DNA of 64,000 nucleotides from Bryoerythrophyllum caledonicum (lineage: Eukaryota; Streptophyta; Bryopsida; Pottiales; Pottiaceae). Below the pieces are notes generated by a model. It was not told the DNA's origin and made no database searches. It saw only the letters and a list, made by a program, of their open reading frames with translations. Each line of letters starts with the position of its first letter. Within the stretch, counting starts at the first letter, position 1. Below are positions 1-64,000 of this stretch, one piece after another. The position numbers and the translations under genes are program-made. Location of the stretch: positions 21,495,105 through 21,559,104 of the forward strand of contig OZ020523.1 in the NCBI GenBank assembly GCA_963971425.1. Reading direction: 5' to 3'.

Positions 1-713
1 TTAGGTTGTAGTATTCTAGAAAAGTACCTGTATTCCTTGGTCAACTGTTTCCGTTTTACCCGTGTGCAGATCACGCTTGGAAGTTCACTCTTGGTGGCTG
101 ATGCGTAGAGGCGAAACCAATAGTGGTGACGACGGTTGCAGTGATGGAAGGATAGGCCAGGCTTCAGACAAAAGGAGAGCCACCAATTTTGACGTGGGGG
201 GATTATTGAAATTGGACGGTGTGACCATTGTCAACACCAATTTAAGGGAAGGTAGTCAGTCAAGCAGAGGTGCAACGTAGTCCTTGTGGAAGGATTTTGA
301 CACCATCGAACGCCAGTTCCACGTTTAGTCGCATGATTCTCTTAACCAAAGCACAATTCGTGCGTTTTTGCCCCAAGACAGACATCTGCTGTAGGACCTT
401 TTCTCTTGCACTTGTTGAACCATATCAATTTGAAACTCTTTTAGCATACTCTAACCTTGACATTTCTTTATTTTTTTTGTTTCTTTACAATAAATTATGA
501 TTGCTTATAATCATCTAACATCAAAGCTTTGCTACTGCAAATCTTTAATTAGACTTCACTTTTTATACAACGAGGTTCAATGTTACTAATTTAATTGGAA
601 ATTATTTTTTAAGTTTATGAAGTAGGCAACAAAACTGGAGTTTAGTTTTGAATTGTAAATATAAGGCAAAATCTTATATCCTAATCCTTATAGGACATTT
701 TGACCTTTGAAGA
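1..713. other. Intergenic, no gene seen
   Basis: AT-rich DNA with two short open frames (62-280 and 270-500). Neither has a recognisable domain, biased codon use or splice context. I see no supported gene here. Confidence 0.5.
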
Positions 714-872
714 AGATTTGTCATTTCACGCTGGTTCCTATGAAGAAGATTGCCGGTCTCCAAAGGAGACGGGTATGAATATAGTGTTTGTTCATTCTCT
801 TCACTAAGTATATGGCCACGGGACATAGGCTAGTGTAATAGAACTACTCCCCCCTCCTCAAGGGTAAACACT
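714..872 (-). mobile_element. LINE 3'-end fragment (5'-truncated copy)
   Basis: The segment aligns with the 3' ends of the two minus-strand LINE copies at 11508-11640 and 59207-59340. It has a short GAA run, a hairpin at about 756-778 with stem GTCTCC/GGAGAC around AAA, then ATGAATATAGTGTTTG and a C-run hairpin with stem CCCT/AGGG ending near 864. The closing stem AGTGTTT (783-789) / AAACACT (866-872) matches AGTGTCT/AGACACT in the other copies, with one base pair changed on both sides. The LINE sense strand is the minus strand and only about 150 bases remain. I found no target-site duplication. Confidence 0.7.
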
Positions 873-1784
873 TTTCTACACTAAGAGCTTTCCTACACTA
901 ATTGCCTTAGAGACAACTAACATGTCATCTCCCCTAAGGGCTTTGTGGGTCCCATTATTGGGTGGGACTTGAACTCACATTTTCTATAATGTTAATTTGA
1001 TCACAAAATTTTGATTTTTTTAATAATGGTGTGCCATAGTATTATCTTCACTAGAATAATATGTTTTCACATTGTACTTTTAGATTATAAGTTATGTTAC
1101 TAGAAATGCAAATTGTTGGACTTTATTCCCTTTAGGGGACAACTTCAAAACTTTTTCTATAACCTTCTATAGTTATTGAGAGTTTTTAGTACAAATACAT
1201 GATATTACTTTGTTTAAGAATGCCATAAAAATTCTTGTCTTTAGTATATAATTCCTATTTTAGTGCAAGTAAGATATTTTAACACGTTGTTGAGTACTTG
1301 ACCAAAAAAACTTCTTTTTTCTACATAAAACCTAGAGATTTTATATTTTTATATTTTTACAATTTGTTGTATAATATTAAAAGACAAGTGTAGCATATGC
1401 GTCTTTGCATTAGAAGGGGTTGTTTTGAAGTGTTTTTGGTGTGAAGGACTCAAAGGACTTTATGGATTATAGTATTGTCTTATTCTTCCAACCACTATGT
1501 GATAATACTTAGTTGGGTGTCTTCGTAGCTTTTGGCTCATATTGCCATGCAAATTACATTGCACTGGGTGTGTAAATCAAGTGTGAAAATGGTAAGAGGT
1601 GGTTGTGAGTTCAAACCTCCAATGGCATGCCAGCGTGGTGCTTATTATGGTAGTGCAAGCAACTATAGTGGGGGCCCTTAGGATTTGGTTGTATGGGTAT
1701 CCAAAAAAGCCCTTGGAAGGATGACATGTCGGTTATCTCGAAGGCACTTAGTGTAGGAAAGCACTTAGTGCAGAAAAGGATTTA
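865..1784. mobile_element. Non-autonomous DNA element with ~80 bp TIRs
   Basis: Bases 865-944 and 1706-1784 are inverted repeats of each other, roughly 80% identical by eye. Shared blocks include GCTTTCCTACACTAA and ACATGTCAT. Weaker similarity continues inward around ACTTGAACTCACA (left) and GTGAGTTCAAACC (right). The interior has no transposase ORF. It holds a degraded piece of the palindromic repeat family (about 1100-1460). The left end abuts or overlaps the LINE 3' fragment, so the exact boundary and target duplication are uncertain. The family is not assigned. Confidence 0.65.
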
Positions 1785-2050
1785 CATTCAAAAGGAGAAC
1801 ATACTTGTTCCAATGTTTATAGTTTGAAATTTTGGTGAGTCAGCAAATAGTGATTGCAAGTTGAAAAGACATGGCAAATCCACTTGTCTCTACATGCATA
1901 TGCATTGATTGAAGCTTCAAATATTTCTTCTTCATTGGGACAATTTTGAAGGTCCATGTCAATAAATCATGTGAGCATAGCAATTGAAGAGTAGATGCAT
2001 TGTAAATTGCTTGGTTTGTGTTTTGATGCATATACATATACATCTATTAG

Positions 2051-2520
2051 TTGTTCTTGTGTTTTTCTTTAGAAGAAAATATGGTCAGACCATTGTTGCA
2101 AGGGAAGCAACAGAATGTACTCTCTTCACTTCTAAAAGGCTATAGTGTAAGAGAGGTGACAAAGACTTTGCATATTGGGAAGTCAAGTGTACGGAGGCTT
2201 TGTAAGAAGTATTTGCCAAATGCAAATCTTCTAGTTGGAGGTAGACCACAAAGATTGAAAAGTCAAATAGAGCAGTCTTGTGTAAGTAGTTTAACAAGAG
2301 GAAAGGTGTCTAGTGCAAGAGAAGCTACTAAAGAGGTGAAAGAAGTTTTTGGAGTACAAGTGAGTGAAGTTACTGTACGTCGTGCACTTCGTAGAGCAGG
2401 TTTGCAATCACATGCGTAAGTGAAGAAACAACATTTGTTAAGTAAAAGTATAGGGTCTCATCTAGAATCACTCTTGAAGGTTACTATAGTTGAATTACAC
2501 AAACCTATGTCCCATGGGCA
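2051..2520 (+). pseudogene. Tc1-like transposase N-terminal fragment
   Basis: The 122-residue frame 2051-2419 reads as paired helix-turn-helix DNA-binding domains of a Tc1/mariner-type transposase: SLLKGYSVREVTKTLHIGKSSVRRL, a GRP basic linker, then a second helical domain ending RRALRRAGLQSHA. An in-frame TAA at 2417-2419 interrupts a continuation (VKKQHLLSKS) that resembles the conserved linker after this domain in Tc1 transposases. No DDE catalytic domain follows, so the copy is truncated by about 2500. It differs in sequence from the Tc1 element at 27.3-29.0 kb. Confidence 0.7.
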
Positions 2521-3694
2521 TAGATTTAGTAGAGAGAATGAACAAACACTAAACTCATGCCGGGCCCCTTTAGTGACAAGAGCTAACGTTGTTTTTCATC
2601 TTCTATGGAGTGATATCCAAAGCACAGAAAGAATATGTCTTGAAATGATGCAGTGTATATGGTACACAATATTTGCCTAAATACCCTAGTCGAGCGTTGC
2701 AGCAAGCTCAGAAAAATGGTCCCACCAAGCCTGGCGCCCGACCCACGCTCGACCAGGGTGAACAAGGAGATCCTGGTATACAGAGCGCAGTGGGAGACAC
2801 GTGCAAGGAGGTCGAAATCCGTGACGAGGATCGGCAAGCCCGGTCCAACGTTGACAGACAGCACTGCGTGCGACTCAGGTTGGAGCCTCGCAACGCGCAC
2901 CCCGCCCGGCCCCCCCGCCCGCCCGCCCNNNNNNNNNNNNNNNNNNNNNNNNNNNNNNNNNNNNNNNNNNNNNNNNNNNNNNNNNNNNNNNNNNNNNNNN
3001 NNNNNNNNNNNNNNNNNNNNNNNNNNNNNNNNNNNNNNNNNNNNNNNNNNNNNNNNNNNNNNNNNNNNNNNNNNNNNNNNNNNNNNNNNNNNNNNNNNNN
3101 NNNNNNNNNNNNNNNNNNNNNNNNNNNNCCCCGCCCACCACCACCACCACCTTGCATCCAGGATCCTTCGGGACTCGTATGTTGCTGCCTCTCCCCAGCC
3201 ACCGCCTGCGCGCACTTGCCACACTGTCATTCCCATCCCAATTTCTTCCTGTTAGCCCAGCTCCTGCCACTCCCCCACCAGCTCATTTCATGCTAGTACC
3301 TTTGAAATTTAAATTAGAAAGTGTTATGATCTGGTCGGTGTCACTACGTGCGTGCAGTGCCTGGCACGTGAACTTGGGTGGATCTCCAGGCATAGTGGTG
3401 CGATAGTTTCCAGACCATTCTTCTGGCGATCTTCGTTTTGGAGTGAATTGCAATCTAAGGTCTGTCACTGTTGTTTTGCTCTTGTGTGCTTAACACGTAC
3501 TCTCTGTCCTTGTGCCAGCTTGGGATTTGTTAACAGGCGCCTCGGATTTTGGTGTTAAGGTTTCTGTCCTGTTTCTTCAGGGTGCGAAGGTATCGTCGGT
3601 TGTAGCGTTTTTCTTCTTCTAGCTTGCAGTGCGCTCCCTTGAGTCGTTTTTGGACGCAGAGGGGAAAAGCCGTTTTTTGTGATACTGTACGAAG
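2521..3694. other. Upstream region of DnaJ gene with 200-base gap
   Basis: Positions 2929-3128 are N. The gap is flanked by a C-rich run (CCCGCCCGCCCGCCC) on the left and a CCA/CCG run on the right, so the missing sequence is probably GC-rich simple sequence. The stretch to 3694 turns GC-rich and should contain the promoter and 5' leader of the DnaJ gene. Open frames that span the Ns are artefacts. Confidence 0.6.
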
Positions 3695-6099
3695 ATGGTG
3701 AAGGATAAGGAGTACTATGAGGTCCTTGGAGTGCAGCCTGATGCCACTCCGGCGGAGATCAAGAAGGCATATTACGTGAAGGTAATTGGTTTCGGATGAT
3801 CATATGACCTTGTGTTTTACTTGCTCCTCGCTTTGGTCGGAACTTGTTTCACCAGCTTTCTTTTTTCTCATTTTGGGGCTTTGAATTGGCTGCAGGCACG
3901 ATTGGTGCATCCGGATAAGAATCCCGATAACCCTGAAGCAGCCAAAAATTTCCAGGTACTGATTTGGCCTACCGGACGATGACGCTTTGCTGAATTTCTA
4001 GAGTACCTACACGTTCTTTGGGACTATCAACTCACTTTCAGTTATTCGACTACGTACAATAACCCGAGTTCGTTGCCGTGACAGGTCTTGGGTGAGGCAT
4101 ACCAGATTCTGAGTGACCCCCAAAAAAGAGAGTCATATGATAGGCTTGGAAAAACTGGCGTTTCTGGAGAACCGATGGTCGACCCTGCAGCAGTGTTTGG
4201 GATGTTGTTTGGTAGTGATGCCTTTGAAGATTATATTGGTCAGGTAGGGTTTGAGTTTTTCCATTTTCATTTTTGAAAAAAGCAAAGCACTCTAAGAACT
4301 TACGTTACAGAGAAGGCTGATTCATACATCGCATTTCTATGTTGTGGCAGTTGGCTATGGCGTCAATCACTGGAATGGACACTGGTGATGGCCAAGGTAT
4401 TGATGTTGGGAAAGTTCAGACCAAATTCAAGGTGATCATTTCTTCCAAGTTTGAATGCTGTGTCTGGTTCAGTGTCGTATCTGTTTGACACTAGTTTGCA
4501 GTTTCTGTTACTAGCAAGTGTTCCTAATACATGGCATGTGTCTCCATTGCAGGAGGGTCAAAGAGCAAGAGAAGACAAGCTTGTTCAGATTCTCCTTCAG
4601 CGAATTGAACGATATGTGAATAGGGATAAGAATGGTTTTGTTGAGTGGGCCACGAGAGAGAGGGAAAATCTGAAGGATACTGGTAAGCTCCACCGAGACT
4701 CCTCCATTTTCCTACTCTTCAAGCTGGCTACACGTGGAATATTTTTGTCACATGTGGGCAAAACCTGTGTGTGACGCAGCTTTTGGAGAACCGATGCTGC
4801 ACACAATAGGATACATTTATGAGAGGCAGGCTGCAAAAGAGCTTGGAAAGAACCGTTATCTTCTGGGAGTGCCCTTTGTGACCGAGTGGTTGCGCAGCAA
4901 AGGACATTTCATTAAATCGCATGTCACTGCTGCAGCAGGTACAATATCACGGTCGCTTCAGTTCAGATTGAGAAATACTAGTTTTGTAAGACTCTTTGTA
5001 ACTTGAGAGGTTGTTGCACAAGCGCCGGAGATTTGAGTAGTTCACTCGGTTCCTTCTTTTCTTAGGCTTTTTCCTCAGGTCATGATGGCTTGATGATATC
5101 AGATTTAAGAAGGCTCGTCGCGTTTTGGACCGTGCAGGTGTCATCCAGTTGATGCAGATGCAAGCAGACTTGCAAAAGCAGATCGAGGGAGGTCAGATAG
5201 AGCAGCAAGGGGTTGAGGCCTACCTAGCTTCAAAACAGGACCTGATGATTGGGAATCTGTGGAAGCTGAACGTAGCTGATATTGAGAATACCGTTTCCAA
5301 TGTTTGCGAAAAGGTGAATTTTCACTGTTTGACACCTTGGCATGCCATGTTGTGTTCAATGGTGCATTGAGCTTGCACTCCCATACAAGTTAGCCTGTTT
5401 TAGAAACAGTATTTAACAGAGTTTCCACAGTGGCATAACCACAGTTGATCACACCATTTTGTGAGTTCACGGAAAAGCTATGGTTGGTGGATGTGTGCAG
5501 GTGTTACTGGACCCAACTGTTCACAAGGATGTGCTCATGGAGCGTGCCAAGGCACTCAAGAAGTTGGGCCAAATTTTCCAGGTAAAATGCCAATCTTTCT
5601 CCTGGAATCACGCAAGTGAATAGCACAAGTTCCATCAGAGGAGTTGAACTGGCAAACATGCCGTGTTTTGGAGAGACCCCATGCCTGAATAAAAGTTGTG
5701 TTGCGAAACAGGGGCCTAAGGCAGCAGATTCTGGAGCACAGCCAGATGGGAGGGGGTCGCCGAGCGGTTCGTCTCATGGCGAGAACATGACAGGATCATC
5801 AACTCCCACGCCCCGTGCCATGCCCCATGGCGAGAACATGACAGGATCAACAACTCCCACGCCCCGTGCCAGAGCTACAAGTCATCAAAACAGTTTTGTA
5901 AGTGATGGCATCGCATTTCGAAGTTATGAGAAGAATGTTGTTATTCTCCTGAGGCATTTGCTGATACGGATGTGTGTGTTTGCTTCGGTGGGATCAGCCT
6001 GTTCCAACGGCTCCTCCAGGAGTGAGGAGTGCTGCAGCACCAGCATCGTCCGGGTGGCCGCCATCCCAGCATCCTGGCGGTGGATACACAAATATGTGA
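3695..6099 (+). CDS. DnaJ-X domain cochaperone (type III J protein)
   Basis: A J-protein that should stimulate an Hsp70 ATPase. Ten exons by GT/AG borders: 3695-3781, 3896-3955, 4085-4243, 4351-4431, 4553-4682, 4780-4938, 5138-5313, 5501-5581, 5712-5897, 5998-6099. They join in phase to 406 residues. The J domain starts at residue 1 ([13 protein letters not shown]) with the HPD motif at residues 34-36. A DnaJ-X region follows (about 120-310, including [17 protein letters not shown]), then a Ser/Pro-rich tail ending [15 protein letters not shown]. No G/F-rich segment or zinc finger is seen. The architecture matches plant 'DnaJ 10-like' proteins. The tail exon at 5712-5897 holds a duplicated unit, HGENMTGS(S/T)TPTPRA. 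Location (cytosol or organelle) cannot be read from the sequence. The start has no competing upstream in-frame ATG. Confidence 0.9.
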
Positions 6100-7975
6100 A
6101 GAGTCCACTGTCAACCGTCTCTCTCTCTTCGGTTGGATGTTAGAATGTGCCTACAATGTTTGCTACTCGTTTCCTCCCTCTTCATTTCACTACTCTTTCC
6201 TCCCTCTTACATATGCTACACTTTCCTCCCTCTTACATTTGGTACAGCTTGGCAAAATCTTTCGTAGCAAGAGTTTGTAGGATTTTCACTCTCATTTGAA
6301 CTAGTCTTAGTGTCTTTGTAAATGAAGGAGAGATCATGTTGTATTATGAATCCTAGCTATCTTTTTCCTCTTTGAATTGACTCTAGATTTAGAACTATAT
6401 AGGACATGTTGTAATCATTTGAAAAAATGAGGAGGTTAATTCCTAAATGACAAAAGTCTTAAGGTGGGGTTTTGCAAATCCTTGGGGGCATGTTCCTATG
6501 GTTGCAAATTATATTTACAGTTCTTGAAATTTTGTACAAAGACGTAAGAAGATGAGAGGTATGTGAGATTATTATTTTATTCTCATCAAATCTATGGAAT
6601 AAAAGTTATGCCACCTTAAGGACAAACTTCTTCAGTGGGCATGTCGGATAGTCTAGAAACTTTTTCTAAGACACTATTAATTATGGATTCGATACCAAAT
6701 GAAGTCAAAGTGTGCTGATCCATTCAATGCTAGAAAGAAAATGAACCGCTTTCTCTACTTCAAACACTATAATCTTTCAATTTATATGGTCAAAGCTTTT
6801 GAAATTTTGTGAGTACGCTACTTTATAAGTTTTAATTGAGATCCTACGGTTAAGACTAGAAATAAAAGTTTATATTTCCTTCCTTACTCATCGCATTAGA
6901 ATCAACGCTTTTGGAGTGTTCTTCAATGTGAAATTGTCAAGAGTTTTTAGGGCTAAAAGTCATGGTACCTTTGCTATACTGTACTATACAAACAATTTCA
7001 CATAAGCACAAGTTTTCATATGAATGCCTACTGTCCACTTGTATGTCAAGTCCTCTATTCTGGTTATTAGTAAAAGCCTTTCATAATTTTTTCTACAAAA
7101 GTCTAATTGATTTTGAGTCTATTAAGTTGTCGCTTAATCCTTCAAGTGTGTAGGTTACTTAACCAAATATCATCGCTTGGATATCAGTTGTGGAATTTGA
7201 TGGAAATTAGCAACAAATTGGACTTTAGATTGTGAAGTTCATATTTGAAGCGTTATCTTACCTATACGATTCAACAACTTCTGTTCAATCTGCACTTTAC
7301 AAGTGTTACAAAAGAGTGTATATGTGAAGCTTACAAGAACGATATGATCATGTTAGGAAATAAGAGAATAATGTAAATAGTGAAGTACTGATAACTTTGA
7401 GTCAATGATTTTTTTTTTAAAATAGATGAAAGCATATAAGTTTATTAGAGAAGATTGTAAAAGTCTACGTGGAAGTGGGAAGATGCACAAAGGAGAGATG
7501 AGCGTAATACGTAAGAAAAATGAACATAGTGTGTAATACAGTGGTCACTTTTGACACCTACGTACCAAAGTTTTATTTTTCCGAACCACAATGATAGGGA
7601 CACAACGGGCATCACTGTAGTATTACATGGGTATCACATATGCATTATGTGGGTATCACCTAGGCAAAGCGATTGAATGGTAATTGACATTGCCCATGGA
7701 TGAATGATGTGGTAAAGAGCGAGGGAGAAGAAAAGAAGAGAAAACAAGTGGACAAAGCCATGATGGGCAGGCGATGGTGGGAAGCAGATGGCCAGCAGCA
7801 GCGGCGCCACCCACTTTGCAAACTGTCTCGTAATCCAGATGACGAGCCATCAGCGGAGCTCGCCTTTCAGTTGCACCCACAACGTACTCTTCCATTTGCA
7901 CTTGCAAACGACCGACTTTGACAATTCTTCACTTTCCACACGATTGCCGAGGAGCAGCATTGAGGAGCGTTCTGC
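6100..7975. other. Intergenic, AT-rich, with repeat remnant
   Basis: It begins as the 3' flank of the DnaJ gene. Bases about 6690-6960 are a degraded half-copy of the palindromic repeat family, sharing the blocks AAGTCAAAGTGTGCTGATCCA, TTGAGATCCTACGGTTAAGA and TGTGAAATTGTCAAGA. From about 7650 the sequence is the likely promoter and 5' leader of the fibrillin gene. I see no other gene. Confidence 0.55.
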
Positions 7976-9814
7976 ATGGCGAGCGTGCTGGCGATGGCGC
8001 CGCAGCCTACCTTGCGGATTGCGCATGCGGACGTCCGGGACATGGTAGTGTCCTCCTCTTCGCGCTCTTTCTTCGCCGGCACTGCGGGTGGGCGCCTGGC
8101 CGTGCTGGAATTCGGGCTCCCACGCACCCATGTGGTGGCGCTCAAGGCGGAGCGCTCCGGGCCCATTCGCGGCGCGTTGTTCCCGTTCCTGCAGAAGAAG
8201 AAGGACAAGGAGGTGGTCAAGAAGGAGTTGCTGGAGGCCATCGCTCCCTTGGACAGAGGCGCGGCTGCCAGTGCCGAGGACATTGCGCGCGTGGACGCGG
8301 TATGAGCTTGGGTTTGTTTCAGGGTTAGCAGGAGAAGGCTTTGGGTGTTGGTGCTCCTGCGCATTGATTCCTAAGACCGTTGGCGTTCATTAGGGCTTGT
8401 CTTGTTCCTGCCTTGGAGAGCGCTGTGGGTTCAGTTTTGGAGACGTGCATCGTTTTTAGGTTCAGAGCAACGTGTTGTTGCAGATGTGCATAACATTCTA
8501 GAATCAGTGCTCGGGCGGCCTTTCCTGTAGGTTTCTTTGAGGGAATAGTTCCTACATGAGCTTACAACTTGAACCAAACTGGAGGAGACTAATGAAAATG
8601 AAGCAAGTGCCGGCCATCCAAGGCAAGAAATAGACCCACGGCAAAGAATTAGAGGAAGGAATCATTTACAACTGTGATTCCTACAATCCAAGAGGCCGCC
8701 CTACTCTGTTATGTGCATGCCTTTCGAGCTTGAGCAATGTGTTGTTGGAACGTACAATTTTTTTAGCATAAGCAATGTTTTTTTTGGAAGCAGATTGCTC
8801 GAGAGCTAGAAAGCTTGAACCCTACAAAGGAGCCTCTCAAGTCTACGTTTCTGAGTGGGAAATGGGAGCTGCTTTACACCACCTCTTCTACAATTCTCAA
8901 GAAGGAGGTATGGTGTGTTCTATATCTTGAGACTGTTTATTTCTTCATGAATTGGATGCTCGGTTGTTCAACCAATTAGGGATGTCATTTATTTATTGTT
9001 TTCGGTGGAGGGGGGATTTTGTTTCGATATAGCTGAAGGCTGTTTGTTTCTTGCAGAGGCCCAAGGTTCTGAGACCTAATGGCGCCATTTATCAAGCCAT
9101 CAATACGGATACCTTGAGAGCGCAGAATCTGGAAACGTGGCCCTATTTCAATCAAGTAGGTTACAACTTTGTGAACCTTGTTTCTTGCATCTGAAGCTGT
9201 GGTCTGGATCTGGTTCTGTGCGCATCTGGAATTATGTTGTAATTGATACCAGCATTGAAACAGATGACTGAAAATTACCACTTGTTCTGTTCGTGATTTA
9301 GGTAACAGCGAACTTAGAGCCGGTCAACTCCAAGAAAGTTATTGTCAACTTTGATTTCTTCAAAATCGGTGGATTGGTGAGTGTACATTCGTGTGTGATG
9401 TAGTAGCCTGTGGCTTTCATGATCAAATATTTTGAATCGGCTGCGTACGTACCCCTGATTATCTTTTTGTTGCGATTTCTTTCAGATCAGCATAAAAGCT
9501 CCAGGACGTGCCCGAGGCGAACTTGAGATCACATACCTGGATGATGAGTTGCGGTAAGTTTATCGTTTTCATTTGTTGAAGTGAAGATTCATTATTTGAT
9601 AGAGATCTCCGGGTGTTCTTCGAAAGGACTCCATTTCTAGCTTCATGTGGGCTTGAATGCATGCGAATTTAAAGTTTCGTCTGTTACGGGCATCTAAGAA
9701 ACACTAACTAATTGATGATCGTGTTGTGGAACGCAAAACAGTGTCTCACGGGGGGACAGAGGGAACTTATTTGTCCTTATCATGGACGACCCCTCTTACA
9801 GAGTCCCCGTTTGA
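7976..9814 (+). CDS. PAP/fibrillin domain protein (plastid lipid-associated)
   Basis: Fibrillins are plastid lipocalin-like proteins associated with plastoglobules and thylakoids. Six exons: 7976-8299, 8794-8907, 9057-9155, 9302-9376, 9486-9553, 9742-9814, joining in phase to 250 residues. The first ~75 residues are rich in Ala, Ser and Arg with few acidic residues near the start, consistent with a chloroplast transit peptide. The PAP domain then runs to the C-terminus: [61 protein letters not shown] and the terminal [16 protein letters not shown]. The block order and near-terminal end fit the small fibrillins I associate from memory with the FBN3 (At3g26070-like) group. Family assignment is firm; the clade is tentative. 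The role in the plastid is inferred from the family. Confidence 0.88.
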
Positions 9815-10672
9815 GTTTCTACCAAGTATTCCGCTGTGGACCCTTCTACATAGATTGTTAGGTTGAGTGTCCTTGTATGAAAGCGCTGCCTGGACCTACT
9901 TTGAACCAAGCCAGTATCTTCTTTGTATTTCAGATGAAGAGAGCCTTATCCTGTAAAGTTTGTACAAGTTATTCCAATTTTGAAAACGTAGGACCTCAAG
10001 TGGTTGATTGCGTTTGTGGAATTTGACTGGGCAAGAGTGTGTGCAGGAGTGTTTCTGAAAGACTCCTGAATGGGTGGATATATGGAAGCTGAAAATTTGT
10101 CTGTGCACTGTGTTTTGCTATCAACAGCATTGCCTGGAAACGATGATGTATCCGTTATGTCAGTTTGTTTATGACTACTCGAGATTGGATGATGCTTTTA
10201 CGACTTGTGTACCATATTTGAGTAGAAGGTGCCATCATCTTAAATGCTCCTCGTAGATTGTGTGATGCCACAAAAGGAAGAGAGATGGAACATGGTAAAA
10301 ACTGGCGAGCCAAGGGATGATTATTGACAATTGGGGACTCTTGGGGGACAGAAAACAGGGGTTGCAGGAACGTGATGGGCGCCAGGATGAGCAGACTTCT
10401 CGTGCATTGATGAAGGTGCTCGTTTCGATTTCATGCAAATGTAGAGCTCGTCATGAAGGCATAACTTAAATCAGGAAAACTGGATCCCCTGATTTGAGCC
10501 GCGACTAGATTTGAAGCCCATGGAAAAGGGGGCCGCCCAGCTAATTAGAGCGGCCCTGCTCCACTATTTCACCACATATTTGGAGTTGTGTCGCTCCCGG
10601 ATATTCCTTGCAACATCAGATGAGGATGAAAGCCGGGTACTGTACTCCTGTTACGTCCTCTGTATTTATGTA
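9815..10672. other. 3' flank of fibrillin gene and intergenic DNA
   Basis: It contains the presumed 3' UTR of the fibrillin gene and unremarkable sequence. Short open frames (for example 10074-10256 and 10511-10762) have no family signature. I see no gene or repeat I can define. Confidence 0.45.
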
Positions 10673-11099
10673 TTCACCCCTAAAGGACCAAGTGTCATAA
10701 AATGGCATTTTTGCAGGTTCGGTCCGGTTCCTACGGTGTCAATTTCTAACATTCCTCTTTAGAAAAATTTACTGGAGAAGGGCATTACTAAAACCTCAGT
10801 GGGAATACGATTTTTTTCCAATATCCATCATTTAATAAAAAAAGTTATAGGCTTTGGAATTTCAAACAAGGAAAGCAGGCACGTTGGGCACCTCCAAAAC
10901 CTTTTGTCAGGACACTCTATTGAATGTGAGGTTTTCAATACTGGCAAGTAATTTTATTTCCATTCATATTGTTAGTAAAAAATTCTTGTCTTTAGTGAAA
11001 AATATCATATTAACCCAAGTCAAATAATTTCACACATTGTCACACATTGTTGGGCAACGTACCAAAAAACTTCTTCCTTTCCACTTAGAGATCTTCATA

Positions 11100-11506
11100 G
11101 AAGAAGAAGAAGAAGAAGAAGAAGAAGAAGAAGAAGAAGAAGAAGAAGAAGAAGAAGAAGAAGAAGAAGAAGAAGAAGAAGAAGAAGAAGAAGAAGAAGA
11201 AGAAGAAGAAGAAGAAGAAGAAGAAGAAGAAGAAGAAGAAGAAGAAGAAGAAGAAGAAGAAGAAGAAGAAGAAGAAGAAGAAGAAGAAGAAGAAGAAGAA
11301 GAAGAAGAAGAAGAAGAAGAAGAAGAAGAAGAAGAAGAAGAAGAAGAAGAAGAAGAAGAAGAAGAAGAAGAAGAAGAAGAAGAAGAAGAAGAAGAAGAAG
11401 AAGAAGAAGAAGAAGAAGAAGAAGAAGAAGAAGAAGAAGAAGAAGAAGAAGAAGAAGAAGAAGAAGAAGAAGAAGAAGAAGAAGAAGAAGAAGAAGAAGA
11501 AGAAGA
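11100..11506 (+). repeat. (GAA)n microsatellite, ~135 units
   Basis: An uninterrupted GAA·TTC array of about 405 bases. It sits exactly where the 3' tail of the minus-strand LINE should be, between the target duplication and the 3' terminal fold. The other two copies of this LINE end carry only a few GAA units at the same place, so this looks like a tail that expanded after insertion, or a long tail made at insertion. The poly-Glu, poly-Phe and poly-Leu frames across it are not genes. Assembled length may be inexact. Confidence 0.9.
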
Positions 11507-11507
11507 C

Positions 11508-11640
11508 TAATCCTTTGCCGGTTCCCAAAGAGGCCGGCATGAATAAAGTGTCTGTTCGCACCTCCACTAAGACCGTGCCCACCAGGCAAAGGATTAGTAG
11601 TATGGGGCTACTTCCCCCTCTCGAGGGTAGACACTATGTA
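11508..11640 (-). ncRNA. Conserved folded 3' terminus of LINE RNA
   Basis: The copy contains a 13-base perfect inverted repeat, CTAATCCTTTGCC (from about 11507) with GGCAAAGGATTAG (near 11585-11597). It also has a GCCGG/CCGGC hairpin, a CCCT/AGGG hairpin and the closing stem AGTGTCT (11547-11553) / AGACACT (11629-11635). The same arrangement occurs at 714-872 and 59207-59340. In the LINE sense strand this lies between the ORF2 stop and the TTC tail, the usual place for a 3' structure recognised by the element's reverse transcriptase. That recognition role is inferred. Confidence 0.65.
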
Positions 11641-11780
11641 ATCGGTAACCATAAAGATGTAAACCAAGAGAAAGAAAAGCCACAATCCGAACAAGGGAGA
11701 GGGGAAGAAAGAAAAGAAAAGGAAAGAAAAGATAAAAGACAATTAGAGGGGGAAGGCCTGATGGGGGGAGTTAGGGCGTT

Positions 11781-12966
11781 TTATGTTGTGTTATGTGGAT
11801 CGGGGAGGGTTTGGTTGTTCTCTATTTTTTGTTTATGTAATAGTATGGACATAGCATGTTGGATTGCGATGGTGTTTATATTGTTGAAGGTATGTTTAAT
11901 TGTGTTCATGGGTATTTTAAAAGTTTCTTCAAGGGTGTTCATGGATGGGATATAGGTTGTGGTGCGGGCACCAGCCGTGATGACTATGAGGGGGTCAATT
12001 TTCCATCCGAGGTTTTCTATGTGGTCAATGAGGGGTTGATATTTGTTTATTTTATTTTCAATTGTTTCTGGTGACAATCTGTCATTACAGTACGTAAATT
12101 CAATAAATTGAATGGTATAGTTTGGGTCGATGTGGGTGGGAGCTGGATCATTGTATGGTAAACCTTTAACACAAAGTATGTCGGATTTAAATCTCGCATT
12201 ACAGTGGCATCTTTGGGTTGCACATGTACATGGGAGTAGCCAAGGTGGGACCGTGTTTTCTTGTGGGTTGTTATTGAAAGTGCGAGCATTCATGAGTATG
12301 AAACATCGGGATTTGTTATGTGAGGTAATTAGTTTTCGGATTTCCCATACTGCTTTGTTGTATCTTTTAACAATGAGGGAGTGTATGTGGTGGTTTTGGC
12401 GTTTTTTGAGATATTTTCCTAAAAAACGGACTGGGCCTTTGTCCGGGGTGTCATCTTTGGAGGGCCAATCCTCTCTTTGGAAGTAGTATGGAGTAGCATG
12501 TGCATGCTCATGTGGGTCTTTGGCATTTTTATGTGATTTTTCTCTTCCTTCTTTGGCTAGTTTATCGGCTTGTTCATTTCCTTCTATATTAGCGTGGGCT
12601 CTAACTTTATGGAATGTAGTAGGTTGTGTTCGATTTTGAAGCATTTGTACCATGGATATGAGTGTTATTTTGTCGGGGTGGCTATTGTGGAGAGAGGGTG
12701 AGTTATTTGTGTGTTTAGTAGATATAGGACATTGATGCAATCCGTAAAAATATGTGCGGGTTCGTTGGCATATTTTGTGTTGATGATTTGGAGTGTTTTG
12801 TGTATGGCCATCATCTCTGCTCTAAGGATGTTTTGGAGTCCGTGGAGTCTTTTGGCTAGTTTAATTTCTTTGTTGGGATTATATATGCCATATCCGGCTT
12901 TTTCTCTATGCCAGTGTCCAGGGCTACTTTCTACCGGTTCTTTGAAGGATCCATCCGTGTAGTAAC
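11781..12966 (-). pseudogene. LINE ORF2 C-terminus: RNase H plus Cys-rich domain
   Basis: Reading the minus strand from 12966, YYTDGSF, RAEMMAI and IFTDC give three of the acidic RNase H residues. After a frameshift near 12690-12740 the frame 12740-11781 continues with KVRAHANIEGNEQADKLAKEG, supplying the last Asp. About 230 further residues follow, with a cysteine cluster (CTCATQRCHCNARFKSDILC) and a conserved ending (DPLIVITAGARTTTYIPS... AIQHAMSILLHK). The same C-terminal region is encoded at 59413-59945. The reverse transcriptase and endonuclease are missing through 5' truncation. The copy is dead because of the truncation and the frameshift. Confidence 0.85.
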
Positions 12967-14410
12967 GAGATCTTCATATATATGTGTTTTTGGTGTGAAA
13001 TTTGTATACCTTCTTATTGACCTTTCAAATTATCAATCTAAAACATATTAAGTTCACAAAAAAATATAACTTGAATTGGCAATTTTTGAACCTCCACTCC
13101 TTGCACATTTTTTTGAATATGCTATACCCCTCGTCTACCTCTAAAAATTGGTGAATTTGAAACTAACATCATGCTTAACAAAATGGTAACGGATTTAGGC
13201 CTTGTGTAGTGCAAAATTTGTCACAATGTGTAGTCAAAGTTTATTGATCCACTCAACGGAGGGAAGAAAATGAGCCATTTGCTTGACTTCAAACATTGAA
13301 ATCTTTCAATCCGTGTGGTCAAAGTTTTTGAAATTTTGTGAGTGATAGGTTATTTAACCCCTAAATTTCTTCGACAATTTCACACCAAAAACAATTCAAA
13401 ATTGCTTGTTTTAGTGCAATAAGTAAGGGGGGGAAATGTTTAACTTCTGGTTTAAACCGTAGGATCTCAATTAAGACTTATTAAGTAACTTACTTTAAAA
13501 ATTTCATAAATTTTGACCACATGGATTGTAATATTATGGTGTTTGAAGTAGAAAAAGGGGTCCATTTTCTTCCTTGCGTTTCATGGATCAACAAACTTTG
13601 ACTTCACTTGGTGTCAAACTTTTGCACTGCACAAAGTCTAAATTCATTTCCATCATGTTAAGCATGATATTAGTTCCTTGTACTCCAATTTTAAGAGGTA
13701 AAAAAAGGGTGTAGCATATTCAAAAAAAATGTTCAAAAATTGTCAATTTGCGATATATTTTTTGTGAACTTAGTATGTTTTAGAATGAGAATCCGTATGG
13801 TCAATAGAAGGTTTACACCACATAATGCTGCGAAAAAAATAAAAAGTAAAAAAATATGATGATCTCGAAGTTTTATGTGATTTTTTTATTTTTTTTGGGT
13901 ACCTTGCCCGACAATGTGCTATAATGTGTGAAAATGTTTGACTTAGATATATATGCTTTTTTCACTAAAGACAAGAGTTTTTTTTTGACAATTTGAAAGG
14001 AAAAAATATTACTTGCTAGTATTGAAAATCTCACATTCAATAGAGTGTTCTAGCAAAAGATTTTGGAGTTGCCGGGCGTGCCCGCTCTCCCTATATGAAC
14101 TTCAAAACTCTATAACCTTTTCATCAAATGTAGGATTTAGGAAAAAAACCATACACACACAAACTTTTATAATGTCCATCTACATTAAAAATATTTTTTA
14201 AAATCTTATAAAATTACACCATGGGAACCCACCCAAACCTTCTAGAGTCCCCCAAGGGGACTCTTGAAAATTTAGGGGTTAATAAGTCTTAATTTAGACC
14301 CTACCATCAAAACCATAAATACTTGTATGTTTCCTTCTTTATACATTGCACTAGAATCCAACAATTTTGAAGTGCTTTTGGTGTGAAATTGTCATCGTAC
14401 CTTAGGGGTT

Positions 14411-16353
14411 AATGCATATCGTATGCATAAGCTGGGTTTGGACACTCCCTGTCGAATCAATTAATTTTTCCAATCCAAAGTTGTCCGGACACAACAAATA
14501 CCACCTAGGTGATACATGGGTAGTGCCTAGATATTACATGGGTATGACCTTAGACAAATCCCTTACATTTTCTTTTCTTACATTTTCCAATTTTTGTTTT
14601 GGATAATCTCCATCTGAATTATTTATGTACGAACCCGACCAACGCCATTACATGTCCATCTGACTACACTCACAGTTGAGTAAGAGGCATTATTAGTCCA
14701 TAAATTCACATATTAAAGCGATGTGATGGATGTCACCCGATGTTTCTCATCTCCAGACAACACTCAAAGTACTATTAGCGTGTGAGGTTGAGTCTCCATT
14801 GAAGGCTCCAAAAGCAACTACGGAAGCGCTTGTGTGGGCAGGTTGAGTGGTAACGTCCTTGTGACGTATATCTACCAATAGTACCAACACACTAAAACAC
14901 TCAAAAAAAGAGGCTGCAAAGCACAAATTCCTTGACATGAGGATTCTCAGACAATGTTGACAACCATGACAATTTTGAGACTGACAACTCTGACACCTCC
15001 ATGAGTGATGGACGCAGATTCCGCGTCTTGGTCTGGAGTCAAACAGGGTCCAGTTTTATTTTTATCACTGATGAATCATGATTGTCCACTCCAGAGGTTA
15101 CACTGGATGAATCTGTGTTCACTTGATGAAGGTGCAAGGAGGTCAGAACTCAGAAGCCCAGTGAAAACGGTACAACGCATTCTTTCCTTGCGGACGGAGT
15201 GTGTCCCTTTTAAAATAAAGGTGTGAGCAGGTCGGCCACGCCAACCTCCTGCATCAAGCGACCCAGTCTCCCGACAGCGCCCAATCTTCCCTGTCTGCCC
15301 ATTATCAGATTCCGCATCAAAGCCACCTTATTTTGTTTCATTTTTATTTTTTTATATTCCACGCCCCTCACCCAAATTGAAATATCAGGAAAAAACACCC
15401 CCCCCTTTAAACCGATTCCCTGAGTAGCCACTGACATCCCAGAACACCAAACAACCCAAAATATTCCATCTGCAACCTAAATTCTTTTATAAATGAAACT
15501 ATCGCAATAGTGGAGTTTGTACGATGCTTTGTTGGATTCTTCATTTCTTTTGGTGTTGGTTTTCTGTTCCATTTGTTTGTTGGATGATTTTTGTGTGAAA
15601 GAGGAAGGTGACAAGTGACTTTTGTGGTGGTAGAGATGTAGTCGGCTTTACTAGCCTCTTTTAGTCGTTTTTCTCGCCCCTGTGGAGGACGAAAAGCTTG
15701 AGTTCCTTTGTAGTGTTACTGCACCCGAGTGAGTGAGTGAGTGAGTGAGTCCATGGCGGAAGATTCGTGCACATGATGCCATAACATACCACATCATGCC
15801 AAGTGAAGTGCAGTCCAGTCTTCCTCCTTCAACTTCTCGCCTCTGTCGTGCTCTCTCGGGATTTGCTGCATTTCTTCTTCTTTCTGCAGCAACCAGGCTC
15901 ATCCCATTCCCACTTCCCAAGCGACCCCGGTGAGTGAAGTTGCTGCTTTGGTCGCAGTCAGGTGGCGAGGTGAATTCTCCTTGTGTGGTGGTGAGCTGCG
16001 AGTTAGTGTCGGTTGTTGTTGGGTTGGGTTGGGTGGAGACGACGAGGGTGACGGTGGGAATTTGAGCAGAGGCGGTGAATTTGCGGAGGGGCTGGAGAGA
16101 TCTTGAGGAAGGAGCGTAGGAGAGATCTTGTTGCTGGTCTCTGCTTTGGTGGGTTGGTGGAGCCGCGATCCCCAGGTGGTGGTGATGACTACCGTTATTT
16201 TCCCATCTTCGTTTTGCTGAGGTTGGGAGGGATCGGTCCGGTGGGTCGTGGGAGGGTGCGTTGATTTGCTTGTTTCCTGAGCGGGAGGTGTGGATTGTTG
16301 TAGGCTTTGCAGCGTTTTTGCGTGGACAAGGGAGCTTTTCTCGGTGTGTGGCG
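14411..16353. other. Intergenic and upstream region of aminotransferase gene
   Basis: AT-rich to about 15000, then rising GC. A short GAGT microsatellite lies at about 15728-15751. The 255-residue minus-strand open frame (15651-16418) overlaps the leader and first exon of the aminotransferase gene and has no family signature. The last few hundred bases are the likely promoter and 5' UTR. Confidence 0.5.
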
Positions 16354-18819
16354 ATGGCGGGAGCCCTGATGGCTTCGAAATTGGCGAGGCGAGTGCTGGG
16401 AACAGAGACGCCTGTCATGGTTCAGGTACAAGTGACAATGAGATTGCTCAAATCGATCAATGAGTGTCATCTCTGCGTAGAGTAACGCCGACGTATAGTT
16501 CGGAGGACAGCTGCCCAATAGTCCAACACCAAAATGTTCCGTTGGTTCCGACATCAGACTTCTAACGAGGATGTTTTTCCGCTTATTATTGGCTGAGGGA
16601 GGAATCGATGCGATTCTCTCTTAGCATCTAGATGGACTCCCTAAGTGGGTAGACCTAATTTCCGCTCATTTTTCTTGGAAGATATACCCCACTGTGCAGC
16701 ATACGTCTTCTTCTAAGTTTATGCAACAAACATGGTACTCAATATCTGAATCAAGAAAAATTGGTGCTGAAAATGGTACTTAATATGTAGTACCAAGATA
16801 TGTTGTGTAGGAAATCTGACATGAAAATGTTGGCTATGTTTGCATGTGTAGATGCAGGAGTTGTTACGTGGTGCAACAGACGTTACATCATTGGCGCAGG
16901 TGCATCTCTGTTTCTATTCTGTTGTGCCATTCATGTGAGAATATGCCCTCTTTTCTTTTTAAGAAAGAATCTCCGTCCATACACGTTGGTAACCTGGCGG
17001 AGGTAAGGCAGGGTGTAGTACATTGGCAACCGCCGGAAGAAGCGTTGGCCAAGATTAAAGGGCTTGTGGATGAGCCCACAACAAGCCATTACGGTGCAGA
17101 CGATGGCCTGCCAGAGCTTCGGGAGGCTCTCTTAGAGAAGGTCTTCTCTCCAAACATGCTAAATGCCTCAAAATTTATGCCCTGTCTTGTCATTGAAACG
17201 TGGGTGTCTGGGATCAATCCATCTGAAAAAAGCATCCTGGCTGCAGCTTAGGAGGGAGAATAAGCTCTGCAATTCCTCGGTCATGGTCACTGCAGGAGCT
17301 AATCAGGTCAGTGTCAAATTATCCGAGGTTTGGTTTTTGTTGGAATTAGGAGAATATTCTTGGCGTTTAGGTTTTCAGGTTTTCATGTGAAGTTGGGTTT
17401 TGTTCACAGGCCTACGTGAACGTGGTGCTTACGCTGTGCGATCCAGGAGACAGAGTGGTTCTGTTTGTACCTTATTACTTCAATGCCTTCATGGCCTACC
17501 AAATGACAGGGGTAACTGACATCGTTTTAGGTCCCAGTGATAAGGCGTTGCATCCAGACGCAGGTTATCTCTTTGGATTTCTCTACGAAATTCTGTTTTT
17601 CCTTTTTGTTCAGTTCATGCTCCTCTGCTCTTGGTGATAATCACTGGTAAATGGGTGTACGCTCGAATGAAGTGCTAAAGCAAGTTTGGATGGTTGCTTT
17701 TGTAGACTGGTTGGAGAAGTTGCTCAAGAGAGAAGATCCAAAGCAAATACCCAAGGTGGTGTCTATTGTCAATCCTGGCAATCCTTCAGGGACATACGTA
17801 CCCGAGTCACTCTTAAAGGTACCTGCTATCTTACTGCACAAATGTAGGGATTTGGAGACTGCAAGTGGTTACAAAAGTTTTGTGCTGCTTTCTGTGTCCT
17901 GCGTAGACAGAATGTTGCTATGGATTTTGATTTGCCTCTGAATAATCCTGTCTCTGACGTCTTTGTGGCTCAACTCCAGAGGATATCGGAGATGTGCCGG
18001 CAAGCGGGGGTCTGGCTGATTGTCGATAACACATATGAGTATGTGCACTCTTCCAATTTTAATTTATATATGATTTTATAAAGTGTAGAGCAGCTTATTT
18101 TTGGCAGCTGATTCAATCCGACATGGACGTGCATTGGAGCAGGTACTTCATGTACGACGACTGTAAACATGTATGCGTGGAAGGCGATCACGTAATCAAC
18201 ATCTTCTCATTTTCAAAAGCGTATGGCATGATGGGATGGAGAGTGGGCTACGTAAGAATCCGCACTGCATTCAATGCGTTTTGCGATGCTGCTTCTACTC
18301 TGGGAGTGGATCGATTCTGATAAGTACTTGGGAACTGGTGGCAACTGTGTGCAGATCGCGTACCCAGTGGGGGTGACAGGCATGGGGGCGCAGCTGCTGA
18401 AAGTGCAGGACAACATCCCCATCTGCGCGTCCATCATCGGGCAGAAACTGGCGCTGGCGGCGCTGCAAGCCGGGCCGGAGTGGGTGGTGGAGAAGGTGAA
18501 GAGGCTGGGGGAGAACCGGCAGATGCTGCTGGACGCGCTGGCGCCGCTGGGCAATGGCGCTGTGAAGGGAGGCGAGGGCGCCATCTACCTGTGGGCGCAG
18601 CTGCCCAACCACGCAGCCACCAACGCTGCAGCGGACGATGTGGCCATTGTGCGGTGGCTGGTGAAGAAGCACGGCGTGAGCGTGATTCCGGGGAGCGCCA
18701 GCGGAGGGCCGGGGTTCATCCGGATCTCGTATGGCGGCCTCACCGCGGAGAGGTGCCGCCTGGCTGCCTCTCGCTTGAACAAGGGGCTGCAGGAGCTGGT
18801 GGACCATGGCATGGACTAG
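16354..18819 (+). CDS. VAS1/ISS1-type aromatic aminotransferase (PLP)
   Basis: A class I/II PLP-dependent aminotransferase. In Arabidopsis VAS1/ISS1 transfers the amino group of methionine to indole-3-pyruvate, lowering auxin and ethylene precursor pools; that role is inferred here from similarity. Nine exons: 16354-16425, 16852-16899, 17012-17140, 17247-17306, 17410-17563, 17706-17818, 17980-18038, 18143-18251, 18355-18819, joining to 402 residues. Visible blocks: SLAQGVVHWQPPEEAL, SHYGADDGLPELREAL, VMVTAGANQAYVN, VNPGNPSGTYVP, VDNTYEYFMY, and the Schiff-base lysine K237 in FSFSKAYGMMGWR. The C-terminal domain includes QDNIPICASIIGQ and FIRISYGGL. No transit peptide is evident, so it is probably cytosolic. 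The last exon is markedly GC-rich compared with the others. The donor after 17140 (GTCTTC) is weak but is required by the family alignment. Confidence 0.9.
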
Positions 18820-19518
18820 ATCCGAAGTTTGGACTCGACTCCGTTTGTCGCAAATGTGGCTGCTGCTTATGCTTCATACTTTTCCCATTGGAGGTCATTC
18901 TGGCTCGCTGAACATTCCGTTGCGCGCATTCCAGTTCATGGACAGTCATGTGAATCACCTGCTGAAGATGTGGTGATGGAGATGCTTGTGCTGTCTTGAA
19001 GTGTGTCGCTGTCCTCTAGAAACTGTGGCTTTTCTCTGTGAGAGGACGTGTATGGGACGGTAGTTGGGGAGTGACGAGGGCTTTGCTGAGGGTTGGTGGT
19101 TGGAGACAGGGAAGTTGTTTGGAAAGGAAGGTACAGATGCCATGGAGTTTTTGAGAAAGAGGGGTGATCACCCCCTCCTTTGTCAGCCAACACGATGCCT
19201 TGGCTTGGGAAACTGTGGGGAACTACCGGTCAACTCTTTGGGAACTCTTTGGGAACTTCCTCTGACGGACCTTCACCCAATAGCGTTGCTTGCCATTACT
19301 ATTCATGCATTTTTATTGGAGCAGGAAAAGAACCTGTGATTTCCCTCATGCTCTATTTTGGTCCATATTCAAATCTTGTCCTCTCTTTTTGAGTTCTCCG
19401 GTCATTGAGTTTTGATCACTTTGTTAGCCATAGTTTTGTACATCCATGCATCTTTAATTAGCACATATGCCTAAGATTCATGGTACAACATTCCCTCTCC
19501 TTCCTTCTCAAAGGTGGC
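18820..19518. other. 3' flank of aminotransferase gene
   Basis: Presumed 3' UTR and intergenic sequence. No supported gene. AT content rises toward the palindromic element that begins at 19519. Confidence 0.45.
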
Positions 19519-21395
19519 TTAACCCCTAAAGGACCAGAGTCTCCTTCGGGGGGATTTCTGATTTTGGGCAGGTTCCTAAAATTCGAAAAAAATCTTTTTC
19601 TCTGAAATTCTTATTCTAGATTGCCTCTGATAAGAGCTTCGTGGACATATTTTTATTTTATTTTTTGGATTTGTGGTTTGAAAGTTAGTACCACTTAAAG
19701 CCAAAAGTGGGGAGACCGGGCACCTCCAAAATTTTTGACAAAAGTTTCTATTGACATTGAGATTTTTCACACATAAAGAATATTTCCTTTTTTGGAAATT
19801 TTCAAAAAAAAATCTTGTCTTTAGTGTAAAAAGACATTATATTCCAAGTCAAACATTTTCACACATTGTCGGGCAACGGGGAAAAAAACTTCATCTTTTC
19901 TACATAAAACCTAGAGATCTTCATATTTTTCACTTTTTATTTTTTCAAAAACAATATATGGTGCAAACCTTCTTATTGACCGTTTGGATTATCATTCGAA
20001 TACATACGTAGTTCACAAAAAAATAAAACGTGAAATGACAATTTTTGAACCTCCACTCCTTGCACACTTGTTTTGAATATGCTACACCCCTTTTTTACCT
20101 CTAAAAATTGGTGTGATGGGAAATAACATCATGCTTAAGACAATGGTATAGGATTTAGACCTTGTACAATGCAAAATTTGATACAAAGTGAAGTCAAAGT
20201 CTGCTGATCTACTCAAAGCAGGGAAGAACTTGAACCATTGTTTTGACTTCAAACACTAAAATCTATCAATCCGTGCAGTGGATTGCAACCAAAATTTCAT
20301 GGCATGTTTATATAGATGTCTATTTTAAGATCTTACGGTTGAAAATCCAAAATTCACTTTAAAATGTGATTTTCATGTCTCTTTTTGGCAGTGGCAGTTT
20401 TGGACTGGTTTTAGAGCGAAAGTGGTCGTGGTCCTTTAGGGGTTAACACCTACGGTACCAAGGCAGTTTTACACCAAAAACACTTCAAAATTAATGGATT
20501 CTAGTGCAATGAATAAAGAAGGTAACAAAAACTTTTATTTTTAGTTATGACCGTAGGATCTCAATAAAGGCTTATTAAGTAATACATGTACAAAATTTCA
20601 TAAACTTTGACCGCACGGATTAAAAGAGTATAGTGTTTGAAGTCAAGAAAATGGTTCATTTTCTTCCCTGCGTTTAGTGGATCAGCAGACTTTGACTTCA
20701 CTTGGTGTCAAAAAAATTCACTACACAAGGTCTAAATCTATTACCATCTTGTTAAGCATGATGTTAGCTCCTTACACACCAATTTTTAGAGGTAGAGACA
20801 GGGTGTAGCATATTCAAAACAAGTGTGCAAGGAGTGGAGGCTCGAAATTTGTTAATTCACACTTAAATTTTTTTTGAACTTAATATGTTTTTGATTGATA
20901 ATCAGAATGGTTAATAAGAAGGTTTACATTACATATTGTTGTGGAAAAAATAAAAAGTGACAAATATGAAGATCTCTAGGTTTTATGTGGAAAAGAAGAA
21001 TTTTTTTTGGTACCTTGCCCGACAATGAGTGACAATGTGTGAAAATGTTTGACTTGGGTTGGTGTGCTATTTTTCACTAAAGACAAGAACTCCTTTTTGA
21101 CAACATGAAGGGAAATAATATTACTTGCGAGTATTGAAAATCTCACTTTCAATAGAGGGTCCTATCAAAAGTTTTTGGAGGTGCCCGAGGTGCCCGCCCT
21201 CCCCATATGAAATTAAAAACCCTATAACTTTTTCATCAAATGTCCAATTTAGGAAAAAATTGTTTTCCCACTCAGGTCTTGGTAATGCCCTTCTATGGTA
21301 AGAATTTCAAAGATGAATGTTTGAAATTGACAGCATAGGAACCTGACCGAATTTTCAAACAACCCGTTTTGGACACTTGGTCCTTTAGGGGTTAA
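19519..21395. mobile_element. Long palindromic repeat element, copy B (intact)
   Basis: Two units sit back to back in opposite orientation. Unit 1 is 19519-20446, bounded by TTAACCCCTAAAGGACCA and its reverse complement. Unit 2 is 20443-21395, opening TTAACACCTACGGTACCA and closing TGGTCCTTTAGGGGTTAA. TTAA occurs at both outer ends and at the centre, as if TTAA were the target duplication. The arms match over most of their ~930 bases: CTCCACTCCTTGCACAC (20053) versus GTGTGCAAGGAGTGGAG (20823), and CTACATAAAACCTAGAGATC versus GATCTCTAGGTTTTATGTGG. No transposase is encoded. TTAA use recalls piggyBac-type elements, but the class is not proven. Confidence 0.8.
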
Positions 21396-24022
21396 GCTAT
21401 TCTAGCTTGAGTTAGAGACCACCAAATTCTTCAATGTATAGCATCTCCAACTATTAAGAGTAAATTAGTACTGCTATATGAATTATTTCATAATGAATAA
21501 TAATTGAGTAATTCAAAAATTTCTAATCTCTTAGATAATTCAATTTTCTGTAGTTAGGTCTTGTTGTGATGATTGTAGGATTACAAATGGAGTTGTAATG
21601 ATATTAGCCAAATTTTCTATAATAATGTGTTCCATGGAAAAGTTGTTTCATCCAAAGTAAAAGTTATCTTGACTTACCATTCTTTCACTTCATGACAATG
21701 TATCATTCACTACTCCAATCTCATTGGTATCCTAGGCTATTGAACTTACTTCAAATAATCAATAGGAATATCCAAAACCCCATAGTACCTAAAATAAATA
21801 CACTCAATATCAAAACATTTATATATTTAAAGTATTACCAACTATAAAGACTCGAAAGTAAATCATGTCAATCAAAAATGATGAGCAAGTTATCTGAACA
21901 AAAATAAAGTTTGAGTGAGAGTTGGAAGTCCCAAAAGATATTTGAATAAAACATCTTGGAATTATCAATGATCAAAGTGAAACAAAAGTTGTTAGTACAA
22001 AAATGACATAGCTTCTGATTTTAAGTTGAAAGAGTTTTGAACTTATTAAAGTTCCCATCATTTAGGGAATTAGGAGAGCTCCCCTTTTGAAGTTTATCAT
22101 TTGTTAAACTTGGAAAAATTATCAAAAAAACAACTATCATGAATTATTTTGATTCATTTTATCATTAACACTATGATTTGATTGTTAGATTTTCTCTAAT
22201 GATGGTTCATCAAAAGCCTAATTTGAAGACATTGTATTTTCAAATCAAATCAAATGAATAATGAGAAATATTTATGCCATTGCATGGTTTTGATTGTTAC
22301 TTCATATCGGTCTTTGCATTAGATTAGAATTTGTACAAAAGAATGAGTTACTTGATCTCTATAGCATTAATGGTGGTTGTAGTTATCACACAATTATTGG
22401 AATTTAAACACTTAGAATCAAATCAATTAAGTACTACTTATAAGCTTGACCAATTTCCTTTTAGCGACAATACTTTGTTGAAATGTATGCAAGAATGAAG
22501 ACTTAGATGAAAACAATCTTTTACAATCTTTAATCATATGAAGATTGCATTGTTGCAATTGAAAATGATAAATTTTATATGGTCATATTTTGACAACTTT
22601 TGTTGCTTTTGACAAAGATACTAATGTATAATAAGAATCTATCCACATCTTGCTTTGGATAATATTAAGTTGCGTCAAATAATGACATTTTATAACTAGC
22701 TGTAAATAATTATATTTAAATTATATTTGAGATTCATATTTCTTCTTATTGACTGGAGCATCTTGAAAAATGGTTTTCTTACACCACATATAATTAAGTT
22801 TTTGTAAAAAACATTTGCAATTTTCTTACACCACATATTTTTAAACTTTTGCAATTCATTCTTGAAGGTATCCAAGTCAATTTTTATAAGACCGTTTTCC
22901 AATGAAGACATCAAACAAAAGAAACAAGGATCTTATGTTTCACAAATGGTTGTGTTTTTGGAGCCAATGTAGTATTCATTATTGAATCTAAGGCAAGAGT
23001 ATTTTAATATCGTTTAATTTAATCAAGACAATTTTGAGTTGTTGTTTCACTTCATATTATTTGATTTAGGGTTTTATAAAAGATAAATTGATTTAAGACA
23101 AGATAATTTAGATTTTGATCTAATATCCTTGGTTGTTTCTTTTTGTCCTCATGATAATTTCTTTCAATTTTCTTACATCTTAGCTTACCATCTTGAATAA
23201 TTCTATGTGTTAAATATATCTTAAAATTGTACACTCCTTACATATACTTCTTTTCAAAAAGTCCCTTTTTATATCCACAACAAAGAAGTAATCATGCATG
23301 GCAATAAATGTATTTACTTACAGATTAAGAATTTAGATCAATGTATAAATGCTTAAATTGGTTCTTGAAACCCATTTAATTGTTTTTCCAATGTTCTTTA
23401 CAAGTTATCTTTGACTATATGTTTAATCAAAATGGATTTTACATAACATGCCCTTTGATCATATAGTGAATCAATTATCTCCCCTATAAAGGTGTTATAT
23501 ATCTTATGCATCATTATAGCTCTTTTTGAATATTTTTGTTTAGAATAGTAAATTTGGATCTTTTTATTAAAAGTATGTTGATTAGCATTAACATTTATGA
23601 TATGATGAAATCTTATTGTGATAATTTAGCTATCAAACATATCAGTCATAATATGTCTATTTTTAAAAATTGATGTACTATAGGTTTCATATTTTGAAAC
23701 ATCAAATATCATATTTTTCTATTGTGGCAATAAGAAATTATGGAATACCAACATCATACAATGAACTAAACATCATGGATACAAAATCTTCTATTTAAAA
23801 TCTACATGGCACGTACTATACGGGTGAGTCTTATCTTTGTTGCTTATTTGTTATAGATGTGCTTAATAAATATCATCAAAATTCATCATATAATCTCCAA
23901 GTTGAATCTATTTCCATGTAGTCGTACCTATTCTTATTGAAAGAATATTTTACTCACATGCTTAAAATATGTTCTAAGTTGTTGTGTATCTTCAATGTCG
24001 GTTTATTGTTGGAAAACAGAAG
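21396..24022. other. AT-rich intergenic DNA
   Basis: Strongly AT-rich sequence with only short, unsupported open frames. I see no transposon ends, RNA gene or conserved protein motif. The last few hundred bases presumably hold the promoter of the gene starting at 24023. Confidence 0.5.
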
Positions 24023-26271
24023 ATGCCACTTCAGACAACTTTCAAATTTATGACTAATTTATTAGTTCCAGTACCAATTTTACATGAAGTTCATGCTCCA
24101 ACACCAAATTCTCCTACAAGTGCCATAGTTCCAAGCGATGCAAAGCCATTTAAACTTGTTGCAGTGGCCATCACAACAATTGCAGGATGGTTTGGTGTCA
24201 CATGCGAGTATGTTCTTATCCTATAAAAACAAAACCATCTTGCTTTATGCGGCGAACAAAATTAGAAATAATAATATTTAAATTGAATATGTGAATATTA
24301 TATTTCTCATAGTGAAATAGGTTTTTGAGAAAGAAGTTCTAAGAATGTAAGATTGAAAAAACTTAAGGAGGGTTTATTAATGCAGCTAACTACAACCTTT
24401 ATCAATTAAAAAAATGGATGGATTGCAGAGATTGTTCAAATGTTAGTATTTGGGGATGTTATATAACAAATAGTTGCTGGAAAACCGTTATTGTAGCTAT
24501 AGGTGTTTTATTTCTCTTCATTGCACGTAAGGGATACAACCATTATAACAATTTCTTATAAAGCCTTGATTTTAAAGTCTACCATTAATCTTGAATCATA
24601 AATTTAAATGTATGCCAATATTTTCTGAATGAATGTTACAGTGCTTAGAAGGTTGGATTATAGAGTCCTTTAGAATTGTGATGGTTAGCTGAATGCGATA
24701 ACATACAATATTGTAGTGTAATTGCAGTTCTCATGGGAGCATTTTTTCTTGGACAAATGGATAACGTCTTAAAGTACCGACGGCAACTGACTGAGTTTGA
24801 AAAGTCATATCCTACTCTTGCAAATGTAATGATATTTCCTCTCAAACGATTTCACAAGGCATTTTCTGAATCCTATAATAAATCAATGAAATCATTGACA
24901 AAAAAGTTTGGAAAAAAGCCTTGGTTTAGGTTTGTTGTTATAATGCCTTCCAAATGTTTGAAAGGTACATGGACCATTTTTCAAAAAATCTTACAACCAA
25001 CATGCCTCTGTACTTGGAATTGTTCTGCAAAAACAAAAAAATGTATTGCGGATACGGGGTTTTGTCAATGGGCAAGTGACAAAGCCTTTAAAAAGGCTGG
25101 CCTTAGAGATGATCCAGAAGGTGATAAGAAAAGAGCAAAGAAAGCCAAGGAGGAAGAAAAACAAGCTATAATAGATGAGAGAAATGCTAAGAAACAAGAA
25201 AAAAAAGATGAAAAGGCAACCAAAAAACAAGTCAGGTTAGAGGCAAAGGCAGCTAATAAACAAGCCAAACAAGCCAAGATTGATTCAAAGGAAGCTAGAG
25301 TAGAAGCCCAAAAGGCAAAAAGGGAAGGAAGAAACAACGCTAAATTAGATGTCCTACATGATGCTAATTTAGGTGACTTCTTCCGCACATCCGAAGAAGC
25401 GGAAGCACCAAAGAGGGGAGGTGAAGCGGGTGCAAACGTTGACAAATTAGTGGGAAAGGGAGCTAAAAAACAAGCCAAGATTGATGCAAGGAAAACAAGG
25501 AGGGAAGCTAAGGAGGTTGCAAAAGAAGCTCAAGCTCCCCCATCTTCACCAACACTACCTTCACCTCCCCCTTCTCCAATTCCACCACCAACAATGATTC
25601 CGCAAGAGATGATGACCCCTATCACAACACCCCCTCCCATGGTACCTTCTCCAACGCCAACTTCAACATCTCCTCAAGCCAATGTGTCTCCTTTTGATAC
25701 GATGCCTCCAACACCATTTTTACCTTCAACACCACAATCAACCGTGTACGGAATTGATCCAAATCAACAATACATGGATCCATATGCAGCCCAACAATAT
25801 GGTCAACCATATGATGCAAATTCATATGACAAACCCGTAGGGCCAACCCAACCAAACGTGTACGGGATTGATCCAAATCAACAATTTATGGATCCATATG
25901 CAACCCAACAATATGGTCAACCATATGATGCAAATTTGTATGACAATCCAATAGGGCCAAACCAACCAACCATGTACGGCATTGATCCAAATCAACAATA
26001 TATGGATCCATATGCAACCCAACAATATGGTCAACCATATGATGCAACTTCATATTATGGATATCGAGCTTCTCCAGGATATGGAGCTAATGGCCAAGAA
26101 CAATATGGAATGTATAGCAATGATCCTACCTATGTACCACCCCAAGGGTTTTATGGACATGATCAAAATGGACAACAAGCCATGGGATATAATTACAATA
26201 TCAATGTTGGTGTTAATGCACAAGAACAATATCCACAACCACAATATCCACAACCACAATACAATGGCTAA
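24023..26271 (+). CDS. Membrane protein with basic coiled region and Gln/Tyr/Pro repeats
   Basis: I do not recognise this protein. Three exons, 24023-24207, 24429-24526 and 24728-26271, join in phase to 608 residues. Two hydrophobic segments are visible: residues about 43-61 (ending AITTIAGWFGVTC) and about 81-103 (TVIVAIGVLFLFIALLMGAFF). They enclose a short cysteine-containing loop (C61, C64, C72, C78). A second cysteine cluster (CLCTWNCSAKTKKC) follows near residue 190. Then comes a very charged Lys/Glu/Ala-rich helical stretch (about 220-365), a Pro-rich stretch, and three tandem 38-residue repeats from residue 434 (VYGIDPNQQYMDPYA..., repeat starts at 25744, 25858 and 25972). The tail is Gln/Tyr/Pro-rich, of the kind seen in prion-like or wall- and scaffold-binding proteins. 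The phase fit across both introns argues for a real gene. Function is unknown. Confidence 0.72.
25744..26060 (+). repeat. Three tandem 114-bp coding repeats
   Basis: Units start at 25744, 25858 and 25972, exactly 114 bases apart, and encode 38-residue Gln/Tyr/Pro/Asp-rich repeats. The third breaks off after QPYDAT. Most differences between units are single bases, so the duplication is fairly recent or is being homogenised. Confidence 0.9.
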
Positions 26272-26513
26272 TTAATGCTCAAACTTTTTTTTTACTTCTT
26301 TCAATTGTAGATTGTAGAGGGTTGGTAATCGCCAACTTTCCGCGACATTCAATGCAAATGTAAAAAAGCTTTGGAAATTGTGTACTTTTTAGACAACACA
26401 TTGACCTTTAATGAAAAACAGTCTAAAGCCATATCTAACTTAGGTCCATTTCAAATCCTTTGCATTCTTATGATTTTTTAACAATACTCAATAGTAGTTT
26501 ATAAATGTATGTT

Positions 26514-27292
26514 TTAACCCTTAATTGTTTTGGGTATGGTCCCACAATCTCAAATTTAGGCATGATTTTGTGAGATTTTTAAATGAATGGCCAACTTTTT
26601 ATTAGCTTCCTGTAGACATAAGTTTTTTTTTTGTAGAAATCCAACTTGCAGTTCAAAAGTTACAATTTTTTGACAAACATATACAACTAGTGCAGCAGTT
26701 TAGTGTGACATATAACAAATAGTATAACAATACTTTAATTAACTCTAAATTGAATAGAAATTCGAGTTTTTGTCCATTTAAATAAATAGAAATTCCTCTT
26801 GGAAAGAAAATGGAAATCTTTGCATATGCGGTACGGATTTTTGAATTTCAAAAATATGAGAAGGATATGGTATATGCAAAACTTGAAGTGTATTGTTGAT
26901 TCTTAGCACATAGTTGCATTGTAGGATTTTTAAGGACATTGTCTACCCCTCTTTTACTTCTAAAATCTGGTGCACATGTGCCTAACATGATCCTTTTTAA
27001 GTTAAAATCAAAAATCACGGACCGTAGTGCAAAAAAAAGCCATTGAAGGTGGTCGAAGTTTGTTGATGGTGTTTAGTATGACCTCAAGGAGAGTTTATGT
27101 CTCACTTCAAAGGCTGATATCTTTGAATCTGTGCGGTCAAATTGAACAAAGTTTTTACCACATACACTTGTACAGTCTTAGTGCAAGATCTCACGGTTAG
27201 ATATGTAAAAATTGAGTTTGTGGTGAATGCATTGAAACTGGCAATTTTTAGTGAGTCTGGGTGCAAAAAGGTTGTTGGTCTTTAGGGGTTTA
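26514..27292. repeat. Diverged half-copy of the palindromic repeat family
   Basis: It opens TTAACCCTTAA and closes TTGGTCTTTAGGGGTTTA. Internal blocks match unit 1 of copy B: CTACCCCTCTTTTACTTCTAA, AGATCTCACGGTTAGA, and an end segment like ACTGGCAATTTTTAG. It is a single unit, not a palindrome, and more diverged than copies A and B. It lies directly against the Tc1/mariner element at 27303. Confidence 0.6.
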
Positions 27293-27302
27293 TACTACTG
27301 TA

Positions 27303-29005
27303 CAGTACCCGGAAGAAATGTTATGGGATTTCTAGAAATTTTCCAAAAACATGTACTAAAGAGCTACTTTAGTAAGGTCATACGAACTCAAAAATTCATG
27401 GAATTTTATACAAAAAATTGCAATTGAAAGCTTTTGGATTCTGTTTCAATAATAAAATTTGCTTACATAGAAAAAAATCCAAAATCAACACACAATTTGT
27501 TTTCTCCTATATAGTGTTCAAAATCTAGTACTAGCACCTTTTGCACTAATTACTTCCTTCATACATGCAGGCATGCTAGCAATAAGGGTTTGCAAAATGT
27601 CTAAAGGTATCTCTTCCCATACTCTATGAAGAGATTCCACCAATTTTTCTTTATTGTGTGGTTGGGATGTACTTTGAACTCTGTCTTTCTCTATCTTCCA
27701 TAAGTTCTCTATTGGGTTTAGATTTGAAGAGTTGGCTGGCCATTTCAACTTCTTTATGCCATGAGCTTCTCTCCACAACTCTGGCAACTTGCTGCGGTGA
27801 ACCGGAGCGCCATCCTCCATAAGTATAATGTCTTCTCGATGATCATGGAGAAAATAAAACCACTTAAAGTGCCTTCGTAAATAAGATCAACAAAATCACT
27901 TGCACTTCTGCTTTGTGGAGGTATGATTACTAAAGGAGACTTATCAAAGCCACTAAAAGCACCCCAAACCATCACTGAAGTACCTCCAGACTTAAAAATA
28001 GGTGCTAGACATTTAGATGAATATCTCTCATATGCCTTTCGCCACACTCTAATTTTTCTAGAATTCCTTCCAATTTCAAAAGATGATTCATTGGTCCAAA
28101 TAACCTTCTTCCAATCCTCCTCAGTCCAATTTTTATACTTTCTAGCAAATTCTAGCATGTCTAGCATTGAGAAAAGGTTTTTCTGCTGCAACACGGTTTC
28201 TGTAACCAAGGGTTTTCAAAGCGTTCCTTACAATACGAGTACTAACATGTGCAATGCTTGCCATTTGATTTGTAATCTCTGTGAGTGATGAACGAAGATC
28301 ATTATTAAGGAGGCGTTCTAAGTGTCTCATTCTGCGCTGTATAAACTTTCGAGGCCTACCCGGTGACTTTGGTGACACTACAGTTCCTCGTTTCTTAAAA
28401 CTTTCTAAAACACCATAAACAGTGGAAGATGGCACCCCTAACTCTCTTGCTATCTGCGCACCTCTCATTCCACCTTTATGCATTCCAACCACTTCTCCTT
28501 TCTCAGCATTTGTCAACGCTCTAGTCTTCATCTTTCTCAACAGATTATGCCACTCAACCTACCTGCAACACCAAACATACTTGTTTCAACAAAAATAATA
28601 CACCTCACGCTAAACCAAGTCACAAATTCACATACAATCATGTCAAAAGTTACCCCCACAACTTGCAATGCAATCACAACACAATATCACATACATATCT
28701 TCTTTAAAAACAGTGGTCCAAAGATTGTCATGCCGCAATGAGGCCCAATGCAAGCCGGTGCATGAAAAACGTGTGGACACAGTTTGGATAGGGCAATGGA
28801 GAAGTGTAACTTTACATGGGTGTTTTAGATAATTATCCACATACAAGTTACATTTCACAACATTACTCTTAGTCCTACAAATAGGTGAAAATCCCAAGGC
28901 AATTGCTCACAAATTGAACTCCTAGTGGTCACTTGAAGTTCACTATCTGTAATCTAGTATAATTGGAGTTAAGTAAAAATCCCGTAACATTTCTTCCGGG
29001 TATTG
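27303..29005 (-). mobile_element. Tc1/mariner element with 29-bp TIRs and TA TSD
   Basis: The left end is CAGTACCCGGAAGAAATGTT, continuing to 27331. The right end is its inverse, finishing at 29005, with about two differences in 29 bases. TA dinucleotides flank both sides (27301-27302 and 29006-29007), as expected for this superfamily. The transposase lies on the minus strand in the interior. At 1703 bases, the element is near the usual full length. Confidence 0.9.
27518..28540 (-). pseudogene. Tc1/mariner transposase, two frameshifts
   Basis: Three consecutive minus-strand frames make one transposase. 28540-28142 has paired helix-turn-helix domains (GAQIARELGVPSSTVYGVL, then GRPRK, a typical linker). 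28209-27754 carries WTEEDWKKVIWTNESSF and VMVWGAFS. 27820-27518 carries EDGAPVHRS and NSSNLNPIENLWKIEKDRVQ. The first catalytic Asp expected in W(S/T)DES is Asn here; the second (EDGAPVH) and the third acidic residue (NPIEN) are present. Frameshifts near 28200 and 27820 plus the Asn make this copy inactive. Confidence 0.88.
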
Positions 29006-30729
29006 TACAATTTGGCATCTTCAAACTATCTTCATGATAGAATTTCATTATAAAATTATATGTAGTACTTTATATAAGGTATAAGTACTAATCATTCAAA
29101 AATTGTTTGTCTTTTTTGCAAGTTACTTAGGTTCTATGAACGTATATTTCTGACTATTACAATATAAACATTGTATAGATAGTATCATACTACTAAAATC
29201 ATAATCTACGCAGTGAACCAAGCAATGATCAACCACGCAATCAATCGTGCAGTGGACTATAGAAATGATTCACTCAACCGTGCAATTAATTGCGCAGTCA
29301 ACTGCGTAGTGAATCATGTTACCTTTTTAAAAAAATATAGTTTGTAATATAAAAACTACATTAAAATGGTGGACAAATGCGTTGCAAAGCAAGCGCCAAT
29401 TGCTAGTTTATGCTAAAATTTCAAATAAAGAAAAATAATAGACAATTAAGTGAAGAATTAAAATTTTGACAGAGTAGTCATGAAAATGTCACATGGTGTA
29501 TGAAATGTCATAGATGATGTTGTCACATTTAATCATAATGCCAACTTGAGAAGTACTACCACTGTGCATAATGGTGGCCAAAGACGGAGATTCTAATACT
29601 ATTCACATGACAACTATGTACATCACCAACTTGGATTGGTAACATCCACAAAACTAACATACTAATACCATATTTTTCAAAATGTTACATGCCATTAATG
29701 TGTTATTAGAGTATTTGATGGATGTAACTAGTGAAAACATATATGTACATTTTATTAGAAGGTATTAGATCCATTAGGCTTTAAAGCAAACTAAAATATT
29801 TGTCAACCTCCAAAAAACCCCTCACCATAACTTGATCTTTGTGTATAATTTCAAAACAACGTGTAGAAAAGATTTTATAATATTTGATTTAATAGATTGG
29901 AAGATTATAGGTTCCAAAGTGAAGCACAAAGTGGAGAGAGAGGATTTGACATGATTAACACACTCTGACTCCTCAAACTTCTTAGTGTCAATTTGATGCC
30001 CCCATCTTTGTACTTGACTTGACAAAACCTTACTCAAATCTTCACCACTAAAAACCAAATGGATGGACAAAGCTCAACATCTATCAGTCACAAGATTTAT
30101 AGGGTCATGGGAAACATTCTCCATTCTTCAACATGTAACACTCCAGAAATGATTTAGAATAATTTTAGTATCGAACCTTACTATATTAAACTCAAACCAT
30201 GACCTAAACTTTGGGGAAAATTAAGACGACATCCAATTATGGTTGATGGAATAGATTATAATGTTTAAGACTACACCATATATTGGGAGTGAAAGTTGTG
30301 GATTTTGGAGGGTATACTACTTATCCATCAAAATATTCCTGCAAGAAAATATTATGATCACATTCATTATTTTGAGACAATTTGAGAGTTTTGAGACTTC
30401 CTGCCTATAATTTCAGCCGCTATTTTAAGCTAATTCATGCATTTTGTTGAATTATAAATTATCCTGAAGTCAAGGATAACTTTCCCAATTATAATAAAAA
30501 ATTCAATTAAAAATATTAGATTAATCAAGAAATCAATTACAAATATAAGATCAACATTAAATTCAGACTGTGAAAAGTCTCTATATAACGAATATGACAA
30601 ATGTTCTGTACTTTGAATGAAAGGGGTTCAAATGTACACTAGGTTGATAGCTTTGCATTGATATATCATATGTGAAGTAAACATTTAAACATTATTGAAG
30701 CTTTATTTAGTGTTGTCCACTTGACTATA
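29006..30729. other. AT-rich intergenic DNA
   Basis: No supported gene. A short run near 29210-29330 repeats GCAGT/GCGCAGT-type words with partial palindromes (TGCGCAGTCAACTGCG). The 82-residue minus-strand frame 29822-30070 has no recognisable family. Confidence 0.45.
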
Positions 30730-31868
30730 CACAAAGATGTTCCAAACTTACACAAATCAAAATGGAAGTTTTGTGTTTGATGAGAGGTCAACAATCACAA
30801 AAGGTTGAAGAGTCTCCTAAAGACAAATTTCAATCAAAATTGATTGATAGCTTTGCATTTGTATAATATACAACATAGTATGTGGCATGGTATTTATGAA
30901 ATGTTAGTTTATTTGATGTACTTTGCAATGTATACCTAGCTTTTCCTTGAGTTCTATGACTCCAAATTATGATATGATTTTTGCTGAGTGTTCATTTAAT
31001 ATGTGCACAAATCTGAACTTCAAATTTCACAACCTAATTCCTCATATTTTCATGCAAATTGAGATTTAACACATGTAGAGACCACATTTGGGTCTTGTGG
31101 GCTGCGAGGGGTTAAGAGTGGTGCGTGTTTAACCTAAATAGAATAGAATTCCATCGTTGAAGTTGGAATCAGTGCCATGGAGTAGGGAGAAAAACTTTCT
31201 GAGCAAGTTTTGGGACAAAAATTACAGTGCAGGCTGTGCAGTACATATAGCAAGCCCCAAATCAAGGGAGTGGTCCTCACATAATTGGTGTAAAAACCGT
31301 ACACACAATTCATTCCTGGTGTAGACAATGTCAAGACCTTGGTGAAACTGGCAACAAGGATGAGGTGGCTATGGATGATGGCACAATCTACGAGCGTAGT
31401 AGATTATGTGTTATCATCTATTACAATCATAGGTTCTTCATTTTCCATAGCCACCTTGTCCTTATCGGATTAACAACTTAATCCTTTAGTGCCTAGTAGA
31501 TCACATTCTCGTCTCTGTGAGTGCTAAATCTCAATTTGCATAAAATCCTTGAGGAAGTAGGTTGTGAGCTTTGAAGTTTTGATTTGCATACACATAATAT
31601 GTACACTTCACAAAATGAGATGATGCTTTGGGATTATAGAACTCTTGGAATACCTTGGAATACATTGCCACATGCATTAAATACAATGAACACCTACAAA
31701 TACAATGTCACATACTATGTGGTATTTCATACACAAGGATATGATTTTGGACTTATTATAAAGTCTCTCTCAAAGAGAGACTCTTCATTTTCTTGTGGTT
31801 GTGATCTCTCATCACAATGTACAAAACATCCGTTTTGATTTGTACAAGTTTTGGAACTTTTGGTATAT
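30730..31868. mobile_element. Foldback element with ~365 bp inverted arms
   Basis: The left arm (about 30730-31095) and right arm (about 31495-31868) are inverted copies. One shared block is ACAAATCAAAATGGAAGTTTTG in the left arm against CAAAACATCCGTTTTGATTTGT in the right. Others are TTGAAGAGTCTC against GAGACTCTTCA, and CAAATTGAGATTTA against TAAATCTCAATTTG. A second, smaller inverted pair sits in the loop: GATGAGGTGGCTATGGA (31358) against TCCATAGCCACCTTGTC (31445). There is no transposase. Class and target duplication are not determined. Confidence 0.65.
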
Positions 31869-32907
31869 AATCGAGAAGACAGAAGCTGGAAGTCATCAAA
31901 AACCATGCGTAGAATGCCTACTTCACGATCAGACGTTGTGCAAAACTTCCTCAAAGTAGAAGTCATGGGCTGAGTTGAATGTAAAAAGGTTAGATACAGA
32001 ATGAAACATTCTATCTTCTATCATAATTAGCCCAAACGAGCACAAGTCTTTTGTAAAACATGGATGATGGAGGGGGTTGCTTACAAGGTGCTGTGAGGAG
32101 AAAGCAGAATGTACCTGCTGTGTGGTCCAAAGATGCTGCTGGGCCCTGGCAACAGCAAACAAGCAGGGTGGCTAGTGTGGCACTGTGGACCAGGAGTGCT
32201 ATGCAGACATGACGACTACCAGAATCACTGATCATCGAAAGCAACCAAGTGAAAGGATATAGAAAGAAAGCGGTGGGGGAAGATCATGAGCCAGCCAGTG
32301 ACTCTCACAAGTTTGATGGAAGTCCAAAGCTGCCACATGGAAGTCTGAAAGCACAGGCAGACCTGGTCCAAGTGGTCCCTGCGGCACCGAGCTTCATCAT
32401 GTCGGCAGGAATAACCTCCCACGACCCAAATCACGCTCACACTCACCGCGTTCAATACTACACGACGTCTGAAAATGATGTTTCGTGTATCCAGTGCGGT
32501 CATTTTTTACTTTTGATCAAGAGTTTCTACCATCTACGTCTACAATGATAGAGGAAGGGCAATGGAGCAGCCTCCGTCCGCCCGGGACATGGTTGATTCA
32601 CAAGTGTTGGATCAGCCGTTGATTGGACCTCCTCGTCGGTCCTACAACCGAATATTCATTTTCACTTGCGTCTCAAGCCACAAACTTACACCTTGTACCA
32701 ATTGCGTCTCTGAGCGCGCAGGCCTAGCTATAATGCATCATTCTACCGAGTGCGCGCTTGCACATGCACGTCACGCCGGGCCATAGGGTCGGTTAGATTT
32801 CATTTCATATTCTCAGGTGTGTTGTTTCATGTGCTTCCGACACTCACCTCCAGAGGACTCCCCAGAATTTGCACTTGCTTTCCACGACTGAGTTTTGAGG
32901 CTTGACA
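31869..32907. other. Upstream region of the lipase gene
   Basis: Intergenic sequence becoming less AT-rich toward the lipase start. It should hold the promoter and 5' leader. Open frames such as 32249-32548 have no family signature. Confidence 0.45.
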
Positions 32908-35900
32908 ATGGAGGAGATCATTGATGGCACTCTTGGAATCCTCAAGGAGTACGTTCGCCTTTTCCCCTCCAGTCTAGCTCTGGCTCTTGATCATTGGGTG
33001 CGCCGTTATGCATTTGCTACAGTGAGGGTTTGGTGTGGAGATTCTGTTTACTACTTTGTGACATGGCGCTGAGCACTGCAGGTCTGTGAAAGCGGTGAGC
33101 CAGGAAGTGGTGAACAATACATTGCGCTTGATGAATGCGTTCTCGGCGCTCGTGCTCGCACTGCTTCCGGTGAAGTCCAGTTTGGAAGGGATTCAGGGAT
33201 GGGAGCTTCACCCTTTGCCGCGCCGCCCTCGCCTCGCCTCTTGGATGGGAGAGGAGTAAGTGTCTATCCCTGCGTTGCTTCTCCGCAGATTCACTACAAT
33301 AGTGGATTCGGCTTTGTGCACAGCTGCTCAAGATTTACATGCCAGAGTGACCCAGTAGAGCTTGGCTTACTCATGTGCTGGATTCGTGCAGTGGAGTATC
33401 CTCCTTTAATACTCTCTCGGACAATGACGAATATGAGCCGAGTTACGCATCCGGCTTGGACGACAGCAGTTTCTTCGATTCCTTGTCGTTTCGACGACGC
33501 CATGGACGAAGCCCTCTCTGGAAGCGATCTCTCGGAAAATTGTTCTCACCATTTCGAGTCTTGTAAGTCTGCTTAATGTGGAGTTTAGGTCATGGTTTGT
33601 GTGCATCGGATTCTTCTCCGATTTAACATAGACTTTGACTGTAGTTCTGATATACTAGTTTTTATTTTTTATGCTGTGAAAGGGCGTCCGGATCAAAAGG
33701 ATCTGCGAAGACGAAGAGGTCTTTGAGAGGAGCGGAATCCGTAAGTGGAAATGGCTCCGCCGTTACACGCACCTCAAGCTCGGATCGTTTCAATCGGATC
33801 TACAACCTAGCAAAGTCGCATCTGAGTGGAGTGAAGGACTACGTAATGCCAAAGCAAACCGGAGACCGCCGACGAGGCGTTGTCGAGGTCTGTTGCAAAG
33901 CATGTTTTTGCTTTACGAGATTTTACGTTGAGTGAAGTTCTTTGTCATGACTAGAAAAAGTTATAGAGTTGGTTTGGAAGAGCAGGAGCTTGGAGCTTCA
34001 TTTCTGATGACGAGCCTGCACGATTTTTCAGGACTTGCAACTGCTGATGGAGCTTGCCATTGAACGAGTCTTTGAGATTGTCAGAACGGTCATTTACCTG
34101 AGCCTGTCGCCCTTAGAGACACTGAAGCTGGTGTTATGGTGGTTCCTTTTAAGTAATCCCAAGGCTTCTGGTGATGACGAGTATGTTGAAGGCGCTGCAG
34201 TCTTAGGTGATTCCGTCCCGGCCCTTCACAAGCCATTGAAGCGGAGACAAGACCTAAATACCGATGGGCGCACATGCGAAGACGTCATAACTAGTTTGGG
34301 GTATGAGAGTTCTGGTACCCGATTGTAATTCTCGGTATGATTTCGGTTGCTGACATTTCGAACGCCGTTGTTTTCAGATATCCTTATGAAGCAGCGCGGC
34401 TGACGACTGCAGATGGTCACATCCTTCTCCTTGAGAGGATACCACGGTATGTTCTTCTGACACTGCATGAATATCAGATTTGTCATCTTATCATCGAAAA
34501 GTACTGCAGCTCTGAGTTTTGGCTGATGTGTGATTGATCTGGATGCAGACCAGGCTCTCAAAAAGTACTGTATCTGCAACATGGATTACTGGATTCATCG
34601 CTGGGGTACGTCACTTCTCATTAGGATATTGCTTATGAAATATAAAGAATGTTACTTGGCGTGTGGAGTGTGTTCTGAGAGAGAGCTATACAATCCAACC
34701 ACCTTTGCACCAACACGTGTGCTGAGAAATTGCGTTGTGCTCTTACTTCCGCTCGCCTGCTTCTTGTTTGAAGTACAGTTGGAGGGTGGGTAATTTTCCC
34801 TGTCATCTCTCTGCTTCAGGTGGGTGTCCAATGGAGTGGTTGGCTCGCAAGCTTTTGCGGCGTATGATCAAGGTTTGCATACTTTTATCCCATTTGTTCT
34901 AATCTCAAGAAGCAAGTGGCAGAACATCCAATCTGCCCGAATGCAGCTGCTATTTGTTGAATGATTATATGTAGCGGATATATGCATCAGGGGCTTATCG
35001 AGAATGCTCGTTCTTTATGCTGGCAGGCTATGACGTCTTCCTTGGGAATTTCCGGGGCTTAGCATCTCGAGAACACGTCGATCGAAACATCTCAGCTCGG
35101 AGGTACCCACACGACCTCCACATGGTTTTACAGTTGAAAATTCAAGTTTAGTCTTTCACGAGCATGTCTCGTTTCCAAAAGTGTAAATTTTCATATACTC
35201 GCACACATGTGTGCTCTCACGCAACAGCTACTGGCAGTACTCGGTGAACGAGCATGGCACTCAAGACATCCCAGCAATGCTTGACAAGATCCACGAAATC
35301 AAGATGGACGATCTCAAAGACATAAAAGACGACCTTCTTGAAGGAAATTCTCACACTGGTGAACGCCTCCCGTATGCGCTCTGTGGGGTGGCACACAGCT
35401 TGGGAGGCGCGTCTATTCTCATGTCCGTGGTTACCCGGCGTCTGGACAGCAAGCCTCACCATCTGTCTCGCCTCATCCTCCTCTCGCCTGCAGGGTTTCA
35501 TGAAGACGCCCCAGCGGGGCTCAAACTCCTAAAATATCTTGTCCCTTGGATAGCTCCCTTCGTGGGACCTCTTGTGCCCGGGCTCTACATCCCCACTCGC
35601 TTCTGCCGTGCCCTGTTCAACAAGCTGGCACGCGACTTCCAGAGCTATCCTGCCATAGGGGGACTGGTGCAGGCCCTTCTGAGCCTTGTGGTTGGTGGTG
35701 ACAGCTCCAACTGGGTCGGCGCCATCGGCATGTCGCATTACAACATGGATGACATGCCCGGGGTGTCGTTCCTGGTGGCACAGCACTTGTTGCAGATGAG
35801 CAGAGCCAGGCGGTTCGTCATGTTCGACTTTGGAAGCGCTGAGGCCAACATGGAGGCGTATGGAGTGCCAGAGCCTCTGGACGTTGGAGCGCACTATGAT

Positions 35901-36623
35901 GTGATCGACATCCCTGTGGACCTGGTGGCTGGAGTGAAGGACCAGGTGATTCCGCGCTCTATGGTGCGGAGGCACTTCGACGCGCTCAAGAATGCGGGGT
36001 GTGCGGCGTCGTATGATGAGTTTGAGTATGCGCACCTGGATTTCACATTCTCCCACCGAGAGGAGCTGCTGGCTTATGTCATGTCGCGGCTTTTGCTCGT
36101 CACTCCACCTCCGTTGAGCGTTGGCGTCAGGGAGCTTGTTCCACCGGCTCCTACTGGATTCAAGGCCAAAAGCTTCAAGCACAAGCTCAACACTCTACTG
36201 TCAAGAAAATCGTCCAGGAAGCTGAAGTCAGATCAAAACCCACAGAGTTCCAAGCATGTGGCAGAGGAAGAGATTGTCACTGCTGGGTCTATGAGCACAG
36301 ATTCTCATGAAGAAAGCTTCCGAAAAGCTCGAAGTATCTCACCTTCTGAAATCGACATATCAAAGCTCAAACATCAACACGAATACAATGCAGCACCGGT
36401 CAGTACCAAGCTGAAAGACGATGCTATTAAAGGAGATTCTTCGCCCACGACCAATGCTTTCAATAAATTGGCCAGTCAACTGTTCAGAAAAAATCCGAGC
36501 AGTAAAATCCAAGCAGGTCGCCAACTTAGTAAACCGCTTCGATCTGCTGGTGGACTGAATCTTTGTACACTCTCGAACTGTTATGCTGAGCCAATAATAA
36601 GCGATGAGGATTCCGAGGAGTAA
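32908..36623 (+). CDS. Alpha/beta-hydrolase lipase, plant acid-lipase-like
   Basis: A predicted ester-lipid hydrolase. Ten exons: 32908-32948, 33082-33255, 33392-33562, 33683-33887, 34032-34300, 34378-34446, 34549-34605, 34820-34872, 35027-35102, 35228-36623, joining exactly to 836 residues. The N-terminal ~300 residues match the long leader of the plant At1g73920-like lipase family as I remember it (FSALVLALLPVKSSLEG, WELHPLP, GVSSFN). The hydrolase core then follows: GYPYEAARLTTADGHILLLE, LYLQHGLLDSSLGWVSN, YDVFLGNFRG. The nucleophile is S429 in AHSLGGAS; Asp610 (AGVKDQVIP) and His641 (YAHLDFTFSH) complete the triad. A ~170-residue Ser/Lys-rich C-terminal extension is predicted to be disordered. 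N-terminal hydrophobic stretches suggest membrane association. Substrate is unknown. An alternative exon-3 acceptor would break the frame, so the one used is forced. Confidence 0.9.
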
Positions 36624-37690
36624 GTAGATAAGATGACATAAATTAGCTGGTCTGATCGACACCGACATTGTCGACGTAGGAGTGGGGTTTCTCAGGCCAT
36701 CTTCAAGTGTGTTTGTAAACACAATTGGTATACCAAGGGAGCGGTCATGAGCATGTGACCATGTATGATCTATTAGGGTCCCTCATATTGAAGGCCCAAG
36801 AGGAGCAATGGTACTTAGTCGAGATGCCGCCCAGTGAGCGTCCAGAATACGTGCTGTTCCAACGGTTTCTTCTCCTTCAGATGACATTTCATACCTACCC
36901 CCACATTCGCCATGATCGACCAAAACCCTCCCTCTTTCGTTCTGGGACATCTTCAAGCTTTCCCAAACGTGGCTTTTCGGAGTGTGAGGTTATGAGCTTG
37001 TCATCCTCTTGCATCTCAGGCTCCTCAAGTACCGTAAAACAGTCGCCAAAATCGATCCATGTTGAACAAGATCTGTCTGTCTGCAAAGAGGTGCAAAGGT
37101 ACGAGTATTATCGTTCCTGCAAGTGCATGGTGAAATTACGATACGGAATTATCAGTCTAGGTGATCAGTATTGCAGCCCCCATTTGCGAACGTGAGCCAG
37201 AGAAAGCTGACATGCGCAATAGATCGTTTCATAGCGTTTTATTCTTTGAATGACCCCTTTGGGACACTTATCTGAGAGTAGTCCACTCTGCTTACATCTT
37301 TCAGAGGTTTAGCGTCACACTTACAGACTTGCAAATAATATTAGGTGGTTTTGCAACTCCCGAGTTTATTTTGATTGTATCATTTTATATCACCTGGATA
37401 AAGTGCACTTTCTGTTCACTTTGATTTAACAGAGTCTTAGAACATGAGATTAACGTTAGAGAAGTAGTTTTAGGTTTGGTCGGGAATTTTTGAATCTTTC
37501 GAGAACTTTCAGATGCCCTAAGCGACCAAAGAGCGGCAATGCATAGAATAGAGCGCAACTTGAGAGACAGAAAAAGGTGATGGATTGAAGGTTGTTTTCT
37601 GAAAGAGAGCTAGCACGAGCAAGAAGAAGGAAACCATCTGGAATGCAATTTTGACATCATTTAATAGACCTTCGATGGTAAACGCACACT
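36624..37690. other. Lipase 3' flank and CEP104-like promoter region
   Basis: It contains a 156-codon open frame (36725-37195) without any family signature, probably within the lipase 3' UTR. The remainder is the presumed promoter of the gene starting at 37691. Confidence 0.45.
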
Positions 37691-40600
37691 ATGGATCACC
37701 ACCTGTCGAATGGAGATGCTGCAGCGGTGGAATTACGATCCTCGACGGTGCCAAGCTCTAGATCAGGACCAGAGACGAGTTATGACATACCGACAGCCAA
37801 ACGACTCCCCTTCAATGTCGTTTCCTGCTCTGGCCAGGTAATCCTCAACTTTCCTTGCTCTTTACACTCTCAGACAATTTACTCAAAGAGATCTTGTTTC
37901 GAGGTTCACTAAGATAGGCCTCGTCATGCAGGATGAGGACTACCCGGCAACTGAGCTAAACAATGGTGTAATAAGTCGGGGATGGCAAAGCTCCAGGCAT
38001 GTGGCTTCCTACCCAGGCATCTCAAACTCCTTTTGTACGAAAGATTTTGTTTTCAGAGCGGCTGCTCAAGTGTTTCACCCACTGTATGTATGCAGATTTT
38101 GTTATTTCCCTCAGGAGATTGTGCTGGAACTGCAATGGCCATCTCGTGTTATCAATATGCAGCTACTGTGCCATGAGTTCAAGGTGAGACAGACTCAATC
38201 CCTTTGCAGATTCCTACACTTCTTAAATGCAATCTCTTTCGCATTTGAATGCCGATTCTTTGAGCGCTAAACATGTCTTTCACCACCGATAATCAAAACT
38301 TTACAGATTCCAACAAAGGTCGAGGTATTTGTCGGTTTAATTGTGCCGTACGTGCAGGAGGCTATCGGCCAGATGAAGCGATTGGGGTAAACTTTCCATT
38401 CCTCTTTCACCTACTTCTGTTGTGAACAGGACATTTCACAGTTTGTCCATGGTTAGTAGGAAAGTTAGAAGCCAAAAGCAGCGAGTGCTCTTTCACCCTG
38501 GCTTTTGTGACAGAAGCATTTTCTCTTAGCATTGAAAATGTACCACTAGACCAAAAACAATTCTGTACTTGTTTTATTAGCTATATAAGTTATCTTCGCT
38601 TCAGATTCACCAGTGGAGAGATTTCCTTGTGTTAAATATTATGTGCAGATACGTGGCGTTGGATTGTAACGAGCGATGCGGATATCAAGCAAGGGAGCTG
38701 AAGAGTGTATACATAGATTCTCCAGCCACAGTTGTGCGCTTGGTGCTCCACAATTGCCATTGCAACGATTATAACGCCTACAATCAGGTAGAATACGACT
38801 GGTTTTGAGCTGATCCTTATCTAGCCACTCAGAGAATTTGCATCGTTTTCATGCCTGATGCCCATGAGTTGAATCATCTTGATGGGAGTTTAATCATTGG
38901 CAGGTGGGTTTAATGGCGCTGATATTAACAGGTGAACCCCTTGATGAGCAACAGTGGACACTTCTAACACAACCTGGATTCGAAGACCTTCTGCAAACCC
39001 CCAGGTACTACTTAACATGTTAACATTGAAGTTTAAGAGTGAGGCAAAGGTACCATGAGGTTTGACCATCTTTTTCTCATTATAGATGATTAAAACCAAC
39101 GCTATATAGCTCTAAATACCTATAATCAGCTCAAAGCAGGAAATGGTGGCTAAGATTCATGGGACAATATGGCCTCTCCTTCTTCATTCTCAGAGGTGGC
39201 TAAAACCTGTTCTAACTTGAATCCAAGGACCACAGACCTCTTCCGTACTTAATTGAAGGATTCTCGTTGAGACACCACTCCCACATATATTAGTAGCATT
39301 ATAAATCCAAAGAGGGGTGTCTTATTGAAACTTTGTGCGACTTTACAAGGAAGTCAATGTAGTCCCGTTCTGTTGCCTTGGCTTCGAAAGTATAGGTTAT
39401 TTGTGGTAAGTTATGTGATGGTCAATAATTGAAACCAGGAATCAAAGCCGAAACTGTAAGCCAGCAGAGTTGAAGATGCAAATAGGCTCAAGCCTAAGCA
39501 GCGCAGAGAGGAAGGGTGATGTGGACTTATCTACCGCCCATCGCATCCTACAGGTACCACGTCCATCATGTACGTACGTGCGTGCGTGCGTACGTATATG
39601 TATGTGTATATACGCTCAGTTGATAGTTCCACCACCGATTTGCTCCCCTCAGATACGGAGCTGATACAGGATTTGTTTTCCCTTTGCGTATACAGATTGC
39701 TCTGTGCTTGAAATTCACGTATGCGTTGGGGGCAACTGGTCTTTTCGCAGTTGCAAGCGGAGAAGAACAGTGCAGTACTTGGGGAGGACTATGACGAGGC
39801 TAAGCGGCTCAAGGTAACTCTTCTCCAGTACATCCTGAATGGAAATCAGATTCCTTCGAAGCAGCGAACAGATCATTTCTTTTGGTGCAGATGCAAATGC
39901 TGTCTGTGGGGAATGTGCAGGGTCTCATTGATAGGCTCAAGCTTCTTGGTGAGGAGATCAAACAGCTGGAGAATAAAAAGCAGCTGGCTGTTGAGAATGA
40001 GGATTACGATACAGCAAAATCCTGCAAGGTCATTTGCCTCAGATCTTGCTCTCTTAAAATAAAATACATGGACATCGACGTGCAAGTTTATATCTTGTTC
40101 TTATTCTGAAATAAAACTGGGATGGCATCACAACAGAAGGAGATAGAGAAGCTGCGACTTCAAGAGCAGTTATCAGACAATAATATAGTGCAGGCTGAGA
40201 AGGGTGATGAAGTCTCTGACTGGTAGAACTTCCTGAACTGTACCCAGATGCTGTTTCAGTCCTGTTATCTTCTCTCATGTGCTACTAATATCAGGAGACA
40301 TGTTGCTTTCTATGTGTAGTGGTGTCAGCTCAGAAGAGAGCGTGGACGAGCTGGCACATGCAGCAGAAGGAAGCTCACAGTCAGAAGACCCTGGACGTGA
40401 GGTGTGGTTTTTTGCCACCCTTTCCTCCAATCAAACTATGCCCCTGAAAATCATCTGAACTGAAAATGTAATAAATTGTTTACGTCGCTGAAGGATTCTG
40501 CTGGGACGGATTGCGGTGATTCCGAAACGAAAGAGTTTGGGACGCAAACACTGCATCCAGTCAAGACGACGATCCAGGTGAAGAAATTGGATAAAGAGAT

Positions 40601-43600
40601 CACTTGCAAGGCCCCTGACCTTCGACCACCTCCTAAATACCGTGAGCTTTTCTTTTCACCACTTCTATCACATCTGTCTCGCACTGGTTTCCACTTTAAT
40701 CCATCAAGATCCGAAATTTCAACCCTTGCAACTGTAGGGATCCTTTGAATATAACTGTATCAGGCCTTCACAAAATTCGAAGCAATATTGTACTTTTTAC
40801 CTTTGCAAGCCTCAGTTCTTCATAGTTTTTCCTCTTTGGTTTCCAAACAAGGTGTGTTTTAAAGCTCCCAACTTGGATTGGGCAATGTAACGGTCTGACT
40901 ATATCTTCCTCTGGCCATAATTGAGTCTTGGTTGTGAGTAGGTCATGGAGCTCATGGTAAGAAGAGTGAGAAGAAGCCTGGACTACTGTCAGTTGTGTTT
41001 CCATGGTGGCGTCCCAAAAATGCTCCCAACTCTCCACCTGGCCCAACTAATGGGAAGCCTGATGGTCAGCCCTACTGCCAAAATGCATGTTTGGGTCTTC
41101 TCATCTTCTTTCATGTTCTTTGTAGCTACAAACATGCGATTTAGGGACCGTTCTTTGCCAGTGCAGTTAGATCATGGTTCCTTCAACCATTATGCTGATG
41201 TGATGTATGTCATCTTATGTGTTTGGCATGACTTTTATCAGCAACTACTATAAATCTGTTCATTTGTCCATTTGTTTCAATCTGTATCAATCCAATGAGT
41301 TTATGAAATTTTGCTATATTCTCTTTTAAGAGAGTCCAATGAATAACAGTCACTAAATTTCTATGAATCTGTCATATGCAGACTCATTTATTCCAGCCAT
41401 TACAGCTCCAAACATGCTTACCAATATGAATGATGATGCTTTCCTGCATACAGTTCTACCAACAGTGTCTTATAACTGTGGATCATCAGCTTTACTTCCA
41501 ATTTTGACGCGGCCAATGTGTAATTCAAATGGCTTACATCCACTTTTCAATCAAAATGCATCCACAATAATGGCAATGACCATGAATGATTATCCAAGTA
41601 AACAACCACTTTTATCAGCATCTGAACACCCTCGAGCAGTTTTAAAAACTTCGCCTAATTTCTATAATCAGAATGCACAAGCACCATCCTCACCAGTGAA
41701 AAATGCAACGTATCAAAATTATAGAGGTCCCTTGTTTCCCACTCCCAGTGTGAAAAATGTCAACTTCCTTCCACCCATGTTGTATGCTCCATCCAAAAAA
41801 CAAATGAGTCCAATCAAAGCTGAAAATTTGGAATGTGAAGATTCAAATGAATGTGAAATTCAATATTCAGGCGGAGATCAACCATCTTCTTTACAAGATG
41901 GAATAAGTCAGAATAATGAAGAGCAAACAAGAATCCATGACAGTAATCACAAGCACAATAATTTGAATTCTCGATTTGGGGCATTGGTGAAAGATTACAA
42001 TGAGGCCAGAAATATGGCAGAGCAAATAACAAGGGTACAAAATAATGATCAAGATGCCCTACATACCCGATTTGGCACATTAGTCAAAGAATTCAACGAA
42101 GCAAGGAACCTTGCAGTATTACAAAATGATGAGAAGAAATTACGAAACCGGAATAGAAGCAATCAACAAGCACTACGAGATCAAGACCACCAAGAACAAG
42201 TACTGGTGAATGATGGGTGTAAGAAAGAAAATATTTCCAGGGAACAAAGTCATGACTATCATAATCAGGTGATGACTCTTGAAAATAGTCAGCAAATCTC
42301 AAAAATGTACGGTAATGGTCCCCAAAGAGTACGAGACTTTGAAAGCAATGATGAATTGTCACAATCACAAAATTACAACCATGAAGATGCACTACATTTT
42401 CAAAGCAACAATCAAACGCAGAACATTGGCAATGATGATATGTTGGTTGAAAAAGTGCAAAAAGTGCAAAGTAGTAGTCAAGCTCAAGGGAAAAGAAATC
42501 AATTGCTTAGAGTGCAATCTAATGGTAACGATCAAATGAGAAGCTTCCAAGACAATGAACAATTACATAGACCTCAAAAAAATTGCCTTGATCAAGAGAA
42601 TGCAAATATTGATGAATTATCAAAAATGCATCGAAATGGGACGGGTCATGATCAAATCAAAGCTTTTTTAAATGGTGATGATGCCAAAATACAACTTCAT
42701 GGTGCATTTGGCCCTTTAAATGGTTTGAGTAGTTTAAGTGGATTAACTCCAGGAGAACTAAAAATTCAAAAAGAAAACGAGTTGTTTGCAGAAATGGAGA
42801 AAAACTATCAACAAAAAATAAAAATGAATGCAGTAACAAGGAGTGAAAGAGACGATGAATTGATTCCGAGAGTAGAAAAAAATATATATGAAGAAAAGAA
42901 GAGGGCTCAATCAAAAACAGATGTCTTTAATAATGATGAAGAAGTAATCAAAGTTCATAATAAAGATCACATTAAAAATAACAAATCCTCACAAAATCAC
43001 GGTGAACATGAATTGAACAATTATCAATCCACAAATTCAACATCACATAACAATGAATTTGATAAGTTTAACTTGACATCAAATCAAACGGCATCATCAA
43101 AACAACAAAATTGGTCTTCTCAAATAAACGAAGAAGAGAACGAACCACCACCAAGGCCAATAATGCAAAGAAATCCACCTCGTAAGGTAAAAGTTGATCA
43201 ACCTTCATCACCTAAAAAGGCTCATCTTTCCATCAAAGAAAGAATTGCCCAAGCAGCACAACAAGCTATAGATGATTTGGTTCCTCAGCCTTTAACAGAA
43301 TCTCAAATGTCCGAATCTGCAGCTCTCTTGAAATTGATTGATATTTATTATGTTCAATGTCTTTATAGTAAAGAATGGAAATTGCGAGACAAAGCAATGA
43401 ATTATATGGCTCAAGAAATTAAGAATGAAAAAATATCCGGTGATGCTCTTGATATTTTCAGGTAAATATGAGTTGTTATTTTCTTACTACATCTTAGATT
43501 AATAAAAACTGAGTTCTTAATTAAAGTTCAAGTTTATATTTGATCGTTTTAAATGTATGAGATTCATCCCAAACGTCATTCACAAAACTTTTTGAATTAT

Positions 43601-45791
43601 ACTTAAAAAATGGGAAGAAATTCGTGTTCCTTTTCTAAGGCAGTATTATATGTGTAAATTTTTGGTGCCCTTTGCTTATGTAAACTAGTCCTCTTTTAAA
43701 AAAGGATAATGAAAGTAATTTATATGGAATTCAAAAAATGTTAAGTTCATATATATTTGATAGTAAATTGTTACTTCATTTAGTAGTTACTAAAGAGCAT
43801 ATACGTCTTTGTTTTTATTTTCTTTTAATGAATCCAAATTTATGACACAAAAGAAACTGTTAGATTGAAATTTAAGATATTTTTACAAAGCCTTATTTCC
43901 ATTTCAAATTAAAGATTACTATTATATTTTATGATTAATTCAAATATATGCATTGTAGGATAATGAGCAAAGTGATAATGAAAGGTCTTAACGACAAAGT
44001 ATCAAATGTGTTCAACATTGCATTACAGGTTTGCGTATTAGGCATAACTTTCATCCTCTTTATTTCTAAATGATATTTGTTTATATTCATGTATTAGCTT
44101 CTTTTATAGAATCTCGTTTATATTTTTTTATTCTATTGTAAAATCATACTCAAAATTAATGTGAATGATTATATTAAATATGAAGTAACATTTGTATATG
44201 TTATTTTTTTTAAAAAAAAATTGGAAGGAAAAATCACTGTGAGATCAATGTCCATTAATAACATGGTCTCAGAATTCATTTGATTACTTACATATTTTAC
44301 TATGCTTTTAGTTATCAAGAGTACATATCACTAAGTATGCAAGTGGAGTTCCAAGTACCGACCTTCGCAATTGTGTTAATGACCTTGTTAACATCTTGCT
44401 TGAGAAACTGGGAGATTCAAATCTTCGAACAAAAGATGCAGCTACCGAAGCTCTAATGTTTTTAGCAAATACAAAAGAAATTGGTCTTCCAATAATTGCA
44501 AATCCCCTTTTGAAACCACCCAAAAATCAGGTTAATAATCAATCACTAATATTACATATTATACATTAAATAATGAGACTGTAAAATAAAACATTCATGT
44601 TTTATACAAAAGAATCACTGGAATTTGACTCCAAAAACAATTAGATATTAGATAAATAGATGACAAAATGTACCGTTTCATGTCTTGTTCAAATATAAAT
44701 ATAAATATAAATATACACAATTTTGTATTGGGTACAGACAATATGGAGACCAATTTTGGGACGTCTTCAATTGATTTTGATTGCAATTCCAATATATGGA
44801 CTACACCCACCAAACAAAATGGGATTACAAACCGAACCTTTGATGTTTTTTGTTGAACAAGCTTTCAATAATGCCAATGGAGATGTTAGAAATATTGCTG
44901 TCAAAATTATAACAGAAGTGTATAGGCTCATGGGATCCCCAGTTGAAAAATACTTGAAAAATGTGAAGCCAGTTGTTCGTGAGGTTTGTCAAATCTTTGC
45001 TTCCAAATTTTCTATCTTTTTTATGTACGAGCTTTTGTATGTACTTGTATGAACTTGCTTTTGTGTGTGTGTGGATGTGTATAATAAATTCAAACAATAA
45101 ATACATTATGGCTTGATAAGGTTCAAATGTTTAAAATGATACAACTTATTATATTTTGAAACAAATACGTCAAGTATAAATGAGTTCATAGATTGAAATG
45201 GAATTTGATGATGTAGAATCTTTTAAATTCTTGATTCCTTTTTTGGTACTGCAAGATTTTTTGATTAAAATTCTATACTATATTATGAAACATGGTTTCA
45301 ATGTAAAAATTTATCTTTTCAATTACATTAGAATTTTATTTGTACTAAATTTAATAAGAGATTGTCATTGTATTGATATTCTCAAATCAAAACTTGGTTA
45401 TTAGTTTTGTACTGATTAAAAGGATAGATAATCACTAGAAGTATCTCACATTTGAAATAATTGGCTTGTGAGTTTTATTCTTTGATTCCTTTCATCCATA
45501 TCAATTTAAATATAATTATAAACGAGAATAATAATTTTTTTGTATGAAATAATTACATACAAATAGGTTCTAACAAGGAATTTTGAGAAAATTTCTCACG
45601 AAGTACAACTTGGACAAGCCTGGAATATTCATAGGAATGATTCTTGTTCAAACATTCCAATGCCTCCACTACGGTGCAATCCAAAATTGATGGAAATTAA
45701 TCATGATGAAAGACGAGTAGGCCCTTCCAAGGAATGCAAAAGTGTTGTAGGCAAAACCACATTGGATTCATCAAACGGAAATGATTTGTGA
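37691..45791 (+). CDS. CEP104: CEP104-like centriole/cilium tip protein
   Basis: CEP104 binds microtubule plus ends at the distal centriole and cilium tip; in plants it should serve sperm flagella. Seventeen exons: 37691-37837, 37932-37996, 38096-38183, 38307-38386, 38649-38787, 38904-39004, 39439-39553, 39751-39813, 39891-40028, 40137-40222, 40320-40401, 40494-40641, 41382-43461, 43959-44028, 44312-44530, 44738-44983, 45567-45791. They join in phase to 1363 residues. The N-terminal jelly-roll (about 41-200) has RGWQSSRFCYFPQEIVLEL, GYVALDCNE and ARELKSVYID. Helical UVR-like repeats follow (EDYDEAKRLK, EDYDTAKSCK; about 246-340). A ~690-residue Asn/Gln/His-rich region is encoded by exon 13. 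A TOG domain lies at about 1050-1290 (ALLKLIDIYYVQCLYSKEWKLRDKAM). The zinc-finger array expected after TOG in animal CEP104 is not seen. Intron 2 is GC-AG. Exons 13-17 are far more AT-rich than 1-12. The homology call is strong; the exact end is less certain. Confidence 0.85.
37997..38095 (+). other. GC-AG intron in CEP104-like gene
   Basis: The donor reads AG|GCATGT after codon fragment AG (37996), and the acceptor is TGCAG|A. Only this pairing yields WQSSRFCYFPQEIV, matching the CEP104 N-terminal domain across the junction. No GT donor nearby keeps frame and alignment. Confidence 0.7.
41382..43461 (+). repeat. Low-complexity Asn/Gln/His-rich exon 13 with internal repeat
   Basis: A single 2080-base exon encoding mostly polar, disordered sequence between the coiled region and TOG domain of the CEP104-like protein. 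It contains a 32-residue tandem repeat, RFGALVKDYNEARNMA then RFGTLVKEFNEARNLA (codons starting at 41972 and 42068). Animal CEP104 proteins, about 900 residues in total, have no comparable insert as far as I know. Confidence 0.75.
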
Positions 45792-48700
45792 TGTGTTGGA
45801 GATGATTCATCTACGTAAATATATCAAGAAGGATGTTCAAGAATTAAGGACTAATATGCTTGTCATGATGAGGCTTCTCATATTGCTCTATATATAAAAA
45901 GAACCAACAAAAGTGTTTAACCACTAAATTCAGACCGACAAGGACTTGTGCACTTAGTTAATGGCCATGAAGAGCAAAAAGTTACTCCATTGTGGGATTC
46001 CAATACGGCCATATGAGCTTCAACTCCAAATAAATATTGTATGTTCTATTTTTTAATTGCTAAATGCTTCATTTTTTAATATCTATATCTATAAGTCTAA
46101 ATTATGCAATCTATCATAATGACATTTAACAACATTGTTTCTAGTATTGTATATTAATGCAAGGTTATTTGAGTTTTCACATTATGTATTTTATTAAATA
46201 CTTTTCATAAAATAGAGTATTATAGACAAAATGACTATGAAGTTTGGAGAAGATTGCATAGTGCCATATTTAAGTGTTGATTTTGTATTGAAAAGTATAT
46301 ATTCAGATTGTAATGTAAACTATACGTCTATAAAAAGATCATACTTATATTTATATGATAAGATACTACTTATACTACTATATATAATAAGATAATAAAC
46401 ACATGTTGAGGACCTAATATAGATCACAATATTAAGATTTTTTAAATTTACATACTATTTCATCACATTTCTTTTTTCATAGAATGGTACTAGTTTACAA
46501 AAAAATTTAACTGTGTAGTAGATTGAAACAATCATGATACCTTTAAATGATTATTGATTTCTTTTGAATGCATTCACTTAAGATATCTAGCATTATGCGA
46601 GGCATTTTTTTATTTTATTCATTCTATATCAATTTAAAATTTAAAAAATATATATATTTAGATTTGAGTTTTTTGGATATTTTTTCCTAATTTGTAGATT
46701 ACTTCAAGAAATTTATCGATAACAATATGATTAAAGTAATAGTTCAGCATATTTTCCTATGTCTAGTCCTTTTAAATACTAGGCTTCATATATGGTTCTC
46801 GGTATCAAAGGAGCTATTAGTAATGATCTCAAATTTGCATTAATTTCTTACATATATAAAATAGGCCAAAAGTATAAAACTTTTACTATTTGAATTGAAT
46901 TTAGTCATGTTTGATTCATTCTATAACAAAAAATCAAAACCCTATATATATCACTCATATGGGATTACTAGCAATATACAAAAAAATGAACATATTGATG
47001 ATGTTCAAATTTTATTTTCTTTTATTGTATGTGTTTAAAATAGACCATTATATATTGAATCTCTTTATATAATTAAAAACAGGTGATACCCTATAAAGCC
47101 AAAACCCAAGATATGGTATTGTGCTAGTACAGGGTGCTACGCCATAATAGGGTTTTGTGCGAGAATTATCCTTGTGTCATTAGGGACAACGGGGATCTAC
47201 ACTAGTTTTTGATAATATCAAAACTTATATATTTGATGAAAAACAACATACGTTTTACGGATGGCCAGTTGCATAAAAAGCCATGTGACTTTTCAGTTAT
47301 GCACTTATACGCATATGAAGAATTTACCAATACAGGTTCCACAAGCATTTTTATAATACGAGTTATAAATGGTGAATTATAATCATCATATGTATTGGAA
47401 ATAAAGTGTGTACTCATATGACAAAATAAGCTAAAATCAATGTGATTCTTTATACTTGAAACAAGTAAATGAATTTCTAATATTGTATAATTAAATATGA
47501 AATACTATCAGGTACTTTGAAGATAATAATGGGTTTTGATTAAGAAACCACAACATATCTACTCTTTTCTTTCTTTGAGTTATAGATAGAGGAAGAGATT
47601 CAATGATTCCACTTTTCATTCTATGCCTTCAAGGCATTGATATAGGGTGCAACATAAAATAATAATTTATTTCTTTGACCACTTAAGGCTATGATTGCTT
47701 TTCTCTTCTAAAAACGATCTATCGAAAGAATATGTGTGATAATATTTTTATAAATGATCTCTAGAACATTCACATGTGAACCTACAAATGGTGACAAATA
47801 CTACTATGGGATAGGTGAATTTCTTGTGCAAAAGTATAGCTTAATTTAATTTGACAATCTCAAATAATATTATGTTAGTTACAACTTATTTGTTTTTTTA
47901 TTAAAAAAAGCCTCACAAACCTCACATTTGTTTGGAACTACCTACTTGAAATGATCATCCAAGATGGCATAGGTATTTTCCGTTATGTCCAATGAGAAAA
48001 AACATATAATATTTATCCATATAGCTTTTACCTTCTTACATCTTCATACAAAAAAAATAAAAGAATAGACATTTTTCAATTGTGGGAACTTGTCCAAGAT
48101 TACAAAAGCCCTGAATTTCAAAGAGTAACAATTTGACATATTTTGTCGGTGAACTTGGATGTAGCAGTAGGTGATACAAGTAATGACCACCAATGAACAC
48201 TGGATCACCTCATCCCAACCTATGGAATAAAATATCTAAGACTTTATCAAAAGGATTTGAATATCTCATGAATGTTAATAATGTGTTTGGTGATAAATGG
48301 AGACAACATATAGAATTGTGGATGTGTCAAATGTTCAAATTCTTTTGTTGAACGGCTAATCAAAATGAAAAGTCAAGTCACTACATAGACTCTTCTTGTG
48401 CAAAAACTGCATTCCAAAAAGTTTGTTGTGGTCGATCAAAGCTATGATGTGGAATAATTTTTCTTGAGAAACTGGCCGCATCGTGCCTGATGAGATCAAC
48501 TGCCCCTCTCTCTGGTCCTGAAATCCTAGAAGTGAGGGCGAAGTAGACTCATTCTTTAGCCACATAATAGTAGCAGCAGCAGCAGTCGAGTAGGTATTCC
48601 GTCATGCATGCCGAACATCGCTTTGAACTGGTCTCCTTCCACGATAGACTCAAATTTGGCATCCAAGTTGATATGAATGAGGCGCAGGCGGCGAGATGGA

Positions 48701-48890
48701 TCGAAATGTGGGAGCACGACAGCGCAAGCGACGGCAGACACCATTCCCACAGTCAGGATTCAGCGGCGGCATGTGGCAGCACATGGGGCCTCAGCCAGCG
48801 AGCCAAAATGAATTCATCAGAAATATCCGGAACAGTATAATATTATGCAGTAGGCGAGGCTCTCCACACTTGTGACTTGACAATGTTCCC
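45792..48890. other. AT-rich intergenic DNA
   Basis: Very AT-rich sequence with no supported ORF, RNA gene or transposon ends. Short frames (for example 47202-47417 and 48604-48840) look random. If the CEP104-like gene has further exons for a zinc-finger array, they would have to be here; I found none. Confidence 0.45.
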
Positions 48891-49630
48891 TTCGCCCGGG
48901 GGCCTGGGCCCGCAGCGCGAGGCACTCCATGTTCTGGATGCCCCGCGGGTCGCCATTATCGCAGATGTCAGATTCCTTGACTCGGGCGGCTGCGGATCAT
49001 GCTCTTGAAAGTTCATTTCTCGTCATGTTACTCGCCCAGCTAGCGCCGTGCCCCCGGGGCCATCCACTACCGTCCTGTCCTGCTCTCTCAGGAAGCGGCT
49101 TAGCTCTCGCTGCTCTCGCCCCACTCACTTCCCTTTGCACTCGTGGTGACGCCTTCTCCTTCGCGTGCCTGCCGCCCTGGAGTGCAACTCACAGCTCGCA
49201 CCTTCGCTCCGCTCTCCACCCCGCTCCCCCAACTACCCCCCTGCCCCTCCTGCGCTGGCCCGGGGACACCGCGCCGGTCGTGCCGTTCCCTTCCTTGGTT
49301 CCCCACTGTGTGTTTTCTCGCTCCGCGCCACCGCCACACCTCCACAGTCTGCGTCAACCTCCTCCTCTCTTCCAGCCTCTGCTTTCCATCCGCGTCACCC
49401 GTCCGTTCCCCGTTGTTTCCATCCGCGGGCGCCGCACTTCATGTCGATACGTCGCCACTGCTGCATGTTCTATCAGCCCTGCCCGGCTCCTGCCGCGACT
49501 TCGTGATGCCTGTGCAGCCGCCTTCAGGTTCCGAGGTTACCGCCTCGAGTGGGTTTTCTGGAGCTTGTGCGTACGCCAGCCAGACTTCCTTTGTTCTATA
49601 CATCTGTGATACTCGCTGATGTAAGGTGCA
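48891..49630 (+). promoter_or_regulatory. GC/CpG-rich island, probable promoter
   Basis: An abrupt GC-rich block in AT-rich surroundings, with many CpG and CCGCC/CGCGG words and no convincing protein. The open frames through it (48929-49609, 49143-49619) are Pro/Ser/Leu-rich in several frames at once, as expected from C-rich DNA. It may be the promoter and leader of a transcript containing the hairpin at 50303-50420. Confidence 0.4.
49255..49450 (+). repeat. Segment with inverted duplicate at 52130-52315
   Basis: The sequence from about GACACCGCGCCGGTCGTGCC to GCGCCGCACTTCATG reappears in reverse complement at 52130-52315. Shared blocks include CGTTCCCTTCCT and CTCTGCTTTCCATCCGCGTC. Many differences are CG in this copy and TG or CA in the other. 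Confidence 0.7.
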
Positions 49631-50302
49631 GTGCGTAGTTCGTGTCTACAGCATCTTCTTGAGGTGTGGATTTCTGGCTTCCTGCTTGATTTCTCGGAGC
49701 TTTTCGACTTTGTGGCGGGGGCGTACGGATATGTACGCTTGTGGCGAGGTTTTGTAGCGGCCCTTCCAATTTTTCGGATCGATCTGTGACATACGGAGGG
49801 ATGGTACATGGGTTGTTGTGTGTTGGTTCTTTTCTTTTGGTTTGACTTGTAGGCTGGAATTTGATGCAACTTCTTTGTTGTTTGTCCGTCGCTGTTCTGT
49901 TTCATCGTGTTACGTGTACTGTGAACTTTCCTGCTGCCTGTCGAAGCTCATGGTGGTAAGATGGCTCGGGACCGCGTCCTCCTTGCTCAGTGAGCGCCTG
50001 ACTTTGCTCTCTTAACATGTCCTTAACAACTTCATTCTCATTTGTTTTACACGATGTTGACACTGCTTCCTATGCATGTGCAGCATATGAGAAGTCAACA
50101 CTATTTCTGGTGTATGCAGCACGTTTGAAGTAGTTGTGTGTTGACTGTTCGCTTCTCAAAGTGCCAGTGATCATTTTAAAGTGTAATCGATGATTGTATC
50201 TGAAAATCCATGCTGCTGTCTTTGGTGTAATGCCTGTGTTATGGACGATTAACCGACATTTGTGGCGGACGGCATCTCGACCGGCGGATTCTCATTGGAG
50301 CC

Positions 50303-50420
50303 TGTTTCATAGTGAACATTCTTAGAGTCGTAGGCCTCTGTGAAACATTCATGGTTATGCGCCTTACTGTGAATCTTTGGCACAGGAGCCTACGGCTCTA
50401 AGAATATTTGCTGCGAAGCA
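50303..50420 (+). ncRNA. Candidate miRNA-precursor hairpin
   Basis: The arms 50303-50342 and 50381-50420 are 40 bases each and pair over their whole length: 31 Watson-Crick pairs, 6 G·U pairs and 3 single mismatches, with a 38-base loop. The core is ATTCTTAGAG(U)CGUAGG paired with CCTACGGCTCTAAGAAT. The stem length, lack of bulges and location in non-coding sequence downstream of a GC-rich island fit a plant MIR precursor. A small inverted-repeat transposon remnant is the main alternative. I do not recognise the mature sequence. Confidence 0.5.
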
Positions 50421-50849
50421 AATTTGTCACTTTAGACTTGAGCTATATCCGAGGCGGTGGAGGCGGTGGACGGGAAGATGACGTTTTGCACATGAGCCTG
50501 TGGCAAGTATCTGTGCTGAAGATATATATGATTTGATGAAGAGAAATGGGGAACACTTCTGTCAGCACGAACGTAAGATAGCTAGGAATTTTGCAGGCAT
50601 TGCTGTGTCTGGACTCTGTGCCATGTGTCCATCCTGAGAAAATGTTTCAATTGATTCTTGCAAATAATACAGTCCGAGAAATGGCTTCATTTCGATTGTA
50701 TTATATCCCTGCCATGACGCCAGACGTACTTGCATTATTTTCACTGACTCTGCAGGACTTTAACATGGCTCCTGTCCGATCAGTAATTTGCAACATGGTG
50801 ATCAGTAATTTCCACCATGGTGAGGAAGAACTGTTTAGTTAGACCCGAC

Positions 50850-53078
50850 AATATCTCTGGCAATTTCGCGTAGTAAAGCTTTACGCTCGCCAACGACATG
50901 TGATAGTATTATTGATTCGATCGTAAGAGTGCATCTGCTGACATGAGAAATTGTCGAGAGAAGTGGGAACATACGCTGTCCGAAAGGTGTAGCTTTTTGT
51001 GAGAGGCACCACGAGCATGCACTCTGAGTCTAACTACCTTACCTGGAGAGGAAAGAGAAGTGAAGGTGAGAGGACACAATTAAAGCAAATGCATATCGCA
51101 TGCTCGCTTTTTCCTGCATCGATGAGATTTATGAGTGGTAATGACAATTCTTGGGTCCTAATCATGGCCAACTAAAGCACTCCTATAGTACCCCAAGTTC
51201 TCTAAGACTTGACCGGTATTCCAATAAATTAATAATATTTAGAGTAAAGCACACTAATTGATTTTATATATGCAATAAGTTTTTACTCTTGGTGTTTTCT
51301 TTGTTCTGACTATGATTACAATGATTTCCCAATATAGTATTTGTAAGAACTTCTTATTTGCATCTGACATTTCAAAAATAGGGAATTAACCTATTAGTTG
51401 TGTTGATGTCTCCAATTCAAGTGGGTGATGTGAATTAGTTATCCAATATCATAAATGCAATTATACTATATTTTTACAAAGTTTTATTATTGCATTAATA
51501 ATAACTTCTGGTATTGGTCAACAACCAGGTAAATAAATACCTACAAGAGTTGATTTGTCAACTTCCCAAACTGTACTATAAGAACTGTACTAAGCATACC
51601 TCATGCAATAGTCATGCTCCCATAGGTATACCGTATAACATATTATTAAGATTGAGACATTTGTTCATATAAGATAAACCACCCATAAGATAAACTCCCT
51701 ATAACCAACAAGTCAAGCAATGTGCATAATATATGAAGAGAACAAATATTGATTGATTTATTTTTCAGTGATAGCCAATAAAATTAAAATGTCAATCCAA
51801 GTGAATTCATATCTTTCCAATGAAATGCAAATTAGTTATGAATTTTCAAAGTACGTTGCCATGTTTAGCCAGTGGCCACCATAGGTACCCCAAAAACGCC
51901 GACCAAAAGTAACGGCCTAACGGGTCTTAACTAATAGCAATGCTCCAGGAACTAAATGGGCTGTAATGGGATGGAATTGGGTTGGATAAACCCCAAGTTC
52001 ATAGGTGTTGATTATGGATTTTGGTTGCTTTCCAAGGGATTGTTGTACCAGAAAATGGACCCCTCAAAATTGAAAAAAACCAAAGAATAAGGCCTGCCCA
52101 AAAATAACAAGGTCACCATAAAATAACGAGGTTCCATGAAGTGCGGCGCAGATAGAAAAAACAGGAAAGGGATGGGTGACGCGGATGGAAAGCAGAGGTT
52201 GGAAGATAACAGGTTGACGTAGATTGTGGCGGTTTGGTAGTGGCGCCGAACTAGACAACATAGGGAACCGAGGAAGGGAACGGCATGGCCGGTGCGGTGT
52301 CCGAGCCACTAAGCATGCGCACATGAAGGTTGTCCGGTCCTATGACCACCCTCATCTCGTCCCTAAATTCCCGGATTCGGTTCGGGGTGACGAGATGAGG
52401 TTAGTCGGGTAGCATAAAAGGGCCACCAGCCCATGGGCCTCTAAGCCCAACGAACCCCATCGGGTGGGACCCGCCATGGTCATGCGGGCCCGTGAGGTCC
52501 CTGTACCGAAGCATGTGCGTCCGCTTACTGCAGGAGGGCAGTCATGGGAGGTGCATGTAGTAGGCAAGTACATATTCGTACGCTCCGCCCCAAAGTCTAC
52601 CTGTAGATGCGTTAGATTCCGAAAAGGAACTGCCCACGTACTGCACCTTCCAGCATCAGCGAGTCTCACAGATACATACAACAAAGGACTGATCATCGGT
52701 GGATTCACTGATTGATTGTATTACAATACTATTGTGACACTGCACGGTTTCTGTCGAACCAAAGTTGAAGGCTGTTTTGAACTTAACGTCACTCTCAAAA
52801 TAACGAAGTTGTTGACTACGATGGCAATTACTTTTCGCAGTGGCAGTTTAGGAAGTCCAGTGCATTTTTAAGTCTGGCCACTTCATGCCAAGTAAAGAAT
52901 ATCTCCGTGTTATGTAGACGAATTTGTCTACCTTTATATGACACGATTATGAAGCACGCCACGAGCCTTGAGGCCCGGTTTCATTGAATTGAAACTCTTG
53001 ATTTGTTTCATGGCTACTGTGCTAGAGCTGAATAAGCTCCATCGGGATAAGAAACGACCATGATCATCCCGATCATAA
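50850..53078. other. Intergenic DNA
   Basis: AT-rich from 51120 to 51900 with no gene, then mixed sequence. Bases about 51230-51330 share words with 54960-55125 and 56570-56740 (TTTAGAGTAAAG..., TGCAATAAGTTTTTACTCTTG), a dispersed repeat of unknown class. 52130-52315 is the inverted duplicate described separately. Confidence 0.45.
52130..52315 (-). repeat. Inverted, CpG-depleted duplicate of 49255-49450
   Basis: The reverse complement of this segment aligns with the GC-rich block at 49255-49450 and has lost many CpGs to TpG or CpA, as expected for methylated, silenced DNA. No intact gene is associated with it. Confidence 0.7.
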
Positions 53079-53263
53079 CACTACAAGAAACCCTGTCGCT
53101 TATCACTCAAAAAGTGTCGCTCTTCACTTTCGTAGAATGTGGAAGTGGGTACTTTTTATTGTCTGACCCAACTCACTCATCAACTTCTCAAATGCTCAAC
53201 TCATTCATCAACTTCTAAAATGCTTAAAATAGTAAGTGACGGGCGACAGAGGTGCTAGTAGTG
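53079..53263. mobile_element. 185-bp CACTA-type MITE with TAA TSD
   Basis: The left end is CACTACAAGAAACCCTGTCGC and the right end, read inward, is CACTACTAGCACCTCTGTCGC. CACTACAAGAAA is the classic terminus of plant CACTA (En/Spm) elements. The flanking TAA at 53076-53078 and 53264-53266 is a 3-base target duplication, as that superfamily makes. It is too short to code. Its interior holds a 28-base direct repeat (AACTCA(C/T)TCATCAACTTCT). Confidence 0.88.
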
Positions 53264-54497
53264 TAAGGCAGGAAAACCATCAGAAATCAGGTAGAGAATC
53301 GGGATATTGAATAACATGTCAGCCTGCAAAATGACAGCGACGTGCACGTACCAGTTGGTACTCACCCACACTCCCTGGTGACCGGCGCTTTTGCGTGTGA
53401 CAAGTGATGGAGGTTGCTGCGAAAAAACAGGGCAAGGTCAAATAAGGGAGCTATGAATCAGGAAGCTTCCTTGGTTCGATGCTCTCATTTGCCCGGTCCC
53501 CCGTCCTCCGACTTCGCCATGAGAGCCCAGCCCAACATCTGGATGAAAGATTCACAGCTCAGAAATGAGTGTGCATCAGTAGCCCTCCCAGCATGCATGA
53601 TATTCCACTGACACATAAAAGAAGGGAGTTTGTTGGAATAAAATTACAACAAAATCGATCTGAAAGTGTGATGTACCATTCGATCAATACATGTGTCAGG
53701 TGGCTAGAGTGTCCGCAGAATTTTATGCATGCTGGGAAGGACACCCGTTTCGACTTTGACCCCTTGATGCGTTCACATGGCCGGTCGGGCTCACGTGTAA
53801 ACAGGCCCTTCCACGTAATCTGCATACGAATCATCTGTGGTGCAGGGTCTTGAAACTCAGCATGTTTGAAGATCCCAACAAAAGTAGTCATACTCAAAAC
53901 TACGATATTGAGTATGACCTCGAATTTAACACAATGTAATATGGACGTGTACGAACAATGCAAATCATTCACGTGAAACAGAGTCGCTTGTTTCACTAGT
54001 CGCAGAAAAGCACTAATAATGAGTCGTCCAGAAAACGGACATAATGACCGGAAGGTCGGGCCACGCTTGTACTCGTTGAACAGCTCCAACGCAGGTCTGC
54101 ATGCAGCTAGCATGGGATAAGATATATTGTCGTCTTAATGGGTGCAAAAACAGCAGGACTAGCTCCACCAGGTAGGATATACTTTAGCTGAAATACGTGT
54201 TCGCTATCGATATGCCAAGTGTATTGCTGCTGATATCCTCCAGTGCACGATTGGCCAGAAGCTCAAAAGGCCACGGCCAGAAGCTCAAAAGGCCACGGCC
54301 AGAAACAGAGGTTATTGGTCAGGAACAAGGAAAATCGTAGCGGACTTCGATTCTATGGGATGAGTTGCCAATGCAGCTCTGCACGGCCATTCATGATGTG
54401 GAGACAAAGCTGCTGGGTCGTAAATCAACGGTCGATGCCTCCATCCCCGATTCCGACGCTAAACTTAATGGCAAGCATCATGGAACAAGTCGTCCTA
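53264..54497. other. Intergenic DNA with short tandem repeat
   Basis: No supported gene. Bases 54253-54304 are a 22-base tandem repeat (GGCCAGAAGCTCAAAAGGCCAC, two full copies and a partial third). The 184-residue minus-strand open frame at 53559-54113 has no family signature that I can see. Confidence 0.45.
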
Positions 54498-54955
54498 GAG
54501 CATCTCCGCTGGTTCTCAAGATCCGTCGAGGAGTGGTGTTTTTATTGATTTCGAGCCCCACCGCATCTCCACCGCATCTCCACCGCATCTCCAAGTTGGC
54601 CGGGTTCCCGAGTCTGAGTGGGCCTTCGGCACGGCCCCCGAACGGCAGCCTGCCTAGAAGCTCCGGCCTCGAAGGACTTCCCCACAACAAGCAGATTGGT
54701 TCTTTTCACGCACTTTCCCGAAGGTTCTGCAGAGTTCACCGATGGTAATAATTTTTGTGCTCGCCGAATGCAAGCTCTGCAGTATTCTTTTGTGCATGTT
54801 CAGTACAGTAGTGAGCAACTTGCGATCCAAGAGGTTATTTTTGAGAGTGGAGGAAGTTGGAGAACATGTAGGGCTAGCTGCCGCCTAGCTTCCACCGGCC
54901 TCCAAAAGGTTCTCTAAAGTACTCCATCGGTCTTGAAAATCGGTGGAGATGCTCA
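54498..54955. mobile_element. MITE with GAGCATCTCC termini
   Basis: The left terminus AGAGCATCTCCGCTGGTTCT (from 54498) and the inverse of the right terminus, GAGCATCTCCACCGATTTTC (ending 54954), align for about 38 bases. The interior is GC-rich and non-coding, with three copies of an 11-base unit CACCGCATCTC (54559-54591). I cannot assign the superfamily or define a clear target duplication. Confidence 0.65.
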
Positions 54956-55129
54956 ACACTACACTAGAGATGATGTTTAGTGTATTCATACTTGATAATT
55001 TGGAAGTGCTATAAAAAAAAATTGCTTTTGATGAAGATTTTCAGTGAGAGCACATTTTCTATACTACTCAAAAGATGGGGATCATTGTAGACATAGTTGG
55101 TAAAATTATTCATCAAGAGTAAAATCTTA

Positions 55130-55663
55130 GGGCCACTTCACACCTAACACCCGAGTGGAGAGTCCATCGGTTTCCACCAGTGAGATTGCTTGAATGGCCA
55201 AAGTTTGGCCTCTCGGCCTTCACACCAGGGGCCAAAGTCTAAAGGCCACCGTCTTCCAATGTGCCTACATGGCAGTACTTTTGGAGAGTTTTGGCGCCAA
55301 GGCGATGGACTCTCGAGCAAAACTTGGATCGCCGTTTTTAGTCAACCCAAACTTCCTCCAAGGGTCGGTCGTTTCTGTCAATAAAATAATCAAAATCTGA
55401 CAAGATCATGACCGTTAGATGAAAGAGGCCGAAATTTTTGGCTAATTTTTATTGGCTGATTTTTTTGGCTGATTTTTTTTGGCGTAATGATATGGGGTTT
55501 GGACTTTGGACTTGGGCTTTGGGGCGTCACACCACAGCTGCCCAAAGGCTTCAATAAATATATTCTAATATTATTTTTTAATCCAAAAGTTTGGACTTTT
55601 GCCATAGTTTGGGCAGAAATTTTGCCGGACGGACTCTCGACTCGGCCTGGTGTGAAGTGGCCC
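55130..55663. mobile_element. MITE with GGGCCACTTCACACC termini (Harbinger-like)
   Basis: The left terminus GGGCCACTTCACACC at 55130 is matched by its inverse GGTGTGAAGTGGCCC ending at 55663. Similarity extends inward around GAGAGTCC/GGACTCTC. Flanking triplets are TTA on the left and TTG on the right, close to the TTA/TAA target duplication of PIF/Harbinger elements. The ends resemble that group, so the call is tentative. There is no transposase. Confidence 0.7.
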
Positions 55664-57000
55664 TTGTAGCAATTATCCATCAAGTAACTTAGTGCGGATA
55701 GGCTGAACATCATTTTTAGAGTAGATCTTCTCCAATATGATAGAAAACTGCTCGCTTCCGTTGCCTCCACGCCCTCTGTTGCCGAGTCATCTCCTTGCTG
55801 CCTTCATTATTAGGTCCGCCTCGAAAAGGCTGCAGGGTGTCGTCAGACTTTCGAGGAAGATTATGCCATCCATAATAAAGTCAGGAATATTTTGAAAGTG
55901 ATGTACGGATAGAAGTTGCAGCCTTTCCATCGATGGAATGGTACGTGTCTGACAATTGAAAGCTCCTACACTATTCACCTAAAAATCAGGAACTTGTTTT
56001 TTCTTCGAAATTTTGTCTTGAGTTGCGATACGGTATTCCCGATGTGATGATTTTGGGGAATCTTTGTGGTGATCCTAATATCCATAAATAGTAAATAATG
56101 ACCATAACCTTGTTTTTGCCATGTTATCTCACAAAAGACATTTAACCCACCCGGGTCATTTGCCATTTCGTGCATGTTCCTATGATGTCAATTATGATCA
56201 CAACTTTTGATTTTACTATCAAAATATGTTGTGGTATTATATTCATGGAGACATGATCTATTTTTCACATTTGATTTTTACAACATCATTTATGCTATTC
56301 TAAGTGTAATTGTTGGACTTTCTTTTTCTTGAGCAACTGCAAAACTCTTGCTATGACCTTCTATAGATGTTGAGAGTTTTTGGACAAATACATAATGTTT
56401 TCACATGTTGTTGGATAGGGGATCAAAAAACTTCTTACCTATTCTTTAACTTTTCTCTCAAACACTATAATCTTCCAATATGCGCTGTCAAATTTACAAA
56501 AAAATTGCAAGCATGTTCTTTTATTTGCTTAAATTCATATCTTAATTAATTATATTAGAGTAAGTCCATCTATGTGACCAATTATTCTAAGTATGACATT
56601 TAGTGTATTCATAGTAATTGATTTTAAATGCTATAAGTTTTTACTCTTGATGAATATTTCTACCAACTATGTTTACAGTGATACATCTCTTTGAGTAGTT
56701 TTGATAGTTGTACTCTTAGCAAAGATATTTGTTAAAAGTAAGGATCTCCTCCAGGTTGAAGAATGATGAAGGAGTAGAGCTCCGAGATTTGTGGTGAGGG
56801 GGGAGGAATGACTTAGTCTCAGCAGCTAACATCCGTACAACAACAGGTAGTTGGAGTTGCTGTGGAGCCCTTGTTTGTGGTGGAACTGAGGCTGATCTAG
56901 AGGTTTACAGAGCTGAGAGAGAGTTGGTTAAGTTGGATAGGGCTCATATTAGATCTGTGGTGAGATCTGTGGTGGAAGGGGAGTACATGCAAGTGCGATC
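55664..57000. other. Intergenic DNA with repeat fragments
   Basis: Bases about 56290-56480 are a diverged piece of the palindromic repeat family; AATTGTTGGACTTT, ACCTTCTATAG and TTGAGAGTTTTTGG also occur near 1110-1195. No gene is seen. The 5' border of the LINE that follows could not be fixed. Confidence 0.45.
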
Positions 57001-58450
57001 TGAGTGGTAGTAACTGAAAGCGGGGATATTGGTGTTGGCATGAAGATCCACGCCTAAATGCTCCCGAAGAAGCAAATCCACCTAGATCTGGTACTTACAG
57101 CATAGATCTGCAAACTTCTAGCAGTCATTCCACTCTCCTCGACCCACACAATCACCAGAAAACATTGGAGATCCACAACCAGCAATTCAATCTGAGGCAC
57201 TGATTAGCAACTGCCTCCTCCGCATACCGGCTCCAGTACACGAGATACATTTCTCTCCCCCCCTTGCATTTACAGTAGGTTAACTTGCTCTCGTTTACAT
57301 TCAGATGCTAGTTACTGCTTGCTAGATCATGTTCGTAGAAGCAGCCTCTACGTAAGCAATCTAAGACCTCCCCATCCCCAAACCCAACTACTCTACCTCC
57401 ACCCTTGGACTAATGGTGTAAGACAGAAGAACCCGCTCAAGAAAAAACCAGGTACCGAACTCAACGACACTCTACTCCAAAACGCAGCCGTGTCAATACT
57501 AAGCAGCAGATCCGCAACAAGGAATGAGAGGAGCGCACGACCGGCCAGACGTAGCACGCTACACCGGCTCCCATACACCTGCGAAACAGAAGATCCGAAA
57601 CAATCAACATCACTCATAGTGTCCACTCCTTCATCAACATCACCGAACACAGGTCATCCCGGGCAGTTCGATAAAAACGAGGATATCAAGATCAATACCC
57701 AATCGGCCAACAACAGAATCAAGAGAGATCAACACAATTGTCAACAACAAAAATATAAGTCCTATCATCAGGCTCGATCTCTAACCTCCTGCATTTATGA
57801 CTGCGTGAAATCCTTCTTTAAAACACATCTCAATGCACACGCACAACTCAGTTTGAATTGTTTCCTTTTAACAAACCTAGAAACACACACACAACATAGA
57901 CACGGCAGAATCACAAGAAACACTAATAGTAACATACACACCAGTAATCCAGAAAACTCACCTAGATGTAAAGAGCGGATTGACGTGTGTAAGCTCTGTC
58001 TATGTCTAGAGAGAAAACAGGATCCGCTCATCAACTGCTCAGCCGTTGGAACGACCACACTCAACAGCTCAGGTTAATCAGAAAAGAAGACCTTCCCTTG
58101 CCCGAAGCCTTTCAACCACTACTTGGTGACAATAGTATCCAAGAGGAAGCCGACGCTGTGTCCAGAGAACAAGACGTCATCACCAAGGAGAGAAACGTCA
58201 GTGGACAAAAGGAAGAAACCGAGTGTGAGAAACCCCCGAGCGAGAGATGACACAACGCAGACCAACGAACGAAGCGCGGCGACCCTCCGCACCAACACTC
58301 AACAACAAGGAGATAGACCGCAGAAACGAACACAAGTTCTGGCGACCACCAACGATACCAACCAAGCAGATAACGGCCCCAGCTGCCTCCCCGCAGACAG
58401 AACCAACACTGCTCGGAGCCCGAAGCGGATCCCAGACGACAACAAAAAGC

Positions 58451-58740
58451 AACGGTCCCGGCAACCAACAAGCTGAAGCAAGAAGGAAGAGCCCCTACTG
58501 AATCGCAACCGAATCGACACACAGAAGGAGACGAGGACAAAAAGGAGTACAAGTCACAAGCAACAAAGTGCGAGGCAACTCCCAGTCGTCAACAACGAAA
58601 GGCAACAGCCCCGGCAACCTAATCGACGAGGCGAGAAGGACAGGCCCATGTTGAGACGCAGCCAAGCCGACACACAGGGAGAGGCGAGGAGAGTGTTGAG
58701 CTCAGGCTCAGCAACGGGCTCTGACACGCACCATCGGACT
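58451..58740 (+). repeat. Tandem repeat in LINE 5' region
   Basis: Two diverged units about 150 bases apart start at GCAACGGTCCCGGCAACC (58451) and GCAACAGCCCCGGCAACC (about 58602). Both continue with a GACACACAG(A/G)GA(G)...GACGAGGA/GGCGAGGA block. Tandem promoter monomers are common in LINE 5' regions; promoter function here is inferred. Confidence 0.6.
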
Positions 58741-59206
58741 CTCAACTGCCACCACACGGGCCAGATAAGTACCCTAACCTTTTGTTTATCAATTCCTTAC
58801 TTGTTCATCTTAGGCCACATACAAGTTACTCATTTAACTCAATTACTGCTGAGCTGGTTCTACTACAAGTATCCAGGCAATACCCGGTATCTCACAAGGC
58901 TACATTGGAGATTACTCACCATTATGGCTTATAACAACAAGCGACAAGTAGGCCTCGACATGGAGGTGGATTCTCCAGAGAAGAGCCTCCTCAAAGCCCA
59001 AAGCTCAAAGACTACTAGGAGAGGTGGAGAAATAACAAGCTCCAACAAAAAAACCAAAGCATCCTCCACGGAGAAAGGTAAGTCAATTCAAACACCGGAA
59101 CTTAGCAAGTTTAAGTTTTGGATGGGTTTTCAGGCCATGGAGGCCTTAGCAGTGGAGGAAGGGATTGAGGAGCTCTACAGCGGCGAAACGGTGATGGAAG
59201 AAGAAG

Positions 59207-59340
59207 AAGAACGCCAGTCTCCGGAGGAGCTGGCGTGAATAAAGTGTCTGTTCGTTCCACTACTAAGACCATGCCCACCGGGCAAGGAATTAGTAAGTTG
59301 GAACTACTTCCCCCTTTCGGGGGTAGACACTATGTAACAA
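59207..59340 (-). ncRNA. Conserved folded 3' terminus of LINE RNA (third copy)
   Basis: The hairpin CGCCAG-T-CTCC-GGA-GGAG-CTGGCG lies at about 59211-59234. A second hairpin, CCCCC-TTTC-GGGGG, lies at 59310-59323. The closing stem AGTGTCT (59243-59249) pairs with AGACACT (59325-59331). The same three helices occur at 714-872 and 11508-11640 with different base sequences in the hairpins. Confidence 0.65.
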
Positions 59341-59412
59341 GTGACCGAACACCACAAAGCTAACCATCAAAAGAGTGGGTAATTTTATGTCTTGAGATGA
59401 GGGGGGGTAATC

Positions 59413-59958
59413 TTATGGAGGGTCTTGTGTGATGGGAAGGGCTTGGTTGTTTTCAATTTTTCGTTTATGAAGGAGGATGGACATAGCATGTTGGATGGCA
59501 ATGATGTTGATGTTTTTGAATGTATTTGTAATTGTATCATTGGGGATTGAGAAGGTGTCTTCTAGGATTTTTATGGATGGAATGAAGGTGGTGGCACGAG
59601 CACCGGCTGTGATTACAATAAGGGGGTCCACTTTCCATCCGAGGGTAGTGATGTCTTCGATAAGTGGTTGGTATTTATTGATTTTGCTTTCGATTGTTTC
59701 TGGGGAGAATCTGTCATTACAATAAGAAAATTCGATGAATTGAATGGTGTAGTTTTGATTAATGAGGTCTGGTGGGGGGTTATTGTATGGTAGGCCTCTA
59801 ACGCATAATATGTCTGGTTTGAATCGAGCATTGCAATGGCATCGTTGAGTATCGCATGTACATGGAAGTAGCCACAGTGGAACCGTATTTTCTTGTGGGT
59901 TGTTATTGAAGGTGCCGACATTCATGAGGATAAAACATCTTGAATTTTTGTGAGAGGT
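59413..59958 (-). pseudogene. LINE ORF2 C-terminal fragment
   Basis: The minus-strand frame 59925-59413 encodes NVGTFNNNPQENTVPLWLLP, the cysteine cluster CTCDTQRCHCNARFKPDILC, and the terminal block DPLIVITAGARATTFIPS... AIQHAMSILLHKRKIENNQA. It aligns end to end with residues encoded at 11781-12300. It is truncated just upstream by the insertion boundary. Confidence 0.88.
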
Positions 59959-61339
59959 GAACGGTGATGGACATGATGACTAGAGACATGAGGAAGGAAG
60001 AAGCGGAAGAGGTATGTAATGCAAGACTTGCTTTCCCTAGAATCCCACAAATCCTTTACCCTATGTCTAGAATGGGAGTTGTGGGACAACACTTCAACAT
60101 AACTCAAATTCCCTTTGACATCAAAACCAACGAAAACTCCGGTTTGTCTCTCACCTACCATGTTGCTATTTACTTTGAGCTCCCTAAAACCCCTCTCATG
60201 CATGATGATGTCAAAAAGATGGTTCTTGCTAGACTCAAGAAGATGGACATTGCACTTGGGGACAAAATAGTGGATCCACTTGCAATTCAATGCTTAAGTA
60301 TTAAGAAAGGTGGAATGAAAGGGGTATGGGCGGGTAACATTAAGCTTCACTTATTGAAACCCGAATGTGATGGCCTAATGCTCCTTAAAGGAATTAGACC
60401 ATTTATCTTTGATATTGACAATGAGCTTGTTGTTGGGAAAGTGTGCAAGTCTTATTTGCGGATTGCAAAGAATACTGACCTCTCCGTGAAGGTCAAAAGT
60501 GAACACTTGACGGATTTTTCAGCTCAAGCTCTCTTCAAGGAAGTCCTTGAGAGTAGTTTTTACCGTGGACAAGAATTTGAGGTCTCCGGTGTGCAAAAGG
60601 GCTATGGGGATGCACACGCATTCATCATTGCCACAACACCTCTCCAAACCAAGAAGATGCTTGTACACAAGATCACTGTGGGAGGGGAGGTGCTACAAGC
60701 AAGACAAACATTTGACAACAAGGGACCCAATGGCTCGGGAGAGTCCAAGGAAAGGAAAGAAGCCCTAACCTTAACTCTTTCTCCTCTTCCCATCCATCTT
60801 GATGTCATGCATACCACTCATGAGATTTATAGAATTATGGGTGGAGTCAATGTGAGAAATATTTGGTTCCATAAAGAAGATGGAAACTCTCACAATGGCA
60901 ATGCCAACGTTTTATGTGCTAACCCTATTGTGTATAGGACTTTTGTACACAAGACATATGTGATGAAGGGCAACTATGTGGACTTTGCACCACATCGAAG
61001 AAGCTTAGAAGGCACTCACCGTCCTACCGAGGAGCAAGTTAAGAGCTTTGGGTTTGAAGACATCAACACCGCAATAGTGAACACAATATCAACCTTCAAG
61101 ATGCAAGAGAAGAACGAAACCCTCACCAAAAAAGATATGGTGGAACTCTTGAAGGACAACAACAACAAGATTAGGAAGGAGAACCGTGAATACACCGACA
61201 AAATGCACAAGGAGCTCAAGGAAGAAATGGAAAACCTCCAAGATGCTTTGTTTGGAGTACTCAAGAGTATGGCCGCCATCACGGGGAAGAAGAACTTGTC
61301 ACTTGAAGAAGACCCGTCAAACATGTGAAGCTCCATGAC

Positions 61340-62040
61340 CACACAATTGCTCACATCTACTCTGTAGTATACTATACATCTACTATACGGTTTAGCATAG
61401 ACAATACTACATATAGTAGAGTACAAGTACACAAATACATGATAGATCGTACGTATATATGTACGAGGTACAAAAAATGTATTCAACTTTATACTCAATA
61501 CAATACAAAAAACAAAACTTATACCTCAAACTATACGCAAGAAAAATACTATACTAGATACAAAGACAATACCCAAACCCTCACATGGAAACTACATACA
61601 AAAACAAAAACACATACAAACACTAAAACAAAAAAACACATAAATATGAAAACATACATACACAAACACACAAACACATACAAAAACAAACACACAAAAA
61701 CATACACAAACAAACACACAAACACATACATAAACACAAATCCACACACAAACACAAACGCTTACATAAACCCAAATACATACACATACCCATACAAACA
61801 ACTATACATAAACACAAAAACACACAAAAAAAACACGACCACAAGAATATAGTAAAACCTACATGACCACAAGAACACATAATGCTACAAGGATACACAC
61901 ACATACATACACACACACAAATAAAATAAAACAACTAAACACATACACACACAAACACATACACAAAAATACACACATAAGCACATATACGGAAAAAAAC
62001 CAAAATACACAAAAGAAATACAAACCAATAGACCCTCAAT
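61340..62040 (+). repeat. A/C-rich low-complexity spacer between LINE ORFs
   Basis: From about 61560 the + strand is dominated by ACAAACACATAC-type words and almost lacks G. Open frames here (61325-61852, and the start of 61863-63218) read as Thr/His/Lys/Asn/Tyr repeats and are probably not conserved protein. It lies between the ORF1 stop and the recognisable part of ORF2. Confidence 0.65.
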
Positions 62041-64000
62041 GGACTAACCCAAAATCAAATATATTCACCAAACTACACAACCCTCCCAAAAAACACATCA
62101 ACAACCCACACTACTATAAAACACCCCTAGAAGAAAATCAAAACAAAACCAAATACGAAAAGATAAATGAAACCACACAATGCCGGGATTTACCACTAAC
62201 ATACAGACAAAAAATAAGTATCCTAAAAAATAACACAAAATCTAAACACTATAAACTACTACTAACCCTAGGTGGTGACATAGAAACCAACCCGGGACCC
62301 ATGCCTAATATACTAAAAAGACACCCTACACCACATAAGAAAAATGCCAAACTACACTTTATACCAAATACTATCAAACTACAACCGGAATATAGACACA
62401 TCGCCCAAACATTTGCACCCCTGTTAAAAACCACACACACACTACACCTAACACACAACATCACACACACAAACATTGCCCAATACATACAACAACAAAA
62501 TATACATCCATCACCATATATTTTATTCGCCCTGGTGATTACTATCCATCCAAACATAGACGAATGCAATCGCCTTTTAAACCCACAAAACCCGACTATA
62601 ACATCATGGACCAATACACTCCTACAAACCCTATCAAGCTTACAAAACCCACCCGAAAGACACATTCATACCCCACATCCCTACACAAAATTCCTTGAAG
62701 AAAACCAAAGTATTTTAAACCACGGAAACTCAATACACAAAGAATTATATGACTTTTTAGATAACCAAACCACCCCTCCCTCATACACTACAACACAACA
62801 AAAATTCCCATACCTCCCTAATAATCTAGTTCACGCATCGCTAAAGTGTTTTGGCCCCATACCAGAATACATCCACCCACCACCTCTACCCCTCTACCTC
62901 CCTCCACAAAACCAAAATACTAATTCATACAATGAAAACACGAACATAATTACATGGAACGCCGCATCATTAAACACTGCCCTCCCTAGCTTCCAAACCT
63001 TGATTACACACACAAATACACCACCAGCCTTTATAGCCATAAAAGAAACAAAACTATCTGCCACAAAATCTACAAAATACATACAAAACATTTTTCAAGA
63101 CTACAAACTTATTTTTAACAACACACATGCATTAACTAGATGCATCCAACAACGAAGACCATACACTCCAAGGCGAGGTGGACTACTCACATTAATATAC
63201 AAAAAACATGCCTTCTAGGGCAACATCCAAAAAATCTCTACCCCAATGCACATATCCCCATACCTCTAAATAATTAGAATCGCTAATCAACTGCTACAAT
63301 CATGGTTAATCTTCCACATGTATATGCCATCGCACCCTGAAGATACTAGATTCATCATTGACATACAAAACACTATCACATCTCAAATCAACAATAACCC
63401 TAACCACACTTACATGTTATGTGGAGACTTTAACAGAGACATAGCACTAATTGGTCGACAAAACAGAAACCATGTCACCTCCCCTCAAAATGCCGATTAC
63501 CAATGGCGTCAATTCACAGAAAACTTAAACTTCATTTTCATAAACACTGACACACAATACTCTAGACAAGGTGGTTATAGCTACAGTGACTGGAGCCTAA
63601 TAGATGGCTTCTACATAAATACAAACAATAATGCACAATATACTTCTACAACAAATAAAGACGTCATTCTCAACTCAGACCACTTGCCTATACAACTACA
63701 CATTCCAAATAACATACTAATCAGTCACACCCCCATAATCACAAATAATGATACCATACGCATACTCAACCCCATCCCAAAAGAGAATTTAGAAAAATTC
63801 GATACCCAATTCTTTGAAGGAAACTCCATGCAAATTGACTCCCTCATAAACACCCTCGAAAATAATAACCACCTAACACAAATACAATGGCAAGACACAT
63901 GCCACACTCTAGACATACTTATTAATAAAATCTCTGACACGCTTGAACAAACTTGCAAAGCCCAACCTACACCTCAAATGACAAACCGAACATCTCAACA
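61863..64000 (+). pseudogene. LINE ORF2: 2A motif, APE endonuclease (partial)
   Basis: The frame opens at ATG 61863, though the true start is unclear because the first ~60 codons are low-complexity. LLLTLGGDIETNPGP ends at 62300 and fits the 2A ribosome-skipping motif; the break would fall before the Pro at 62298-62300. About 210 residues of basic, unassigned sequence follow. The APE-type endonuclease comes next, with TWNAASLN (Asn codon 62958), IKETKLS (Glu codon 63045), CGDFNRD (63420-63437) and NSDHLP (His codon 63681). In-frame stops TAG (63216-63218) and TAA (63267-63269) lie inside the endonuclease; the frame is otherwise open to 64000. Reverse transcriptase is expected beyond the window. 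Confidence 0.85.

Follow-up and report, generated by a model that had tools for sequence, protein, structure and literature searches.

Introduction

A 2A, or StopGo, sequence was reportedly described in L1Tc by Heras et al. in 2006 and in APE-type LINEs by Odon et al. in 2013. Trypanosomes and animals have 2A sequences in APE-type LINEs, as the original prediction on this DNA had pointed out, and the sea urchin is among these animals (PMC4981915, PMC11512398). The moss LINE considered here is, like these elements, APE-type and carries D(V/I)ExNPGP in frame upstream of the endonuclease; it differs from them in its land-plant-type host, in a hypervariable low-complexity leader with relic 2As, in a PCIF1-like domain and in the presence of about 1,700 motifs in one genome.

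Among viruses, nearly 10,000 StopGo sites were surveyed in 2026, of which only six lay in plant viruses and were judged to be probable host misclassifications; the survey describes leucine-rich upstream motifs with (A/S/C)G as their last residues ahead of the Asp, and StopGo functions in plants in artificial constructs (PMC12846837). Viral StopGo with the L-rich upstream motifs 2 and 6 shares with the moss 2A the core octapeptide, Gly at p11, G/S/C at p10, an L/I-rich stretch from p5 to p9 and Asp at p12; at p15 it has Ser (PMC12846837), whereas the moss sequence has Thr (or Lys or Gln), resides in a LINE and is followed by Met after the final Pro in 28/28 distinct loci. In the sea urchin NLR proteins a 2A also stands ahead of a larger protein but is itself an N-terminal signal sequence (PMC4981915), whereas the 2A of the moss LINE comes after a long leader that is not conserved. 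Regarding plants, the original prediction could name no LINE with a natural 2A, and there was none among the literature matches listed; Rao et al. (2025), cited in PMC12846837 as a search of viral and cellular proteomes, constitute the main risk to priority. Within the searchable literature, the land-plant-type host, the copy number and the hypervariable translated leader appear to be new.

Comparison of many copies makes it very probable that StopGo acts in the second frame of this abundant APE-type non-LTR retrotransposon, where it would release a leader and fix the start of ORF2.

The 2A motif and the element in the window

The window is the whole stretch of 64,000 nucleotides that was analysed, and its features are given in Table 1 together with those of related loci. 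At 62226-62300 the ORF2 frame runs ...NNTKSKHYKLLLTLGGDIETNPGP, with an ATG immediately 3' and the frame continuing as MPNILKRHP. By translation, KLLLTLGG-DIETNPGP-MPN (62253-62309) is in the same frame as the downstream APE endonuclease, as had been predicted. The octapeptide conforms to the StopGo core (D/G/C/N)(V/I)ExNPGP, and a suitable upstream context, [LI]L[LI][LI][LI][GSC]G, precedes the Asp in most of the 28 distinct loci, the comparison having been made by eye with the L-rich motifs ending in (A/S/C)G of PMC12846837. The sole other NPGP in a six-frame scan of the window lies at 18716 on the minus strand and has no D-x-E context. The prediction had placed the 2A at the N-terminus of ORF2: it is indeed in frame and upstream of the ORF2 domains, but 155 open in-frame codons precede the Asp, with an ATG at 61863, 138 codons before it. 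With stop depletion upstream and ORF2 downstream, the 2A has coding sequence on either side of it within one translated frame.

Table 1. Features of the 2A-bearing LINE in the window and in related loci (window coordinates unless a locus is named)
Feature	Position	Strand	Basis or remarks
ORF1, first part	58924..59198	+	homologues of both parts adjoin upstream of ORF2
Target-site duplication, 12 bp, AACGGTGATGGA	59187..59198; second copy 59960-59971	+	read by eye
Nested 5'-truncated related LINE inside ORF1	59199..59959	-	ORF2 3' end, 3' UTR, short (TTC)n tail
ORF1, second part	59972..61328	+	Pfam/PDB: no match of note
Leader, A/C-rich, low-complexity, unconserved, translated	61812..62252	+	ORF2 frame open; stop depletion over 29 loci
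2A/StopGo segment KLLLTLGG-DIETNPGP	62253..62300	+	translation; kept across loci; 1717 genome matches vs 2 in control
Core octapeptide DIETNPGP	62277-62300	+	D codon at 62277; NPGP at 62289-62300
ATG/Met just 3' of NPGP, possible second start	62301..62303	+	Met in 28/28 distinct loci
ORF2: N-terminal region, then APE endonuclease (from ~62949)	62301..63998	+	extends past window end
Related element, 5'-truncated	11507..12960 (upper limit approximate)	-	RNase H, C-terminal Cys/His domain, 3' UTR
Strongly conserved C-terminal domain	11784-12329; 59434-59961; L034:1834-2373	-	CxC..CHC and K(P/S)D..IEF motifs
PCIF1-like domain	L043:7501-9999, ~residues 1591-1729 from the 2A Asp	+	after RT
Relic 2As ~178 codons upstream	L012, L023, L036 (in frame); L021, L024 (other frames)		flanking similarity
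Single relic 2As	L012, L025, L027, L038 (in frame)		flanking similarity

The ORF2 of the window is broken by an in-frame TAG (63216-63218) and an in-frame TAA (63267-63269), with further stops beyond the window; this copy is a pseudogene and dead. Its APE endonuclease matches PF14529 with 25 bits (E 1.8e-5), slightly below the curated cut-off of 27.4. The two parts of ORF1 amount together to 544 codons including the stop; both lie side by side 5' of ORF2 in L055, L047, L049, L044 and L045, and ORF1 homologues occur upstream of ORF2 in many fetched elements. Comparison of ORF1 with Pfam and the PDB gave no convincing match as to its function. The LINE nested within ORF1 has 78% protein identity over 176 aa with the 3' end at 11.8-12.7 kb. 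Both of these window copies end 3' in (TTC)n tails, that of the element at 11507..12960 being a perfect (AGA)136 array (11099-11506), i.e., 136 units. Of note, the tails of this LINE family may seed long microsatellites.

Copy number and family membership

The assembly scanned comprises 437,360,962 bases (437 Mb) in 894 contigs. A codon pattern for D[V/I/M]ExNPGP had 880 forward and 837 reverse matches, 1717 altogether, and the reversed pattern used as control had 2 and 0, by which a chance motif is excluded genome-wide. When the motif was extended by N-ATG-CC, 839 + 777 matches were obtained, and 1343 + 1275 when up to two mismatches were allowed in the extended motif; the control gave 0 each time. 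Met-Pro, scored as ATG-CC, directly follows the motif in 94% of sites (1616/1717).

That other members of the family would carry NPGP in frame was a check proposed with the original prediction, and it was borne out in two samples. All 30 loci cut out via the motif (L009-L038), which are the first 30 in the list and all lie on contig C1, share its reading frame with the start of a homologous ORF2 and have M-P-N after NPGP; these 30 translated loci belong to the same LINE superfamily. The second sample was drawn independently of the motif, by searching with the 220 residues that follow the 2A (4238 first-look candidates, 150 of them scored): among the eight copies that could be checked, in the listed stretch of C1, the exact motif immediately precedes the matched region in seven, and the eighth, L057, has NPRP, one base off, the 2A being recognisable in 8/8. 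A common open frame of 2809 aa is found in 16 of the 150 scored copies, a sign of a recent burst; one of the 16, L058, carries MKTKTKKYLKHIHKTIKLKQHIKPSYYKTLLLQSG-DIETNPGP-MPN with an ATG 35 codons before the Asp.

Regarding the host, the assembly has 75 GRAS-domain matches, counted at exon level, and 14 control genomes have none. GRAS families mark land plants and close algae, which makes this a genome of land-plant type.

Constraint begins at the 2A

Selection was compared along the frame by pN/pS over all ungapped pairs of the 28 distinct loci among 31 (the 30 loci and the window), values which are uncorrected, come from related sequences and serve for contrast only. Two stretches of the leader gave 1.19 and 1.02, positions -12 to -9 gave 0.53, the eight residues before the Asp 0.44 and the 29 codons after MPN 0.36; the core gave 0.03, a value that is ascertained because the core pattern picked the loci, which does not apply to the others. 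Constraint sets in at the 2A, and the leader residues drift freely. Two to four codons are used for every one of the residues D, I, E, N, P, G and P, which themselves stay unchanged. The positions that vary are p15 (T/K/Q), p10 (G/S/C) and the L/I run before it, and viral StopGo varies at these same residues (PMC12846837). It had been proposed to look for conservation over the 25 residues before NPGP: about ten residues before the Asp are conserved, in the L-rich style of StopGo, but not 25. Moreover, since the two main groups differ considerably (62-70% identity in ORF2, 28-41% in ORF1) and the 2A is kept in both, it has been retained over considerable divergence.

A translated leader of arbitrary content

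In codons 16-150 upstream of the Asp, 34 stops were counted among 3886 codons of the 2A frame, as against 210 and 214 in the other frames and 5.2% stops in shuffled leaders; the count covers 29 of 31 loci, L034 and L037 having been left out as near-duplicates, and excludes the last 15 codons before the Asp. Because stops are depleted about sixfold, and in the 2A frame only, the leader must be taken as translated. The depletion weakens with distance: the 2A frame has 25 stops versus 66 and 83 at 150-200 codons upstream, 72 versus 179 and 153 at 200-300 codons, and 117 versus 196 and 165 at 300-400 codons. Measured by distance to the nearest stop, no frame is longer than that of the 2A in any of the 31 loci, a comparison that is biased because the other frames hit stops within the conserved 2A.

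What is translated is arbitrary in content, with poly-Q, poly-N/H and T/H/N/K-rich leaders. The original prediction had suggested that the leader might double as a targeting signal; this finds no support, and a conserved signal of this kind was rejected, the leader sequences being unconserved between loci (poly-Q, poly-N or T/H-rich, with pN/pS near 1). Long in-frame AAC/AAT or CAA runs, encoding poly-Asn or poly-Gln, were observed in the leaders of L006/L010 and L041, and the (CAA)n runs are reminiscent of plant viral leader enhancers. In L040, L042 and L043, the three among 18 ten-kilobase loci with a fully open ORF2 (all 1833 codons fetched), the nearest in-frame ATG lies 162-171 codons upstream.

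Apparent decay of displaced 2As

Flanking similarity revealed nine 2A segments that are older and displaced, in leaders belonging to 8/31 loci. Five of them go back to a single relic inherited within one subfamily, and independent relics number about five. The core is lost in 9/9 (e.g., DMETNPRP, DINTRP, DIGTIPGP), and in the seven in-frame cases the frame remains open through to the working 2A. In the 18 ten-kilobase loci the exact motif occurs just once per locus. The relics look like a natural comparison in which a 2A that no longer fronts ORF2 decays. The upstream core is not always lost, however, because at one site on contig C1 (G000:C1:6319950-6320482) two exact motifs stand on the same strand 510 bp (170 codons) apart; this could possibly be a working double 2A.

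ORF2 domains and relatives of the element

In L043 a single frame, open for 1833 codons counted from the 2A, holds both APE (PF03372, 27.7 bits, cut-off 24.5) and RT (PF00078, 94.4 bits, cut-off 29.6), with the 2A upstream. The same ORF2 has a match to PCIF1_WW (PF12237) of 46.8 bits (cut-off 31.1, E 3.2e-12). This domain is a module of PCIF1, a cap-adenosine methyltransferase with the catalytic motif NPPF; since this motif seems to be replaced by HPHN, activity of the LINE domain is doubtful, and its alignment with solved PCIF1 (6irx) is weak (E 0.1). We know of no LINE with a PCIF1-like domain, and none was among the matches listed in the literature search.

RNase H (25.2 bits in the 5'-truncated window copy, slightly below the cut-off of 25.8) and the conserved Cys/His domain were observed solely in separate 3' fragments, because the fetched stretches stop before the end of ORF2; from these fragments, the two domains most likely complete the same ORF2. 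The Cys/His domain had no convincing match in Pfam or the PDB, its AlphaFold model is poor (pLDDT 45.8), and it is a candidate restriction-like endonuclease. Against solved structures, the RT profile scored 108-113 bits for R2/R2Tg, 75-77 for LINE-1 ORF2 and 55-59 for 8gh6/8ibw (Bombyx R2).

These features recall the Dualen/RandI LINEs, which share with the moss element APE, its probable RNase H, a very long ORF2 and a repeat tail other than poly(A). Dualen/RandI elements combine APE and a restriction-like endonuclease on one protein, and their RT stands between the RLE-type and APE-type clades; they possess that endonuclease, whereas the C-terminal domain of the moss LINE is only a candidate for one. 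To our knowledge, no 2A is known in Dualen/RandI. These LINEs of green algae are listed in PMC3747384.

Proposed mechanism and alternatives

In the mechanism that we propose, the element would encode ORF1 (~540 aa) and, downstream, a long leader-2A-ORF2 frame. Ribosomes would enter within the hypervariable, low-complexity, A/C-rich leader and translate through it in frame; at the 2A the leader peptide would be let go after NPG and synthesis would resume with Pro-Met-Pro-Asn, ORF2 thereby beginning at an identical residue whatever leader precedes. What the sequences show is the motif with its copy number, its in-frame conservation, a translated leader free of amino-acid constraint, and constraint setting in at the 2A; that ribosomes skip, how efficiently, from which start and to what end (which would be to free ORF2 from a drifting leader) is inferred. 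The Met after NPGP may in addition act as a second start yielding a nearly identical protein.

It is conceivable that StopGo works and that the leader is itself functional, in RNA binding, solubility or ribosome recruitment, giving two useful proteins. That many loci keep the frame open for 150-200 codons would agree with this, but between subfamilies the leaders have no residue-level conservation (pN/pS ~1) and resemble one another in composition only (N, K, T, H, Q), and an open frame is in any case required to reach the 2A; we consider such a second product rather unlikely.

Quite improbable, in our estimate, is a start of ORF2 at the conserved ATG right after NPGP, the sequence upstream being untranslated or acting as leader RNA only. 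The Met is present in all 28 distinct loci, and in 14/31 loci, some of them decayed copies, the stretch from the last stop down to the 2A lacks an in-frame ATG, as such a start would allow. In codons 16-150 upstream, however, the roughly sixfold stop depletion falls precisely in the 2A frame and disfavours this Met as the sole start, and upstream of the ATG it is the peptide, not the codons, that is conserved.

That the segment is an ordinary hydrophobic ORF2 motif (signal, membrane or interaction) merely resembling a 2A is very unlikely, for although it has a short KLLLLL run, and 2A-like sequences of sea urchin NLRs double as signal sequences (PMC4981915), the StopGo-critical residues are constant and the StopGo-free ones vary, and the run lies within an open frame, as much as hundreds of codons from where it begins, rather than at a defined N-terminus.

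Perspectives

Release of the leader by StopGo, the reading that we prefer, invites a further suggestion, which we make tentatively from the same comparisons and in which we place less than even confidence: StopGo might serve as a maker of N-termini that is independent of the start site. The leader would drift in the manner of a microsatellite, ribosome entry would change and be partly non-AUG, and the 5' sequence would be replaced repeatedly, leaving relic 2As behind, with the same ORF2 made each time. If true, land plants would thereby gain their first example of StopGo in natural use.

Moreover, about 1,700 natural motifs in several subfamilies, together with displaced, decayed 2As for internal comparison, provide a large StopGo alignment shaped by plant ribosomes, which would be useful for the design of 2A sequences in plants. 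For the family itself, StopGo at this position would explain in concrete terms why a wildly variable region before the enzyme can be tolerated by a bicistronic LINE.
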